DNA of 64,000 nt from Dokdonella fugitiva (GTDB lineage Bacteria; Pseudomonadota; Gammaproteobacteria; Xanthomonadales; Rhodanobacteraceae), in the NCBI RefSeq assembly GCF_014138265.1, contig NZ_JACGXL010000001.1, positions 814,525 through 878,524 on the forward strand, given 5' to 3'. Shown in pieces: positions 1 through 64,000 of the stretch. Every line of letters begins with the position of its first letter. The first letter of the stretch is position 1. The notes beneath the pieces were generated by a model that saw only the letters and a program-made list of their open reading frames with translations, searched no databases and was not told where the DNA came from. The translations under genes were made by a program, and so were the position numbers.

Positions 1-1
1 A

Positions 2-658
2 CCTGCCGACAGCGCGACGATCGGCCCGGTCGATCGCATCTTCACGCGCATCGGCGCCGGCGACGACCTCGCGCGCGGGCAGTCGACGTTCATGGTCGAG
101 ATGAGCGAAACCGCGAACATCCTGCACAACGCGACCGCGAGCAGCCTCGTGCTGATGGACGAGATCGGACGTGGTACGTCGACCTACGACGGCCTCGCGC
201 TCGCACGCGCATGCGCGCTGCACCTCGCCACGGCGAATCGCGCCTACGCGCTGTTCGCCACGCACTACTTCGAACTCACCGCGCTCGCGGGCGAAGTCGA
301 CGGCATCGCCAACGTGCATCTCGATGCGGTCGAATTCCACGACAAGGAGCGCGGCGAGCAGCTCGTGTTCATGCACGCGGTGAAGGAAGGCCCGGCCAAC
401 CGCAGCTTCGGCCTGCAGGTCGCCGCGCTCGCCGGGCTGCCGAAAGCGGTGATCGCCGACGCGCGCGCAACCTTGCGCACGCTCGAAAGCGGCGCCCACG
501 CCGCGGCGGCGCCCGTCGCGCAGGCGCAACCGCAACTGGGCCTGTTCGCGCCTCCGCTGCCGTCCCCTGCGGAGGAAGCCTTGCGCGCGCTCGACCCGGA
601 CGCGTTGTCGCCGCGCGAAGCACTCGATGCGCTCTATCGCCTGAAGAAGCTCACGTGA
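2..658 (+). CDS. mutS: DNA mismatch repair ATPase MutS, C-terminal part
   Basis: Partial gene that enters from the left edge in frame 2. MutS binds base mismatches and, with MutL, starts strand-directed repair. Visible are the end of the ATPase domain: the Walker B segment [12 protein letters not shown], and ATHY of the H-loop region. Near the C-terminus QLGLF matches the beta-clamp binding motif of MutS proteins, and the last ~25 residues ([20 protein letters not shown]) look like the short tetramerisation helix pair. The stop TGA overlaps the GTG start of the next gene by 4 bases, so the two are probably translationally coupled. Confidence 0.97.
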
Positions 659-2793
659 ACCCAACCCACGCCCTCGACGCACCGGCGGCCGGAGCGGACG
701 TCCGCGCGACGCCGGGGGTATCGGCAGCGCCCGATCGCACCGCGCCGACGCGGCATGTCCCGCACATCGATGGCTTGCGCGCACTCGCGGTGCTCGCCGT
801 CATCGCCTATCACCTCGACGAGCGCTGGCTGCCGGGTGGCTTCGGCGGCGTCGACATCTTCTTCGCGATTTCCGGCTTCGTCGTCAGCGCCTCGGTCGGC
901 ACGTGGAACCAGGGCGGCTTCGGCCGCTTCATCGCGTGGTTCTACGCGCGCCGGATGCAGCGCATCGTGCCGGCGCTGCTCGCCTGCCTGCTGCTCACGA
1001 CGTTCGCTTCGACGCTGTTCGTACCTGCGGCCTGGCTCAGCAGCGCGAACGAGACGACCGGGCTGTACGCGTTCTTCGGCCTCAGCAACTGGTTCCTCGC
1101 GAACCATCGCGAGAGCTATTTCTCGCCGACGATCGACTTCAATCCGTATACGCACACATGGTCGCTCGGCGTCGAGGAGCAGTTCTACCTGCTGTTTCCG
1201 CTGCTGTTCTTCGCCTGGACGCGCGGCGGCCGCTGGCGCGCGGCCTCGATGATCCTGTTCGCGGCCGCGGGCGTCGTCTCCGTTGCATGGGCGTGGCAGC
1301 TCGGCCGCGTCGATCCGGCCGCGAGCTTCTACCTGATCACGACGCGCCTGTTCGAGCTCGCCGGCGGCGTGTTGCTCTATCAGATCCTCGCGCGTCGCAC
1401 GGCGGCGATCGAAACACCGGCGCGCGCACGCGTGGCCGTCGCCGGCGCCTGGGCGTCGCTCGCGCTGGTCGTGGCCGGCCTGCTCGTGTCGAAGCCGCGC
1501 GATTTCCCGTTTCCCGGCGCATGGTTGCCCGTCTTCGGCACGCTCGGCCTGCTCGCCTTCCTGCACGAGATGCGCGGCGGCGTGCTGCAACGCGTGCTCG
1601 CCAGCCGCGGCGTCACCTATGTCGGGCGCATCTCGTACTCGCTGTACCTCTGGCATTGGCCGGTGTTCGTGCTGTTCCGCTGGACCTGCGGACTCGAATC
1701 CGCGTCGACGCGCAGCTTGGCTACTGCGCTCACGTTCGCGCTGGCCGCGGCGTCGTTCCGCTTCGTCGAGAAACCGCTGCGCTATTCGACGCGCCTGCGC
1801 GCGCTGACGCGCGTCGGTGTCGTCGCGCTCGGCATCGCGTCGGTCGGTGGCGCCTTCTGGTTGTCGACGCAGATCACCGCGGCGCGCGAATCCCTGGCGC
1901 TCGGCACGGTCACGCGCCACGCCGACGATTGGTATCCGCACGCCGTCACGACGTTGCCGGAAGTGCCCGGTTGCCGGCTCGACACGCATATCGCGATGGC
2001 AGGTACCGGCTCGGTCGCGATCTACTCGAGGTCAGGCTGTCCCGCGCCAGCCGAGCCGGTGCCGACGCTGTTCGTCATCGGCGACTCGCATGCCTCCGCC
2101 TACCTCGGCTTGCTCACCGAGCATGCGCTGCGCACCGGCGCCACGATCGTGCTGTACCACAACCAGAACTGCACGTTCGCGAGCCTGCAGTCCGAACGTG
2201 AACAGGGCGCGTGCCCGGCGCAGGGCCAGGCGGCGATCGACGACATGCTCGCGCGCGGCCGCACCGGCGACATCGTGTTCCTCGCCGCATTGCGCCTCAA
2301 CCGCCTGTCCAACCAGTTCGCCGGCGTCGACGAAGCGCGCGCACGCGACGGCATCGGCGGCGAAGCCGCTCGGACACGCCGCGCCACGGCGGAAAAGACG
2401 CTGATCGCGCAGCTCGCTCCGCTCGCACGACACGGAATGCGGATGATCGCCGATGCACCCAAGCCGGTGTTCCGCGCGCCACCGTTCCGCTGCGCGGACT
2501 GGTTCGATCGCGGCAACCCGATCTGCGCGGCCGGCCTCGAAATGCGCCGCGACGACCTGCAACGTTATCGCGCCCCCGTACTCGAAAGCCTCGCACGCGT
2601 GGCACAGGGTGTGCCGCCATTGCTCGTCTGGGATCCGTTCCCGATCCTCTGCCCCGACGCGGTGTGCGTCGCGATCCGCGACGGCAAGCCGCTGTTCTTC
2701 GACGGCGACCACCTGAGCGCATACGCCAACCGCATGCTGCGCGACGACTTCGAACGCATCGTGCGCGAGGCGCACGCGAAGCCGGATGCATGA
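655..2793 (+). CDS. OafA/YrhL-type acyltransferase with C-terminal SGNH domain
   Basis: Predicted inner-membrane O-acyltransferase (acyltransferase 3 family) that moves acyl groups onto cell-surface glycans, 712 aa. Residues ~40-390 hold the multi-spanning domain ([17 protein letters not shown] at its start, with the conserved His; [12 protein letters not shown] with the usual Arg). Residues ~470-710 form a periplasmic SGNH esterase-like domain with GDSH at 476-479 (Ser478 nucleophile) and the Asp/His block DGDH at 683-686. The start chosen is GTG overlapping the mutS stop (GTGA), which places the family's first conserved motif ~45 residues in. The acceptor glycan cannot be told from sequence; no LPS or capsule genes lie nearby, so the mutS context gives no clue. 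Confidence 0.88.
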
Positions 2794-2798
2794 CGGCG

Positions 2799-2818
2799 CG
2801 ACGCGCTACAGCGCGTCG
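2799..2818. terminator. Palindrome between convergent genes
   Basis: Arms CGACGCGC (2799-2806) and GCGCGTCG (2811-2818) pair perfectly around the loop TACA. It lies between the acyltransferase end and the convergent hslR, overlapping the hslR stop codon. There is no T-run, so it may only stall polymerase or protect 3' ends. Confidence 0.45.
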
Positions 2819-3237
2819 ATGTCGCCGAGTGCGCGGATCAACCGCCGCGCACGCTTGTCGGGCTTGCTCGGCGGCTTCGCATAACCGGCGCCGGTGAGCC
2901 GGCGCTGTTCGGCGGCGGCGAGGCGCGCAGCGCGACCGGATTCCGTTTCACCGTACAACCGTTGCGCCACGCTTGCCGGGCCGCGTGTTTCGCCGAGGCC
3001 GAGCACGTCGACTTCGTAGCGCTCCTCGCCGCGCGCGATGCGCAAGCGGTCGCCGACGTGCACGAGGCGCGCCGGGCGCGCGCTGCCTTCGGCGAGTTCG
3101 ACCTTGCCGCCCTCGATCGCCTGCTTGGCGAGCGAACGCGTCTTGAAGAAACGCGCCGCCCACAACCAGACGTCGAGGCGGACGCCTGCCCGCGAATCGC
3201 CGCTCGCCGCGGCCCGGCTCGCACCCGCCTTCGTCAC
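2806..3237 (-). CDS. hslR: S4-domain RNA-binding heat-shock protein Hsp15
   Basis: 143 aa, similar in length to E. coli Hsp15 (133 aa), which binds stalled 50S subunits carrying nascent chains and helps recycle them after heat shock. The S4 fold is visible from residue ~15 ([20 protein letters not shown]...) to ~60, followed by a basic tail rich in Arg and Lys. The start is GTG, which overlaps the sugE stop by 4 bases (GTGA), so translation is coupled to sugE. The longer upstream reading frame is only an off-frame shadow of sugE and was not used. Confidence 0.9.
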
Positions 3238-3569
3238 GCCTGGCCCGCTCCGCCGAGCCACTTGAGGCCGACCACGCCGGCCAGGATCAGCGCGATGCAG
3301 GCGAGCCGGGCGAGGTCGCGCGATTCGCCGAACAGGACCATGCCGAGGATCACCGTGCCGACCGCGCCGATGCCCGTCCACACCGCGTACGCGGTGCCGA
3401 GCGGGATCTCGCGCATCGCGAGTGCGAGGAAATAGAAACTCACGACCATGCCGGCGATCGTCACCAGCGTCGGCAACGGGCGCGAGAAGCCGTCGGTGTA
3501 CTTGAGGCCGACCGCCCACGCGATCTCGGCGAGACCGGCGAGCAGCAGGTAGAGCCAGGGCAACGACAT
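3234..3569 (-). CDS. sugE: SMR-family guanidinium exporter (Gdx/SugE)
   Basis: 111 aa, four predicted transmembrane helices, small multidrug resistance family. The block [18 protein letters not shown] matches the SugE/Gdx subtype rather than EmrE; Glu15 is the proton/substrate carboxylate, with Gly12 and Trp18 in the Gdx pattern, and [10 protein letters not shown] gives helix 3. Members of this subtype export guanidinium in exchange for protons in the inner membrane. The ATG was chosen because upstream codons do not resemble the family. It is the first gene of a two-gene unit with hslR. I did not find a guanidine riboswitch in the leader. Confidence 0.93.
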
Positions 3570-3967
3570 GGAAGCGGTACCGCGAAGCGGAATACGTCGG
3601 ACGAGCCTAGGCCGGGCACGCCGGCGGGTCAACGCGCGAAACTGAACCCCGTGCATCCCCATCACGGCGAAGGGTGGCCGAAACGAGGCGCTTCGTGTAT
3701 GGTGCGCGCGGTCTGTTGCGCCGCTACGCGGTTTTCCCTCTGGAACGCATCCGATCGCCGCCCCAAGGCAGCGTTTCGCGTTCCGCACCGATCGGCTTCG
3801 TCGCCTCATTCCGGAATCGCCGGCCATCCGGGCCGCCCGATCCGCCATCTTCGCATCTTCAGCGCGGTTTCTTGGGAACGCTGGATGCTGCTCGGTCTTC
3901 CGCTCGTTCTCGACGGAAACGCCGGCACGGCGCACCCGTGCGCCGACTCTTCACCAGGAGTTTGCAA
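3570..3967. other. Divergent intergenic region sugE / rhlE (398 bp)
   Basis: No protein gene could be supported here. It must hold the promoters for sugE (leftward) and rhlE (rightward). The rhlE side contains a weak hairpin CCGC-TAC-GCGG followed by TTTT at 3721-3735 and ends in a clear ribosome site AGGAG at 3956-3960. If transcription starts far upstream, rhlE would have a long leader, as some cold-responsive helicase genes do; this is inference only. Confidence 0.5.
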
Positions 3968-5281
3968 ATGTCTTTCGAAACCCTCGGGCTTGCGCCTGCG
4001 CTGCTGCGCGCGCTCGCCGAACAAGGCTATACCGCGCCCACGCCGATCCAGGCCGCGGCGATTCCACCCGCGCTGGAAGGCCGCGACCTGCTCGCCGGCG
4101 CGCAGACCGGCACCGGCAAGACCGCCGCGTTCTCGCTGCCGCTGCTCGACCGCCTGTACGCGGGCGAACGCAAGCCGGCCGCGCCGAAGGCGCCGCGTGC
4201 GCTCGTGCTGACTCCGACGCGCGAACTCGCCGCACAGGTGCACGAGAGCGTGCGTGCGTACGGCAAGCACCTCGGCGTGCGCGCGACGACGATCTTCGGC
4301 GGCGTCGGCATGCAGCCGCAGGTCGAAGCGCTGCGTCGCGGCGTCGAGATCCTCGTCGCAACGCCCGGGCGCCTGCTCGACCATATCCAGCAGCGCAGCG
4401 TGAACCTCTCGCACATCGAGGTGCTCATCCTCGATGAGGCGGACCGCATGCTCGACATGGGCTTCCTGCCGTCGATCAAGCGCATCCTCGGTCACCTGCC
4501 GAAGCAGAACCGCGTCACTTGGCTGTTCTCGGCCACGTTCGCGCCGGAGATCAAGGCACTCGCCGCCGAGTTCATGCGCGAACCGGTGGAGATCCAGATC
4601 GCCAAGCCGAACAGCGTCGCCGCGACGGTCACGCACCGCGTGCATCCGGTCGACGCGTCCAAGAAGCGCGACCTGCTGCTGCACCTGCTGCACAACGACG
4701 CGCGCCAGACGCTCGTGTTCGGCCGCACAAAGCACGGCGCCGACAAACTCGCGCGCGTGCTCGAGCAGGCCGGTCTGCGCGCCGCGGCGATTCACGGCAA
4801 CAAGAGTCAGAACCAGCGCACGCGCGCGCTGAAGGACTTCAAGAGCGGCAAGATCGCCGTGCTCGTCGCGACCGACATCGCCGCGCGCGGGCTCGACATC
4901 GACCAGCTGCCGATGGTGATCAACTTCGACCTGCCGATGGTGGCCGAGGACTACGTGCACCGCATCGGCCGCACCGGCCGCGCCGGTGCCGAAGGCCTCG
5001 CGATCTCGCTCGTCTCGCACGAGGAAGACGGCCTGCTGCGCGACATCCGCCGCCTGCTCAAGCAGGACATCGCGGTCGAGGCGGTGGCCGGCTTCGAGCC
5101 GTCGCACCCGCTGCGCCTCGACGATTCGGCGCGTTCGCGGCCACAGCAGAACCAGCGCCCGCCGCAGCGCCACGCGCGTCGCCCGCATGTCGGCAACAAC
5201 GGCGGCGGCAATGCGCATCCGGGGGCGCGCAACCGCAAGCCGCAGCGCGGCGGCGGCCAGCGCAACTCGCGTCCGGCATGA
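3968..5281 (+). CDS. rhlE: DEAD-box ATP-dependent RNA helicase RhlE
   Basis: 437 aa. All helicase motifs are visible in order: Q motif (FETLGLAPALLRAL...PTPIQ), Walker A AQTGTGKT, PTRELAAQ, DEAD in LDEADRMLDMGF, SAT, then ARGLDI and HRIGRTGR of the second RecA domain. The last ~65 residues are a disordered basic Asn/Arg/Gly/Gln tail, typical of RhlE and thought to aid RNA binding. RhlE proteins unwind short RNA duplexes in ribosome assembly and mRNA turnover. The start at ATG 3968 is fixed by AGGAG 7 bases upstream; the reading frame extends further 5' but without similarity. Confidence 0.96.
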   Translation: MSFETLGLAPALLRALAEQGYTAPTPIQAAAIPPALEGRDLLAGAQTGTGKTAAFSLPLLDRLYAGERKPAAPKAPRALVLTPTRELAAQVHESVRAYGKHLGVRATTIFGGVGMQPQVEALRRGVEILVATPGRLLDHIQQRSVNLSHIEVLILDEADRMLDMGFLPSIKRILGHLPKQNRVTWLFSATFAPEIKALAAEFMREPVEIQIAKPNSVAATVTHRVHPVDASKKRDLLLHLLHNDARQTLVFGRTKHGADKLARVLEQAGLRAAAIHGNKSQNQRTRALKDFKSGKIAVLVATDIAARGLDIDQLPMVINFDLPMVAEDYVHRIGRTGRAGAEGLAISLVSHEEDGLLRDIRRLLKQDIAVEAVAGFEPSHPLRLDDSARSRPQQNQRPPQRHARRPHVGNNGGGNAHPGARNRKPQRGGGQRNSRPA

Positions 5282-5287
5282 CCGACG

Positions 5288-5319
5288 GCCGCGCCGGGCG
5301 TTGCGTCGCCCGGCGCGGC
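5288..5319 (+). terminator. Strong hairpin after rhlE
   Basis: A perfect 13-bp stem: GCCGCGCCGGGCG (5288-5300) pairs with CGCCCGGCGCGGC (5307-5319) around the loop TTGCGT. It begins 7 bases after the rhlE stop. There is no U-tract, so it may be a 3'-end protecting structure or a weak terminator. Confidence 0.6.
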
Positions 5320-5355
5320 TGGTACGCTCCCGCGGTCCGGTACGGGAGCATCCAA

Positions 5356-5505
5356 ATGGGCGGGATGCGGTGGTTCGCCCTCCTCGTCAGCCTGTTCGCC
5401 GACCGCCGCCGATCGGAGGCCTTCGACGGCCTGCCGGATGGCGCCGCGGTCGCGCTCGATTCGGATTTCGACCTGCTCAGCGACGTGGTCGGCAAGATGC
5501 TCTGA
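5356..5505 (+). CDS. Possible small protein (49 aa)
   Basis: Short frame that starts MGGMRWFALLVSLFA and ends DLLSDVVGKML. The first part is hydrophobic (WFALLVSLFA) and the rest is acidic (DSDFDLLSD). GGGAG lies 7 bases before the ATG. It sits downstream of the rhlE hairpin. No family is recognised. The short length and the high-GC background make chance possible; a supporting point is that no competing frame is better. Confidence 0.35.
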   Translation: MGGMRWFALLVSLFADRRRSEAFDGLPDGAAVALDSDFDLLSDVVGKML

Positions 5506-5520
5506 ACGCCGCCCACTGCT

Positions 5521-6126
5521 TCAGCGGTGATGCACGACCGCGAAGCACTGCGACAGCGCGACGCCGAGGCGCGTGCGATAACCTTCGGGCATCGCGCGCA
5601 CCTCGAGCTTCGCCCCGCCCTGCGGCGAATCGACGGTCAGCCACAGCTGCTGGCCACCGTCGTTGATCCAGCGCCGCAGCAGGCGCGCGAGGTCGGATTC
5701 CTTGTTCGAGCGGCGCGAACTCGCGAGCAGGAAGCCGTCGCCGTCGACGCCGCGCCAGCCCGAGATCGGGCTCGCGACATCCATCGCATTCGGCCCGAGC
5801 ATCGACCATTTCGCGAGCACCTTCGTCTCGCCGATGCCGTCCGGCCCTTCGAACGCGTCGAGCGGGAATCCCGCGACCGATTCCGGCGCAGGCAGGATCA
5901 CGGCGACCTGCAATGCGCCGCCCTTACCGGTCGTGCAACTGAATTCGATCTTCGCGTCGGCGAGCGACGTGTCGCCCACACGCGCCTGCGCGGGCATGCG
6001 CACGAGGCCGCGTGCGGTCGACGCCGTCGCGGCTTTCGGCGGTGCCGGCGCGTTCGGCGGCTCCTTCGCCGATACGACGGAAAGCCCGGTGAGCAAGGCG
6101 AACGGCAGGCAGCGGGCGAAGCGCAT
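5521..6126 (-). CDS. Exported protein of unknown function
   Basis: 201 aa. The start is the ATG at 6126, preceded by GGAGG about 7 bases upstream; it opens a signal peptide (MRFARCLPFALLTGLSVVSA) with cleavage likely before KEPPNAP. A Pro/Ala-rich linker follows to ~residue 40, then a compact domain with one conserved-looking Cys (EFSCTTGKGG), a GPDGIGETK turn, and a C-terminal part (LWLTVDSPQGGAKLEVRAMPEG) that reads like a beta-rich fold. I do not recognise a family. It stands alone, convergent with the small frame to its left. Confidence 0.8.
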   Translation of the reverse strand: MRFARCLPFALLTGLSVVSAKEPPNAPAPPKAATASTARGLVRMPAQARVGDTSLADAKIEFSCTTGKGGALQVAVILPAPESVAGFPLDAFEGPDGIGETKVLAKWSMLGPNAMDVASPISGWRGVDGDGFLLASSRRSNKESDLARLLRRWINDGGQQLWLTVDSPQGGAKLEVRAMPEGYRTRLGVALSQCFAVVHHR

Positions 6127-6197
6127 CGGAACCTCCGGCGTCACGGACAGGTGCAAGCCATGCTAGCGGCTCGTCGTGCCGCGTGCATGACGGCGCC

Positions 6198-6665
6198 TCA
6201 AGGCGGATCGTCGCCGGGCGTGTCGGGGAAACGGCGGCGGAACGCGCGCTCGAGGCCGCCGCCGAACTGCACCGCGAGCGCGCCGAGCACGAAGGCGATC
6301 GCCACCGCGACGTAGTGTCCCGCGCCGCATGCGACGCCGATCAGCGCGGTGAGCCAGATCGTCGCCGCGGTCGTGAGCCCGCGCACGCGGCCGTTACCGG
6401 CGTCGTGCAGGATCACGCCGGCGCCGAGGAAACCGATGCCGGTGAGCACACCCTGGATCACGCGGCTCAGCGCATCGACATGGGCGAGCTCGCTGCCCGG
6501 CGGCAGGATCACGAGCACCATGAGCGCGGTGCCGAGGCTCACGAGCGCGTGCGTGCGCACGCCGGCGGGCTTGTGGTGCAGGTCGCGATTGAGGCCGATC
6601 AGCCCGCCGACGACCACCGCGAGACCGAGGCGGATCGCGATCGTGCCGATGTCGTCGACGCCCAT
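6198..6665 (-). CDS. MgtC/SapB-family membrane protein
   Basis: 155 aa, about four or five predicted transmembrane helices. The family block is clear: RLGLAVVVGGLIGLNRDLHHKPAGVRTHALVSLGTALMVLV, then GVLTGIGFLGAGVILHD and RGLTTAATIWLTALIGVACGAG. It corresponds to the short form of the family that has only the MgtC/SapB membrane domain and lacks the C-terminal ACT-like extension of Salmonella MgtC. Roles of such short forms are uncertain (Mg or acid stress has been proposed). AGGAG precedes the ATG. Confidence 0.9.
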   Translation of the reverse strand: MGVDDIGTIAIRLGLAVVVGGLIGLNRDLHHKPAGVRTHALVSLGTALMVLVILPPGSELAHVDALSRVIQGVLTGIGFLGAGVILHDAGNGRVRGLTTAATIWLTALIGVACGAGHYVAVAIAFVLGALAVQFGGGLERAFRRRFPDTPGDDPP

Positions 6666-6731
6666 CGATATCTCCTGGCGCGCCTTGCGCAGGCGACGAT
6701 CTTGCGCAGTTCGCCACCGCGCGGCAAGCCG

Positions 6732-7982
6732 CTACGCGGTCGCGCGGCCGGCGAGCGCGGTGCGCAACAGGGTCCGCAGCGCCTTCGGCTCGCTGCGGCC
6801 GAGGCGCACCTGTGGTGTCGCGTGCCAGTCCGCGCAGTCGCCGATCGCATCGGCGAGCGCGCCGGCCAGCGAGTCGTCCGCCTCCACGCCCGGCTCGAGA
6901 TAGAGCGCCTTGACCTCGAACACGCCGTCGGCACGATGGGCTTTCGCGTCGAGCCGGCCGACGAGTCGGCCGCGATGCAGGATCGGCAGCACGTAGTATC
7001 CGTAGCGCCGCTTCGGCGCCGGCACGTAGCATTCGATGCGGTAGTCGAAGCCGAACATCATCGAGGCGCGCTCGCGATCCCAGACGACCGGATCGAACGG
7101 CGACAGCAGCACGCTGCGCGTTGCGCGCAGGCGGCCCCGAGCGGCCTGTTCGAGCAGGTCCGCATGCGCCGCATGCACGTAGCCGGGCTTCTCCCAGCCG
7201 TCGACTTCGACGCGCAGCAGCTCGCCGGCGTCGACCCAGCGATCGAGCTCGGCATCCTTGAGCTTGCCGCCAGAACGGAAATAGTCGTTGATCCAGCGCG
7301 ACTGCGTCACGCCGAGCGCGCGCACCGCGCCGAGCACGAACGCACGTCGCATCGTCGCTTCGTCGGCGACGGAGTCCGGCTGCACGAGCAGGCGCGCCTT
7401 CGCGCGCACGCGCTCAGCGAGGTCGTACACGCGCTGGAAGTTGTCGCGCCGCGCGATCATGAGTTCGCCGTGCGCGAACAGCGCCTCGAGCCAGCGCTTC
7501 TCGTCCTTCCAGCCCCACCAGCCGCCGCCCACCGCGCCGTCCTTGCGCTCGAACTCGGACGCCTTCACCGCGCCGTTCGCGCGGATGTGCTCGAGCAGGC
7601 CGGCCATGCCGCTCGCGTGCACGTCGCGCGCGCGGTCGGCGCTCTTCATCGACCAGTGGCCGCGGCGACCCGCGTCGGCGTGGAAGCGATGCAGGTCGTG
7701 GTCGACGAACGGCGCGAAACACGCCTCGTGCGCCCAGCACTCGAAGATGCGGCCTTCGGCGAGCAGTTCCTCGAGCCAATGCGGCGCGTAGCGCCCGAGC
7801 CGCGAATACAGCACGAGGTACGGGCTGCGCGCGACGACGTGGATCGTGTCGATCTGCAGCACGCGCATGCGCGCGATCGCCGCGAACACGTCGTCCTTGC
7901 GCGCGCGCCTGCGCGGCGGCGCGAGCAGACCCTGCGCGGCGAGATGGAGGTTGCGGGCTTGTTGCGCACCGAGTCGTCGCAC
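6732..7982 (-). CDS. YcaQ-type DNA glycosylase (interstrand crosslink unhooking family)
   Basis: 416 aa, close to E. coli YcaQ (410 aa), a winged-helix glycosylase of the HTH_42 superfamily that removes N7-alkyl purines and unhooks crosslinks. The catalytic signature of the YcaQ branch, Q-x-D, is present as Q43-I-D45 in VLQIDTIHVVARS. Other family segments are LYSRLGRYAP, ECWAHEACFAP, HWSMK, and near the C-terminus RYGYYVLPILHRGRLVGRLDAK. It starts with GTG 25 bp after the stop of the M61 peptidase gene, so it may share that transcript. The substrate is assigned from the family, not from the sequence alone. Confidence 0.9.
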   Translation of the reverse strand: MRRLGAQQARNLHLAAQGLLAPPRRRARKDDVFAAIARMRVLQIDTIHVVARSPYLVLYSRLGRYAPHWLEELLAEGRIFECWAHEACFAPFVDHDLHRFHADAGRRGHWSMKSADRARDVHASGMAGLLEHIRANGAVKASEFERKDGAVGGGWWGWKDEKRWLEALFAHGELMIARRDNFQRVYDLAERVRAKARLLVQPDSVADEATMRRAFVLGAVRALGVTQSRWINDYFRSGGKLKDAELDRWVDAGELLRVEVDGWEKPGYVHAAHADLLEQAARGRLRATRSVLLSPFDPVVWDRERASMMFGFDYRIECYVPAPKRRYGYYVLPILHRGRLVGRLDAKAHRADGVFEVKALYLEPGVEADDSLAGALADAIGDCADWHATPQVRLGRSEPKALRTLLRTALAGRATA

Positions 7983-8007
7983 GAGCGTATCCGCGGTCGA
8001 AACGCGC

Positions 8008-9936
8008 TCAGCGGCGCGCGGCGAAGATCGCGCCGAGGCGATCGGTCGTGCCCGGGATGCGTTCGAGGTGCGGGTATTTCAAGCCGCCGTGATAGTCGAC
8101 GCGCACGCTGCGATAGTCGTCGCCGTCCTTGACCAGCAACTCGATCGGCGCCGTGCCGTCCCTGGCGGCCTTGACCACGTCGGCGAGGCGTTCGGGCGTG
8201 AACGCGCGCGAGTCGACCGCGAGGAGTGTGCCGCGCGCGCCGAGTCCGGCCTTGAACGCAGGACCGTTCCAGCGCACATCGCCGATGCGGCCATCCTTGG
8301 TGCTGACGACGATGCCGAGCGACGCCGACAGGTCGATCGACTTCCGCGCGGCATCGGCGCTGCGCTGGTACGCGCTCGGCTTGTCCGTGTAGACGAGCTT
8401 CCAGCCGCTCGCGGCGAGGCCGTCGAGCGGCGGTGCGTTCGCCTCGACGTGCGCGCGCAGGAACGCGTCCCAGTCGAACGGCGCGATCGCCGCGAGCGCG
8501 GCGACGACGTCGGCTCGCGTGTAGGTCTTCACGCTCCAGCGGCCGTCGTCGACGCCGAAGAACGCGCGCGCGAAGTCGTCGAGTGAATGCCGCTCGTGGC
8601 TGAGCTCGCGCAGCTTCGCGTCGACCGCGAGCCAGGTGAGCAGGCCGGCGTTGTAGTAGTCCTCGCTCATCTGCCAGCTGCGGTACGGCAACGGGCGGCG
8701 CGCGGCGACGATCGGGTCGTTGGTCGTGTCCTGCACGTCGCGCCAGCCGAAGCCCGGGCGGTTGTCGGCATAGGTCTGCGCGACGAGCGCGAGCGCGTCG
8801 CGCGCCTGCTCCTCGCTCCACAGGCCCGAGCGCGCCGAGAGCACGTGCCCCCAGTACTGCGTCTGGCCTTCGTAGACCCACAACAGGCTGCCCTGCATCG
8901 GCGTATTGAAATTCGCCGTCGCGAGATCGGCGGGCCGGCGGAACTTGCCGTTCCAAGAATGCGTGAATTCGTGCGGCAGCAGGCTGCGCTCGTGCGCCTG
9001 CTTGTCCCAGTCGGTGAAGTACGCGGGATCGGCGCTGTTCTCGCTCGAGCGATGATGCTCGAGGCCGATGCCGCCGAGCTCGTCGCTCAGCGCGAGCAGG
9101 AAGTCGTAGTGGTCGTAGTGCTGCGAGCCGTACAGCTTGCGCGCCTGCTCGACCAGCGCCTGGTGCGCGCGGATCTGCTCCGGCTTCGATTCGAGGTCCT
9201 TCGCGTCGTCGGCGACGAGGTCGAGGAACACCGGTGCCTTCGCACCGGGCGCGAGATCGACGCGCTTGAAGTGACGCCCCGCGTACAGCGGCGAATCCAC
9301 CAGCGTGTCCAGCGGTACCGGCGCGAAGCGCACGCTGCCGTCCGCGGCGGTCGTGTTCGGCGCCTGCCCCGGCGCGACGTCGAGCGCTCCGGCGAAGCGC
9401 CAGCCCGAAGGAAGCCGCACGCCCGCATCGACCATGACGCCGCGCGCCTCGACGCCGGCCGGGTACAGCACGACGGTTTCCCACTGCAGGTTGAGCATCG
9501 CCGGCGTCACGACCACGCGTCCCTGTACACCGTCCTGCGGCGTGAGGAACTCGAATTCGACGTCGAGGCGGGTCGCGCCCGCGGGCACGTCGAGCTGGAA
9601 GGCGTAGACGTCGAGCGGATCGCGCTTCCAGGCGAGCGGCTGCCCGTTCGCGCTGAAGCGCAGGCCGGCGAGCTTGTCGATCGGGCCGCGCGGCGCATGC
9701 TTGCCGGGCAGCCATTCCGGATACAGCAGGGTCAGCGGCCCCGGCGACACCGGAAGCTGCTCGCGCACGCGGAAGATGCGGTGGTCGATGTCGGTCGCGT
9801 CGACGTCGAGCCTGATCGTGCCGGGCCAGCTCGCGGCGAGCGGCGGGCCCGCGTCCGCGGCGAACGCGCAGCACGCAGCGGCGAAGGTGAACGTGGCGGC
9901 GATGGCGACGTGGGCGGCGCGGCGCGATGACGGCAT
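8008..9936 (-). CDS. M61-family metallopeptidase with PDZ domain (glycyl aminopeptidase-like)
   Basis: 642 aa. The start ATG at 9936 opens a signal peptide (MPSSRRAAHVAIAATFTFAAACCAFA), so the mature enzyme is periplasmic or secreted. The N-terminal beta domain typical of M61 is followed by the zinc motif HEFTH near residue 320 with WNGKFRRP after it; the segment GGIGLEHHRSSE lies shortly before. A PDZ domain occupies roughly residues 510-610 (GIVVSTKDGRIGDVRW...GPAFKAGL). Family members release N-terminal Gly or Ala. It is divergent from the exoprotein gene at 10130 across 193 bp. Confidence 0.92.
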   Translation of the reverse strand: MPSSRRAAHVAIAATFTFAAACCAFAADAGPPLAASWPGTIRLDVDATDIDHRIFRVREQLPVSPGPLTLLYPEWLPGKHAPRGPIDKLAGLRFSANGQPLAWKRDPLDVYAFQLDVPAGATRLDVEFEFLTPQDGVQGRVVVTPAMLNLQWETVVLYPAGVEARGVMVDAGVRLPSGWRFAGALDVAPGQAPNTTAADGSVRFAPVPLDTLVDSPLYAGRHFKRVDLAPGAKAPVFLDLVADDAKDLESKPEQIRAHQALVEQARKLYGSQHYDHYDFLLALSDELGGIGLEHHRSSENSADPAYFTDWDKQAHERSLLPHEFTHSWNGKFRRPADLATANFNTPMQGSLLWVYEGQTQYWGHVLSARSGLWSEEQARDALALVAQTYADNRPGFGWRDVQDTTNDPIVAARRPLPYRSWQMSEDYYNAGLLTWLAVDAKLRELSHERHSLDDFARAFFGVDDGRWSVKTYTRADVVAALAAIAPFDWDAFLRAHVEANAPPLDGLAASGWKLVYTDKPSAYQRSADAARKSIDLSASLGIVVSTKDGRIGDVRWNGPAFKAGLGARGTLLAVDSRAFTPERLADVVKAARDGTAPIELLVKDGDDYRSVRVDYHGGLKYPHLERIPGTTDRLGAIFAARR

Positions 9937-10129
9937 GCAGGATCCGGTGGTGCGCGGCGGGCGCCGCGGCGGACGCCGATTGTGGCATGGCCCGTCCGCG
10001 ACGTGCCGACCCTGGCCGGCTCGGCCCGCGGCGTGCGTCGCCGATCCTGCTCGCTTCGGCGCATGCGCGCTTGCCACCTACGAAGCACTTCGTTAAAAAT
10101 CACGCAGTCGGGGACTCGAGGCTGCCAGG

Positions 10130-12856
10130 ATGAACAGGCTCGCCGCAGGTGTCGTCATCGCGCTCGTCGCGACGCTCGGCGTCGCATGGAAGCTTCCACT
10201 GCGTCCCGACGCGCCGCATCGCCGCTCCGCCCATGCGTCGATGCGCGAACGTGTCGAACGCGAGGCCGACGCTCCGGGCGAGACGCCGTACTGGGAATGG
10301 CGGCTCGCCTATCCGACCGGTCGTTTCAGCGCGCGCTGGTACCTCGACGCGCAATCGAGCCACGCGCGGATGCGCAAGGCGATGCCACTGGCCGCGCCGC
10401 GCGGCGCGGCGACGGCCGGCGTGCTGCCCGCGGATCGCGCGACCGCGCTCGGACCCGCACCGCTCGCCAATCCCAACTACGGCTTCGTCGCGGGTCGCAT
10501 CACCGCGATCCTCACGCATCCGGCCGAACCCGCGGTCGCCTGGTTCGGCTCGGACGGTGGCGGAGTCTGGAAGACGACCAACTGCTGCAGCGCCGACACG
10601 ACCTGGGCACCGAAGACGGATGCCGTCGGCATCGCCGACATCGCGATCGGCGCACTCGCGCTCGATCCGACCGATCCCAAGGTCGTCTACGCGGGCACCG
10701 GTGACTTCCGCCGCAATCGCCCGTTCGTGTTCGGCGCGGGTGGCCTGCTCAAGAGCACGGACGGTGGCGAGACGTGGCAGGTGCTCGCGAGCGACGTCTT
10801 CACGCCCGCCTACGAGCAGCCGGTAGGCGCGTTCCCGCAATACCGCGCGATGAGCGCGATCGTCGTCGACCGCCACGATCCCGCGCGCGTCGTGGTCGGC
10901 ACGAACCAGGGGCTCTGGTTCAGCCACGACGGCGGTGCGCATTTCGACGGCCCATGCACGACGAACGCATGGACGAGCCAGCGCCAGGACGTGACGGGCA
11001 TGGTCGCGATCGACGACGGCAACCGCACCGACCTGCTCGTCGCGATCGGCGCGATCGGCCGCGCGTCCGACGTGCGCACCGACCTGCGCGAGAACGGCGC
11101 CAACGGCGTGTACCGCGCGCCGATGCCCGCGAGCGGCTGCGCGAGCGGCTGGTCGTTGTTGTCGCGCGCGGACAACGGCTGGCCGGCCGGCAGCGGCAGC
11201 GGCGCGCCGTCGTACGCGAATGGCGGCAATCCGCTCGGAAGGCTCGACCTCGCCGTCGCCCCCGGCCATCCCGACACCGTCTACGTGCAGGCGATGGGCA
11301 TGGGCGTGTTCCGCAGCCGCGACGGCGGCGCGACGTGGACGAACAGCGCGGTACCACCCGCCGACTTCGCCAGCGGCTGCGTCCACGACGCCTACGCCAA
11401 CGGCATGCTGTTCGAGGACTACAACGCGGGCCTGCTCGTCGATCCGACCGACGCGGACACGCTGTTCCTGAGTTCGACCGACGTCTGGCGCTCGACCGAC
11501 GGCGCCGACACCTTCGTCGACCTCACCTGCGGCTACGACGAGACCGCGCCCGACCATCCCGGCACCGTGCACGTCGACAACCACGTGCGCGCGTTCGTCG
11601 GCAACGATCCCGACCGCCTGCTGATCGGCAACGATGGCGGGGTCTACTACAGCGGCGACGCGCGCGCGGCGCGCCCGACCTTCATCGCGATGAACGGCGG
11701 CACGAACACGATCGAGTTCTACTCGGGCGACATCACCGCGCGCTTCGACGACCCGGCGAGCCCGCTGCGCGGCATCAGCGGCGGAGCGCAGGACAACACG
11801 TCGTCGTCGCAGACCTGGTCCGCGGGCGAGACGCCCGCACTTGCGCATTGGGGTACGCGCCTCGACGGCGACGGCACGTACGCGAAGATCGAACCGATCC
11901 TCGGCCGGCGCTGGTACTACAGCGCGCAGTTCGGCTTCGTGGCGGCGTCCGTCGACGGCCCCGACGCGCAGGCCGACCAGGTCGTCGCGCCGGAGGACGA
12001 GCAGACCGGCGAACTGTGGCGTGGCGATCGCACCGGCTTCCTCATGTACTACGACCTGTACAAGTTCGGCGGCGACGACACCTGCCCGCCGACCACCGGT
12101 TGCCAGCGCATGCTCGCGGGCACGTTCCGCGTGTGGGAGTCGCTGAGCGGCGGCCTGCCGAACACGTCGTGGTATCCGACCAGCCCCGATCTCACCAAGC
12201 ACCTGACCTCGAGTCCGAACCTGTCGATCATCAACCGCGTGCGCTACGCCTATTCCGATCCCGCGCGCGCGCTCGTCGGCACCAACGACGGCAACGTCTG
12301 GGCCGGCTCCTCGCTCGGTGGCGGCGCTGCGAACCCGGCGCACTGGATCAACCTCAGCGGCGGCAACGCGGTGCTGCCGAATCGGCCCGTCATGGACGTC
12401 ACGCACGATCCGGCCAATCCGGACATCGGCTACGCCGCACTCGCCGGCTTCGAGCAGAACACGCCGGCGACGCCCGGCCACGTCTATCGCGTCGACTGCG
12501 ATCCCGGCTGCAGCGCGTTCCACTGGAGCGATCGCAGCGGCAATCTGCCGAACATCCCGGTCAACGCGATCCTGCTCAATCCGAACGTGCCGGGCCAGGC
12601 GTACGCGGGGACCGACTGGGGCCTCTACTACACCGACGACATCCGCGCGAGCACGCCGGACTGGGTCCGCTTCGACGCCGGCCTGCCGTCGGCGATGGTG
12701 TGGGACCTCGTCATCGACCGCGGCGCGACGACGCTCGCGATCTTCACGCGTTCGCGCGGCGCCTGGGTCTGGCCGCTGCCGCAGGCGCCGGCTGTTTCCG
12801 GCGAACGCGGCCACAGCACGCACGCGCGGCCCGCGCGACCGTCGGCCAATCCCTGA
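10130..12856 (+). CDS. Exported BNR/Asp-box beta-propeller protein (sortilin-like)
   Basis: 908 aa. The N-terminus MNRLAAGVVIALVATLGVAW is a signal peptide or signal anchor. The body is made of Asp-box (BNR) repeats: SDGGGVWKT, STDGGETW, SHDGGAHF, SRDGGATW, STDGADTF and related blades, with the spacing of a large multi-bladed propeller as in sortilin/VPS10-like and xyloglucanase-like proteins. No catalytic glycosidase signature could be pinned down, so enzyme activity is not claimed. Several Cys pairs (NCCSADTTW, CPPTTGCQ, CDPGCS) suggest disulfides and an extracytoplasmic site. Confidence 0.85.
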   Translation: MNRLAAGVVIALVATLGVAWKLPLRPDAPHRRSAHASMRERVEREADAPGETPYWEWRLAYPTGRFSARWYLDAQSSHARMRKAMPLAAPRGAATAGVLPADRATALGPAPLANPNYGFVAGRITAILTHPAEPAVAWFGSDGGGVWKTTNCCSADTTWAPKTDAVGIADIAIGALALDPTDPKVVYAGTGDFRRNRPFVFGAGGLLKSTDGGETWQVLASDVFTPAYEQPVGAFPQYRAMSAIVVDRHDPARVVVGTNQGLWFSHDGGAHFDGPCTTNAWTSQRQDVTGMVAIDDGNRTDLLVAIGAIGRASDVRTDLRENGANGVYRAPMPASGCASGWSLLSRADNGWPAGSGSGAPSYANGGNPLGRLDLAVAPGHPDTVYVQAMGMGVFRSRDGGATWTNSAVPPADFASGCVHDAYANGMLFEDYNAGLLVDPTDADTLFLSSTDVWRSTDGADTFVDLTCGYDETAPDHPGTVHVDNHVRAFVGNDPDRLLIGNDGGVYYSGDARAARPTFIAMNGGTNTIEFYSGDITARFDDPASPLRGISGGAQDNTSSSQTWSAGETPALAHWGTRLDGDGTYAKIEPILGRRWYYSAQFGFVAASVDGPDAQADQVVAPEDEQTGELWRGDRTGFLMYYDLYKFGGDDTCPPTTGCQRMLAGTFRVWESLSGGLPNTSWYPTSPDLTKHLTSSPNLSIINRVRYAYSDPARALVGTNDGNVWAGSSLGGGAANPAHWINLSGGNAVLPNRPVMDVTHDPANPDIGYAALAGFEQNTPATPGHVYRVDCDPGCSAFHWSDRSGNLPNIPVNAILLNPNVPGQAYAGTDWGLYYTDDIRASTPDWVRFDAGLPSAMVWDLVIDRGATTLAIFTRSRGAWVWPLPQAPAVSGERGHSTHARPARPSANP

Positions 12857-12957
12857 ACGTTCCGCTGAACGCGACGCGTCACCGACCTTGACGAACGGCA
12901 CGCCGTCACGGCGGAGCGGGCTGTTATGATCGGCTGTCCTGTCGAGCCGGATCCGCG

Positions 12958-14205
12958 ATGCTGTATCACCTGCACGAAATCAACCGCACCCTGCTGAACC
13001 CGCTGGTCACCTGGTCGGGCGCGGCCGCGCACGCGCTGTCGGCGCCGGACAACTGGCTCTCGCGCATGCCCGGGGTGGACCGCATCGCCGCCGGCTACGA
13101 ACTGTTCTACCGACTCGGCAAGGACTACGAGAAGCCCGCGTTCGGCATCACCGGCGTGCACGCGCACGGGCGCGATGCGGCCGTGATCGAGGAACGCGCG
13201 CTCGAGCTGCCGTTCTGCAACCTGCTGCACTTCAAGCGCTGCAGCGACGATCCGCGCGCGCTGGAACAGCTGCGCGAGGATCCGGTCGTGCTGGTCGTCG
13301 CACCGCTGTCGGGACACCACGCGACGCTGTTGCGCGACACCGTGCGCACGCTGCTGCGCGACCACGACGTGTACGTCACCGATTGGGTCGACGCGCGCAT
13401 GGTGCCGCTCGACAAGGGGCCGTTCGGCCTCGACGACTACATCGCCTACGTGCGCCGCTTCATCGGCCACCTCGGCGCCGAGCGCCTGCACGTGATGTCG
13501 GTGTGCCAGCCGACCGTGCCGGTGCTCGCCGCGGTGTCGCTGATGGCGTCCGCGGGAGAAACCACCCCGCTCACGCTGACGATGATGGGCGGACCGATCG
13601 ACCCGCGCCGCTGCCCGACCCAAGTCAACGATCTCGCGACGCACAAGCCGTACGCGTGGTTCGAGACCAACGTCGTGTTCGACGTGCCGCCGAACTATCC
13701 GGGCAAGGGCCGCCGCGTCTATCCGGGTTTCCTGCAGCACGCCGGCTTCGTCGCGATGAACCCGAGCCGCCACTTCAATGCACATTGGGACTTCTACCGG
13801 GACCTGCTGCGCGGCGACCTCGAGGATGCCGCGGCGCATCGCCGCTTCTACGACGAGTACAACGCCGTGCTCGACCTGCCGGCCGAGTTCTACCTCGACA
13901 CGATCCGCATCGTGTTCCAGGAACACTGCCTGCCGCTCGGCACGTGGCACGTCGACGGAGAGCGCGTCGCACCCGAGGCGATCCGCCGTTCCGCGCTGCT
14001 CACGATCGAAGGCGAACTCGACGACATCTCCGGCCTCGGCCAGACGCGCGCAGCGCACGACCTCTGCACCGGAATCCCGGCGAAGAACCACGCCCATCTC
14101 GAAGTGAAGGGCGCCGGCCACTACGGCATCTTCAGCGGACGCCGCTGGCGCGACGTGGTCTACCCGGACGTGCGCGACTTCATCCGCCGCTTCCACCGCG
14201 CGTGA
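12958..14205 (+). CDS. phaZ: Intracellular poly(3-hydroxybutyrate) depolymerase
   Basis: 415 aa, the usual size of intracellular PHB depolymerases, which mobilise storage granules. The triad falls at the positions known from Cupriavidus PhaZa1: Cys183 in SVCQPT, Asp355 in EGELDDIS, His388 in GAGHYGIF. The N-terminus (MLYHLHEINRTLLNP) is also typical, with no signal peptide. The ATG at 12958 is used; the ribosome site is poor. It stands alone, with no phaC or phasin gene in the window, so PHB synthesis must be encoded elsewhere. Confidence 0.95.
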   Translation: MLYHLHEINRTLLNPLVTWSGAAAHALSAPDNWLSRMPGVDRIAAGYELFYRLGKDYEKPAFGITGVHAHGRDAAVIEERALELPFCNLLHFKRCSDDPRALEQLREDPVVLVVAPLSGHHATLLRDTVRTLLRDHDVYVTDWVDARMVPLDKGPFGLDDYIAYVRRFIGHLGAERLHVMSVCQPTVPVLAAVSLMASAGETTPLTLTMMGGPIDPRRCPTQVNDLATHKPYAWFETNVVFDVPPNYPGKGRRVYPGFLQHAGFVAMNPSRHFNAHWDFYRDLLRGDLEDAAAHRRFYDEYNAVLDLPAEFYLDTIRIVFQEHCLPLGTWHVDGERVAPEAIRRSALLTIEGELDDISGLGQTRAAHDLCTGIPAKNHAHLEVKGAGHYGIFSGRRWRDVVYPDVRDFIRRFHRA

Positions 14206-14233
14206 CATCGTGGGCGGGTGACGCGCACCACCC

Positions 14234-14259
14234 GGCATGGGCCCCTACAAGCCCATGCC
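14234..14259. terminator. Hairpin between convergent phaZ and doxX-like gene
   Basis: Arms GGCATGGGC (14234-14242) and GCCCATGCC (14251-14259) pair perfectly over an 8-base loop. It is placed 28 bases after phaZ and 19 bases before the end of the convergent gene, so it could serve both as an intrinsic-type terminator without a long U-tract. Confidence 0.55.
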
Positions 14260-14277
14260 GCCACGGTCGATCGCCGA

Positions 14278-14691
14278 CTAGCGCCTCGTGAGCGAGTAGC
14301 GCCCGGCTCCGGTAATCGCGAGCAGCAGCAGGCCGCCCATGATCGACATGTTCTTGAGGAAATGGACCTGGTTGAGCGAGCGCTCGGCCGCCTCCATCGT
14401 CCAGAACGGATGGCCGATGATCGCCGTTCCCGCGACGAACACCATCAGCACGAGCGCCAGCAACCGCACCTGGAAGCCGAACAGCACGGCGACGCCGACC
14501 GCGAATTCCATGATCGTCGCGATCGTCGCCGACACCGCCGGCATCGGCGCGTGCACGTACTCCATGTAGTGCACGGTACCGTCGAAGTCGATCAGCTTGC
14601 CGAAGCCGGAAATGATGAAAAGCGCCATCAACAGGATGCGCGCGACCAGAATCAGCGCATCGCGGTATCGTTCGATTAAACGGTCGATCAT
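14278..14691 (-). CDS. DoxX-family membrane protein
   Basis: 137 aa, four predicted transmembrane helices. The family pattern is visible: ARILLMALFIISGFGKLIDFDGTVHYMEYVHAP, then MEFAVGVAVLFGF, LALVLMVFVAGTAIIGHPFW and HFLKNMSIMGGLLLL. DoxX-like proteins sit in the cytoplasmic membrane and are linked to redox or stress functions, mostly without defined biochemistry. The start at ATG 14691 is chosen because GGGGAGGGG lies just upstream. It is divergent from the cyclophilin gene. Confidence 0.9.
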   Translation of the reverse strand: MIDRLIERYRDALILVARILLMALFIISGFGKLIDFDGTVHYMEYVHAPMPAVSATIATIMEFAVGVAVLFGFQVRLLALVLMVFVAGTAIIGHPFWTMEAAERSLNQVHFLKNMSIMGGLLLLAITGAGRYSLTRR

Positions 14692-14819
14692 GACACCCCT
14701 CCCCGCATGGAACCGTGGCGACACCATCATACGGCAGCCGTCCGCCGGCAGGTGCTGCGGGTGTTCCGGAATCGCTGGGCGCGTTCGCGTAGACTGAAGC
14801 GTTCCTCGAGGAGCCGCCC

Positions 14820-15749
14820 ATGCCCGCCACGATCCGTCGCCTTGCCGTCGCCGTCGCACTCGCCTGCACACCCGCGCTCGCACTCGCGCAGGCACCCGCG
14901 AAGGGGCGGACGATGCAGCAGGTGATCGAGGCGTCGACGCCCGCCGACTGGCGCGCGCTCGATCCGCAGGACACGCTCTACCTCGACCTCGCCGGCGGAC
15001 GCGTGGTGATCGAGCTCGCGCCGGGCTACGCGCCGCTGCACGCGGCGAACCTGCGCACGATGGCGCACGAGCACTATTTCGACGGGCTCGCGATCCTGCG
15101 CGTGCAGGACAACTTCGTGACGCAATGGGGCGATCCGGACGCGGAAGACAAGGACAAGGCACGCGCGTTCGGCAAGGCCTCGCGCACGCTCGCGCCGGAG
15201 TTCGAGCGCGCCATCGCGAAGGACCTGCCGTTCACCCGCCTGCCGGACGGGGACGTCTACGCGTCCGAAGTCGGCTTCAGCGACGGCATGCCGGTCGCGC
15301 GCGACCCGAGGGCGGGCAAGACCTGGCTCGCGCACTGCTACGGCATGGTCGGCGCGGGCCGCGACAACGGCGTCGACACCGGCAGCGGCGCCGAACTCTA
15401 CGTCGTGATCGGCCAGGAGCCGCGCCAGCTCGACCGCAACATCGCGCTCGTCGGCCGCGTCGTGCAAGGCATGGAGCTGCTCGCGAGCCTGCCGCGCGGC
15501 ACCGGCGCGCTCGGCTTCTACGAGAAGCCCGAGCAACGCATGTCGATCAGGTCGGTGCGCCTCGCCGCCGACGTGCCCGAGGCCGAACGCACGCCGCTCG
15601 AATTGCTGCGCACCGACACGCCGACGTTCAGCGCGCTCGTCGAGTCGCGACGCAACCGCCGCGACGACTGGTACAAGGTGCCCGCGGGGAAGATCGGGCT
15701 CTGCAATGTACCGCTGCCGGTGCGCAAGCCGGCGACGCCCGCGCATTGA
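14820..15749 (+). CDS. Periplasmic cyclophilin-type peptidyl-prolyl isomerase
   Basis: 309 aa. A signal peptide ([25 protein letters not shown]) sends it to the periplasm. The cyclophilin core runs from about residue 50 to 250: [78 protein letters not shown]. It is longer than PpiA because of an insert (residues ~95-175) and a C-terminal extension with [10 protein letters not shown]. The catalytic Arg of the classical F-H-R motif is represented by I-L-R-V-Q, so proline isomerisation is likely but not certain. Confidence 0.88.
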
Positions 15750-15757
15750 TGCGTCTG

Positions 15758-15839
15758 CTCCTGTGGGAGCGGCGGAAGCCGCGATGCTCCCGGCCTTCCG
15801 GCAAGGAGCGCCTCGCAGCTTCCGCCGCCCCCACACGGA
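15758..15839. repeat. Inverted pair of REP-like elements
   Basis: GTGGGAGCGGCGGAAGC (from 15763) is mirrored by GCTTCCGCCGCCCCCAC (ending 15834) with one mismatch in 17. Each half resembles the GTGGGAGCGGC... REP element common in Pseudomonas and Xanthomonadales. A smaller hairpin region (GCTCC...GGAGC) lies between. It fills the gap between two convergent genes, a usual site for REP pairs, and may act as a 3' end for both transcripts. Confidence 0.65.
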
Positions 15840-15857
15840 AAAGCAGCTCGCCCGCGG

Positions 15858-16733
15858 TCAGAGCTGCGTGGCGGCGAACGTGTCGCAGCTCTTGAGCTCG
15901 CCCGACGAGAAGCCAGTGCGGAACCAGCGCACGCGCTCGGCGGAACTGCCGTGCGTGAACGAGTCCGGCACGACATAGCCGCGCGCCTGACGTTGCAAGG
16001 TGTCGTCTCCGATCTGGTTCGCCGCATTGAGCGCAGCCTCGACGTCGCCCTGCTCGAGCCAGTTGAGCTTCTGCTGCGCGTGGTTCGCCCACACGCCGGC
16101 GAAGCAGTCGGCCTGCAGTTCCTGGCGCACCGACAGGCCGTCCGCGCCCTGCATCGGCTGGCCGCCCTGCGCCGCGCGCTCGACCTGGTCCATCACGCCG
16201 ACGAGGTTCTGGATGTGGTGCCCGACCTCGTGCGCGATCACGTACGCGCGCGCGAAATCTCCGGCCGCGTGGAAGCGCTGCTGCATCTCCTGGAAGAAGT
16301 CGAGGTCGAGGTAGACCTGGCGATCGCCGGGGCAATAGAACGGACCCATCGCCGCGGACGCCGCACCGCAGGCGGACTGCACCGCACCGTGGAACAGCAC
16401 GAGGCGCGGCGCCGGATATTGCTTGCCGCTCGCGCGGAACATGTCGCCCCAGACGTCCTCGGTGCTGCCGAGCACGGCCCGCACGAAGTCCGTCTGCGCG
16501 TCGTTGCCGGCCGGGGCGACCTGCTGCTGCGCGGTACCGCCGTCGTCGCCGACGCCGCCACCGATCAGCTGCAGGATCTCCAGCGGATTCTTGTGGAAGA
16601 TCAGGCTCACGATCACGACGAGGATGATGCCGCCGAGGCCGAGCCCGCGCCCGCCGCCGAACCCGCCGCCGCCACCGCCGCCGCCTTCGTCCTCGACCAC
16701 GTTGTCGCTGCGCCGCGACTTCTGCCAGAGCAT
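15858..16733 (-). CDS. Neutral zinc metallopeptidase, YpfJ family
   Basis: 291 aa. Order: basic N-terminus, a striking Gly tract (GGGGGGGGFGGGRG), one transmembrane segment (GLGGIILVVIVSLIF), a Gln/Gly linker, then a catalytic domain with AHEVGHHIQ (HExxH) near residue 167 and the downstream ELQADCFAGVWANH block with the third ligand. The family (E. coli YpfJ, Klebsiella KPN_02809) is membrane-anchored; its substrate is unknown. Start ATG 16733, at the sequence MLWQKSRRSDN; the frame is open further upstream, where it only shadows the MerR-family gene. Confidence 0.93.
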   Translation of the reverse strand: MLWQKSRRSDNVVEDEGGGGGGGGFGGGRGLGLGGIILVVIVSLIFHKNPLEILQLIGGGVGDDGGTAQQQVAPAGNDAQTDFVRAVLGSTEDVWGDMFRASGKQYPAPRLVLFHGAVQSACGAASAAMGPFYCPGDRQVYLDLDFFQEMQQRFHAAGDFARAYVIAHEVGHHIQNLVGVMDQVERAAQGGQPMQGADGLSVRQELQADCFAGVWANHAQQKLNWLEQGDVEAALNAANQIGDDTLQRQARGYVVPDSFTHGSSAERVRWFRTGFSSGELKSCDTFAATQL

Positions 16734-16891
16734 GAGCGTCTCCCTCCTCGCGCCGGAACGGCGACCGGCGCCGACACTACTCTGCCGCCCGCGAACGCCG
16801 CAAGCGGCGCAGGCATCCCTGCCGCGCCGTGTTGAGCGATGTTCACGATCGTCGCCGCGGCCACCGCGCGACGGCCGCCCGCGTGCCGCGC

Positions 16892-17626
16892 TCAGTCCTC
16901 GCCGAGCAGGCCGACGGCCTTGCTCGCATATGCAAGCAATACCGGATCGATGCCGGTGCGTGCCTGCATCACCGCGGGCTCGGCGCGGAACATCGCGTTC
17001 ATCGATTGCAGGATGCCGGCGTCGCCGCCGGTGAACTCGCGCAGCAGCCCGCGCCAGCGTCGCGCGAGCGCGCGCACTTCCGCACTCGCCGGATCCTTGT
17101 CGAGCGCGAGCGCGGCCTGCATGCCCGCGATGACCTCGGGCCAGGCGCGCTCGACCTCGCGGATGCGTTCCGCGCCGAGCGCGTCGCCGCGCGCCTTGAT
17201 CGCCTGCAGCTGTTCGTTGCTGAAATGGTTTTGCATGATCGTCGTGGCCTCGATGCCGTTGAGCAGGGTTTCCGCATCGATCGTCGCGCCGGCGGCAAGC
17301 TGGTGAGCGATGCGCTCCAGCCGGCCGAGCAGTTCCTGCTGGCGCACGACCGCTTCCCGCAACCGTTCGATCTGCCGCGCGAGCGCGCCGCCGAGCGACG
17401 GTGCGTCGGCGTCGATGCATGCGCGGATGTCCGCCAGCGAGAATCCGAGCGCCTTCAGCGAGACGATGTGCTGCAGGCGCAGCAGTTCCGCTTCGCCGTA
17501 CAGGCGGTAACCGGCGTCGCTGCGCGAGGCCGGCCGCAACAGGCCGGCGGCTTCGTAGTGGTGCAGCGCACGCACGGTGAGGCCGGTGCGGCGGGCGATC
17601 TGGCTGACGGTGTAGCGTGTGGACAT
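16892..17626 (-). CDS. MerR-family transcription regulator with TipAS-like domain
   Basis: 244 aa. Residues 1-75 are a MerR winged helix (YTVSQIARRTGLTVRALHHYEAAGLLRPASRSDAGYRLYGEAEL), followed by a dimer helix. The C-terminal ~110 residues resemble the TipAS drug-sensing domain (HFSNEQLQAIKARGDALGAERI...). Such proteins twist the promoter spacer and respond to bound ligands. It is divergent from the DoxX-like gene at 17792, which is therefore a candidate target. Confidence 0.92.
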   Translation of the reverse strand: MSTRYTVSQIARRTGLTVRALHHYEAAGLLRPASRSDAGYRLYGEAELLRLQHIVSLKALGFSLADIRACIDADAPSLGGALARQIERLREAVVRQQELLGRLERIAHQLAAGATIDAETLLNGIEATTIMQNHFSNEQLQAIKARGDALGAERIREVERAWPEVIAGMQAALALDKDPASAEVRALARRWRGLLREFTGGDAGILQSMNAMFRAEPAVMQARTGIDPVLLAYASKAVGLLGED

Positions 17627-17791
17627 CGTTCGTTCCGGTTGCGGCGGGGCGATCGTGCGGCCTCACGCTGCGTGAGGGTCAAGCCCGGGCCGCGTTCGAG
17701 CATGCCATGGCTGAAAGCGAATGCGCCGGTGGCCGGTCATTCGCGCGTCGTCCACGCAAGCCGATCCTCATTCCTGCCACTGGAGGCACCG

Positions 17792-18484
17792 ATGAACCCT
17801 ATCCTTGCGCGCTGCGCGAACACCTGGAGCCGGCTGGTCGCACGCCTTGACGGCGCCGGCAAAACGCTGCCGCCGTTCGTGCTGCGCCTGATCATGGGTT
17901 GGGAGTTCTGGGAATCGGGCCTCGAGAAACTGCATGGCGAAAACTGGTTCGCCGACATCCAGCAGCGCTTCCCGTTCCCGTTCGACCAGTTGCCGGCCGG
18001 TTTCAGCTGGACGCTGTCGACCTGGACCGAGATCCTCGGCGCGCTGCTGCTCTGGCTCGGCCTCGGCACGCGCGTCGCCGCGTTCGCGCTGCTGTTCGTC
18101 ACCTTCGTCGCGACCGCCGCCGTGCACTGGCCCGACATGTGGTCGATGTGGAGCGATCTCGCCAAGGGCTACGCGATCAAGGACATGGGCCACGGCAACT
18201 TCAAGCTGCCGCTGCTGTTCGCCGTGATGCTGCTGCCGCTCATCTTCGGCGGCGCCGGCAAGTTCAGCCTCGACCATTGGCTCTCGCGGCTGGTCGGCGC
18301 GAACGGGCCGCGCGCGGCGATCGATGATCCGCTCGCCTGGTCGCTCGCTGCGGCCGTGCTCGGCGTGCCGTTCCTCATGCTGCTGCCGACGTTCGGCATC
18401 GCCCTGCTCGTGCTCGCGCTGCTGCTCGCGATCGCCGGCCGCCGCCGAGCGGTCGCGCCGGAGGGTGCGCTGCGCACGTCCTGA
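17792..18484 (+). CDS. DoxX-family membrane protein (HvfX-like)
   Basis: 230 aa, with membrane segments at [90 protein letters not shown] and a hydrophobic C-terminal helix pair. The Trp-rich first helix and the central A-A-V-H-W-P-D-M block follow the DoxX/DoxD pattern. TGGAGGC lies 6 bases before the ATG at 17792. It faces the MerR-type regulator across 165 bp. Function in the membrane is unknown. Confidence 0.85.
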
Positions 18485-18542
18485 ACGCACCGCGGGCGTG
18501 GCCGCGGCGGCAGGCGCCGCCGCGCCTTGCTATGCTGCGGCG

Positions 18543-19193
18543 ATGACCAGCAGTTCCCCGTCCGCCACCCGCATGGCGCAACGCTTCCGTGGCTTTCTCC
18601 CGGTGATCGTCGATGTCGAGACCGGCGGCTTCGACAGCGAGCGCCATGCCCTGCTCGAGATCGCGGTATCGACGATCCGCATGGACGCGGACGGTGTCGT
18701 GCGCGCCGATCCGGTGGTGTCGACGCACGTCGAGCCGTTCGCCGGCTCGCTGCTCGATCCGCGCTCGCTCGAAATCACCGGCATCGACCCGACCCATCCG
18801 CTGCGCGGCGCGCTGCCCGAGAAGGAAGCGCTCGATCTCGTATTCCGGCCGATCCGCGTCGCGATGCGCGAGAGCGACTGCCAGCGCGCGATCCTCGTCG
18901 GCCACAATGCCGCGTTCGACCTCGCCTTCCTCAACGCGGCGATCCGGCGAACCGACCACAAGCGCAGCCCATTCCATCCCTTCAGCTGTTTCGACACCGT
19001 GTCGCTCGCCGGTCTCGCCTACGGCCAGACCGTGCTGAGTCGCGCGGTCGAGGCATCCGGTCGCAGCTGGGATCCGCGCGAGGCGCATTCGGCGGTGTAC
19101 GACACCGAGCGCACCGCGCAGCTGTTCTGCGACATCGTCAATCGCTGGAGACAGTTCGAAGAATCCGCCCGCGCGATGCCCGCCTTCGCCTGA
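18543..19193 (+). CDS. rnt: Ribonuclease T
   Basis: 216 aa, close to E. coli RNase T (215 aa), a DEDDh 3'-5' exonuclease that trims tRNA CCA ends and stable RNAs. The exonuclease motifs are all visible: Exo[10 protein letters not shown], Exo[13 protein letters not shown], Exo[13 protein letters not shown]. The start at ATG 18543 gives the usual N-terminus ([20 protein letters not shown] begins 12 residues in). It follows the DoxX-like gene by 58 bp and may share its transcript. Confidence 0.96.
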
Positions 19194-19229
19194 GCACCCG
19201 TTTCCGTTTCCGTCATCGGAGAATCATCC

Positions 19230-19673
19230 ATGCCCATCGCTTCGTCCAGCCGTCGCCGTTTCGTCGCCTTCGCCGCCGCCGCGGCGCTCGCCCTGCCGCT
19301 CGTCGCCGTCGCCAAGGATGCGGCGAAGGACGCGGCCAAGGCGAAGGATGCGCCGCAGGCGCTCGCGTTCGCCAAGAACGGGCACGCGACGGCCAAGGGC
19401 AAGCTCAAGGGACCGGACGACGTCGTGCGCAACTACACGATCGACCTCAAGAGCGGCGAGAGCTGCACCGTCGCGATCGACGACGGCAAGAGCCGCGTGA
19501 CCTATTTCAACGTCTTCCCGCCGGGCGCCCAGCAGAAGGAGACGGAGGGTCGTACGCGCACGGACGTCAAGGCGAATGCCGACGGCACCTATACGATCCG
19601 CGTGTTCATGACCCAGGGCGCGGCGGTCAAGGGCGCGGCGGCTTCGTATGAACTGACCGTCACGAAGTCCTGA
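19230..19673 (+). CDS. Small exported protein resembling PliI/PliG-type lysozyme inhibitors
   Basis: 147 aa. A signal peptide (RRRFVAFAAAAALALPLVAVA) is followed by a short Lys/Ala-rich spacer and a beta-sandwich-like domain: AFAKNGHATAKGKLKGPDD, YTIDLKSGESCTVAI, YFNVFPPGAQ, GTYTIRVFMTQGAAVKG, ASYELTV. The order of these segments resembles periplasmic g-/i-type lysozyme inhibitors. I base this on remembered pattern only; the inhibitor loop itself could not be confirmed. An alternative is a general carbohydrate-binding-like fold. Confidence 0.75.
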   Translation: MPIASSSRRRFVAFAAAAALALPLVAVAKDAAKDAAKAKDAPQALAFAKNGHATAKGKLKGPDDVVRNYTIDLKSGESCTVAIDDGKSRVTYFNVFPPGAQQKETEGRTRTDVKANADGTYTIRVFMTQGAAVKGAAASYELTVTKS

Positions 19674-19691
19674 AAGAATCGATCGCGCGCA

Positions 19692-19714
19692 TCGGCCGGA
19701 GAAGATCCGGCCGA
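19692..19714 (+). terminator. Hairpin after the 19230-19673 gene
   Basis: Arms TCGGCCGGA (19692-19700) and TCCGGCCGA (19706-19714) pair perfectly around GAAGA. It lies 18 bases after the stop. No U-run follows. Confidence 0.5.
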
Positions 19715-19777
19715 CACGGCAGGCCCAAGCCGGCTCGCTTGATACCGCAGCACCGAGGGCGCATCTTCGATCCTGCC

Positions 19778-20062
19778 ATGCCGATCCACGAATACGTCCC
19801 GCTCGAACCACCCGGCTGCGCGCTCTGCTGCTACGGCTTCGAGCGCCTCGAGCGCCTGTCCGACGCCGCCCTCACGCACTGCACGGCCTGCGGCGCGCCG
19901 GTCCGGCGTGTGCTCGGCGCACCCGCGATCACCACGGGCGGGGCACACCTGCTGCGTGAAGGCCATCTCGCGAAGAACGGTTTCACGCAGTACCGCAAGG
20001 TCGGCAAGGGCCATTACGAAAAGACCACCGGCGATGGCCCGGACACGATCGGCGGCGACTGA
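19778..20062 (+). CDS. FmdB-family zinc ribbon protein
   Basis: 94 aa. A small zinc ribbon at the N-terminus: MPIHEY... followed by CALCCYGFERLERLSD...LTHCTACGAPVRRVL, the FmdB pattern with two Cys pairs (the first pair here reads C-x2-C-C). The C-terminal part is polar with no clear fold. FmdB proteins are putative regulators of formamidase and amidase genes, but most are uncharacterised. The start at ATG 19778 matches the family N-terminus. It is the last gene before the phosphate operon and is separate from it by the Pho-box region. Confidence 0.85.
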   Translation: MPIHEYVPLEPPGCALCCYGFERLERLSDAALTHCTACGAPVRRVLGAPAITTGGAHLLREGHLAKNGFTQYRKVGKGHYEKTTGDGPDTIGGD

Positions 20063-20142
20063 TTGCAAGAATCCGTCATATTCGAGCCATCGAAGTTTGT
20101 GACGCAAATTGCTGAATCATCAGGATATTCGTCCCGGACAGC

Positions 20143-20188
20143 CTGTCGTCGAACTGTCTGCGAAACCTTTCTGTCACAAATCTCTCAT
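20143..20188 (+). promoter_or_regulatory. Tandem Pho boxes upstream of pstS
   Basis: Two 18-bp elements fit the PhoB consensus of CTGTC repeats 11 bp apart: CTGTCGTCGAACTGTCTG at 20143-20160 and CTGTCACAAATCTCTCAT at 20171-20188, the second with two or three mismatches to the E. coli consensus. They lie 28 bp apart, 78 bp before the GTG start of pstS, in a locally AT-richer stretch. This implies PhoB-controlled induction of the operon under phosphate limitation. Confidence 0.75.
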
Positions 20189-20265
20189 CGTTCTGCAATT
20201 GCGCGGGCCTAAAAAGCGCGGCGTCGGCACAAAGCCGGTCCGCCTTTTCATGTGAGGAGTCCCGC

Positions 20266-21288
20266 GTGTTCAACTCGATCAAGTCCCGCTTCGTCGTCGC
20301 CGGTCTCGCCAGCGTGATCGGCGCCGCATCCGCGCAGGCCGCCGACATCACCGGCGCCGGCGCCACGTTCATCTATCCGATCCTGTCGAAGTGGTCGGAC
20401 AGCTACAACAACGCCACCGGTAACAAGATCAACTACCAGTCGATCGGCTCCGGCGGTGGCATCGCGCAGATCAAGGCCGGCACGGTCATCTTCGGTTCGT
20501 CGGACAAGCCGCTCGACCCGAAGGAACTCGACGACGCGGGCCTCGCGCAGTTCCCGTCGGTGATCGGCGGCGTCGTGCCGGTCGTCAACATCGAAGGCGT
20601 CGATGCGGGCAAGATCCGCTTCACCGGTCCGCTGCTCGCCGACATCTTCCAGGGCAAGGTCACCAAGTGGAACGATCCGGCGATCGCCCAGATCAACCCG
20701 GACGTCAAGCTGGCGGACGGCGCGATCACGGTCGTGCATCGTTCGGACGGTTCGGGCACGACGTTCAACTTCGTCAACTACCTGTCGAAGGTGTCGCCGG
20801 AATGGAAGTCGAAGGTCGGTGAAGGCACGGCCGTGTCGTGGCCGATCGGCGTCGGCGGCAAGGGCAACGAAGGCGTCGCCGCGTACGTGAAGCAGATCAA
20901 GGGTTCGATCGGCTATGTCGAGCTCGCCTACGCGCTGCAGAACAAGATGACCTACGCCTCGGTGCAGAACGCCGCGGGCCAGTTCGTGCAGCCGAGCCTG
21001 ACCAGCTTCCAGGCCGCTGCGGCGAGCGCCGACTGGAAGAGCGCGAAGGACTTCTTCCTCGTCATCACGAACGCGCCGGGCGAGAACTCCTGGCCGATCA
21101 CCGCGACCAACTTCATCCTCGTCTACAAGCAGCCGAAGAACAGCGCCGGCACCAAGGCCGCGCTCGACTTCTTCAAGTGGGCTTACGAGAACGGCGGCAA
21201 GCAGGCCGAGGAACTGGACTACGTGCCGCTGCCGAAGGGCCTGACCGAGCAGATCGAGGCCTACTGGCAGGCGCAGGTCAAGCTCTGA
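20266..21288 (+). CDS. pstS: Phosphate-binding periplasmic protein PstS
   Basis: 340 aa. Signal peptide (FNSIKSRFVVAGLASVIGAASAQA), mature start near ADITGAGATFIYPILSKW, the standard PstS opening. Phosphate ligands lie in GSGGGIAQIK, GSSDKPLD and HRSDGSGTTFNF. The start is GTG with AGGAG 6 bases upstream. PstS captures phosphate and hands it to the PstCA channel. First gene of pstSCAB-phoU, and directly behind the Pho boxes. Confidence 0.98.
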   Translation: MFNSIKSRFVVAGLASVIGAASAQAADITGAGATFIYPILSKWSDSYNNATGNKINYQSIGSGGGIAQIKAGTVIFGSSDKPLDPKELDDAGLAQFPSVIGGVVPVVNIEGVDAGKIRFTGPLLADIFQGKVTKWNDPAIAQINPDVKLADGAITVVHRSDGSGTTFNFVNYLSKVSPEWKSKVGEGTAVSWPIGVGGKGNEGVAAYVKQIKGSIGYVELAYALQNKMTYASVQNAAGQFVQPSLTSFQAAAASADWKSAKDFFLVITNAPGENSWPITATNFILVYKQPKNSAGTKAALDFFKWAYENGGKQAEELDYVPLPKGLTEQIEAYWQAQVKL

Positions 21289-21326
21289 TCCTTTCGCGCT
21301 GATCCTTCCGCGAGGAAGGTGCGGAT

Positions 21327-21368
21327 GGGGATGGCGTTGCGGTCCACGTCACCGCCGACGCCATCCCC
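21327..21368 (+). terminator. Hairpin between pstS and pstC, possible attenuator
   Basis: Arms GGGGATGGCGT (21327-21337) and ACGCCATCCCC (21358-21368) pair perfectly over a 20-base loop and are followed by TTTCCC. Located 39 bases after the pstS stop and 51 before pstC. In other bacteria a structure here lets PstS be made in excess of the transporter by partial termination or by protecting the 3' end. Confidence 0.6.
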
Positions 21369-21418
21369 TTTCCCGTCCCCACCGCGGGCAAACCTCGACA
21401 CGCGAACGACCACACATC

Positions 21419-22417
21419 ATGGCCGCCAACAGCAGCGCTATCACCCCGACGATCACCGCCGCGATCGTCGATGCGGACCGCCGCAACGCACGCGATGCGC
21501 GCGCCGACGGTGCGTTCCGCTGGATCGTCACCGCGGCCGGCATCTTCGTGCTGCTCGCGCTCGCCGGCGCGGCGCTGTCGATGCTCTGGGGCGGGCGCGA
21601 AGCGTTCTCGACGTTCGGCCTCGGCTTCCTCTTCTCGACCGAGTGGGACGCGGTCAACCACCACTTCGGCGCGCTCGTGCCGATCTACGGCACGCTCGTC
21701 ACCGCGCTCATCGCGATGATCATCGCCGTGCCGGTGAGCTTCGGCATCGCGCTGTTCCTCACCGAAGTCGCGCCGAACTGGATGCGCGGCCCGGTCGGCG
21801 CCGCGATCGAACTGCTCGCCGGCATCCCGTCGATCATCTACGGCATGTGGGGCCTGTTCGTGTTCGTGCCGCTGATGGGCGAGTACGTGAGCCCGTGGCT
21901 CAACGACCACATCGGCGCGCTGCCGCTGATCGGCCCGCTGTTCACCGGCCCGCCGCTCGGCATAGGCATGCTCACCGCGGGCATCGTGCTCGCGATCATG
22001 GTGATCCCGTTCATCTCGTCTGTCATGCGCGAGGTGTTCCTCACCGTGCCGACGCGCCTCAAGGAGTCGGCCTACGCGCTCGGCTCGACCACCACCGAAG
22101 TCGTCTGGGACATCGTGCTGCCGTACACGCGCTCGGCGGTCATCGGCGGCATCTTCCTCGGCCTCGGCCGCGCACTCGGCGAGACGATGGCGGTCACCTT
22201 CGTGCTCGGCAACGCGCACCAGCTCACCGCGTCGCTGCTGATGCCCGGCAACTCGATCGCCGCGACGATCGCCAACGAATTCACCGAAGCCGATTCGGAC
22301 ATCTACCGCTCGTCGCTGATCGCCCTCGGCTTCCTGCTGTTCATCGTGACCTTCTTCGTCCTCGCGGCGGCGAAACTCATGCTGCGCCGCCTGTCCCGCC
22401 AGGAGGGCGCGAAGTGA
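21419..22417 (+). CDS. pstC: Phosphate ABC transporter permease PstC
   Basis: 332 aa, six predicted membrane helices after a hydrophilic N-terminus of ~30 residues. The permease domain shows PIYGTLVTALIAMIIAVPVSFGIALFLTE, LLAGIPSIIYGMWGLFVFVP and the ABC-contact loop ALGSTTTEVVWDIVLPYTRSAVIGGIFLGLGRALGETMA. Its stop overlaps the GTG start of pstA by 4 bases. Forms the membrane channel with PstA. Confidence 0.98.
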   Translation: MAANSSAITPTITAAIVDADRRNARDARADGAFRWIVTAAGIFVLLALAGAALSMLWGGREAFSTFGLGFLFSTEWDAVNHHFGALVPIYGTLVTALIAMIIAVPVSFGIALFLTEVAPNWMRGPVGAAIELLAGIPSIIYGMWGLFVFVPLMGEYVSPWLNDHIGALPLIGPLFTGPPLGIGMLTAGIVLAIMVIPFISSVMREVFLTVPTRLKESAYALGSTTTEVVWDIVLPYTRSAVIGGIFLGLGRALGETMAVTFVLGNAHQLTASLLMPGNSIAATIANEFTEADSDIYRSSLIALGFLLFIVTFFVLAAAKLMLRRLSRQEGAK

Positions 22418-23286
22418 ACGCCTCGACGCACGCGGTGTCCGACCGCCTCTACCGCAACCGACGCATCAAGAACGCGATCGCGCTCGGCCTGTCCGGCCTC
22501 GCGACGCTGTTCGGCCTGTTCTGGCTCGTGTGGATCCTCTGGACCACGCTGCGCACCGGCCTCGCGGCGATGAAGCCCAGCCTGTTCACCCAGATGACGC
22601 CGCCGCCGGGTTCCGACGGCGGCCTCGCCAATGCGCTGTTCGGCAGCGCGATCATGAGCGTCGGCGCGATCCTGATCGGCACGCCGATCGGCGTCGCCGC
22701 GGGCACTTACCTCGCCGAGTACGCGCGCAAACACCCGATCGGCGAGGTGATCCGCTTCGTCAACGACATCCTGCTGTCGGCGCCGTCGATCGTGCTCGGC
22801 CTGTTCGTCTACACGCTCGTCGTGCGCACGAGCGGGCATTTCTCGGGCTACGCCGGCGCGCTCTCGCTCGCGCTGATCGTGCTGCCGGTGGTCGTGCGCA
22901 CGACCGACGAGATGCTCCAGCTCGTGCCGAGCACGATGCGCGAAGCCGCCCTCTCGCTGGGCGTGCCGCAGTGGAAGGTGACGATGCAGGTGCTGTACCG
23001 TTCCGCCCTGCCCGGCATCGTCACCGGCGTGCTGCTCGCGCTCGCGCGGATCAGCGGCGAGACCGCGCCGCTGCTGTTCACCGCGCTCAACAACCAGTAC
23101 TGGACGCACGACCTGTCGCAGCCGATGGCGAGCGTGCCGGTCGTCATCTTCCAGTACGCGATGAGCCCCTACGATTCGTGGCACGCGCTCGCCTGGGCCG
23201 GCGCGTTCGTCGTCACCCTGTTCGTGCTGCTGCTCAGTCTCCTCTCCCGCGCGATCCTGCTCCGCAACAAGGCCAGCCATGACTGA
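22414..23286 (+). CDS. pstA: Phosphate ABC transporter permease PstA
   Basis: 290 aa, six predicted helices. Typical segments are [51 protein letters not shown] and the EAA-like loop [48 protein letters not shown]. The start is GTG overlapping the pstC stop (GTGA) with AGGAGG upstream; the longer frame to the left only shadows pstC. The end overlaps pstB by 8 bases. Confidence 0.97.
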
Positions 23287-24103
23287 CGCCCATTTCGCCG
23301 TCGCCGCCTCCGCGGCTCCCGCTGCCGCGGCCGCTTCCGCCACCGGTGCGCGCCCGAAGATGGCCGCGCGCAACCTCGACTTCTACTACAACGGCTTTCA
23401 CGCGTTGAAGAGCGTGAACTTCGAGATCGCCGAGAAGCGCGTGACCGCGCTGATCGGCCCGTCCGGTTGCGGCAAGTCGACCCTGCTGCGCGTGTTCAAC
23501 CGCATCTACTCGATTTATCCGAAGCTCGAGGCGAAGGGCGAAGTGCTGCTCGACGGCGACAACATCCTCGACCCGCGCTTCCCGCTCAACCGCCTGCGCT
23601 CGAAGGTCGGCATGGTGTTCCAGAAGCCGGTGCCGTTCCCGATGTCGATCTACGACAACATCGCCTACGGCATCCGCCACTACGAGAAGCTGCCGAAGAG
23701 CGCGATGGATGTGCGCGTCGAGCAGGCGCTCACGCAGGGTGCGCTGTGGGGCGAAGTCAAGGACAAGCTCAAGCAGAGCGCGCTCGGCCTCTCCGGCGGC
23801 CAGCAGCAGCGCCTGTGCATCGCGCGCGCGATCGCGCTGCGGCCGGAAGTGATCCTGCTCGACGAGCCGACCTCGGCGCTCGATCCGATCGCGACCGGCA
23901 AGATCGAGCAGCTGATCTCGGAACTGAAGAACGACTTCACGATCGCGATCGTCACGCACAACATGCAGCAGGCCGCGCGCTGCTCCGACTACACCGCGTT
24001 CATGTATCTCGGCGAGCTGGTCGAGTTCGGCGAAACGGAGACCCTGTTCACCAAGCCGACCAAGACGCAGACCGAGGACTACATTACCGGCCGTTTCGGC
24101 TGA
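23279..24103 (+). CDS. pstB: Phosphate ABC transporter ATPase PstB
   Basis: 274 aa. Walker [10 protein letters not shown], signature [14 protein letters not shown], Walker [14 protein letters not shown] and the H-loop [14 protein letters not shown] are all present. The N-terminal ~25 residues are an Ala-rich extension before the conserved [17 protein letters not shown]. It powers phosphate import and, with PhoU, reports phosphate status to PhoR. Confidence 0.98.
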
Positions 24104-24149
24104 CCGGCGCGTTCGACGACGCCCGCACAACGATCGACAAGGCAACCGC

Positions 24150-24878
24150 ATGAACGTGACGCCGCAGACCCACGACCACATCGTCAAGAGCTACGACGAC
24201 GAGCTCAAGCGCTTGACCGGCGAGCTGCAGCGCATGGGCCAGCTCGCCCTCGCCCAGCTCGAGGCCGCCGTCGACGCGGTGATCGCGCGCGACAGCCATG
24301 CGGCGTCGAAGATCGTGCACAACGATGCGACGATCGACGCGCTCGAGCACGAAGTCAGCCACGACGTCGTGCGCCTGCTCGCGCTGCGCCAGCCGATGGC
24401 GCGCGACCTGCGCGAAATCCTCGCCGCGTTGCGCATCGCCACGGACATCGAGCGCATCGGCGACTACGCCGCCAACGTCGCCAAGCGCTCGATCGTGCTG
24501 AACCAGTCGGCGCCGGTGCAACTGGTGACCGCGCTGCCGCGCCTCGCGCGCCTCGCCCAGTCGCTGGTCGAGGACGTGCTCGACGCCTACCGCACCTACG
24601 ACGCGAACCAGGCCCTGGACGCCTGGGCGCGCGACGAGGAGCTCGACGAGCAATACACCGGCCTGTTCCGCGAGCTGCTCACCTACATGATGGAAGACCC
24701 GCGCAACATCACGCCGTGCACGCACCTGCTGTTCATGGCGAAGAACCTCGAGCGCATCGGCGACCACGCGACCAACATCGCCGAGAACGTCTACTTCCTC
24801 GTGCACGGCACGCAGATCGCACAGGCGCGGCGCAAGGGCGACACGACCTCGGTGCTGCCCCTCGACGATCCGCGCTGA
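24150..24878 (+). CDS. phoU: Phosphate signalling protein PhoU
   Basis: 242 aa, all-helical, two PhoU repeats. Metal-binding style motifs ALRIATDIERIGDYAANVAKR and AKNLERIGDHATNIAENVYFLVHG carry the E-R-I-G-D signature once per repeat. It represses the PhoR/PhoB response when phosphate is plentiful by linking PstB to PhoR. Last gene of the pst operon, 46 bp after pstB; phoBR are not in this window. Confidence 0.98.
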   Translation: MNVTPQTHDHIVKSYDDELKRLTGELQRMGQLALAQLEAAVDAVIARDSHAASKIVHNDATIDALEHEVSHDVVRLLALRQPMARDLREILAALRIATDIERIGDYAANVAKRSIVLNQSAPVQLVTALPRLARLAQSLVEDVLDAYRTYDANQALDAWARDEELDEQYTGLFRELLTYMMEDPRNITPCTHLLFMAKNLERIGDHATNIAENVYFLVHGTQIAQARRKGDTTSVLPLDDPR

Positions 24879-24881
24879 CGA

Positions 24882-25934
24882 TCAGGCGACGGTCACCCCG
24901 GCGCCTTCCGCCACTTCGCCGATCACGGCGGCCGCCGCGAAGCCGGCCGCGTGGAACGTGCGCAGCACGTCGTCCGCCGCGACCGGCGCGCACGCGACGA
25001 GCAGGCCGCCCGACGTCTGCGGATCGAACAGGATCGCCTGCGCGATCGCGTCGACACCTGCATCGAACGCGATCTCGCCGTCGAATGAGCGCGCGTTGCG
25101 CTGCGACGCGCCCGTGACGTAGCCCCCCCGCGCGAGCGCAGCGGTCGCGGCCATCAACGGTACGTCGCGCAAACGCACCGACGCGCGCACGCCGCTGCCG
25201 CGGCAGACCTCGATCAGGTGCCCGAGCAGCCCGAAGCCGGTCACGTCGGTGAGCGCGTGCACGCCGTCGAGCGCGGCGAGCGCGGGGCCGACGTCGTTGA
25301 GCCGCGTCGTCACCTCGATCATCTCGCGATACGCCGGCGCGTCGAGCGCGTCCTTCTTGAACGCGGCGGAATGGATGCCGACGCCGAGCGGCTTGCCGAG
25401 CACGAGCACGTCGCCGGCGCGTGCGCCGCTGTTGCGCTTCATGCGGCGCGGATCGACGAGCCCGATCGCGGCGAGCCCGTAGATCGGCTCGACCGAATCG
25501 ATGCTGTGACCGCCCGCGACGGGGATGCCCGCACTCGCGCAGACCGCCTCGCCGCCGCGCAGGATCTCGCGGATCGTCTCCGGCGGCAGCACCGTGATCG
25601 GCATGCCGACGATCGCGAGCGCGAACAGCGGCGAGCCGCCCATTGCGTAGACGTCGGACAACGCGTTGGTCGCCGCGATGCGGCCGAAATCGTACGGATC
25701 ATCGACGATCGGCATGAAGAAGTCGGTCGTCGCGACGATCGCGCGCGCATCGTCGAGGCGGTAGACCGCGGCGTCGTCCGACGTCTCCCGCCCGACCAGC
25801 AGCGCCGCGTGCACCGGCGGCACCGATTCGCGCAACAGGTCGGCGAGCACACCCGGCGCGATCTTGCAGCCGCAGCCGCCGCCGTGCGACAGCGACGTCA
25901 GGCGCGGTTCGGCCCCTACTTTGGTCGATGTCAC
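24882..25934 (-). CDS. selD: Selenide, water dikinase
   Basis: 350 aa, near the E. coli length (347). SelD makes selenophosphate from selenide and ATP for tRNA-Sec charging. The active site is SHGGGCGCK with Cys21 and Lys24; this form uses Cys, not Sec. Other family segments: TTDFFMPIVDDPYDFGRIAATNALSDVYAMGG, GGHSIDSVEPIYGL, LTDVTGFGLLGHL, DPQTSGGLL. The start is GTG 25934, with AGGAG 8 bases upstream; the longer frame has no similarity. It is convergent with phoU, 3 bases apart. The other sel genes lie 1.4-5.8 kb to the right on the same strand. Confidence 0.97.
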   Translation of the reverse strand: MTSTKVGAEPRLTSLSHGGGCGCKIAPGVLADLLRESVPPVHAALLVGRETSDDAAVYRLDDARAIVATTDFFMPIVDDPYDFGRIAATNALSDVYAMGGSPLFALAIVGMPITVLPPETIREILRGGEAVCASAGIPVAGGHSIDSVEPIYGLAAIGLVDPRRMKRNSGARAGDVLVLGKPLGVGIHSAAFKKDALDAPAYREMIEVTTRLNDVGPALAALDGVHALTDVTGFGLLGHLIEVCRGSGVRASVRLRDVPLMAATAALARGGYVTGASQRNARSFDGEIAFDAGVDAIAQAILFDPQTSGGLLVACAPVAADDVLRTFHAAGFAAAAVIGEVAEGAGVTVA

Positions 25935-26017
25935 GGTGCTGCTCCTGTCGCCGCCTTCGAGGCGGTCGTATAGTGCAACAGATTGCCGCTTTCCGCGCCC
26001 CGTAAGAGGAGCCGCCG

Positions 26018-27082
26018 ATGAAACGCCGCGATTTCCTGGCCTGTGCCGCACTCGCTCCGACCGCGCTGACGATCCGCCCGGCCTTCGCCGCCGAAGGCTG
26101 GCGCAACTTCGACGTCGTCACGCGCGTCGACGTCGCCGACCCCGCGGGACCGACCCGCCTGTGGCTGCCAGTGCCGCTGCGTGAAGCGGGCGACTATCAG
26201 CGCGTCCTCGCGACGCATTGGGATGCGCCTGGCGCGCAGGCGCGGCTCATCGATGTCCCGGGCGACGACGTGCGCCTGCTCGCCGTCGAGTGGCCGCGCG
26301 GCAACGTCGGTCCCGTCACGTTGACGACCCGCGTGCAGACGCGCGACCGCGGCATCGCGCGCACGGCCCGGCCGGCGGCACACCGTCGCATCGAATCGCA
26401 TCAGGCCTTGCAGCACTACCTTCGTCCGACTCGCCTGCTGCCGACGGGCGGCATCGTCGCCGACACGGCACGTCGCATCACGACCGGCCATGACGGCGAC
26501 GTGGACAAGGCGCGCGCGATCTACGAATGGGTCGTCGAGAACACCAATCGCGACGCGAGCGTCGCCGGCTGCGGTGTCGGCGACGTCGCCAGCATGCTGG
26601 AAAGCGGCCACCTCGGCGGAAAGTGCGCCGACATCAATGCGCTGTTCGTCGCGCTCGCGCGCGCTTCCGGGATCCCCGCGCGCGACGCCTACGGCGTGCG
26701 CATCGCGGCCTCGCGCCTCGGCTACCACTGCCTCGGCCGGGCCGGCGACGTCAGCAAGTCCCAGCATTGCCGGGCTGAGTTCCACGTCGAAGATCGCGGC
26801 TGGATCCCCGTCGATCCCGCCGACGTGCGCAAGGTGGTCCTGGAGGAGGATGGCGGCAGTGCAATGGACAGCCCGAAAGTACGGGCGGCACGCGCATCGA
26901 TGTTCGGAACGTGGGAAATGACCTGGATCGTCTACAACCACGGCCACGACGTGATGCTGCCCGGCGAGGAACGCCCGCTCCCGTTCCTCATGTACCCGCA
27001 GGGCCGGACGGGCCAGCGCCGCCTCGACAGCCTCGACCCGGCGTCCTTCAAGTACCAAATCACCTCGACCGAGATCGCCTGA
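26018..27082 (+). CDS. Exported transglutaminase-like domain protein
   Basis: 354 aa. The N-terminus MKRRDFLACAALAPTALTIRPAFA looks like a Tat or Sec signal. The catalytic triad of transglutaminase-like (papain-fold) proteins is visible: Cys203 in GGKCADINALFVALARASGIPAR, His256 in CRAEFHVEDRGW, Asp266 in PVDPADV. Bacterial members are usually proteases or amidases rather than crosslinkers. AGAGGAG precedes the ATG. It is divergent from selD and lies between selD and selC. Confidence 0.9.
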   Translation: MKRRDFLACAALAPTALTIRPAFAAEGWRNFDVVTRVDVADPAGPTRLWLPVPLREAGDYQRVLATHWDAPGAQARLIDVPGDDVRLLAVEWPRGNVGPVTLTTRVQTRDRGIARTARPAAHRRIESHQALQHYLRPTRLLPTGGIVADTARRITTGHDGDVDKARAIYEWVVENTNRDASVAGCGVGDVASMLESGHLGGKCADINALFVALARASGIPARDAYGVRIAASRLGYHCLGRAGDVSKSQHCRAEFHVEDRGWIPVDPADVRKVVLEEDGGSAMDSPKVRAARASMFGTWEMTWIVYNHGHDVMLPGEERPLPFLMYPQGRTGQRRLDSLDPASFKYQITSTEIA

Positions 27083-27301
27083 GGACCCACGGGCGGCTCG
27101 CGGTAGGCGGGACACAGCGGCGCGAGCACGTGCATGGATACGAGGCGACATCACCGCGAGTCCCACGAACGGGACAATCGGAGCGTGCTGTATTAGAAAA
27201 GTGCGGCGATGGATGGCCGCTATTGGATTCCGCAATCCATCGGCCCACACCATGCTTGCGACGTATCACCAAGCCGCGATCATGGACGATCGCAAAAGCC
27301 A

Positions 27302-27397
27302 TGGCGGAAGGCAGCAGGAGTCGAACCTACCGGGAAGCGGCTGACGCCCCCCACTGGGTTTGAAGCCCAGCCGCATCACCGGATGCGCATGCCTTCC
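27302..27397 (-). tRNA. selC: tRNA-Sec(UCA)
   Basis: 96-nt tRNA on the minus strand, 5' end at 27397, encoded CCA at 27304-27302. The 8-bp acceptor stem GGAAGGCA/TGCCTTCC is longer than the usual 7 bp, as in selenocysteine tRNAs; the anticodon loop CTTCAAA carries UCA (complement of 27361-27363); a long variable arm and GGTTCGA T-arm follow. It reads UGA as selenocysteine in fdoG. The selB reading frame ends inside this gene (stop at 27329-27327). Confidence 0.97.
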
Positions 27398-29321
27398 CTG
27401 CTTCGACGCCGCGGCTGCCGTTCCACCCGCTGTCGGCACGCAGCACGTGTGCATCGTGGACGCGTCGAGTGTAGCCAACGCGATCGAAGAACTCCAAGAT
27501 CTGGATCGCGCGCTTGCGACCGGTGCCGATCGCGTCGCGGAACGCGGCGGCGCCGACGGATCCGTCGCGTTCGGCGAGCGTGCGCAGCACGTCGGCGAGC
27601 TCGCGTACGCACGCGTCCGCGTAGAACAGGTCGTGCACGACCTGGTGGCAATCGCCCCGAGCGGCGACCTTGCGCAAGGCGCGTCGCACGTGGTCCTCGC
27701 GAAAACCGAACTGCACGGCGAGGTCACGCACCCACGGCGGCTCGAAGCGCCCGGTGACGAGCGCGGGCTCGATCCGGGCTACCAGCGCGAGTTCCGCTTC
27801 GCTCGGTTCGACGCGATGACCGGGCCGATGCAGCCACGGGCCGCTACGTGCGACGCTGCCGTCGCGCAGGAGTTCGTCGGCGATCGTGCGCCATGCCTCG
27901 TCGGCCAGCGCCGGGACGGCCATGCGCCGCAACCGCCCACGGTCGAGACCGGGATCGTCCGGCGCGACGGCGTGATGGGCATCGAGCACGCCCACGACCG
28001 CGGCGCGCAGCGCCTGCCAGTGCGCATCGTCGATCACGTAGCGGTGCGAGCCGCTGCCGAACACGCGCACGTCGCCCGGCAGCGCATCGACGTCGAGGGA
28101 TCGCCCCGTACGCCGCTCGAGCTCGTCGACGCGCAGTCCGCACGGTGCCGCGCGCACGAGCGGCGCGACGCCCTCGCCCGCGAGCATGCGCTCGATCGCG
28201 TCGAGCTGGGCGCGGCGCGCCTCGCTGCGGCGCCGCCGAGCGGGCGCTTGTGCATCGAGCACGACGCCGCCGCCGATCGTCGTGCGGGCTTGCGCGTCGC
28301 GGAGGATGAAGCGGTCGCCCGCACACGCGCAGACCGGCGCGTCGAACACGAGCTGCACGCGCTGCGCGCCATCGACCGCTTCGTCCAGTCGCACGACGTG
28401 CGCGGGGCGATGCGCGGTACCGAGGTGCACGTGCACGGGCGTCCAGTCGGCCCACGAGGCACGCACGCCGGCGAGAGAACGCAGACGCACGTCGATGCGC
28501 GGCGACGGCGCGAACGCACGCGCGTCGGCAACCCAGTCGCCACGCGCGAGCGCACTCTTCTCGATGCCGCTGAGGTTCAGCGCGCAGCGCTGGCCGAGCC
28601 GGCCCGTCCTCGCCTCGCGGTTCTGCGCATGCAGGCCGCGCACGCGCACGGGCGCGCGCGCGGGCATCGCGACCAGGCCATCGGAAACGTGCACCTCGCC
28701 CGCGTGCACCGTACCCGTGACGATCGTGCCGTGGCCGGCGAGGCTGAACACGCGATCGATCGCGAGCCGGAAGAACGCGTCGCTGCGGCGCGTGGGTCGG
28801 CCGCGAGCGGCGCATGCGAGGTGCTCGTGCAGCGCGCGTACGCCCGCATCATCCGCGCTGCGTGCATCCAGCGGGAACATCGCCGCGCCGTGCAGGCCGG
28901 TCGGCGCGAGCAGTGCGGCGACATCGGCGCGCACCCGCTCGACGCGCAGCGGATCGACGCGATCGGCCTTGGCGATCGCGACGACGCCGTCGGCGATACC
29001 GAGCAGGTCGAGGATCGCGACGTGCTCGCGTGTCTGCGGCATCACGCCGTCGTCGGCCGCGACCACGAGCAGCGCGAACTCGATGCCGCTCGCCCCCGCC
29101 ACCATCGTGTGCACGAGCCGCTCGTGGCCGGGGACGTCGACGAACCCGAGCACGGGATCGGCGTCGCCGCCGTCGGCGTCGAGCGGCAGGTAGGCGTAGC
29201 CGAGTTCGATCGAGATGCCGCGCTCCTTCTCTTCCCGGAGGCGGTCGGTGTCGACGCCGGTGAGCGTCCGCACGAGAGTCGACTTGCCGTGGTCGATGTG
29301 TCCCGCGGTGCCGACGATCAT
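27327..29321 (-). CDS. selB: Selenocysteine-specific elongation factor SelB
   Basis: 664 aa. The GTPase domain starts at once ([22 protein letters not shown]), with [21 protein letters not shown] and the NKxD equivalent AKADRVD. EF-Tu-like domains II/III follow, then four winged helices that bind the SECIS hairpin (for example the C-terminal [27 protein letters not shown]). The ATG overlaps the selA stop (ATGA). The family-like part ends near HVLRADSG; about 30 further residues follow, the last 22 of which are encoded by the tRNA-Sec gene. This tail is not expected to be functional protein in itself. Confidence 0.96.
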
Positions 29322-30742
29322 GGCGACAGCCGCGCGAGTTGCGCGACGAACGCCGCCTCGTCGGATTCGTCGAGGCAGCGCAGGTCGAGCCACAGCGTGC
29401 GGTCGGCGATGCGCCCGACGACGGCACGCGGCAGTGCGCGGAGCGCCGCGTCGAGGCGATCGAGGCCACCGCCGCGACGCTGCATGCGGATCGCGAAGCC
29501 GTGGCTCGCGAGCGTGGCCGTCGGCAGCGCGCCGCTGCCGATCTGGCTCTCCATCGCGACGACCGCGACCTCGCAGCGCTCGCCGAGCACATCGCGCAAC
29601 GCGGGTGCGAGGCGCAGCGCCTGCGCCTCGATCGCGGCCGCTGCGCGCGTGAGCGCACGCAGCGTCGGCAGTCGGGCGGCGAGCCGTTCGGGAGCCCGAT
29701 ACAGCGCGAGCACCGGTTCGAGCGCGGCGAGCGTGAGCTTGCCGACGCGCAACGCACGCTTGAGCGGATGGCGCTTGATGCGCTGCACGAGCGCAGCGCG
29801 ACCGACGACGAGCCCGGCCTGCGGTCCACCGAGCAGCTTGTCGCCGCTGAACGTGACGAGGTCGGCGCCCTCCGCCAGCACGTCGCGCACGACCGGCTCG
29901 CGCGGCAAGCCGAAATCGCCGAGATCGACGAGGCTGCCACTGCCGAGGTCGACGATCAGCGGCAGCCCGCTCGCGTGGGCGATCGCCGCGAGCGCGGCGG
30001 CGCCGACGCTCGCGGTGAAGCCGCTGACGACATAGTTGCTCGTGTGCACCTTCATGAGCGCGGCCGTGCGCGACCCGATCGCGTCGGCGTAGTCGGCCGC
30101 GTGCGTGCGGTTGGTCGTGCCGACTTCACGCAGGCGCGCGCCGGCGGTGCGCATCACGTCGGGAATGCGGAACGAGCCCCCGATCTCGACGAGTTCGCCG
30201 CGCGAGACGATCACGTCGCGCCGGTTCGCCAGCGCCGCGAGTACGAGCAGGACCGCAGCCGCGTTGTTGTTGACGACCGTCGCGGCCTCGGCGCCGGTGA
30301 GTTCGCACAGCAGCGCTTCGACGACGCGGTCGCGATCGCCGCGCGCTCCCGAGCCGAGGTCGAACTCGAGGTTGACCGGAGCGGCCGCTGCATCGACCAG
30401 CGCATCGATCGCGGCCTGCGGCAGCGTCGCGCGCCCGAGGTTCGTGTGCAGCACCGTGCCGGACAGGTTGAACACGCGACGCAGCGCGCGTCGATGGCGC
30501 GCATCGAGGGCCGCGGTGACGTCGGCCGCGATTGCCGGAGTGCCCGCCTGTGCGATCGGCACCCCACCGTCGACGACGCGCGCGCGCAACGCGTCGAGCG
30601 CGCCGCGCAGCGCGGCCGTCACTTCGGTGCGCCCGTACGCGGCGAGCAGCGCCGCGAACGCGGCGTCGTTGAGCAGGCGATCGAGCGCGGGAATGTCGCC
30701 GGGCACGGCGAGCGTTCGCGCCCCGGCCGGCGCCACGGTCAT
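29318..30742 (-). CDS. selA: L-seryl-tRNA(Sec) selenium transferase
   Basis: 474 aa. PLP enzyme that converts Ser-tRNA(Sec) to Sec-tRNA(Sec) with selenophosphate from SelD. PLP lysine is Lys302 in [14 protein letters not shown]; other signatures are [23 protein letters not shown] and [11 protein letters not shown]. Start ATG 30742 overlaps the fdhE stop by 4 bases (ATGA), and its own stop overlaps selB the same way, so fdhE-selA-selB are translationally coupled. Confidence 0.97.
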
Positions 30743-31719
30743 CCCCCGGTCCCTTGCCAGAGCAGCGGATTGCCGCTCGCGCGGTGATAACCGTCTTGCG
30801 CCAGCAGCAAGTCGAGCGCGAGGCTCGCGAGATCGTCGGCGACGGGCTCGACCGCGGTGTCGCGCTCCTCGTAGAGGATCTTGCGATAGGCGTGGCAGGC
30901 GTCGCAGGTTTCCGCGCGCACGGCCTCCGCGTCGGCGACGGCGATGTCGTCGACCGCGTCGCGGCGCGCGAGCGTCCGATACGCGATGTCCTTGCCGCCG
31001 GCGCCGCAATGCGTGCACTGCACGCGCACGCGATGCCATTCGGTCGCGCACAGCGCGCAGTGCAGGAAGCGTTGGCCCGCGTGCGGCCCCTGCGCGGCGA
31101 CGATGCTCGCGACCGGCGCGCTGCCGCACAGCGGGCAGACCGTGCGCACGTCGAGCAGCGGCACGTCGGCGGCGGTGAACGCGGCCGTCGAAGCGACGAA
31201 GTACACCTGCAGCGCAGCCATCACGATGGGCGCCGCGGCGACGTCGATCGCGCCGGCGCGCGCGGCGAGCAGCGCGTCCGCCTGCTGCTCGAGCCACGCC
31301 GCAGGCGCACTGCGCAGTCGCGCCGCAAGATCGCCGACGGCGGCAGGCATGCCGTCGGCCGCGCCGAGCAAGCCGGCGATGTCGTGCACGACGTCGTGCC
31401 AGTGCGGCTCGCGCGGCCCGCCTGACGCGAGCAACGGCGGCATCGCGTGCTCGCGCGCCCTCGCAATCTGCGCTGCGGACGGCGGCGAGGCGCTGAATCC
31501 GACGAGTGCCCGCTGTTGCGCGTCGCACACCGTAGCGAGCAGGCGCAGGTAGTCGGCAAGCGGGTGCCCCATCGCGCGTTCGCGCAGGCGCGCTGCGCGG
31601 CGCGCGAACACGCGATCACGCGCGGGCAGGCGCACGCGCGGCGTCGCGCGCTGCCCTGCGGTTTCGATCTGGCCGGGTTCGAGGATGCGCTGCGGCATGG
31701 CGGGTCCGGTCGACGGCAC
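30739..31719 (-). CDS. fdhE: Formate dehydrogenase accessory protein FdhE
   Basis: 326 aa. FdhE helps fit iron-sulfur or redox centres into respiratory formate dehydrogenases. The rubredoxin-like C-terminal region has the four CxxC pairs expected: [29 protein letters not shown]. The start is GTG 31719 because GAGGA lies 8 bases upstream; an internal ATG at 31698 ([10 protein letters not shown]) would align better with E. coli FdhE and remains possible. It follows the cytochrome subunit by 48 bp. Confidence 0.95.
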
Positions 31720-31767
31720 TCGCCCTATCCTCGCCGCAGCGCAGGCGGCGGTCCAGCGATTTCTGCG

Positions 31768-32409
31768 CTACTCGCGACCGCCGCCACGCAGAACGTCGCG
31801 GAACCAGGCGTGGTGGTGCTTCCAGGCCCAGCCCGGCGAAACGGTGCCGCGCGTCATCGCGCGCACCGACCCCTTGACCCAGATCGCCGCGTACACGTGC
31901 ACGACGATCGCGCAGATCAGCACGGTCGCGGCGACCGCGTGCACGACGGCGGCGAGGCGGACCAGTCCGATCGGGAACAGCAGAGAGAAGTACGCACGCC
32001 AGATCACGATACCCGACAGCAGCAGCGCGAGGAGGCAGAGCACGATGAGGAAATACAGCAGCTTCTGCCCCGCGTTGTAGCGGCCGACTTCGGGCAGGTC
32101 CTGCTCGTGGTTGCCGACGACGTCGCGCCAGCCGCGCAGCCACTGCCAGTCGCGCCGCTCCATGCGGTTGGCGCCGCCGACGGCGAACGCGAGCAGCGCG
32201 AACGCGACGGCCATGAACACGCCGATGAACGGGTGCAGGATGCGCGTCCAAGTACCGCCGCCGAACAGGTTGCCGAGCCAGAACAGCGACGGGTGGAACA
32301 GCGCGAGGCCGGACAGCGCGAGCAGTACGAAGCTGATCGCGACGATCCAGTGGTTGATCCGCGTCGAGGTGCGATAGCGGACGATTTCCGGCGGTTTGCG
32401 CGCGCTCAT
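31768..32409 (-). CDS. fdoI: Formate dehydrogenase cytochrome b556 (gamma) subunit
   Basis: 213 aa, four predicted transmembrane helices. It anchors the complex in the inner membrane and passes electrons to quinone. Haem-ligand candidates lie in [34 protein letters not shown], and [23 protein letters not shown]. The C-terminal [10 protein letters not shown] is typical. Its ATG overlaps the fdoH stop (ATGA). Confidence 0.96.
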
Positions 32410-33308
32410 CGTGTTTCCTCCATCTCGCGCCGCGCGGCGGCCTCGTCGTCTTCGTCGACTTCGTTCGGGCCGATGCCGATGTAGTGCAGGAAGCCCGCGA
32501 ACGCGGTCGCCGCGATCGCGAGCAGCGCGAGCGGCTTGCTCATGCCCTTCCACAGCCCGACCATCGCGCTGATCTTCGGCTCGGCCGGCAGGTTCGCGTA
32601 GAGCTGCGGCTGGTCGGCGTGGTGCAGCACGTACATCACATGAGTGCCGCCGACGCCCGCGGGATCGTAAAGGCCGGCGTGCTCGAAGCCGCGCGACTTG
32701 AGATCCTCGATGCGCTCGGCCGCGTGCTGCTTCATGTCGTCCTTGGTGCCGAACACGATCGCGCCGGTCGGGCAGGTCTTCACGCAGGCGGGCTCGAGGC
32801 CGACCGCGACGCGGTCCGAGCACAGCGTGCACTTGTAGGCCTTGTGATCGCGCTTGGAGATGCGTGGGACGTTGAACGGGCAGCCGGTCACGCAGTAGCC
32901 GCAACCGATGCAGTTCTCCTCGTGGAAATCGACGATGCCGTTGGCGTACTGCACGATCGCGCCGGGCGCGGGACACGCCTTGAGGCAACCCGGATCGGCG
33001 CAGTGCATGCAGCCGTCCTTGCGGATCAGCCATTCGAGGTCGCCGGCCGCGGTCTCGTGTTCGCTGAAACGCATGAGCGTCCAGCTGTGCTCGCTGAGGT
33101 CGGCCGGGTTGTCGTAGTGGCCGGTGCAGCTGCCGATCTCGTCGCGCAGGTCGTTCCATTCCATGCACGCGACCTGGCAGGCCTTGCAGCCGATGCACTT
33201 GGTCACGTCGATGAGCTTGGCGACCTCGCCGGCATGCGCCTCGCGCGCCTGCGGCGACGGCGTGGTGGTGGCGGAGCGGCGCACGATGTCGAGCGATTGC
33301 AGTGCCAT
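32406..33308 (-). CDS. fdoH: Formate dehydrogenase iron-sulfur (beta) subunit
   Basis: 300 aa. Four Cys clusters for four [4Fe-4S] centres: [38 protein letters not shown] and CTLCSDRV...CVKTCP. One C-terminal transmembrane helix ([22 protein letters not shown]) matches FdnH/FdoH. It relays electrons from the alpha to the gamma subunit. Ten bases separate it from fdoG. Confidence 0.97.
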
Positions 33309-33318
33309 GGCGTGCTCC

Positions 33319-36300
33319 TCAAGCCTTCTCGACCTTGACCAGGAACGACTTGAACTCGGGCGTCTGCGAGTTGCCGTCGCCGACCACGGGCGTGAGCGAA
33401 TTGGCGAGGAAGCCCGCCTTCGCCACGCCGGTGAAACCCCAGTGGATCGGGATGCCGACCGTGTGCACGGTGCGGCCGTCGATAGTGAGCGCCTTGATGC
33501 GCTTGGTCACCATCGCGACCGCGACGATGTGGCCGCGGTTGGAACTCACCTTCACGCGCCCGCCATTCTCGACGCCGACTTCCTTCGCGAGCGCTTCGCC
33601 GATCTCGACGAACTGCTCCGGCTGCAGGATCGCGTTGAGGCGGACGTGCTTGGTCCAGTAGTGGAAGTGCTCGGTGAGGCGATACGTCGTCGCCACGTGC
33701 GGGAACTGCTCGGCCTTGCCGAACGCCTCGCGATCGTCCTTGAACACGCGCGCGGCGGGGTTGCTGATCGCCTGCGGCTGGTCGGGGTTGAGCAGGTTCC
33801 TGCCGAGCGGCGTCTCGAACGGCTCGTAGTGCTCCGGGAACGGCCCTTCGGCCATCGCGCCGCGCGCGAAGAAGCGCGCGACACCCTCGGGATTCATGAT
33901 GAACGGGCCCATGCCGCCGGCCGGATTCTCGTCCGCCTTGAAATCCGGGATGTCCGCCCCGCCCCATGCACTGCCGTTCCAGCCGACGAGCTTGCGCTCC
34001 GGGTTGAACGGCTTGCCCGACGGATCGCACGATGCGCGGTTGTAGAGCACGCGCCGGTTCGCCGGCCACGACCATGCCCAGTTGATCGTCTGGCCGATGC
34101 CGGTCGGGTCGGAACTGTCGCGACGCGCCATCAGGTTGCCGGTCGGTCCCCACGCGCCGCAGAAGATCCAGCAACCGCTCGACGTGCTGCCGTCGTCGCG
34201 CAGCTCGGCGAATCCGGCGAGTTGCTCCCCGGCCTTGCGCACGACCTTGGTCGAGTCCTTCGGGTCGGCGAGGTCCTTCAGCGCGCTGCCCGAATACTCG
34301 CGCGCGAGCTCTTCCGGGGCCGGGCTGTCGGCGTGCGCGTACTTCCACGCGAGGTTCAGGATCGGATCGGGGAACGCGCCGCCCTCTTCGCGATACGCCT
34401 TGCGCAGGCGCGTGAACAGGCCGGCCATGATCTCGAGATCGCTGCGCGCTTCGCCAGGCGGATTGGCGCCCTTCCAGTGCCACTGCAGCCAACGCGAGGA
34501 ATTGGTCAGCGAACCGTCTTCCTCGGCGAAGCACGTGGTCGGCAGGCGGAACACTTCCGTCTGGATCTTCGCCGGATCGACGTCGTTGTGCACGCCGGCG
34601 TTGCGCCAGAACTCCGACGTCTCCGTAGCGAGCGGATCCATGATGACGAGGAACTTCAGCTTCGCCAGGCTCGCGTCCATCTTCGCCTTGTTCGGCGCCG
34701 CCGCGAGCGGATTGAAACCCTGGCAGATGTAGCCGTTGACCTTGCCCTGGCTCATGAGCTCGAACGTCTGCAGCATGTCGTACGGCTTGTCCAGCTTGGG
34801 CAGGTAGTCGTAACCCCAGTGGTTCTCCGCGGTCGCCGCGTCGCCCCACCACGCCTTCATGAAGCTCACGAAGAACTTGCCGTAGTTCTGCCAGTAGCTG
34901 AGCTGGTTCGGGCGCAGAGGCTTCTGCGCGCGCGCGGCGATGTACTTGTCGTAGTCCTGCTCCGCCTCGTTCGGCAAGGTCATGTAGCCGGGCAGCAGGT
35001 TCGACATGAGGCCGAGGTCGGTCAGGCCCTGGATGTTCGAATGCCCGCGCAGCGCGTTCATGCCACCGCCGGCGATGCCGATGTTGCCGAGCAGCAGCTG
35101 GACCATCGCGCCGGTGCGGATCATCTGCGAACCGATCGAGTGCTGGGTCCAGCCGAGCGCGTACATGATCGTCATCGCGCGCGTCGGTACCGCGGTCGAG
35201 GCAATCAACTCCCAGATGTGCAGTACCTTGTCCTTCGGCGTGCCGCACACGCGCTCGACCATGTCCGGCGTGTAGCGCGCGTAGTGCTGCTTGAGCAGGG
35301 AGTAGACGCAGCGCGGGTCGGCCAGGGTCGGGTCGGTGCGCACGTAGCCGTCGTCACCGAGTTCGTAGTCCCAGCTCGACTTGTCGTAGCTGCGCTTGTC
35401 CGCGTTGTACCCCGAATACAGCCCCTGCTCGAACGTGAAGGCGTCCTTCACGATGAACGAAAGATCGGTGTAGTTGACGACGTACTCGCGTTGGATCTTG
35501 TCGTTGGCGAGCAGGTAGGCGATGAGTCCGCCGAGGAACACGATGTCCGTGCCCGGGCGGATCGGCGCGTAGACGTCCGCGACCGACGCCGAGCGCGTGA
35601 AGCGCGGGTCGACGACGATGAGCTTCGCCTTGTTGTGCGCCTTCGCTTCGGTGACCCACTTGAAGCCGCACGGGTGCGCCTCGGCGGCGTTGCCACCCAT
35701 GATGAGGACGAGGTCGGCATTCTTGATGTCGACCCAGTGATTCGTCATCGCACCTCGGCCGAACGTCGGGGCAAGACCTGCCACCGTCGGGCCGTGTCAG
35801 ACACGTGCCTGGTTGTCGAATGCGAGGAGTCCGAGCGAGCGAGCGACCTTGTGCGTGAGATAGCCGACCTCGTTGCTGCTCGCCGAGGCGGCGAGCATGC
35901 CGGTCGTGAGCCAGCGGTTGACCGTCTGCCCCTGCGCGTTCTTCGCGACGAAGTTCGCGTCGCGGTCCTGCTTCATGAGCTTGGCGATGCGGTTGAGCGC
36001 ATCGTCCCAGCCGATCCGTTCCCAGCGGTCCGAGCCCGGCGCGCGGTACTCGGGATACTTGAGGCGGCTGTCGCTGTGGATGAAGTCGATCAGTGCGGCG
36101 CCCTTCGGGCAGAGCGTGCCGCGATTGACCGGATGATCCGGGTCGCCCTCGATGTGGAAGATCGACGCCTGCGCGTTCTTCGCGCGGTCGCCGAGTCCGT
36201 ACATGAGCACGCCGCAGGCGACCGAACAGTAGGGACAGGTGTTGCGCGTCTCGGTCGCACGGCTCAGTTTGAACTCGCGCACCTCGGCCAGCGCGGGCGC

Positions 36301-36387
36301 CGGCGAGAAGCCGAGCAGGCCGAGACTCGAACCCACCAGCGTGGCGCCGGTGACCTTCAGAAACTGACGCCGGGTCAGATCCGTCAT
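33319..36387 (-). CDS. fdoG: Formate dehydrogenase alpha subunit, selenoprotein (UGA = Sec197)
   Basis: 1022 aa when the in-frame TGA at 35799-35797 is read as selenocysteine 197; the flanking residues QARV-U-HGPTVA match E. coli FdnG/FdoG, where Sec is residue 196. Twin-arginine signal [10 protein letters not shown] exports the folded enzyme. A [4Fe-4S] motif [11 protein letters not shown]...LCPKG is followed by the bis-MGD domains ([28 protein letters not shown]). It oxidises formate to CO2 on the periplasmic side. Without recoding it would appear as two frames (35797-36387 and 33319-35784). AGGAG lies 8 bases before the ATG. Confidence 0.97.
35768..35799 (-). promoter_or_regulatory. Bacterial SECIS element of fdoG
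   Basis: Directly after the UGA (35799-35797) the mRNA can fold GGUGGCA (35785-35779) against UGCCCC (35773-35768) with the apical loop GGUCU. The loop keeps the bulged GU feature and the 11-base spacing to UGA seen in the fdnG/fdhF SECIS elements that SelB binds. A fold prediction would settle the exact stem. Confidence 0.85.
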
Positions 36388-36503
36388 CGGAAGCTCCTAC
36401 ACGGGTTGCAGGACATCCCGAGTGTATGCCTCCGCGCCGACGCACGCCATGCGACCTTCCGGTATTTACATCGCCGGCCTTGGCCCGTGGCCGGACGCGC
36501 GGG

Positions 36504-37250
36504 CTAACGTTTGGCGGAACGCTGGCGGAGCGCCTCGAACAGCACGATGCCGGTCGCGACCGAGACGTTGAGGCTCTCGACGTCGCCCTGCATCGGGATC
36601 TTCGCGACGAAGTCGCAGTTCTCGCGCGTGAGCCGGCGCATGCCCTCGCCTTCGCTGCCGAGCACGACAGCGATCGGCCCGTCGAGGTCGACCGCGTAGA
36701 CCGACTGCTCGGTGTCGCCGGCGAGGCCGACCAGCCATACGCCGGCGTCCTTGAGCGTCTTCAGCGCACGCGCGAGGTTGGTCGCGGCGACGATCGGCAC
36801 GCGGTCCGCGGCGCCGGCCGACGCACGCCGCACCGTCGGCGTCACGCCGACCGCGCGATCCTTCGGCACGAGCACGGCGGTCACGCCGGCCGCCTCGGCG
36901 CTGCGCAGGCAGGCACCGAAGTTGTGCGGGTCGGTGATGCCGTCGAGGACGAGGAACAACGCGCCGCGACCGGCCTTCTCGACCAGTTCCGGCAGCGCCG
37001 AGTCGGCCAGCGCCGCCGGCGCGTTGTAGCGCGCGACGACGCCCTGGTGGCGCGCGCCACCGGTCATGCGGTCGAGCGCGGCGCGGTCGCGCGCATGCGG
37101 CTTCACGCCGAGCTCGCGCGCGCGCTCGCCGAGTTCCTTCAGGCGCCCGTTGTGGCTGCCGCTCTCGATATACAGCTCGACGAGGTTGGCGACGTCGTGG
37201 TTCAGCGCGGCCTCGACCGCGTGGATGCCGATCAGCAGTTCGTTGCTCAT
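36504..37250 (-). CDS. rlmB: 23S rRNA (guanosine-2'-O-)-methyltransferase RlmB
   Basis: 248 aa, SPOUT (TrmH) family; methylates G2251 in the P-loop of 23S rRNA. Small N-terminal substrate-binding domain (MSNELLIGIHAVEAAL...), then the knotted domain with LVLDGITDPHNFGACLRSAEAAGV, VLGSEGEGMRRL and LNVSVATGIVLFEALRQ. Start ATG 37250, 28 bp downstream of rnr, the same rnr-rlmB order as in E. coli. Confidence 0.97.
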   Translation of the reverse strand: MSNELLIGIHAVEAALNHDVANLVELYIESGSHNGRLKELGERARELGVKPHARDRAALDRMTGGARHQGVVARYNAPAALADSALPELVEKAGRGALFLVLDGITDPHNFGACLRSAEAAGVTAVLVPKDRAVGVTPTVRRASAGAADRVPIVAATNLARALKTLKDAGVWLVGLAGDTEQSVYAVDLDGPIAVVLGSEGEGMRRLTRENCDFVAKIPMQGDVESLNVSVATGIVLFEALRQRSAKR

Positions 37251-37278
37251 GCCCGCGATTGTAGCCGCTGCGGCCGCC

Positions 37279-39672
37279 TCACCGTCCGCTGACGAGGCGG
37301 AAATCGATCTTCCGGTCCTCGAGGCTCGCGCGCAGCACCTGCACGCGCACCTCGTCGCCGAGGCGGAATCGCAGGCCACGACGCTCGCCGGTGAGCAGGC
37401 GCCGCGTGGCGTCGAAGTGGTAGTAGTCGTTCGGCAACTGGGTGATGTGCACGAGGCCGCTGATCTTCGACTCGGTCAGCTCGACGAACAGGCCGAACGA
37501 AGCAACGCCGGAGACGATGCCGGCGAACTCGCTGCCGACGTGCTTCTCCATCCAGGCGCACTTATAGCGCTCGTCGACGTCGCGCTCGGCCTCGTCCGCG
37601 CGGCGCTCGTTGTGCGAGCAGTGCACGCACAGGCTGGCCATCGTGCTCGGGCTGTACTCGTAGCCGGCCGGCTTGCCGCCACCGAGCGCGTAGCGGATCG
37701 CGCGGTGCACGAGCAGGTCCGGATAGCGGCGGATCGGCGAGGTGAAGTGCGTGTACGACTCGAGTCCGAGGCCGAAGTGGCCCGGATCGTCGGGCTGGTA
37801 CACCGCGAGACTCTGCGAGCGCAGCAGCACCGATTCGATCAGGCTCGCGTCGGGACGCTTGCGCACCTTCTTGAGCAGCGCCGAGAAGTCGCCGGGCGTG
37901 ACCTGCTCGATCGGCGGCAGGCTCAGCTTGAACTCGCGCAGGAACTCGAGCAGGTCGTCGTACTTCGATGCCGGCGGCGGCGCGTGCACGCGGTACGGCG
38001 TCGGGATGCGGCGTTTCTGCAGGTACTTCGCCGCCTCGACGTTGGCGGCGATCATGCATTCCTCGATGAGCTTGTGCGCGTCGTTGCGCTCGTACGCACC
38101 GAGCTGCACGACCTCGCCGCCGGCGCCGAGGCGGAACGAGACCTCGTTGCTCTCGAAGTCGATCGCGCCGCGCCGCTGGCGCGCCTTGGCGAACAGCTTG
38201 TAGAGCTGGTGCAGGTGCTTGAGCTGCGGCAGCACGTCGGCGAGCTCGGCGCGCGCGTCGGCGTCCTTGAGGCCGATCGCGCGCCAGACCTTGTCGTAGG
38301 TGAGGCGCGCGTGCGAACGCATGACCGCGGGATAGAACTTCGACCGCTCGACGCCGCCTTCGTGGTCGACCTGCATTTCGCAGACCATGCACAGGCGCTC
38401 GACCTTCGGGTTCAACGAGCAGATGCCGTTCGACAGCGTCTCCGGCAGCATCGGCACGACGAAACCCGGGAAGTACACCGAGGTCGCGCGGTTGTACGCC
38501 TCCTCGTCGAGCGGCGTACCCGGCCGCACGTAGTGCGAGACGTCGGCGATCGCGACGATGAGGCGAAAACCGCGTTCATTCGGTTCGGCATGGACCGCGT
38601 CGTCGAAGTCCTTCGCGTCCTCGCCGTCGATCGTCACGAGCGGCGTGTCGCGCAGGTCGACGCGCCCCTTGCGTTCGGCCGCCGATACCTCCGGCTCGAC
38701 CTGCGCCGCGTCGCGCAGCACCGCCGCCGGCCATTCGTGCGGCAGGTCGTGGCTGGCGATCGCCATCTCGACCACGAGCGACGGCGTCAGGCGCTCGCCG
38801 AGGATGGTCAGGATGCGCCCCATCGGTCCGCGCTGCACGGTCGGCGGATCGGTGATCTCGACGACGACGATCTGGCCCGAACGCGCACCGCGGTCCTTGC
38901 CGGGCGTGATGAGCACGTCCTGGTGCAGGCGGCGGTCGTCGGGCGTGACGAGCACGAGGCCGTTCTCCTCGATCACGCGGCCGACCAGGCGCGGCGAGCG
39001 GCGCTCGAGCACCTCGACGATCGCGCCCTGGCTGCGCCCGCGGCGGTCGACGCCGACGACGCTCGCGAGCACGCGATCGCCGTGCAGCACCTTGCGCATC
39101 TCGGCCGGCGAGAGGTACAGGTCCTCGCCGCCCTCTTCCGGGCGCAGGAAACCGAAGCCTTCGGCGTTCGCGATCACGCTGCCGCGGATGAGGTCGAGCT
39201 TGGTCGCGACGCCGTAGCCGCCGCGCCGGTTCTGGATCAGCTGACCGTCGCGCAGCATCGCCGCGAGGCGGCGCGTGAGCGCGTCGAGGTCCTGCGGTGC
39301 GGACAGCTGCAACGCGCGCGCGACCGCCTCGATCGTCATCAATTCGCCGCTGCGTTCGAGCAGCGCGAGGATCGCCTCGCGGCTGGGGATCGGCCGCTCG
39401 TAGCGGCTCGCCTCGCGCTCGGCGTGCGGATCGTGCACGGCCGCAGGCCGTGCCCCCTTATGCGACGGCAGCGGCGGCAACCGCTCGGGCATGAATTTCG
39501 GCAACGGCGGGCGCTTGCCCGGCCCGCGCGTGTCGCGGCGGCCCGCGGAGGCGGCAGGCGCCTTCGCGCCCTCGCGCACCGGCTTCGCCTTCGCCTCGCC
39601 GGCGCGCTTGCCCGGCCCGCGCGCATTGCGCGCACCCGGCGCGCGTGAATCGGTGGTTCTTCTTCTTTTCAA
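37279..39672 (-). CDS. rnr: Ribonuclease R
   Basis: 797 aa. 3'-5' exoribonuclease that degrades structured RNA. Order: basic N-terminal extension and a helix-turn-helix region, cold-shock domains, RNB catalytic domain with DTPLVTIDGEDAKDFDDAVHA (acidic metal ligands), and C-terminal S1 domain (GIVSGVASFGLFVELTES). The start chosen is TTG 39672 with AAGGA 7 bases before it, which gives LKRRRTTDSRAPG; a GTG at 39741 would add 23 residues with no resemblance to the family. First gene of the rnr-rlmB operon. Confidence 0.95.
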   Translation of the reverse strand: MKRRRTTDSRAPGARNARGPGKRAGEAKAKPVREGAKAPAASAGRRDTRGPGKRPPLPKFMPERLPPLPSHKGARPAAVHDPHAEREASRYERPIPSREAILALLERSGELMTIEAVARALQLSAPQDLDALTRRLAAMLRDGQLIQNRRGGYGVATKLDLIRGSVIANAEGFGFLRPEEGGEDLYLSPAEMRKVLHGDRVLASVVGVDRRGRSQGAIVEVLERRSPRLVGRVIEENGLVLVTPDDRRLHQDVLITPGKDRGARSGQIVVVEITDPPTVQRGPMGRILTILGERLTPSLVVEMAIASHDLPHEWPAAVLRDAAQVEPEVSAAERKGRVDLRDTPLVTIDGEDAKDFDDAVHAEPNERGFRLIVAIADVSHYVRPGTPLDEEAYNRATSVYFPGFVVPMLPETLSNGICSLNPKVERLCMVCEMQVDHEGGVERSKFYPAVMRSHARLTYDKVWRAIGLKDADARAELADVLPQLKHLHQLYKLFAKARQRRGAIDFESNEVSFRLGAGGEVVQLGAYERNDAHKLIEECMIAANVEAAKYLQKRRIPTPYRVHAPPPASKYDDLLEFLREFKLSLPPIEQVTPGDFSALLKKVRKRPDASLIESVLLRSQSLAVYQPDDPGHFGLGLESYTHFTSPIRRYPDLLVHRAIRYALGGGKPAGYEYSPSTMASLCVHCSHNERRADEAERDVDERYKCAWMEKHVGSEFAGIVSGVASFGLFVELTESKISGLVHITQLPNDYYHFDATRRLLTGERRGLRFRLGDEVRVQVLRASLEDRKIDFRLVSGR

Positions 39673-39880
39673 AGCGATTCCTTTTCGTTCGAGGGCAGCG
39701 TCGCCGAGCGGGTGCACGATTGCAAGCCGCGGATGAAGCACCCCTGTGCGTGTTCCAACACGATGCGGGCATCGTCGATGCGCTCGGTGCGCGTGCGTGA
39801 CACGCGGGCGCGAGTGGGCGAAACCGGCGCAGTCGCCGCATGGCGGCCGCGTCGTCGACGCCTTGAATCGGCGCGATGCG

Positions 39881-39909
39881 TTGACAGCCTGCAGCCCGGC
39901 CAGTATCGT
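39881..39909 (+). promoter_or_regulatory. Sigma-70 promoter of tRNA-Leu
   Basis: A consensus -35 TTGACA at 39881-39886 and a -10 TATCGT at 39904-39909 with a 17-base spacer. Transcription would start near 39916, about 28 bases before the mature tRNA. Confidence 0.7.
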
Positions 39910-39943
39910 TCGCGCCCCCGGTCAGGCACGCCTGTCCGGTCGG

Positions 39944-40028
<85 letters not shown>

Positions 40029-40073
40029 TCACGACGTCGATGACGTCCGCGCAAAATCAGTGACGCTCCTTGG

Positions 40074-40096
40074 AAACCCCGCGCTGCGGGGTTTTT
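40074..40096 (+). terminator. Rho-independent terminator of tRNA-Leu
   Basis: Stem AAACCCCGC (40074-40082) with GCGGGGTTT (40086-40094), loop GCT, then a run of T to 40096. A textbook intrinsic terminator 45 bases after the tRNA. Confidence 0.88.
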
Positions 40097-40397
40097 AGTT
40101 TCTGCCGCCCAGGAACGTCCTTGGACGTTCCCCGTGCAACACGCCCGCCGACTGCGTAGGCGACCTCCCGTCGCGGCACGAACGGCCGACGCAGCGAAGC
40201 AGCATGGATCGGGCGCGTTTTGCGTCCACGCCAGCCGCGGCAGGCGCTGAAATGTGCGCGATATCCATCGAAGAATCCACGGGCATCGGACCGCGCGCGA
40301 CACAGCCTTCGCTGTTGTCGTCGCCCGGACCATCGAGGCGACGATCGTCGCCATGAAGTCAGCCGTCTGCTCGCGCGCGCGACCAAAACCCGTTATA
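40097..40397. other. Intergenic region between tRNA-Leu terminator and hipBA operators
   Basis: About 300 bp without a supported gene. It contains a perfect palindrome, GGAACGTCC-TT-GGACGTTCC at 40112-40131, just after the terminator, which could be a protein-binding site or a hairpin. The rest looks unstructured. A minus-strand frame through this region also runs across the tRNA and is judged spurious. Confidence 0.5.
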
Positions 40398-40459
40398 CGG
40401 GTATTTGACAAATACCCGCTTAAGGAATAAAAGCGAGTTATTGGTATTCCGGGTATTTG
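40389..40459 (+). promoter_or_regulatory. Operator/promoter region of hipBA
   Basis: A near-ideal operator at 40398-40418: half-sites GGGTATTTG (40399-40407) and CAAATACCC (40409-40417) flank a single A, extended by one more C/G pair. A shorter palindrome CCCGT-TAT-ACGGG abuts it at 40389-40401. The half-site GGGTATTTG recurs at 40451-40459, two bases before the hipB start codon. The layout fits autorepression by a HipB dimer, with HipA as corepressor; the motif differs from the E. coli hip operator. Confidence 0.75.
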
Positions 40460-40461
40460 CC

Positions 40462-40722
40462 ATGCCTCCGCGCTCTCACGTGCTCGTCACCGCCTCCCAG
40501 TTGGGATCGATCCTGCAGGCCGCCCGCAAGGCCCGAGGCATGACCCAATCGGCCCTCGCCGCCCGACTCGGCCTGAGCCAATCGCGAGTGTCCTATCTGG
40601 AGCTGAGCCCCCACGACCTGAGCCTGGCGCAATTGCTGGCGTGGTGCTCGACGCTCGGCCTGGAATTGACCATCGACGCCCGTGGCGGCGCGGCCACTCC
40701 CGCCATGCAAGCAGACTGGTGA
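40462..40722 (+). CDS. hipB: HipB-type antitoxin, XRE-family DNA-binding protein
   Basis: 86 aa. A Cro/C1-type helix-turn-helix spans residues ~10-65: LGSILQAARKARGMTQSALAARLGLSQSRVSYLELSP. It should bind the palindromes just upstream and neutralise HipA. The start at ATG 40462 is preferred over the longer frame from ~40405 because the latter would read through the operator. One base separates its stop from the hipA start, so expression is coupled. Confidence 0.92.
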   Translation: MPPRSHVLVTASQLGSILQAARKARGMTQSALAARLGLSQSRVSYLELSPHDLSLAQLLAWCSTLGLELTIDARGGAATPAMQADW

Positions 40723-40723
40723 C

Positions 40724-42064
40724 ATGGGGCGTCGCTCGCACAGTCGCAGCCTGTCGCTCTGGATCAACGGCGAGCGTGTGGGGCGCTGGACGATTCCTGC
40801 GCGCGGAGAGATGGAACTCCACTACGACGCGGACTGGATCGCCGCGACCGCAGGGCGCCCGTTGTCCCTGTCGCTCCCCTTCAACCTGGACAACCTGCCG
40901 CTCAAGGGCGAGAAGGTCGCCAATTACTTCGACAACCTCCTGCCCGACAGCGACGCCATCCGCAAGCGCGTCGCCGAGCGCTTCCGCACGGGTTCGACCG
41001 ATCCCTTCGATCTCCTGAAAGCCATCGGCCGCGACTGCGTGGGCGCAGTCCAGATCCTGGACGAGGACGAGACGCCTGAAGGCTTCGACCGCATCGAAGG
41101 CATGCTGCTGTCGGAAGAGGACATCGAGCGGCATCTGATCGAAACGGTGTCCCCCCGCGCCTTCGGTGCCGGCAGCGATCCCGAAGCGGACTTCCGCATC
41201 TCCCTGGCCGGCGCCCAGGAGAAGACCGCGTTCCTCTGGTGGAACGGTCGATGGCAGGTGCCTCGTGGCGCGACGCCCACGAGCCACATCTTCAAACTCC
41301 CGCTCGGCCTGGTGGGCGGCAGGCAGGCCGATTTCACCACGTCGGTCGACAACGAGTGGCTGTGCCTTCGGCTGCTCCAGGCATACGGATTGGAGGTCGC
41401 CGACGCCCGCATCGCGACCTTCGGCAAGCAACGCGTGCTTGTCGTCGAGCGTTTCGATCGGCGCGTCGCGCCCGATGGCCAGTGGCTCATGCGCTTGCCG
41501 CAGGAGGATTTCTGCCAAGTGGAGGGCTGCTCGCCTCTGCGCAAGTATGAGAACGACGGAGGACCGGGGCTCATGGCCTTGTTCACCACCTTGCGACAGT
41601 CGGTGAACGCGGAGGCCGACATGAAGACGCTGATGGCTGCGCAGGTCCTGTTCTGGCTGCTGCGAGCACCGGACGGCCATGCCAAGAACTTCAGCATCCA
41701 GATCCTGCCGCGCGGCCGCTTCCGGCTGACCCGCCTGTACGACGTGATGTCGGCCTATCCCGTGCTCGGCGACGGTCCTCGTCATTGGTCGTCCCGCGAT
41801 ATCAAGCTGGCGATGGCGCTGCTCGGAAAGAACAAGCACTACGCGATGCATGCCATCCAGCGTCGGCACTTCCACGGCACCGCGCAGAAAGTCGGATACG
41901 CATCCTCCGCCGAGCCGCTCATCGAGGAAATTCTCGCGCGCACGCCGGCGGCCATCGCGGAGGCGCAAGCGGCGCTGCCGCCGGGCTTCTCTTCGCGCGT
42001 CGCGGACACCATCCTGCACGGACTCGAGCGCGCCGCGGATTCGCTGGCGCGGATGGCTGCGTAA
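40724..42064 (+). CDS. hipA: HipA-family serine/threonine kinase toxin
   Basis: 446 aa, full length for HipA (E. coli 440 aa). HipA phosphorylates glutamyl-tRNA synthetase and induces dormancy. Kinase residues match: the autophosphorylated Ser160 in RISLAGAQEKTAFL (E. coli Ser150), Lys191 in HIFKLP, Asp317 in PDGHAKNFS (catalytic loop), Asp340 in LYDVMSAYP (metal). N-terminal subdomain 1 (SLSLWINGERVGRW) is present. All key residues are kept, so the toxin is predicted active. The target may differ from GltX in other HipA branches. Confidence 0.95.
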   Translation: MGRRSHSRSLSLWINGERVGRWTIPARGEMELHYDADWIAATAGRPLSLSLPFNLDNLPLKGEKVANYFDNLLPDSDAIRKRVAERFRTGSTDPFDLLKAIGRDCVGAVQILDEDETPEGFDRIEGMLLSEEDIERHLIETVSPRAFGAGSDPEADFRISLAGAQEKTAFLWWNGRWQVPRGATPTSHIFKLPLGLVGGRQADFTTSVDNEWLCLRLLQAYGLEVADARIATFGKQRVLVVERFDRRVAPDGQWLMRLPQEDFCQVEGCSPLRKYENDGGPGLMALFTTLRQSVNAEADMKTLMAAQVLFWLLRAPDGHAKNFSIQILPRGRFRLTRLYDVMSAYPVLGDGPRHWSSRDIKLAMALLGKNKHYAMHAIQRRHFHGTAQKVGYASSAEPLIEEILARTPAAIAEAQAALPPGFSSRVADTILHGLERAADSLARMAA

Positions 42065-42079
42065 CGGCGGCAGGCGCCC

Positions 42080-43039
42080 TCAACCGAGCTCGTGCGCACG
42101 CGTGGCTAGCCATGCATCGGCCTGCTGACGCCCGAGGTCGCGCAGTTCGCGCAGGAACGCGATGCGGGTGTTGAGCCGCGTCTTCGCGCTGTACGCATCG
42201 AGCGACTCGCCCGGCTCGATCATGCCGATGCGCAACGCCTTGAGGCGCCGCCCGATCGCGCTGAACGGCAGCGTGCGGGCGACCGCGCGCTGCGCGCGCC
42301 GCACGGTGCCGAGTTCGCGCAGGAACGTGGTCGAGAAGCCGAGTTCGCTGATGCGCTCGCGGATCTGCCGTGCGCTGCGCGGTGGCTCCGCGTGCTCGAT
42401 CGCCTGCACGAGCACGCACAGGATCGCCGCGGAGTCGCATTCGTAGATGAGCGGCTCGAGCGCGGGATTGCCGGCGTAGCCACCGTCCCAGTACATCTCG
42501 CCGTCGATCTCGACCGGCGCGAACAGCTGTGGCAGGCATGCGCTCGCGAGCAGCGCGTCGAGATCGAGGCGCGTGTTGTCGAACAGCACGAGGCTGCCGT
42601 CGCGCACGCGCGTCGCCGCGAGGAACAGGCGGAACCGCGACTCGCGGCGCAGGCGTTCGAAATCGAACAACGCCGCCGCGATGTCGCGCAGCGGGTTGAT
42701 GCCGAGCGGATTGATCTCCTGCGGCGTGAAATGGCGCGCCATGTCGAGCAACAGCGTTTCGGTCGCCGCGCCCGCCGGCGTGGAGAACGCCCAGCGCAGC
42801 AGGCCTGTGCGCGACGCGACGCCTTCCCACAGCGCGGCGAGGGTCGCCCGCGCACCGTCACGACCGCCGTCGAGCCAGCCTTGCGCGAGGGCGAGCGCGT
42901 TCATCGCGCCGCTGCTCGTCGCGCTGATGCCTTCGATCGCCAGCGCGGGCTCCTCTAGCAGCCGATCGAGCACGCCCCAGGTGAACGCGCCATGCGCACC
43001 GCCGCCCTGCAGGGCTAGGCTCACCACCGGCAGTTTCAC
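42080..43039 (-). CDS. Patatin-like phospholipase
   Basis: 319 aa. Oxyanion loop GGGAHG near the start (VSLALQGGGAHGAFTWG), nucleophile elbow SATSSGAMNA (Ser in A-T-S-S-G, where the first Gly of G-x-S-x-G is Ala), and the catalytic Asp in YWDGGYAGNP. A Ser/Asp dyad lipid acyl hydrolase. The start is GTG 43039, overlapping the stop of the upstream hydrolase gene (GTGA), so the pair is coupled. No signal peptide. The substrate is unknown. Confidence 0.92.
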   Translation of the reverse strand: MKLPVVSLALQGGGAHGAFTWGVLDRLLEEPALAIEGISATSSGAMNALALAQGWLDGGRDGARATLAALWEGVASRTGLLRWAFSTPAGAATETLLLDMARHFTPQEINPLGINPLRDIAAALFDFERLRRESRFRLFLAATRVRDGSLVLFDNTRLDLDALLASACLPQLFAPVEIDGEMYWDGGYAGNPALEPLIYECDSAAILCVLVQAIEHAEPPRSARQIRERISELGFSTTFLRELGTVRRAQRAVARTLPFSAIGRRLKALRIGMIEPGESLDAYSAKTRLNTRIAFLRELRDLGRQQADAWLATRAHELG

Positions 43040-43947
43040 CCTGTCGCAGCCTTGCGCAGGACGCGATCGAACAGCGCGAGCGTGCGCTTCCATGCTTCCT
43101 TCGCGGCAGCCTCGTCGTAGCGAGGCGTGGTGTCGTTGTTGAAGCCGTGCTGCGTGCCGGCGGGCTGGTAGAGCGCGTAGTGCACGCCGGCCGCCTTCAG
43201 CGCGGTCTCGTAGGCGGGCCAGCCGGCGTTGACGCGTTCGTCGTTGCCGGCGAGCACGACGAGCAGTTCGGCCTTGATCTTCGCGACATCCTCGCTCGCC
43301 GGCGCGGGCCCGTAGAACGGCGCCGCGGCGAGCAGCTTCGGCACGCGCGTCGCGAGGAAATTGACCATGCCGCCGCCGTAGCAGAAGCCGACGGCGCCGA
43401 GGCGCCCGTTGCCGCCTTCGGCGTGCAGCAGCCAGTCGGCGGCGGCGAGGAAGTCGGCGCGCGTCTTGTCCTGGTCGAGCCTGCCGAACAGCGCGCGCGC
43501 CGCGTCTTCGTCGCCGGGATAGCCGCCGAGCGGGAACAGCGCGTCGGGCGCGAACGCGAGATAGCCTTCGAGCGCGATGCGGCGCGCGATGTCCTCGACA
43601 TGCGGGTTGAGCCCGCGGTTCTCGTGCACGACGAGCACGAGCGGCAACGCGCCTTGCGCTGGCTTCGGTCGCACGAGATAGCCGCGCGCCTTGCCGTAGC
43701 CGTTCGGCGAGGCGAACTCGACGTGGCTCGCGACGAGCCGCGCGTCGTCGGGCTTGACCTGCTGCGCGGTGGCGAACTGCGGGCTCAGCGCGGCGAGCAG
43801 GCCGGCCGCGCCCGCGGCGCCGACCGCGAAACGCGCGGCGCCCGCGAGGAAGCCCCGGCGGTCGATCGCGCCGTGCACGTATTGGTCGAACAGGCGCAGC
43901 ACTTCGGGATCGAAGTCGGCAGCGGTGAGGCGCGTCGGGTTCGGCAT
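43036..43947 (-). CDS. Dienelactone hydrolase family protein with Tat-like signal
   Basis: 303 aa. The N-terminal ~60 residues hold a twin-arginine-like signal (RRGFLAGAARFAVGAAGAAGLLAAL). The alpha/beta hydrolase domain has HENRGLNPHVED, the Cys nucleophile in GFCYGGG, Asp in AGNDERVNAG and His in QHGFNND, the dienelactone hydrolase triad. Similar to E. coli YghX-type proteins. It is translated together with the patatin gene below it. Confidence 0.92.
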   Translation of the reverse strand: MPNPTRLTAADFDPEVLRLFDQYVHGAIDRRGFLAGAARFAVGAAGAAGLLAALSPQFATAQQVKPDDARLVASHVEFASPNGYGKARGYLVRPKPAQGALPLVLVVHENRGLNPHVEDIARRIALEGYLAFAPDALFPLGGYPGDEDAARALFGRLDQDKTRADFLAAADWLLHAEGGNGRLGAVGFCYGGGMVNFLATRVPKLLAAAPFYGPAPASEDVAKIKAELLVVLAGNDERVNAGWPAYETALKAAGVHYALYQPAGTQHGFNNDTTPRYDEAAAKEAWKRTLALFDRVLRKAATG

Positions 43948-44010
43948 GGCACGCTCCGGATGCGGCGGAAGCGCGATTGTGCATCCGCGCGGTTTCGCGC
44001 GCATGTCGCC

Positions 44011-44688
44011 TCAGCCGGGCCCGTCGACGTAGGGGTTGCGCGCCATCTGGGCGACCTCGCCTTTCGAGATCGTCGCCGCGACGAGCGCAGTGAAGAAGCG
44101 CAGGCCGACCATCAGCGAGATCAACAGCGCGTCGGGGTCGGTCGGCGCGCCGACGTATTCGAGCGCCGCCGCGATCGGTCGCGCGCCGAAGAAGCCGACG
44201 AACACCATGAACAGCATCGCGACGAAGGTCGAGCCGCCCGCGGCGAGCGTGTTGTTCATCCAGGCTAGGCGCGGCTCGGGCGACGTCAGCGCCTGCAGCA
44301 GCGACAGTGCGAGCGACACGACGATGTAGCCCGCCGCCCAGGCGATGCTCGCCGGTTGCAGTCCGTGCCAGCGTGCGAGCGTCGTGGTGATCGGATCGGC
44401 GTGCTCGCCGCTCGAGACGATCGCGTACGAGATGCAGACGAACAGCAGCAGGAACGCGAGCAGCGCGCTCAGCTTGACGAGATCGAACAGGTGCCTCGCG
44501 ATCCCGCGTTCCGGATAGAACGGCACGGTGGCGAGATTCAGCAGCACGAGTTCGAACGCGAGCAGGCCTTGCAGCACGATGTACGGCAGGCCACCGTGCA
44601 GGCTCGCGACGAGCAGCACGCCGTGCGCGAGCAGGATCTGCAACGCGACCGGCGGCGGGATCCTGCGCAGTTCTTCGATCAGTTTCAT
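44011..44688 (-). CDS. Multi-spanning membrane protein of unknown function
   Basis: 225 aa with about five or six hydrophobic segments: ALQILLAHGVLLVASL, YIVLQGLLAFELVLLNLA, LSALLAFLLLFVCISYAIV, IAWAAGYIVVSLALSLLQAL, FVAMLFMVFVGFFGA and LISLMVGLRFFTALVAA. The start ATG 44688 has GGGAGGAGGG directly upstream. I do not recognise the family with confidence. It lies between the dienelactone hydrolase and, divergently, the MpaB-like oxygenase. Confidence 0.85.
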   Translation of the reverse strand: MKLIEELRRIPPPVALQILLAHGVLLVASLHGGLPYIVLQGLLAFELVLLNLATVPFYPERGIARHLFDLVKLSALLAFLLLFVCISYAIVSSGEHADPITTTLARWHGLQPASIAWAAGYIVVSLALSLLQALTSPEPRLAWMNNTLAAGGSTFVAMLFMVFVGFFGARPIAAALEYVGAPTDPDALLISLMVGLRFFTALVAATISKGEVAQMARNPYVDGPG

Positions 44689-44779
44689 GTCCCTCCTCCC
44701 TCGCACCATCACGCAGGTTCGCACCGCGCGGGGCCGCCAGTCCGTATCATCGCGCGGTCGCCTTTCCGAACGAGCGCCG

Positions 44780-45697
44780 ATGCCGCCTGTACTCCCCATG
44801 TTGACTGCGCCGGCGAGCGCGCGCATCCGCCACTGGGTGCTCGGCCTGTTCCCACGCGGCCAGGACGGCATCGACTACGAACGCCCCGTCGGCGACCCAG
44901 GCTTGTTCGGCCCCGACAGCGCGACCTGGCGCGTCCACGCCGACTTCCCGGGCATGCTGTCGGGCGGCCTGTGCGCGCTCATGTTGCAGGTGCTGCATCC
45001 GCTCGCCCTCGCCGGCGTCTGGGACCACTCGAACTTCCGCACCGACCTCGTCGGTCGCCTGCGCCGCACGACCACGTTCGTCGCCGGCACGACCTACGCC
45101 GCGCACGTCGACGCCGAGGCGCTCGTCGCGCGCGTCGCACGCATCCACGCGACGGTGCGCGGCCGCACCGCCGACGGCCGCCCCTACTCCGCCGACGACC
45201 CGGCGTTGCTGACCTGGGTGCACGTGACCGAAGCGTACGGCTTCCTCGAAGGCTACCGGCGCTATGCGCCGATCGCGTTGCCCGCCGGCGCGGCGGACCG
45301 CTACTACGACGAGGTGCGCCGCATCGCCGAGCGCCTCGGCGCGCGCGAGGTGCCGGCGTCGCAAGCCGAGGTCGACGCCTACTTCGCGCGCATGCAGGCT
45401 GAACTCCGCTGCGACGCGCGTTCGCGCGAAGTGCTCGAGGTGCTCGCACGCATCCGCCTGCCCGTGCCGCTCGCGGGCGTGTCGCGCGACGCGTTCCTCG
45501 GCGCCGGAGCCGCGCTGCTGCCGGAGTGGGCGCAGGCGATGCTCGGCCGCACGTCGCGGCAGCGGCTGCAGGCGCGCATCTCGGCACGCGTGCTGCGCAC
45601 GCTCGCGCCGCTGTTCCGTCGCGCATTGCCCGACGGCATCGCGCCGCGTGCCTGCCGGCGCGTCGGCGTCGCACCCGCGACGCTCTCGCACTGGTGA
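44780..45697 (+). CDS. Oxygenase MpaB / DUF2236 family protein
   Basis: 305 aa. The DUF2236 signatures are visible: ATWRVHADFPGMLSGGLCALMLQVLHPLALAGVWDHSNFRTD, RTTTFVAGTTYA, LTWVHVTEAYGFLEGYRRY, and ARIRLPVPLAG. His residues in HPLA and WVHV are the likely haem ligands of the latex-clearing-protein/MpaB group of haem b oxygenases. The substrate is not predictable. ATG 44780 is used; ATG 44798 is an alternative. Confidence 0.9.
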   Translation: MPPVLPMLTAPASARIRHWVLGLFPRGQDGIDYERPVGDPGLFGPDSATWRVHADFPGMLSGGLCALMLQVLHPLALAGVWDHSNFRTDLVGRLRRTTTFVAGTTYAAHVDAEALVARVARIHATVRGRTADGRPYSADDPALLTWVHVTEAYGFLEGYRRYAPIALPAGAADRYYDEVRRIAERLGAREVPASQAEVDAYFARMQAELRCDARSREVLEVLARIRLPVPLAGVSRDAFLGAGAALLPEWAQAMLGRTSRQRLQARISARVLRTLAPLFRRALPDGIAPRACRRVGVAPATLSHW

Positions 45698-45774
45698 ATA
45701 CGCCGCGACTTCCTGCACATCCGGCGCGTGCGCGGGCACGGCAGGATGGGCACTCGTCGCCGACGGAGTCCGCC

Positions 45775-46902
45775 GTGTACCCACTGCTGCGTGCGGGCCT
45801 GCTCGCGCTGCTGTTTCCGCTCGCCGTGCTGGCGGCGCCGCTGCGCGACGGCTTCGTGCTTGCGGTCGGCCCGGCGCCGACGCCGGTGCGCAGCGGCGCG
45901 ACGCGACGGCTCGCCTACGAACTGCACCTGACCAATCATGCGGACGTGCCGCTCGTGCTCGACCGCATCGACGTGCTCGATGCCGCGTCGTCGCCGCTCG
46001 CATCGCTGTCGGGCGACGCGCTGCAGGCCGCGCTGCGGCTCGACGGCGCCGCGCGCGACGAGGCGGCGACGCGCACGGTCCCGCGCGGCCGGCACGCGAT
46101 CGTCTACCTCGACCTGCGCCTCGATGCCGCGCGCGCGATGCCGAAGACGTTGCGCCATCGCGTCGCGTGGATGCGCGACGGCGAAACCACCCGCGTGGAA
46201 GGCGCGAACACGCCGGTCTCCTCGCGCGCGCCCGTCGTGCTCGGCGCACCGCTCGGCGAGGGCGACTGGGTCGCGCTGTACGATCCGGCAATGACGCGCG
46301 GCCACCGCCGCGTCGCGTTCGCGATCGACGGCACCTTGCGTATTCCCGCGCGCCATGCGATCGACTGGATGCGCGTCGACGACGAGGGACGCCTCTCGCA
46401 CGGCGACGAACAGGTGCTCGCGAACTGGTACGGCTACGGCGCCGACGTGCTCGCGGTCGCCGACGCGACCGTCGTCGCGCTGCGCGACGCGATCGCCGAA
46501 CCCGCCAGGCTCGACGCGGCGACACGCCATCCACTCGAGGACGCGAGCGGCAACTACGTTTCGCTCGATCTCGGCGGCGGCCGCTACGTGCACTACGAAC
46601 ATCTGCAACCCGGCAGCGTGCGCGTGCACGTCGGCGACCGCGTCCGACGCGGCGCGCCGATCGCGCGGCTCGGCTTCACCGGCGACGCGACCGGGCCGCA
46701 CCTGCACATGCACGTGAGCGACGGCGTCGAGCCGCTCGCCGGCGAAGGACTCCCCTTCGTGTTCGCGCGCTACGACGCGATCGGCGCCTTCGCGTCGATG
46801 GCTGCGCTGGGTCGCCCCTTCACCGCGCAGACCGGTGCGCAGGCGCGCGCGAGCGAGCTGCCGTTGCCCGCCGCGGTCGTGCGCTTCGAGCGTGGCGACT
46901 AG
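45775..46902 (+). CDS. Exported M23-family peptidase (LytM-type)
   Basis: 375 aa from GTG 45775. Signal peptide (YPLLRAGLLALLFPLAVLA), an immunoglobulin-like region to ~180, then the M23 domain: RHAIDWMRVD (His and Asp zinc ligands), YGYGADVLAVADATVVAL, YEHLQPGSVRVHVGDRVRRGAPIARLGFTG and GPHLHMHVSDG (the H-x-H motif). Predicted peptidoglycan or peptide hydrolase outside the cytoplasm. Its stop overlaps the convergent AraC-family gene by 4 bases. Confidence 0.9.
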   Translation: MYPLLRAGLLALLFPLAVLAAPLRDGFVLAVGPAPTPVRSGATRRLAYELHLTNHADVPLVLDRIDVLDAASSPLASLSGDALQAALRLDGAARDEAATRTVPRGRHAIVYLDLRLDAARAMPKTLRHRVAWMRDGETTRVEGANTPVSSRAPVVLGAPLGEGDWVALYDPAMTRGHRRVAFAIDGTLRIPARHAIDWMRVDDEGRLSHGDEQVLANWYGYGADVLAVADATVVALRDAIAEPARLDAATRHPLEDASGNYVSLDLGGGRYVHYEHLQPGSVRVHVGDRVRRGAPIARLGFTGDATGPHLHMHVSDGVEPLAGEGLPFVFARYDAIGAFASMAALGRPFTAQTGAQARASELPLPAAVVRFERGD

Positions 46903-47771
46903 CGCGTCGACGCCGCGACCGGCGACGCGGAAAGCGCCTGCGTGCCATCCGCATCGAGCGTGCGCCGCCAATCGCGCGGCGAGCGGCCGATCCAGGTCTT
47001 GAACGCGCGCGACAGTGCCGCCTCGCTGCCGTAGCCGACCTCGTCCGCGACGAGCTTGAGCGGACGGCCGCGGCGCAGCGCCTGCTGCGCGAGGCCGACG
47101 CGCCAGCGCGCGAGGTAGTCGCCCGGCGTCGCGCCGACGGTGTCGCGGAACGAAGCCGCGAACACGCTGCGCGACATGCCCGCTTCCGCCGCGAGCGATT
47201 CGAGCGTCCACGCCTGCGCCGGTCGTTCGTGCATCGCGGTGAGCGCCCGCGCGAGCTGTGGGTGCGCGAGGCCGGCGAACAGGCCGTGTTCGATGCGCCC
47301 CTCGTCCATGAGCCGGCGCAGCACGAACACGAGTACCGCCTCGAACAGGCGGTCGACGAGCGCCTGGCGCCCGCAACGCGGGCGGAAGGCTTCGTCGAAC
47401 AGCACCTCGAGCACGCCCGCGCAGCCGTCGAGTTCGGCGAGCGGCAGGCAGACGAACGCGGGCAGCGCATCGGCGAGCGGATTCGCGCCCCCCGCCGCGA
47501 AGCGCAGGTGCGCGCACGCCATGTCGGCGCCGACGCTCGGATCGGTATCGAAGCGGTGCGCGAGCGGCCGCGGATAGAGCAGCAGGCTCGGCACGTCGAG
47601 GCGTACCTCGGGCGCGCCCGGGTGCGACACGCCGATCGGACCGCGCCGCACCAGGTGCAGCTGGCCGAGGCCGGACTCGGGCGTGAAGTCGGTGATGCCG
47701 CACAGCGCACCGGAATGAAACATGCGCGCGCTCACCGAAAACCGTTGCAGCAGCGCATCGAGGCGGTCCAT
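46899..47771 (-). CDS. AraC-family transcription regulator
   Basis: 290 aa. The N-terminal cupin-like ligand domain (AraC_N type, residues ~15-170) is followed by two helix-turn-helix units: WTLESLAAEAGMSRSVFAASFRDTVGATPGDYLARWRV and LKLVADEVGYGSEAALSRAFKTWIGRSPRDWRR. The start at ATG 47771 fits the family. It is divergent from the AhpD-like gene; AGTATCGG (47797) and AGTATCAG (47823) in the gap are possible direct-repeat operators. Confidence 0.92.
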   Translation of the reverse strand: MDRLDALLQRFSVSARMFHSGALCGITDFTPESGLGQLHLVRRGPIGVSHPGAPEVRLDVPSLLLYPRPLAHRFDTDPSVGADMACAHLRFAAGGANPLADALPAFVCLPLAELDGCAGVLEVLFDEAFRPRCGRQALVDRLFEAVLVFVLRRLMDEGRIEHGLFAGLAHPQLARALTAMHERPAQAWTLESLAAEAGMSRSVFAASFRDTVGATPGDYLARWRVGLAQQALRRGRPLKLVADEVGYGSEAALSRAFKTWIGRSPRDWRRTLDADGTQALSASPVAASTR

Positions 47772-47890
47772 GGCGATATCCGGGGACGATGGATCAAGTA
47801 TCGGAGACTCTACATCACCTCGAGTATCAGGCGCGCGCCTAGAGTGCGTCGCGTGCCGACCGGCACGCAGCGAACCCAAGGAGTTTCGCC

Positions 47891-48436
47891 ATGTCCTATA
47901 TCCCCGCGCTGCCGCGCAACGCGGTTGCACCTGCCGTCGGCGCCAGCCTCGATGCCGTGCAGAAGAAGCTCGGCGTGCTGCCGAACATGTTCCGCACGTT
48001 CGCGCACACGCCCGTCGCGTTGAACGCATACCTGCAACTCGCCGAGGTCGCCGCGAGCGGACGCTTCGACGCGAAGCAGCGCGAGCTCATCGCGCTCGCG
48101 GTCGGCGACCGCAACGGCTGCGACTACTGCCTCGCCGCGCACGGCGCGATCGGCCGCATGGTCGGCCTCGCCCCCGGCGAGATCGCGGCCGCACGCGCGG
48201 CGAGCGCGACCAGGGCCGGCGACGCCGCCGTGCTCGCGCTCGCGCAGCGCATCGTCGACGCACGCGGTCATGTACCGACGGCGGAACTCGATGCGTTCAA
48301 GGCGGCCGGCTTCGACGATGCAGCGATCCTCGAAGTGCTCGTCAACGTCGTGCTCAACATCTACACGAACTACACGAACCATCTCGCGCGCACCGACATC
48401 GACTTCCCCGCCGCGCCGGCGGCGCACGCAGCCTGA
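47891..48436 (+). CDS. Carboxymuconolactone decarboxylase family (AhpD-like) protein
   Basis: 181 aa. The AhpD-like redox motif CDYCLAAH (C-x2-C with the trailing His) lies near residue 77 within AVGDRNGCDYCLAAHGAIGRMVGL. Such proteins are alkylhydroperoxidase-type peroxidases. AAGGAG lies 9 bases before the ATG. It is the natural target of the divergent AraC regulator; a common pairing for peroxidase-related enzymes. Confidence 0.92.
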   Translation: MSYIPALPRNAVAPAVGASLDAVQKKLGVLPNMFRTFAHTPVALNAYLQLAEVAASGRFDAKQRELIALAVGDRNGCDYCLAAHGAIGRMVGLAPGEIAAARAASATRAGDAAVLALAQRIVDARGHVPTAELDAFKAAGFDDAAILEVLVNVVLNIYTNYTNHLARTDIDFPAAPAAHAA

Positions 48437-48444
48437 CGCCCGGG

Positions 48445-48472
48445 ATCGGGCCCCGCGCCGGCGGGGCCCGAT
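48445..48472. terminator. Perfect 12-bp hairpin between convergent genes
   Basis: ATCGGGCCCCGC (48445-48456) pairs with GCGGGGCCCGAT (48461-48472) around GCCG. It starts 9 bases after the AhpD-like gene and ends 4 bases before the stop of the convergent exporter; it can serve both directions. Confidence 0.7.
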
Positions 48473-48475
48473 CGA

Positions 48476-49927
48476 TCACGCGGCGCCGGCCGGCTGTGCT
48501 TCGGCAGGCGCACCGGTCGCGCGCGGCGCCGCGCGCAGCACGAACAGTCCGAGCAGCGCGGCGACGATGCCGAACACGGCACCCGCCGCGAACGCGACGT
48601 GGTAGCCGCCCGTGAGCGCGACCGCATTCGGTGCGCCCGCCGCGGCGAGCGCACCCGTGCGCGCGGCCGACAGGCTCGCGAGCACCGCGAGGCCGAGTGC
48701 ACCGCCCATCATGAACGACGTGTTGACGAGGCCCGACGCGAGGCCGGCGTCGCCGGGCTCGACGTCGTTCATCGCAGCGAGCAGCACCGGGTTGAGCGCC
48801 ATGCCCGCACCGACTCCGATCAGCGCCATGCTCGGCAACACGTGCAGCGCGAAGCGGCCGTCGACCGGCGCGAACGCGAACAGCAGGAGTCCCGCGGCGG
48901 CGAGCAGCAGGCCGACGCCGATCGGCCCGCGCAGGCCGAAGCGCATCACGATCTTCGCCGACAAGCCGAGCGAGAACGCGGCCATGATGAGATTGGCCGG
49001 CAGGAACGCGAGGCCGACCTGCATCGGCCCGTAGCCGAGCACGAGCTGCATGTACAGCGCCGAGATGAAGAACCACGCGAACATCGCGGCGGCCCACAGC
49101 ACGCCGATCACGTTCGAGGTCGCGACGTTGCGCAGGCGGAACAGCGCGAGCGGCACCAGCGGCGAGCGCACGCGCGCTTCGATCGCGAGGAACAGGCCGA
49201 GCAGCGCCACCGAAGCGCCGAGCAGGCCGAGCGTCTGCGCCGAACGCCAGCCCGCCTCGTTGCCGTTGACGATCGCGTATACGGCGAGCATGAGCGAAGC
49301 CGTGACGGTGACCGCGCCGCCGGCGTCGAGCTTGTGTCCTTCGCTGGACGAGTGCACGGCCGGCACGAGCTTGACGAACAGCGCGAACACGAGCGCGCCG
49401 ATCGGCAGGTTGACGAGGAAGATCCAGTGCCAGCTCAGCGTGCTCGTGAGCAGACCGCCGAGCAGCACGCCGATGCTGCCGCCGCCGGCGCAGACGAAAC
49501 CGTACACGCCCATCGCCTTGGCGCGCTCGGTCGCGTCGGTGAACAACATCATGATCAGCGACAGCGCGACCGCGGTGACGACCGCGCCGCCGAGTCCCTG
49601 CACGGCGCGCGCGGCGACGAGCACGCCTTGCGACTGCGCGAGGCCGCAGCCGAGCGAAGCGAGGGTGAACAACGTGAGGCCGACCAGGAACAGGCGCTTG
49701 TGCCCGTACAGGTCGCCGAGGCGCCCGCCGAGCAGCAGGCAGCCGCCGAACGTGAGCATGTAGGCGTTGACGACCCACACCAGCGAGGTCTCGCTGAACT
49801 TCAGGTCTTCACGGATCGATGGCAGCGCCACGTTCACGATCGTCGTGTCGAGCACGATCATGAGCACGCCGAGGCAGAGCACGATCAGGGCAAGCCAGCG
49901 TTTGCCGGCGTCGTGGTCGGTGGTCAA
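48476..49927 (-). CDS. MFS exporter, DHA2 (EmrB/QacA) family
   Basis: 483 aa, 14 predicted membrane helices. Signatures: LDTTIVNVALPSIREDLKFSETSLVWVVNAYML (motif D1), GGRLGDLYGHKRLFLVG (motif A) and AARAVQGLGGAVVTAVALSLI (motif B/C region). Drug/proton antiport is the family role. The start is TTG 49927, supported by GGAGA 8 bases upstream; there is no ATG in a better place. No EmrA-like adaptor or regulator is adjacent. Confidence 0.9.
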   Translation of the reverse strand: MTTDHDAGKRWLALIVLCLGVLMIVLDTTIVNVALPSIREDLKFSETSLVWVVNAYMLTFGGCLLLGGRLGDLYGHKRLFLVGLTLFTLASLGCGLAQSQGVLVAARAVQGLGGAVVTAVALSLIMMLFTDATERAKAMGVYGFVCAGGGSIGVLLGGLLTSTLSWHWIFLVNLPIGALVFALFVKLVPAVHSSSEGHKLDAGGAVTVTASLMLAVYAIVNGNEAGWRSAQTLGLLGASVALLGLFLAIEARVRSPLVPLALFRLRNVATSNVIGVLWAAAMFAWFFISALYMQLVLGYGPMQVGLAFLPANLIMAAFSLGLSAKIVMRFGLRGPIGVGLLLAAAGLLLFAFAPVDGRFALHVLPSMALIGVGAGMALNPVLLAAMNDVEPGDAGLASGLVNTSFMMGGALGLAVLASLSAARTGALAAAGAPNAVALTGGYHVAFAAGAVFGIVAALLGLFVLRAAPRATGAPAEAQPAGAA

Positions 49928-50090
49928 GGCAAGTCTCCGTATCCGGGGGTGCGGCCATCGGCTCCGATGCGCAAACCGGGGCCGCTCATCCATGACGACG
50001 AACGGGACCGCACCGATTCGACAATCGCGCACAGCCTCGCCGATGCGCGCGGCCGGCACCATGACCCGCGAGGTCATGAGAGCGTCGCTG

Positions 50091-50357
50091 TCAGCGCAGC
50101 TGGCTGTCCTTGCTGCCGCGGCGGTTGTAGCCCGCCTGCGCGGATTGCTCGCCGTCGCGAGCGGCCTGGCAGGCGACGCACAGGCGCACGCCGGGGACCG
50201 CCTTGCGGCGCGCCTCGGGAATCGGCGCCTCGCATTCCTCGCAGTGCGTGAGCGACGGACCGCGCTGGAGACGACTGCGCGCGCGCTTGACCGCATCCTC
50301 GACGGTCGCGTCGATCTGGTCCTGCACTGCACCGTCGCCGGCCCAACCCGTGGCCAT
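50091..50357 (-). CDS. DksA/TraR-type C4 zinc-finger protein (YbiI-like)
   Basis: 88 aa. The zinc finger is CEECEAPIPEARRKAVPGVRLCVAC (two C-x2-C pairs, given here by its core), preceded by a short helix with VEDAVKRARSRLQRG. It lacks the long coiled-coil that DksA uses to enter the RNA polymerase channel, so the role is uncertain. The start is ATG 50357. It follows the LysR gene on the same strand by 28 bp. Confidence 0.88.
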   Translation of the reverse strand: MATGWAGDGAVQDQIDATVEDAVKRARSRLQRGPSLTHCEECEAPIPEARRKAVPGVRLCVACQAARDGEQSAQAGYNRRGSKDSQLR

Positions 50358-50385
50358 CGCCGCCTCCTCGTGACGAGCCGCGATT

Positions 50386-51315
50386 CTACGCCGATGCCTT
50401 GCGCGACGCGATTCGCTTGCGCTGCGGCGGCGTGGCGACGGTGCGCGCTTCTTCCTCGAGCCACGCGCGGAACGCGAGCGCCGGCGGCGAGAGCGCGACG
50501 CGTTCCGGCCAGACGAAATAGTACGAGTACTGCGACGGTGCACCGACACGCGGGAACAGGCGTACGAGTGCGCCCGTCGCGAGGTCGCGCTCGGCTATGC
50601 TGCGGCGGGCCATCGCGACACCCGTGCCATCGATCGCCGCCTGCAGCGCGAGGCTCGCGTCGCCGAAGTCGAGCCGCCGCTTGCGGCGCGGCATCGGCAC
50701 CCCGGCCGCGGCGAACCAGCGTTCCCAGCCTTCGGGATCGCTTTCCAGCCACGGCTGGCGCTCGAGTTCGGCGATGCTCGCCGGCATGCGCGCGCCGAAC
50801 AGGCCCGGCCTGCAGACCGGGAACAGCACGTCGTGCATGAACAGGTCCGCGTGCTGCTCCGGCCAGTGGCCCGCACCGAAACGGATCGCAAGATCGACGC
50901 CGTCGCGCACGAAGTCCGCATGCGCCGTGCTCGAACGAATGTTGAGGTCGAGCCCGGGCTGGCGGTCGAGGAAGCGGCCGATGCGCGGCATCAGCCAGCG
51001 CGCCGCGAACGAGGGCAGCACGCTGACCGTGAGCATGGTGCGCCGCGCGCGGGCGAGCTCGGCGGTCGCTTCGGCGAGCAGCTCGAACGCGGCGGCCACC
51101 CGCTCGGCGAGCAGGCTGCCCTCGCGCGTGAGCGCGACGAGGCTGCGGCCGCTGCGCTCGAACAGGCGCACGTCGAGCTGCTGCTCGAGCGCCTTGATGC
51201 GATGGCTGACCGCGCTCGGTGTGAGGTGCAGCTCGGCCGCCGCGCGCGTGAAGCTCGCCAGGCGCGCCGCCGCTTCGAACGCGCGCAGGGTAGCGAGAGC
51301 CGGCAGTGCCATCAT
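50386..51315 (-). CDS. LysR-family transcription regulator (GcvA-like)
   Basis: 309 aa. N-terminal winged helix: LPALATLRAFEAAARLASFTRAAAELHLTPSAVSHRIKALEQQL; the effector domain begins near residue 95 (LTVSVLPSFAARWLMPRIGRF), the wording typical of the GcvA subgroup. It is divergent from a LysE-type exporter gene, which is the likely target. Two adjacent ATG codons exist (51315 and 51312). Confidence 0.94.
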   Translation of the reverse strand: MMALPALATLRAFEAAARLASFTRAAAELHLTPSAVSHRIKALEQQLDVRLFERSGRSLVALTREGSLLAERVAAAFELLAEATAELARARRTMLTVSVLPSFAARWLMPRIGRFLDRQPGLDLNIRSSTAHADFVRDGVDLAIRFGAGHWPEQHADLFMHDVLFPVCRPGLFGARMPASIAELERQPWLESDPEGWERWFAAAGVPMPRRKRRLDFGDASLALQAAIDGTGVAMARRSIAERDLATGALVRLFPRVGAPSQYSYYFVWPERVALSPPALAFRAWLEEEARTVATPPQRKRIASRKASA

Positions 51316-51467
51316 TTCGATGAAATTACTTCAACATTACGCTTAGAAATCATCGTTTGCCACCGCCAGGGCACCGCCAATATCTTGGCACTCATTCCAT
51401 GATGCGGGAATCCTGCGATGAAGGATACTCAACACAACCAGTCTGCCCGCGGGCGTGGGCCGAGGCC

Positions 51468-52067
51468 GTGAGCGTCGCCGCGACATCGGCTTTCGCGCTC
51501 GCGCTCGCGGTTGCCGCCGCGATGCCGGGACCGGCGACGATCGCACTCAGCGCACGCGCACTCGCCGGCGGTCCGGCCGCGGCGCTGCCGCTCGGACTCG
51601 GCCTCGTGCTCGGCGACCTCGCGTGGTGCGCGCTTTCGATCACGGGTGCCGGCGCGATGCTGGCGCGGTTCCCGGCGCTCGCATTCGCCCTGCGCTGGAT
51701 CGGCGCGCTCTGGCTCGGCGTGATCGCTTGGCGGCTGTGGCGCGCGACGGCGCCCACGGCACCGTCGGCCCCCGCCGGCGATCGACGTGGTCTGCGCGCG
51801 GGTCTCGCGATCGCCACTGCGAACCCCAAGACGATGCTGTTCTATCTCGCGTTGCTGCCCGCGTGGCTCGACGCCGGCGCCGGCGCGCGCAGCTTCGCCC
51901 TCGCCGCGCTCGTGATCGTGCCCGTCTACGGTGGCGTGCTCGCCGCGTGGGCGGTCGCCGCCGCGTCGACGCGCCGCGCGTTCGCGGTGCCGCCCGATCC
52001 GCGGCGGCTGCAGCGCATTTCCGGCATCGCGGTCGCGCTCGCCGCGGTGCTCGTCGCGATCGGCTGA
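51468..52067 (+). CDS. LysE/RhtB-family amino acid exporter
   Basis: 199 aa, six predicted helices. The family opening AAAMPGPATIALSARALAGG (P-G-P motif) and later GLAIATANPKTMLFYLALLPAWL are clear. The start is GTG 51468, which places the PGP motif ~20 residues in, as in RhtB; longer forms from 51357 or 51399 would add a polar tail. The divergent LysR regulator suggests effector-controlled export. Confidence 0.88.
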   Translation: MSVAATSAFALALAVAAAMPGPATIALSARALAGGPAAALPLGLGLVLGDLAWCALSITGAGAMLARFPALAFALRWIGALWLGVIAWRLWRATAPTAPSAPAGDRRGLRAGLAIATANPKTMLFYLALLPAWLDAGAGARSFALAALVIVPVYGGVLAAWAVAAASTRRAFAVPPDPRRLQRISGIAVALAAVLVAIG

Positions 52068-52114
52068 GCGCGATGCTGCCCGATATCCACCCGCCATCCA
52101 CCGAGGAGTCACCC

Positions 52115-52570
52115 ATGAGGAGCACCGTCGCATTCGCCATCGTGTTGTTCGCCGCCACCGTCGCCCCGGCCGTCGCGGCCACGGGCGATTGCAGCCACGC
52201 GCGCATGGGCGAGCAGAAGAAAGACGTGGAGACGATCAAGCGCCTCGAGCTCGGCTGGCTCACGGCCGAATACCGCGGCGACACCGCGTTCCTCGACTGC
52301 CTGCTCGACGACGGCTACGCCGCGATCGCACCGAAGGACGACACGGTCCGCAGCAAGGCCGACCTGCTCGAGCACGTCGCGAAGAACAAGGGCAAGGACA
52401 CGCCGATCCCGCCGTTGCAGAGCACCGTCGTCATCAACGGCGACCACGCCACGGCCTACTCGACGATGAAAGGCACGCGCAAGACCGGCGAACCGTACGA
52501 AGCACACTTCGTCGACGCCTACTATTTCAAGGACGGCAGCTGGCACGCGTTCGGCGGGGTCGACCTTTGA
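52115..52570 (+). CDS. Exported NTF2-like (DUF4440) protein
   Basis: 151 aa. Signal peptide (MRSTVAFAIVLFAATVAPAVAA), then an NTF2-like fold: IKRLELGWLTAEYRGDTAFLDCLLDDGYAAI, KADLLEHVAKNKGK, VVINGDHATAYSTMKG, FVDAYYFKDGSWHAFGG. GAGGAG lies just upstream of the ATG. Ligand or enzyme role unknown. Confidence 0.86.
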   Translation: MRSTVAFAIVLFAATVAPAVAATGDCSHARMGEQKKDVETIKRLELGWLTAEYRGDTAFLDCLLDDGYAAIAPKDDTVRSKADLLEHVAKNKGKDTPIPPLQSTVVINGDHATAYSTMKGTRKTGEPYEAHFVDAYYFKDGSWHAFGGVDL

Positions 52571-52635
52571 CGCCAGCTTAAGCTCCGCGCAAGCCATATC
52601 GCGTATCGTCGACACGGCCACCTTTCCGGATTGCC

Positions 52636-53421
52636 GTGTCGATGTCGAATTCCCCGCGAGATCGCGTCGCCGACGCGAACGAGGCGAGCAAGGTCGCCCA
52701 GGTCACGTTCGCGTTCTGGATCATGAAGATCTGCGCGACCACGCTCGGCGAGACCGCGGGTGACCTGCTGTCGATGACCCTCGGCATCGGCTACGCGTTC
52801 AGCACCGTGGTCCTGCTCGCGTTCTTCTTCGCCACGCTCGGCGCCCAGCTCGCGAGCCGCCGTTTCCACCCGGCACTCTACTGGGCGGTGATCGTCTCGA
52901 CGAGCACCGCCGGCACGACGATGTCGGACCTCGTCGATCGGTCGTTCGGGCTCGGCTACGGACTCGGCGCGAGCCTCCTCGCCGCCTGCCTCGTCGCCGT
53001 CCTGCTCGGCTGGCGGCGTGACGTCGGCACGCTCTCGGTCGAACGCGTGCGCAGCCGGCGCACGGAGGCGTGGTACTGGACCGCGATCCTCGTCTCCAAC
53101 ACGCTCGGCACCGCGCTCGGCGACTATCTCGCCGACAGCTCCGGCCTCGGGTTCCTCGGCGGAGCGGCGCTCGTCGGCACTGCGATCGCGCTCGTCGCCG
53201 CGGCGGCGGCGTTCACGCGGATCGACCGCGTCGTCCTGTTCTGGATCGCGTTCGTGCTCACCCGCCCGTTCGGCGCGACGTTCGGTGACCTTCTCACGAA
53301 GCCGGTCGATGCCGGTGGACTCGGCTTCGGCACGAGCGGCTCCTCGCTCGTGCTCGCGGCGATTTTGCTGCTGCTCGTCGCGGCGAGCTCGCGCGCCACG
53401 CGCGATACGACGGCGGCGTAG
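52636..53421 (+). CDS. Multi-spanning membrane protein, COG4705-like (DUF347 repeats)
   Basis: 261 aa, eight or so hydrophobic helices in a four-fold pattern. The repeat core T-x-G-E/D-x-x-x-D occurs as TTLGETAGDLLS, TTMSDLVDRS, TLGTALGDYLADS and PFGATFGDLLTKP. Function is not known. GTG 52636 or ATG 52642 may be the start; neither has a strong ribosome site. Confidence 0.82.
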   Translation: MSMSNSPRDRVADANEASKVAQVTFAFWIMKICATTLGETAGDLLSMTLGIGYAFSTVVLLAFFFATLGAQLASRRFHPALYWAVIVSTSTAGTTMSDLVDRSFGLGYGLGASLLAACLVAVLLGWRRDVGTLSVERVRSRRTEAWYWTAILVSNTLGTALGDYLADSSGLGFLGGAALVGTAIALVAAAAAFTRIDRVVLFWIAFVLTRPFGATFGDLLTKPVDAGGLGFGTSGSSLVLAAILLLLVAASSRATRDTTAA

Positions 53422-53776
53422 GCGCGGTCGAAAAAACCCCGCAGTCCCGGCGTCTCACGACGAGCGGATGCTGCGGGTAGCGGTGCCCGTGCGGAAGGGA
53501 TGCGACGGGCAAGACGGAGCGTGGACGGGCGCTGTCTCAATTCCTGAGAGCGGCCACGACGCTTCGCGCAACCGGCCCTCGGCCCGACCGATCCCACGCG
53601 TCGGCGCACGCCGCGCTCGTCCGGACGGATCCGCGCTTGAGTGCGGCGGCGACCGGCCCTACATCAGCCAAGTCCGCACCGGATCACGAGAAATCCGGAT
53701 CGCGTCAGGAATCCGTCATGCTTCGCGCGGGTGCCTCCTGTTGCAATCGCGGCTCCCGTTCCCGACGAGATCACCG
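53422..53776. other. Intergenic region before the beta-helix gene
   Basis: 355 bp with no supported gene. It contains a run of six A followed by CCCC near 53430, and no clear hairpin. The promoter of the beta-helix gene should lie here. I see nothing else. Confidence 0.5.
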
Positions 53777-55551
53777 ATGCGCCGTCCCGAAACGCCCCGT
53801 CCGCGCTTCCGTCCCACGCAGGCGCCGCTCGCGCTCGCGATGGCACTCGCCCCCGGCCTCGTCGCCACGGCCGCTCCGACGCTCGACCACACCCCGGTCG
53901 TCGCCGCGCCGCAGCCGTTCAATACGGGCCTGGCGATGGGCACGCAGAAGGCGGTGCTGCGCCACCAGCTCGCGCATCGCGGCGTCGTGCCCGCGGCCGC
54001 GCCGCAGCGGCCCGCGACGACGGTGACCGTCACCAACTGCAACGACGCCGGCGCGGGCTCGCTGCGCGAGGCGTTCACGAACGCGGTCTCCGGCGACACG
54101 ATCGACCTCACCGCGCTCGCCTGCAGCACGATCTCGCTGACCGGCGGCGCGCTCACGACGAGCGCATACGACCTCGCCGTGCGCGGCCCCGGCGCGAAGC
54201 AGCTCGCGATCGACGGCAACGACGCGACGCGCCTCGTCGCGCACACCGGCTACGGCCTGCTCGACATCGACGGCGTCACCCTGCGCAACGGCCGCTACGA
54301 CTACACCGGCCCGGTCATGTATGCGGGGCTCGCCGCGGGCGCGTGCATGCTGTCTTCGGGCAGCGTCACCCTGACGAACTCGACCGTCGAGCACTGCAGC
54401 GCGAGCGGTACGAGCGTCTCGGGCGCGGCGATCGACGCAGCCGGCCGACTCATCCTCACCGACAGCACGGTCAGCGGCGTCAGCGCGAGCGCGCACTCGG
54501 ACGAGATCTCGGCGACGATCTACGGCGGCGCCGTGTACGCGGCGGCGCCGTGTACGCGGCGGCGTCGTACATCACGCGCGCGACGATCAGCGACGCGACG
54601 GTGACGGCGAGCGCCTCGACCGCGTTCAGCGGCACCTTCGGCGGCGGCGTGTTCTCGCTCTACGGCATCGTGCTCACCGACAGCCGCGTGAGCGGCGTGT
54701 CGGTCGACGTCTCCGCGGCGAAGATCGCCTACGCCAAGGGTGGCGGCATCGGCTCGCCGCGCACGGTGATCGTGTCGGGCAGCACGATCGAGGACAACCA
54801 CGTGCGCGGCACGCCGGGCATCGGTGTGAACGGCGCATACACCTACATCAGCGCGATCGGTGGCGGCGGTGTGTACATCGCATCGATCCCACGCGGTGTA
54901 CCGCCAGTGTCGTCGATCGCGGGCTCGACGATCAGCGGCAACACGGCGACCTGCAACGGCGACGTCGGCGCCTACACGGTCGGCGGCGGTGGCGGCATCG
55001 GCAGCTGGTCACCGCTGCCGCTCGCGATCACCAACTCGACGATCTCCGGCAACAACGCGGCGACGATGGGCGGCGGCCTCTACACCCGGCATTTCGGCAC
55101 ACTGGCACTGTCGAACACGACGGTGACCGACAACACCGCCCCCGTTGGCGGCGCCATCGCCGACCAAGGCGAGGAATCCGCTTACGACCTGTCGCTGGTG
55201 AGCAGCATCGTTGCCGGCAACCACACCACCGCTGCAGCGTCGTTCGAGATCACCACCTTGCACGGGATCGCCGGCAACACGAACCTGCTCGGCACGGCGA
55301 ACGTCGCCGTGCCCGGCGACTCGCTCGGCGGCGACCCGCTGCTCGCGCCGCTCGCGTACAACGGCGGCCCGACGCGCACGCACGCGCTGCTCGCAGGCAG
55401 CCCGGCGATCGACGCCGGCAGCAATCCCGCGGCGCTAGAGCACGACCAGCGCGGCGCAACCTTCCTGCGCACATCCGGAACGAATACCGACATAGGCGCG
55501 TTCGAACTGCAGCCAATCCCCGATGAACTGTTCAACGACGGGTTCGACTGA
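53777..55551 (+). pseudogene. Exported right-handed beta-helix protein, frameshifted by a 17-bp duplication
   Basis: Two frames together encode one protein. Frame A (from ATG 53777, ending at 54604) gives a signal peptide (LALAMALAPGLVATAAP) and VTVTNCNDAGAGSLREAFTNA, the entry motif of pectin-lyase-like exoproteins. The frame shifts within a perfect tandem repeat of GGCGGCGCCGTGTACGC (54524-54540 and 54541-54557); dropping one copy restores ...IYGGAVYAAASYITRATIS and a 585-aa protein that runs to 55551. Repeated blades such as STVEHCSASG and STISGNTATC mark the helix. The C-terminus is LFNDGFD, as in the exoprotein at 58178. It may be a decayed gene, a phase-variable gene or an assembly error. 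Confidence 0.85.
54524..54557. repeat. 17-bp tandem duplication inside the beta-helix gene
   Basis: Two perfect head-to-tail copies of GGCGGCGCCGTGTACGC, then a third partial copy GGCGGCGTCGTAC. Since 17 is not a multiple of three, the extra copy causes the frameshift. Slipped-strand gain or loss of one copy would switch the gene off or on. Confidence 0.95.
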
Positions 55552-55648
55552 GCGCCGACGAACAGGCAGGCCTGCCGGCCCCTCTCTCCCTCGCCGGCCT
55601 CCCCAGCATGGGCCTGCTTGCGCCTCCTCCCGCGGGGTTTTCCCTCCC

Positions 55649-55670
55649 TCTCCCCGCGGGGGGAGATTTT
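55649..55670 (+). terminator. Rho-independent terminator after the beta-helix gene
   Basis: TCTCCCC (55649-55655) pairs with GGGGAGA (55660-55666), loop GCGG, followed by TTTT to 55670. It is 98 bases after the stop and touches the stop codon of the convergent hydrolase gene. Confidence 0.7.
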
Positions 55671-56587
55671 CAAGCAGCCGGTGGCGTGCCAGCGGCAGCG
55701 TACCGATGCAGGAAACCCGCGAGCAGCGCGTTGAACCGCTCGGGCTGGTCGAGGAACAGGGCGTGCCCGGCGTCGGCGACGGTCTCGAAACGCGCGCCGC
55801 GGATCGCCTCGGCCATCCTGCGCTGCGCATCGAGTTCGGGCGAGAGCGCCGACGCGACCACGAGCGTCGGCCGGTCGAACTTCGCGAGAGCGGGCCGGCG
55901 ATCGTACGCGACGAAGTCCGCGACGAGCATCGCCACGCCGAGGTCCGGCGGCGTGCGCAGGCCGGCCTCGACGTATTCGGCGATGCGCCGACGCGCCGGC
56001 GGTGAACGGATGATCGCGTTCATCATGCCGTCGAGGTACTCGCGCGGGTGCTGCTGGTACAGCGCGAACCGCTCGAGCGTCTGGCGCAGCGCATCCGGCT
56101 GTGCAATCGACGCGGCCGCACCGCCCGCGACCGGCGCGTCGACGAGCACATAGCCGGCGATGCCGTCGCCGCCGAACGCGGCGGCATACGCGGCGACGTC
56201 CTGCACGCCCTGCGACCAGCCGACCAGCACGACGCGCGACAGTGCGAGCGAGCGGATCACCGCGCACAGGTCGTGCGCGCGTTGCTCGGGCGTGTTGCCG
56301 CGCAAGCTGATCGTCGACGCGCCCTGCGAACGCGGGTCGATCGCGACGACGCGCGCTTCGTCGGCGAGCGCGGCCATCGCGTCGCGCCAGACCGCCGCGG
56401 TCGTGGCCCAGCCGGGCACGAACAGCACGGTCGTCGCCGCGTCGCTGCGCCCGCCCTCGACGTAGTGGATGCGCACGCCGTCGCCGACGTCGACGTCGCC
56501 CTCGCGCAACGCGGGCGCCGCCCAGACGCGGGCCGTGGCCGCGAGCAGGCCGAGCCATGCCAGCCAGCCGAGGGGGGAGGTTCTCAT
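55670..56587 (-). CDS. Exported alpha/beta hydrolase
   Basis: 305 aa with a signal peptide (MRTSPLGWLAWLGLLAATARVWA). The alpha/beta hydrolase fold shows the oxyanion region LFVPGWATTAAVW, DPRSQGAST, the nucleophile Ser in GWSQG, and the His in VADAGHALFLDQPERFN. The acid is likely in SALSPELDAQ. Related to epoxide hydrolase/lactonase-like enzymes; substrate unknown. The end touches the terminator of the converging gene. Confidence 0.92.
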   Translation of the reverse strand: MRTSPLGWLAWLGLLAATARVWAAPALREGDVDVGDGVRIHYVEGGRSDAATTVLFVPGWATTAAVWRDAMAALADEARVVAIDPRSQGASTISLRGNTPEQRAHDLCAVIRSLALSRVVLVGWSQGVQDVAAYAAAFGGDGIAGYVLVDAPVAGGAAASIAQPDALRQTLERFALYQQHPREYLDGMMNAIIRSPPARRRIAEYVEAGLRTPPDLGVAMLVADFVAYDRRPALAKFDRPTLVVASALSPELDAQRRMAEAIRGARFETVADAGHALFLDQPERFNALLAGFLHRYAAAGTPPAA

Positions 56588-56711
56588 CGCGCATCGCCTC
56601 GTCGGTTCGGAGCGGGCGAGCGTCGCGTGCAGACCTGGAGGTCCGCAAGTGCGGCGATGGCGAATGCGCGTCGCGCTGCGAGCGGAATCGATGACGCGTG
56701 CAGCGTTCGGG

Positions 56712-57797
56712 TCAGCGTGCGCGGCGGTCGGAGCCCACGGTACTGCCGGCGACCGACGTCGACATCGACGCCGCGCATGCGCGCGACAGGATCGGTTCGC
56801 TCGCCTTCCTCGACGTCGCCTGCTGCAGGTCGACGATGACCGCCGCGCTGTCGCCGAGCGGCGCGAGCACGCCGCAGACCGTGTCGATCATCGGGTCCGG
56901 GCTCGCGTTTGCGCGATCGACGACGACGACGAGATCGTTGTCGTCGAGCCAGAACACGTTGCGCACGCCCGCCAACGGACGCACGGCAGCACGCGCGGCC
57001 TCGCGGTCGATGCTGCGCGCCCTCGCGCGTGGCGAGGGCGCACCCGCCACGGCGGGTCGGCCTGCGGAAGGGATGTTTTCGATCGCGGGAAGCGTCGGGA
57101 TGCCCTGGCCCGCGAGCGAGTACGGATCCGCCTGCGCGCCGGGCCGCGCGTGCGGCTCGTCGGGCCGTGGCGGGATCTGCGCGCCGCGCGTCGCGGTCAC
57201 CCTTGGCGCGGGACGCACCATCGCATTGAGCGAGTGCACGACGCCGGCGCAGACGACGACACACGCGGCGATCGTCAGCACCGGCACGAGCAGGCCACGC
57301 CGCGGTACGGCGGGCGCCTGGCGCGGGCCGACGCTGAGGGTCAGCTGCGGGTGCGCGTACATCGGCGGCGCGCCATCGCGGGCGGCCGATTCGAGCGCGA
57401 CCGGATCGAGCATCGTGCGCAGCATGCCGCCGTCGACGAGTTCGACGTGCCCGATGCGCACCGCGGCGGCGATCGCCGCGGCGGTGAATTCGCCGCTGGT
57501 GACGTAGATCGCACCGGTGGCCGCCTCATTGGTCATGATCGCGTGCAACTCGTGCACTTCGTGCTGCGGCACTTGGAATGCCTTCCAGCGCTTGCACTGC
57601 ACGATCACGTAGGCGTCGTCACGGCGCAGCTTGAGGTCGAACCCGCCGTCGTAGCGCTGGCCGGTGAAGTCGGCGCCGACCTGCTCGACGAGCCAGCCGC
57701 AGCCGCGATAGTAGTCGGCAAGCAGCGCCTCGAAGCGTGCCGGATCGACACGCGCGAGCGCGTCGTCCCACGGCGTGTGGTTGGCCTTCAACGTCAC
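56712..57797 (-). CDS. Membrane-anchored restriction-endonuclease-like (Mrr-type) protein
   Basis: 361 aa from GTG 57797. Residues ~15-120 form an Mrr-like PD-(D/E)xK nuclease domain: RFEALLADYYRGCGWLVEQ, DGGFDLKL, then VIVQCKRW (D...QxK catalytic core) and EVHELHAIMTNEAATGAIYVTSG. A linker leads to one transmembrane segment near residue 170 (GLLVPVLTIAACVVVCAGVV), a Pro/Arg-rich stretch, and a C-terminal domain (VFWLDDNDLVVVVDR...DTVCGVLAPLGDSAAVIVDLQQ) that I do not recognise. No methylase gene is adjacent, so it is not a classical restriction system. Confidence 0.85.
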   Translation of the reverse strand: MTLKANHTPWDDALARVDPARFEALLADYYRGCGWLVEQVGADFTGQRYDGGFDLKLRRDDAYVIVQCKRWKAFQVPQHEVHELHAIMTNEAATGAIYVTSGEFTAAAIAAAVRIGHVELVDGGMLRTMLDPVALESAARDGAPPMYAHPQLTLSVGPRQAPAVPRRGLLVPVLTIAACVVVCAGVVHSLNAMVRPAPRVTATRGAQIPPRPDEPHARPGAQADPYSLAGQGIPTLPAIENIPSAGRPAVAGAPSPRARARSIDREAARAAVRPLAGVRNVFWLDDNDLVVVVDRANASPDPMIDTVCGVLAPLGDSAAVIVDLQQATSRKASEPILSRACAASMSTSVAGSTVGSDRRAR

Positions 57798-58177
57798 CGA
57801 GCGCCCCCTGCTCCCCGTCCTTGCGTTCGCCCCGCGGACAGCCGCGAGCGCCACCGCGGACGGCGTCGCCCGAAGCGCGAAGCAACAACGGGGCCAAGGA
57901 CCGTTCCGACCACGATGCGAATGAATTCATGCGTTTCGCCTGCATCGCTCGACGTGCCCTCAACTCGAGGCTGCTCCGCGATGGTCACTTTGTGACGGAT
58001 TGAAACGGTTGGACGCACGCCACGGAATCGTGCTCGCGCGCGCGAATGCATCGACGCACCGAAGCCTCCGTCCGCTACCGCGCTCCTGCGCGGGACCGAG
58101 ATCGGCGGCGCCCGCCCGTGGCCCTTACGCGCGCCACCTTGCGTGGACGGTCGTGACGCGCCCGAACGAGATCCGCC
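57798..58177. other. Intergenic region between the Mrr-like gene and the FG-GAP exoprotein
   Basis: 380 bp without a supported gene. A small palindrome GTCAC-TTT-GTGAC lies at 57984-57996, followed by GGATTGAAACGG. It should contain the two divergent promoters. Nothing else is evident. Confidence 0.5.
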
Positions 58178-60529
58178 ATGTCGCCGCCCTTCCCCCGTTC
58201 CTCCTCGCCGACGCGCCTGCCCGGCGCACTGTTTGCGATCACGCTTTGCGCGTTCGTCGATGCGCCGCCCGCACGGGCGGCCGACTACCAGCTCCGCCAG
58301 GAAGTCGGCGCGATCGCGTCCGGCGAGGGTTCGCCGAACGGCGTGTTCGGCTACTCGGTCGCGATCGACGGCGACATCGCCGTTGCCACCGACTTGGGCA
58401 TTCCGACCCGGCCCGGCAAGGCACGCACCTACGTGCGTTCGAACGGCGAATGGGTGCGCGAAGCCGGGCACGACATCGACCTGCCCGGCGATTCGAGCGC
58501 GATGCTCGCGCTGCACGAGGACACGCTCGCGATCAGCGCATTCGACTCGACCACGAGCCGCAGCTACGCACAGATCTTCGAGCACACGCCGAGCGGATGG
58601 GAGATGAGCTACAGCATTTCCACGCAGAGCGCCTACTTCGACCGCGTGGCCACGTCCGGCTACATCGTCGTCGTCGGCGAACCAGGCTACGACGGCGCCG
58701 CCGGGCAGAACCAGGGGCGCGTGCGCATCCTCCGCCGCAACGGCGATTCATGGTCGTCGGTGAACCTGCTGCCGACCACGCCGCATGCCGGCGCCCAGTT
58801 CGGTGCGTCGGTCGCGATCGTCGCGGGTGCGATCGTCGTCGGCGCGCCGCGCGAAACCGTCGGCGCCTACACGGACGCCGGCGCGGCCTACGTCTACGAG
58901 CTCACGATCGACACCTGGGACGAAGTCGCGCACCTCGTGCAGGGCGCGGGCGACCTCACCGGCAACCGCTTCGGAAGCGCAGTCGCGATCAGCGGCGCCG
59001 ACCTGTCGACGCCGGATCGCCTGCTCGTGAGCGCGCCGTCGAACGCAGGCACGGGTCGCAGCGGACGCGTGCACAGCTACACGCGCACCAACGGCACGTG
59101 GACCGCGCGCACGGTGCTGCAGGCGCCCTCGCCGTCGGCGACCGACGGCTGGGGTTGCGCGCTCGCGCTCGACGGCATCTGGGCCGCGATCGGCCAGTGC
59201 GCCAGCAACGCGCAGGCCGCCGGCGGCGGCGCGATCGAGATGGTGCGCTTCTCGAGCGGCTTCACGAGCGTCGCCGCGGTGTCGGTCGACACCGACCCGT
59301 TCGGCGGCGCGAACGAATACGTCGGCTATCGCATCGACATCGACCGCAACGGGCCGACCCTCGTCGCCGGCAACCCGGTCGCGCCGATGTACGGCAACCC
59401 CGCGCAAGGGGTCGTGCTGTTCGGCACATGGACGAACGAGGCACTCGCCCTCGCGCGCGAACTCGACCTCGGCCAGGGCCTCAGCGGCGCGCGAGCGAGC
59501 ACGATCGCGAGCGACGGCGACACGCTGCTCGTCGGTGCGCAGCAGGAAGACGTCGGCCTGCAGCAGGAGCGTGGCGCCGTGTACGCGTACCGGCGTGTCG
59601 CCGGGCAGTACGTGTTCGAAGCGCGCATCCTCGCGCCCGACGGCATGGCCGGCGACTACTTCGGCTCGCGCATCGCGCTGCAGGGCGATGTCGCTCTGAT
59701 CAGCGCGATCGGCCGCACGCAAGGCAGCGTCGACGCCGCGGGCGCGGTCTACGCATTCCACCGCGAGGGCACGACCTGGTCGCTCGAACGGCAGTTCCTG
59801 CCGGTCGCGCCGCAGTACGAGGAGGAATTCGGCGAAGGCGTCGCGTTCGACGCCGGCACCGCGATGATCAGCAATCGCCACGACAGCACGTTCGTGTACG
59901 CGCGCTCGCAAGCCGGCGCGTGGACGCCATTGCAGACGATCGACCATGTCGGCTGGCCGGTTCGCCTCGAGGGCGATACGGCGATGCTCGCCTACTTCGG
60001 CGCGAACGGCGACGTCGGCGAGATCGGCGTGTACGCCCGCATCGGCGGCAGCTGGCAGCTGCAGGACACGCTCGCCGGCTCGCTGCCGGGCCAGGGCCTC
60101 GGCGTCGACGCGAGCCTGCACGGCGACTGGTTCGCCGCGGCGAGCAACAACCCGGCGATGCCCGTGCAGCTGTACCGGCGCACGCAGAACGGCTGGCTGC
60201 CCGAGGCGAGCCTGTTGCCCGAGGACGCGACGCCCGACACCTGGTGCTGGCACGTTGCGATGGCCGCGGACACGCTCGCGATGGGCTGCAGCGCGCCGGG
60301 CAACGAGGGCGCGGTCTACCTGTTCGAGAAGGTGGGCGGCCTGTGGACGCAGCGGCACAAGCTCGTACTGCCCGACCCGGTCGCGGGTGACGTGTTCGGT
60401 TTCACGCTGGATTTCCACGACGACGGCACGCTGTTCGCCGGTGCATTCGGTCGCGACCTGCAGTTCACCGACCAGGGGGCCGTCTACATCTGGACCGGCG
60501 ACCGCCTGTTCGGCGACGGTTTCGACTGA
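58178..60529 (+). CDS. Exported FG-GAP-repeat beta-propeller protein
   Basis: 783 aa. Signal peptide (LPGALFAITLCAFVDAPPARA). The body is a series of FG-GAP-like blades, each with a V-F/G-x-S-V-A-I-x-G-D pattern: VFGYSVAIDGDIAVATD, QFGASVAIVAGAIVVGAP, RFGSAVAIS, YFGSRIALQGDVALIS, EFGEGVAFDAGTAMIS. These resemble integrin-alpha-type propellers and bind ligands or calcium. It ends in DRLFGDGFD, the same ending as the beta-helix protein at 53777-55551. Confidence 0.9.
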   Translation: MSPPFPRSSSPTRLPGALFAITLCAFVDAPPARAADYQLRQEVGAIASGEGSPNGVFGYSVAIDGDIAVATDLGIPTRPGKARTYVRSNGEWVREAGHDIDLPGDSSAMLALHEDTLAISAFDSTTSRSYAQIFEHTPSGWEMSYSISTQSAYFDRVATSGYIVVVGEPGYDGAAGQNQGRVRILRRNGDSWSSVNLLPTTPHAGAQFGASVAIVAGAIVVGAPRETVGAYTDAGAAYVYELTIDTWDEVAHLVQGAGDLTGNRFGSAVAISGADLSTPDRLLVSAPSNAGTGRSGRVHSYTRTNGTWTARTVLQAPSPSATDGWGCALALDGIWAAIGQCASNAQAAGGGAIEMVRFSSGFTSVAAVSVDTDPFGGANEYVGYRIDIDRNGPTLVAGNPVAPMYGNPAQGVVLFGTWTNEALALARELDLGQGLSGARASTIASDGDTLLVGAQQEDVGLQQERGAVYAYRRVAGQYVFEARILAPDGMAGDYFGSRIALQGDVALISAIGRTQGSVDAAGAVYAFHREGTTWSLERQFLPVAPQYEEEFGEGVAFDAGTAMISNRHDSTFVYARSQAGAWTPLQTIDHVGWPVRLEGDTAMLAYFGANGDVGEIGVYARIGGSWQLQDTLAGSLPGQGLGVDASLHGDWFAAASNNPAMPVQLYRRTQNGWLPEASLLPEDATPDTWCWHVAMAADTLAMGCSAPGNEGAVYLFEKVGGLWTQRHKLVLPDPVAGDVFGFTLDFHDDGTLFAGAFGRDLQFTDQGAVYIWTGDRLFGDGFD

Positions 60530-60768
60530 GCGCGTGCCTGGATGGCTAAACGGCCGGTTTCGTCCGGGATTGACAAAGCCTGACGTGTCTGCGCAGCCAT
60601 GCGCGACCGCAGACGTTGCCTTCCACTGGGCTCGCAGTGGCGCTAAGGCCGCGCCAGGCTTGGCCAGGCGGGGATCCGCGGGCGGATCGGGCCGTTCCCG
60701 CAGCGATTGGCACGTTAAATGCTTTTAAACCTTCGTCACCCTGACGATGGCGTGGAGGCATGTACACC

Positions 60769-61083
60769 ATGAACATTCTTCGTCCAGCGGCCTGCTCGGC
60801 AATCCTGGCCCTCGCCGTAGCGTCCTCTTCCGTGTTCGCCGCCGAAGGCGACAGCTGCACCGCGCGCGTCGCCGGCCCGCAGGGCCAGTCCGGCGCGACG
60901 ATCGGCAAGCTCGATGCCGACGGCAAATGCGTCGCCAAGGCCGAAGCCAAGAAGGATTCGGGCAACGGCAGCGGCCTCGAAGCGAGCGCGCAGTGCAAGG
61001 ATCTTTCCTTCAGCTACGCCAAGAAGCGCGAAGGCGCGTGCGCCAAGCACGGCGGCGTGCTGGAGTGGCTGGCGCAAGGCTGA
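60769..61083 (+). CDS. Small exported protein, DUF3761-like
   Basis: 104 aa. Signal peptide MNILRPAACSAILALAVASS, then a short Lys/Ala-rich linker and a C-terminal core CKDLSFSYAKKREGACAKHGGVLEWL with a Cys pair and the H-G-G-V motif of the DUF3761-type domain. An ATG at 60760 is closer to the GGAGG (60754-60758) than ribosomes allow; ATG 60769 has the correct 10-base spacing and is preferred. Confidence 0.82.
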   Translation: MNILRPAACSAILALAVASSSVFAAEGDSCTARVAGPQGQSGATIGKLDADGKCVAKAEAKKDSGNGSGLEASAQCKDLSFSYAKKREGACAKHGGVLEWLAQG

Positions 61084-61131
61084 TCACCGAGGACGGGTGG
61101 TACGCCGCCCGCCCCTGCCCCGTGAACCGCA

Positions 61132-61167
61132 GCGACGACCCCGTTCCGCGAGGAACGGGGTCGTCGC
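61132..61167. terminator. 16-bp perfect hairpin, bidirectional terminator
   Basis: GCGACGACCCCGTTCC (61132-61147) pairs with GGAACGGGGTCGTCGC (61152-61167) around GCGA. It lies between the convergent small exported protein gene and the YgiC-like gene. Short T-run only. Confidence 0.75.
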
Positions 61168-61211
61168 GTTCCCGGCGCACGTATCCCCCGAAGACGGGTG
61201 TCGGGACGACG

Positions 61212-62372
61212 CTAGAGGATCGCGTGCGGGACGAAGCGCGCGCTGTCGCGCGTGATCAGCGAGTCGTCCTCGCGCAGGCCGATACCGCTCGCGCGATCGC
61301 CGACGACCCAGCTGCCGACCAGCGGATAGCCGCGGTCGAATCTCGCGAGCGGATGGAACGCCTGGCGGATGCAGGGCGCATCGCCGTACGGCCCATCCGA
61401 ATGCCACCGCTCGCCCGCACCGGCGTGCACCTCGATGTTCGCCCCCTCGCGCGAGAGCAGCGGCTTGCGCACCCAGCCCGCGGGCAGCGCAAGGTCCGGG
61501 CGATCGTCGAAGAACGCGGGCAGCAGGTTCGGATGGCCGCGATGGCGCTCCCATAGCAGCGGCAGGATGCCCTTGTTGCTGAGCACCGCCTTCCACGGCG
61601 GCTCGAGCAGCACGACGCGCGCCGTCGGCAGCGCCTCGCCGAAGGCATCGGCGAACATGAACTCGAGCGGATAGAGCTTGAACAGCGTGCCGATCGGCGC
61701 GTCGTCGAGGTCGGTGTAGCGACCGTCCGCGCCGAGCCCGATGTCCTCGATCGCGATGCGCCGCGTCGCCAGGCCGGCCTGCTCCGCGCAGTCGGCGAGA
61801 TAGGCGACCGTGCCCTGGTCCTCGGGCGAATCGCGCACCGCGGAGAAATACAACGGACGCGGCAGGAGCGGCGCGATCGTCGCGATCGTCTCGACGAGGT
61901 TTTCCTGGATCAGGTTGTACTGGTCCGCGTCGCGCGGCAGCACGCCGCGGTCGATCTGCTCCTCGAGCCAGAGCCACTGGAAGAACGCGGCCTCGTAGAG
62001 CGAGGTCGGCGTGTCGTAGTTGAGCTCGTAGAGCTTCGCCGGCGCGCGGCCGTCGTAGGCGAGGTCCATGCGCCCATACAGGTGCGGTGAACCCTCGCGC
62101 CACGCACGAGCGATCCAGTCGCGGTAGTGTTCGGGGATGCCGAGCCGGTGCATGAGGAACTCGCTCGCGACGATCTCGCCGACGAGGCCCATCGCCATCT
62201 CGTGCAGCTCGAGCGTCGGTGTTTCGAGATCGCGCTCGACCTGCTCGAGCGTGAACGCGTAGTACGCACGCTCGTCCCAGTACGGCGCTCCGTCGACCGT
62301 GTGGAAATGGAAGCCGAGCCGTTCGGCGCTCGCGCGCCAGTCGCTGCGCTCGGCGATCGGAATGCGACGCAT
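61212..62372 (-). CDS. Glutathionylspermidine-synthase-like ATP-grasp protein (YgiC/YjfC)
   Basis: 386 aa, the length of E. coli YgiC/YjfC. Family segments: RDLETPTLELHEMAMGLV, YDGRAPAKLYELNYDTPTSLYEAAFFQWLWL, IQENLVETIATIAP, LFKLYPLEFMFADAFGE, PPWKAVLSNKGILPLLWERHRGHPNLLPA and RKPLLSREGANIEV. It has the ATP-grasp synthetase domain without the amidase domain of true glutathionylspermidine synthase. The substrate in this family is not established. It is the last gene of a three-gene operon (7-bp gaps). Confidence 0.92.
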   Translation of the reverse strand: MRRIPIAERSDWRASAERLGFHFHTVDGAPYWDERAYYAFTLEQVERDLETPTLELHEMAMGLVGEIVASEFLMHRLGIPEHYRDWIARAWREGSPHLYGRMDLAYDGRAPAKLYELNYDTPTSLYEAAFFQWLWLEEQIDRGVLPRDADQYNLIQENLVETIATIAPLLPRPLYFSAVRDSPEDQGTVAYLADCAEQAGLATRRIAIEDIGLGADGRYTDLDDAPIGTLFKLYPLEFMFADAFGEALPTARVVLLEPPWKAVLSNKGILPLLWERHRGHPNLLPAFFDDRPDLALPAGWVRKPLLSREGANIEVHAGAGERWHSDGPYGDAPCIRQAFHPLARFDRGYPLVGSWVVGDRASGIGLREDDSLITRDSARFVPHAIL

Positions 62373-62379
62373 GGAATCC

Positions 62380-62940
62380 CTAGCCGCCGAACGAGCGGCC
62401 CCAGCCGCTGCGCTCCGACGAACTCCTGCCGAAGCCCGCACGCGTCGTCGTGATCGCGCGGTTCGGCGCGATGTCGACCGGGCGCTGGCGCCACCCGCCG
62501 TAGCTTGCGCCACCGCTGCTGCTCCCGCAGCCGACGTCGCCGCGATCGCAGAACCGCTCGTTGTAGCGCCCCGCGCGATCGCGATAGACCGGATTGGCGT
62601 CGACGTAGGCTGGCGAGCGATTCGCACCGAGCATCTGCGAGAGCATGAAGCCCGCCATCAGCGGCATCCAGACGCCACCGCCCTGCGCGCGCTCGGTGCA
62701 GAGATCGCCGTAGTCCTGCACGCACTGCTCGCGGCTCGCGTATTTCGGCGACGCATTCGCATGCGCGTCGGCCGCGGCCTTGAGCGCCTTGTCGCAGACC
62801 TCGGCGCTGTTGCCGTCGCTGCGGCAGGCTTCGATGCTCGTGTAGAAGCCTTGGCGCAACTTCTCCTCCTCGGCGCAGCCGGCGAGCAGTACCGGCATCT
62901 GGCCGATCGCGATCAGGGCGAGTCGACGGGAACGTTTCAT
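62380..62940 (-). CDS. YgiB/YjfM-type DUF1190 lipoprotein
   Basis: 186 aa. The N-terminus has a lipobox LLAGC (Cys22). The DUF1190 core FYTSIEACRSDGNSAEVCDKALKAAADAHANASPKYASREQCVQDYG carries three conserved Cys. The tail is Gly/Ser/Arg-rich with RGGFG-like repeats (GFGRSSSERSGWGRSFGG), likely disordered. Middle gene of the operon, with a 7-bp gap on each side. The role is unknown. Confidence 0.9.
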   Translation of the reverse strand: MKRSRRLALIAIGQMPVLLAGCAEEEKLRQGFYTSIEACRSDGNSAEVCDKALKAAADAHANASPKYASREQCVQDYGDLCTERAQGGGVWMPLMAGFMLSQMLGANRSPAYVDANPVYRDRAGRYNERFCDRGDVGCGSSSGGASYGGWRQRPVDIAPNRAITTTRAGFGRSSSERSGWGRSFGG

Positions 62941-62947
62941 CCGGACC

Positions 62948-63361
62948 TCACCAGGTCATGCAGGCGGCGTCGAGGATGCCGACGCCGATCGACAGCGTCG
63001 CGACGAGCGTCGCGGCCGCGCGTTCGTCGCGCGCGATGCGCGCCGGCAGGTCCGGCAGCAGCACGCGTGCGACGAGGAACGCGAGCAGTTGCACCACCAG
63101 TGCGATCGCGCTCCAGACCGCGCAGTCGAGCAACCCGACCGAATGCGCGATCGCCGACGCGAGCGGGATCACGAAGCCGATGAACGCGCCGCCGAACGAG
63201 ATCGCCGCAGCGAGCGTGTTCGCGCGGATCAGCGCGAGTTCGCGCTGCGGCGTGGTCCAGGCGTACACGACCACGAACAGCGCGGCGAAGGCGATCGCCG
63301 AGGCGAAGTAGGCGAGGAAGTCCGGCAGGGTGGCGAGCGACGAGACCAGCGGCGGCGACAT
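62948..63361 (-). CDS. DUF350 membrane protein (YjfL-like)
   Basis: 137 aa, four predicted transmembrane helices in two similar halves: FLAYFASAIAFAALFVVVYAW, LAAAISFGGAFIGFVIPLASAIAHS, LDCAVWSAIALVVQLLAFLVAR and ATLSIGVGILDAACMTW. The G-F-V-I-P-L motif is typical of DUF350. First gene of the DUF350-YgiB-YgiC operon, the order of the E. coli yjfL-yjfM-yjfC genes. Start ATG 63361 fits the family length. Confidence 0.9.
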   Translation of the reverse strand: MSPPLVSSLATLPDFLAYFASAIAFAALFVVVYAWTTPQRELALIRANTLAAAISFGGAFIGFVIPLASAIAHSVGLLDCAVWSAIALVVQLLAFLVARVLLPDLPARIARDERAAATLVATLSIGVGILDAACMTW

Positions 63362-63578
63362 GGACGACTCCCGACACTTTCGACGTGGGGTTGCGCCACT
63401 GTACTTCAAGCCGCCGCGCGGGCGCCTCGCTGCGCGCGCTATGCTGGTGCGACCGCCACGCGGCCGCAGGCACGCACCGACGTCCCGCACGCGGAACCGG
63501 CGGTCGATGTCCGAATGCAGCACGCCCGATCGACATCGTAGCGGCGGCGCCATTGCCGTCGACCCCAGGAGACCCTCC

Positions 63579-63926
63579 ATGCAGTACCTGCTCATGCTCT
63601 ACGCGGACGAAAGCGGCTGGGGCCGGATGAGCCCGGCCGAACAACAGGCCGGGATGGCCGCGTACACGGCCTACACCGCGGCGCTGTCGAAAGCCGGCGC
63701 GCTCGTCGGCTCGAATCGCCTGCAGGACTCGGACACCGCCACGACGGTGCGCCTGGTCGACGGCAAGCCGCTCGTGCAGGACGGCCCGTACGCCGAAGCG
63801 CGCGAGCAGATCGGCGGCTACTACCTCATCGAGGCACCCGATCTCGACGCCGCGCTCGCCTGGGCGGCGCGCTGCCCGGGCGCGGGCCACGGCACGATCG
63901 AAGTGCGTCCGGTGTGGGAGAAGTAG
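63579..63926 (+). CDS. YCII-related (DGPF-domain) protein
   Basis: 115 aa. The YCII fold shows MQYLLMLYADE, DGPYAEAREQIGGYYLIEAPDLDAALAWAARCP (the D-G-P-F/Y motif) and EVRPVWE. AGGAG lies 7 bases before the ATG. Many YCII genes sit just before an ECF sigma factor, which is also what follows here. The role is unknown; possibly a small-molecule or stress-sensing partner. Confidence 0.9.
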   Translation: MQYLLMLYADESGWGRMSPAEQQAGMAAYTAYTAALSKAGALVGSNRLQDSDTATTVRLVDGKPLVQDGPYAEAREQIGGYYLIEAPDLDAALAWAARCPGAGHGTIEVRPVWEK

Positions 63927-64000
63927 GCGACACCGCCATCGCCGGCACGGCGGCGCGAGCGACGGCCGAGGCCGTCGCCGCGCGTAGCTACGGCCGGCTC
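63914..64000 (+). CDS. Start of a probable ECF sigma factor (partial)
   Basis: Reading from GTG 63914, which overlaps the end of the YCII gene, gives VGEVGDTAIAG, then ATAEAVAARSYGRL to the edge. The A-E-A-V-A-x-x-S-Y-G-R-L opening is typical of ECF sigma factors that follow YCII genes (SigJ/ECF41-like). Only 29 codons are visible, so this is tentative. Confidence 0.5.
   Translation, partial: MGEVGDTAIAGTAARATAEAVAARSYGRL

Follow-up and report, generated by a model that had tools for sequence, protein, structure and literature searches.

Overlap between selB and selC, the gene of tRNA-Sec, was described by Mukai 2021 in several arrangements (PMC8124441). In Alphaproteobacteria, selC is nested in selB; in Dyella and Luteibacter, the overlap is partial, and the selB stop lies at tRNA positions 46–48; one case from Nitrospirae was reported as well, along with one in Shewanella and Ferrimonas in which the overlap is reversed (PMC8124441). 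That study proposed that the Dyella/Luteibacter overlap was inherited from the Alphaproteobacterial nested state, and put forward the hypothesis that tRNA processing turns the SelB message into a nonstop mRNA, which would make SelB and tRNA-Sec alternatives (PMC8124441). It also recounts that, in the mitochondrion of Armadillidium vulgare, a tRNA-Lys lies within cox1 (PMC8124441). Two later reviews restate the overlap and the nonstop-mRNA idea (PMC13188914, PMC9312934). Within the searched portions of the literature, we noticed no experiment on the nonstop-mRNA mechanism and recognized no further bacterial cases.

We analyzed a window of 64,000 nucleotides from Dokdonella fugitiva for which an original prediction, made from the letters alone, held that selB runs 71 nt into the tRNA-Sec gene and has no stop ahead of it. 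Both statements were borne out by ARAGORN, by Rfam model RF01852 (positions 27306–27397, 76.8 bits, gathering score 47), and by the open reading frame coordinates (Table 1). The runner-up RF01852 match in the genome, at 51.8 bits, was a tRNA-Ser according to ARAGORN. Stop codons were absent from all three frames across the 120 nt upstream of tRNA-Sec. Before the tRNA there are 1924 nt of selB, or 641 whole codons plus 1 nt; codon 642 spans the tRNA 5′ end, and codons 643–664, the 22 last sense codons, lie with the TAG inside selC, where the prediction had placed them. The arrangement has the features of a selB–selC overlap in the sense of Mukai 2021: the selB frame and tRNA-Sec are both intact and lie on one strand, and the frame runs into the tRNA without meeting a stop first. 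As also predicted, a cut at the tRNA-Sec 5′ end would strip selB of its stop, leaving 641 codons and none to end them. The mechanism offered by the prediction is already published, as a hypothesis (PMC8124441).

Table 1. Features of the selB–selC region and its surroundings, in positions of the window.
Feature	Positions	Strand	Remarks
Terminator-like hairpin with T-rich tail	27203..27220	(-)	After selC; consensus match only
selC (tRNA-Sec)	27302..27397	(-)	ARAGORN; anticodon tca (DNA letters), CCA encoded
selB stop TAG	27327..27329	(-)	tRNA positions 69–71, T arm
selB/tRNA-Sec overlap, 71 nt	27327..27397	(-)	Codons start at tRNA positions 3, 6, 9 and so on
selB CDS	27327..29321	(-)	ATG at 29321; 664 codons plus TAG
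Spacer	27398..27437	(-)	Codons 629–641 and first base of codon 642; end of SelB homology to tRNA 5′ end
selA	29318..30739	(-)	Pfam SelA, E 2.5e-155; start codon inferred
fdhE	30739..31719	(-)	Upstream, same gene run; Pfam FdhE_N, FdhE_central and FdhE_C on 30742–31719
SECIS element (Rfam SECIS_3, RF01989)	35744..35802	(-)	80.6 bits; upstream of fdhE-selA-selB-selC

The encoded protein has the parts of a bacterial SelB, namely a GTPase domain, a SelB beta barrel, and C-terminal winged helices, as judged from Pfam and from PDB 5lzb. The Pfam matches were GTP_EFTU, Beta-barrel_SelB, SelB-wing_2, SelB_WH_2nd_bact, and SelB-wing_3, the last of which ends at residue 627. Residues 1–628 align to the solved Escherichia coli SelB (PDB 5lzb chain z, E 5.4e-118), with query residue 628 falling on chain residue 606 of 614. 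Residues 629–664 form a tail of 36 residues past the end of homology, in agreement with the claim that the tail has no place in the SelB fold. By homology, the last winged-helix domain, and with it the folded SelB, would be fully encoded upstream of the tRNA 5′ cut. The chance of an in-frame stop among the window’s 12 spacer codons is 0.15–0.17. With the native stop gone, it is no surprise to find the spacer open; the total absence of a stop before the tRNA is the unusual part.

We looked at the neighboring genes and signals for what they say about the transcript. The ATG of selB shares two bases with the TGA of selA, as ATGA. Terminator-like sites in 27050–27950 numbered 2, compared with 0.4 expected from shuffles; one lies inside selB, and the other, the hairpin after selC, is a possible transcript end. 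In a low-power scan of the same interval we found no sigma-70-like promoter (0.0 expected in shuffles). A transcript shared by selB and selC is likely in view of the gene run, the ATGA overlap, the hairpin after selC, and the lack of a visible sigma-70-like promoter. The genome has a tmRNA (175 bits), and a search of it for ArfA gave no match. When 211 nt around the junction were folded, the minimum-energy structure had a cloverleaf-like part starting at tRNA position 1, but with the GCCA end of the tRNA paired to selB sequence farther upstream. The centroid structure does not have the cloverleaf shape, and the folding energy is unremarkable (z -1.12). Farther upstream, the SECIS element marks a selenoprotein gene that we take to be formate dehydrogenase; decoding TGA as sense in this gene yielded no useful frame. 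On the other side, an opposite-strand ORF at 26018–27082 (+) separates selC from a presumably selD-like ORF at 24882–26051 (-).

To place the window among its relatives, we surveyed selB–selC junctions with a tRNA-Sec threshold of E 1e-11 or better. Carriers made up 54/233 genomes of the family set, 41/348 of the order, 17/369 of the class, and 52/398 of the phylum, these sets being overlapping and the filters for large sets dropping some weak matches. All fetched loci, named records included, gave 144 distinct tRNA-Sec loci; 117 of them have a SelB match on their own strand that ends no more than 1000 nt upstream, and 27 do not. Overlap was present in 23 of the 117 junctions, 20 of them partial and 3 running through the whole tRNA, in a sample that is weighted to the window’s family and gives no estimate of frequency across bacteria. 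The three whole-tRNA rows are L124 (Paramesorhizobium deserti), L200, and L231; in the latter two, which belong to another class, selB stops 129 and 109 nt beyond the 5′ end of the tRNA. At the other extreme, both selC-bearing genomes of one genus (code g25; rows L083 and L085) have a selB TGA that abuts tRNA-Sec position 1, with a gap of 0.

In the window’s own genus, tRNA-Sec was found in 5 of 16 genomes, and only the window overlaps among the five: in the four other selC-bearing congeners, the selB stop comes 7, 17, 18, and 51 nt ahead of the tRNA, so the state is not conserved. One row from another genus, L080 (genome G223), has an overlap identical in length, 71 nt, with a different spacer; the three other selC-bearing genomes of its genus have no overlap. 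Outside the clade of Rhizobiales and Dyella-type SelBs, the stop precedes the tRNA in 68 of 70 junctions, and overlap is found in 2. A stop in the window’s frame ending at tRNA position 71 is present in 14 of the 70 tRNAs there. The check named with the prediction, whether the overlap is conserved across genomes, came out negative both among the congeners and outside that clade. A plasmid search gave Burkholderia records as the best of 125, at 69% identity over the whole query, and the hits displayed carried no listed feature. As a control, on which our reading does not draw, we took 41 tRNAs other than tRNA-Sec from the fetched loci that had 700 nt of sequence ahead of them; here, 18 frames that stay open for at least 450 nt enter a tRNA, all of them at most putative genes. 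In Nocardioides furvisabuli (L171), an upstream frame open for 516 nt, with a third-position G+C of 0.97 and likewise at most a putative gene, enters a tRNA-Pro and runs past it, to 111 nt from its 5′ end.

The surveyed junctions were then considered by SelB type and by reading frame. A SelB tree was built from 116 rows, with L070 left out as too short. We call Dyella-type the 40 rows for which L067 was the best SelB query, L225 excluded, a label that rests on likeness to Mukai’s description and on one matched Luteibacter record; the Rhizobiales-like group consists of L124, L190, L200, L225, L231, L232, and L239. Across the tree rows, the upstream stop was missing in 20/34 that have an in-frame stop in the tRNA and was kept in 79/82 that have none. 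The exceptions are three nested Rhizobiales-like rows whose frame meets no stop in the tRNA and crosses it entirely. A conserved switch agrees less well with this pattern than does a tolerated overlap that borrows its stop. All 40 Dyella-type tRNAs have a stop at 46–48 in the frame starting at position 1, and their remaining frames are open through the tRNA, save for a frame-1 stop in one row. Dyella-type overlaps occurred in 17 of 21 rows in the frame with the internal stop and in 0 of 19 in other frames (Fisher 6.9e-8, kinship ignored). Among other rows, overlap was seen in 2/11 with an internal stop and 0/57 without one (Fisher p 0.024), a test that covers the 70 rows less two with gaps over 220. 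Kinship confounds the frame association and weakens all of these frame counts as well as the spacer counts below. Independent pairs on supported branches agreed with the association in a mean of 3.7 out of 5, and none opposed it (median p 0.125, not significant).

How often an upstream stop would be expected by chance was estimated from the spacers of 74 of the 116 tree rows, with the 7 Rhizobiales-like rows set aside and 35 skipped because the gap exceeded 60, the spacer was shorter than 6 nt, or the anchor motif was missing. Where no internal stop is available, the upstream stop was present in 19/19 Dyella-type rows (5.1–6.5 expected) and in 25/25 other rows (7.7–12.4 expected). In Dyella-type rows with an internal stop, it was present in 4/21, as against 5.6–6.9 expected, and this count is not significantly below chance (P 0.13–0.30). 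We read these figures to mean that the stop before the tRNA would be largely dispensable where the tRNA supplies one. If overlap were selected for, upstream stops should fall clearly short of the chance level; no such shortfall was seen, and our reading is therefore one of tolerance. The class to which the window belongs, other rows with an internal stop, kept the upstream stop in 7/9 (2.9–3.7 expected); since this is somewhat above chance, overlap may carry a cost in such rows. A comparison of six close overlapping Dyella-type pairs, which share genomes, gave a pN/pS of 0.50 in spacer codons (15 nonsynonymous and 13 synonymous changes, 28 in all) vs. 0.19 in the body, where some codons before the true start are included. 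The tRNA-encoded part of the tail is fixed by the tRNA, so this measure covers the spacer part only; in these pairs, the spacer peptide appears weakly constrained at most.

The SelB tree points to more than one origin of the overlap. In the 116-row tree, made by a quick method, a 47-row clade (support 99) holds the 18 overlaps whose stop is at 48, together with the 3 nested rows. The window falls in other supported sets, of 34 rows (100) and 40 rows (95), the latter being the window, L080, and 38 nonoverlapping rows; its part of the tree includes rows from Paraburkholderia (L110) and [Pseudomonas] boreopolis (L120). The window’s overlap is most likely not derived from the Dyella/Rhizobiales lineage, and descent from the Alphaproteobacterial nested state is disfavored by the SelB tree. 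In a 26-row tree, made by a careful method, the window is sister to L243 (96/94, supported), a congener row with its stop before the tRNA. The same state in L080 invites the idea of one inherited 71-nt overlap common to both. This idea is disfavored: the two SelBs do not form one clade (AU p 0.0265 against their pairing, the pair having been named after the first tree was seen), and a single-change history of the overlap appeared in 0% of 200 bootstrap trees of the 26-row set, in which the place of L080 is not a supported one. The window’s overlap probably arose apart from that of L080.

The 116-row tree also bears on the Dyella-type state. L225 (genome G1112, same phylum, another class) has its stop at tRNA position 48 and lies just outside the 40 Dyella-type SelBs (98, supported). 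Its place suggests that the stop-at-48 state was ancestral in the Dyella-type clade, and L225 may mark a donor lineage or the ancestral state. The window’s family holds two distant SelB types, one Rhizobiales-like and one Burkholderia- or Xanthomonas-like, pointing to transfer of selenocysteine genes.

We consider it fairly probable that the loss of the selB stop was simply tolerated in the window, with a stop borrowed from the tRNA. selB and selC, neighbors on one strand, would probably be carried on one transcript. Comparison with relatives suggests that the stop found in them just ahead of selC is missing here most simply by loss; ribosomes would then continue to the first in-frame stop, by sequence the TAG of the tRNA-Sec T arm, and yield a SelB with the 36-residue tail, 23 residues of which would come wholly or partly from tRNA sequence. 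Cutting by RNase P at the tRNA 5′ end would release an upstream piece that encodes all SelB domains and has no stop, and tmRNA would free the ribosomes on this piece. Each maturation of tRNA-Sec would thereby end SelB synthesis from that transcript, a coupling that the cell would tolerate, since the tRNA provides an adequate stop. The original prediction’s statement that SelB and tRNA-Sec synthesis are mutually exclusive went too far: a message could be translated first and cut later, and by homology the last winged-helix domain is encoded before the cut.

Tolerance has to be weighed against three other accounts. A selected reciprocal switch, in which tRNA-Sec maturation by RNase P and production of full-length SelB compete and are kept in balance, is in our judgment unlikely. 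Competition with RNase P would follow from the anatomy if the transcript is shared, tmRNA is present, overlaps recur at two distinct places in the SelB tree, and those of the window and L080 are apparently separate. However, the overlap is absent from the four congeners and rare outside the Rhizobiales/Dyella-type clade, and where an internal stop exists, the Dyella-type rows give no sign of selection against upstream stops. The built-in balance that had been proposed is for these reasons not supported as a selected trait, and in the sequence comparisons nothing was found that would favor retention of the overlap as a switch in this lineage. A broader version, that selB–tRNA overlap evolved repeatedly, in separate clades and frames, as a shut-off of SelB by tRNA-Sec maturation and was selected where the tRNA offered a stop, strikes us as doubtful to a somewhat greater degree.

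The shared transcript itself has a competitor: selC might be expressed chiefly from its own promoter in the 3′ part of selB, read-in from selB being minor and irrelevant to tRNA supply. Cells usually require more copies of a tRNA than of a rare mRNA, and G+C-rich genomes commonly have promoters that depart from the sigma-70 consensus. Against this stand the empty, if low-power, promoter scan and the close packing of the genes, with selA joined to selB and selB leading straight into selC, and we regard a dominant selC promoter as a poor prospect. An error of sequence or assembly that hides a selB stop before selC is very improbable indeed, even with the species represented by one genome. With no stop in any frame over those 120 nt, a one-base insertion or deletion could not place one before 27397, which disposes, as far as a single indel goes, of the sequencing correction named beforehand as a possible refutation; for the last 14 codons, 126 one-base changes give a stop in 3 cases, and L080, in another genus, has the same 71-nt overlap. 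We rejected sequencing error on the first of these grounds.

With tolerance as the preferred reading, the locus represents an apparent further origin of the published selB–selC overlap, in a different frame and a different SelB clade. Comparison can tell a switch from a tolerated accident: in Dyella-type rows, upstream stops are found at about chance level where the tRNA has a stop and are kept where it has none. The junction is also a natural test bed for the competition of RNase P and the ribosome on one RNA and suits the study of tmRNA rescue of a translation-factor message.

Among the known systems, the overlap of Dyella and Luteibacter is closest. Luteibacter is placed in the Rhodanobacteraceae (PMC8124441), the family of the window’s host, and the two arrangements share strand, gene order, a selB stop inside tRNA-Sec, and the same proposed nonstop SelB mRNA. 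They differ in that Dyella and Luteibacter have a stop at 46–48, a TGA in the rows seen, in the frame from position 1, whereas the window has TAG at 69–71 in the frame from position 3. Their SelBs are Rhizobiales-like, and that of the window is outside their 47-row clade; it shows neither mark of that lineage. We did not find the TAG 69–71 variant in the searched portions of the literature or in the text of PMC8124441. The nested selC of Alphaproteobacteria likewise gives SelB a tail translated from tRNA-Sec, but its frame crosses the whole tRNA and often overlaps the start of a downstream ORF, whereas the window’s selB stops within the tRNA, at position 71 of 96. In the reversed overlap of Shewanella and Ferrimonas, the SelB tail also comes from tRNA-Sec sequence, but the tRNA is on the opposite strand, not on that of selB as here. 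The cox1/tRNA-Lys case of Armadillidium vulgare, as recounted by Mukai 2021, resembles the window in having a protein frame through a same-strand tRNA and differs in belonging to a compact mitochondrial genome and to a gene unrelated to selB. The window’s arrangement is, then, of a known overlap type and is new in its frame, its stop, and its SelB clade.
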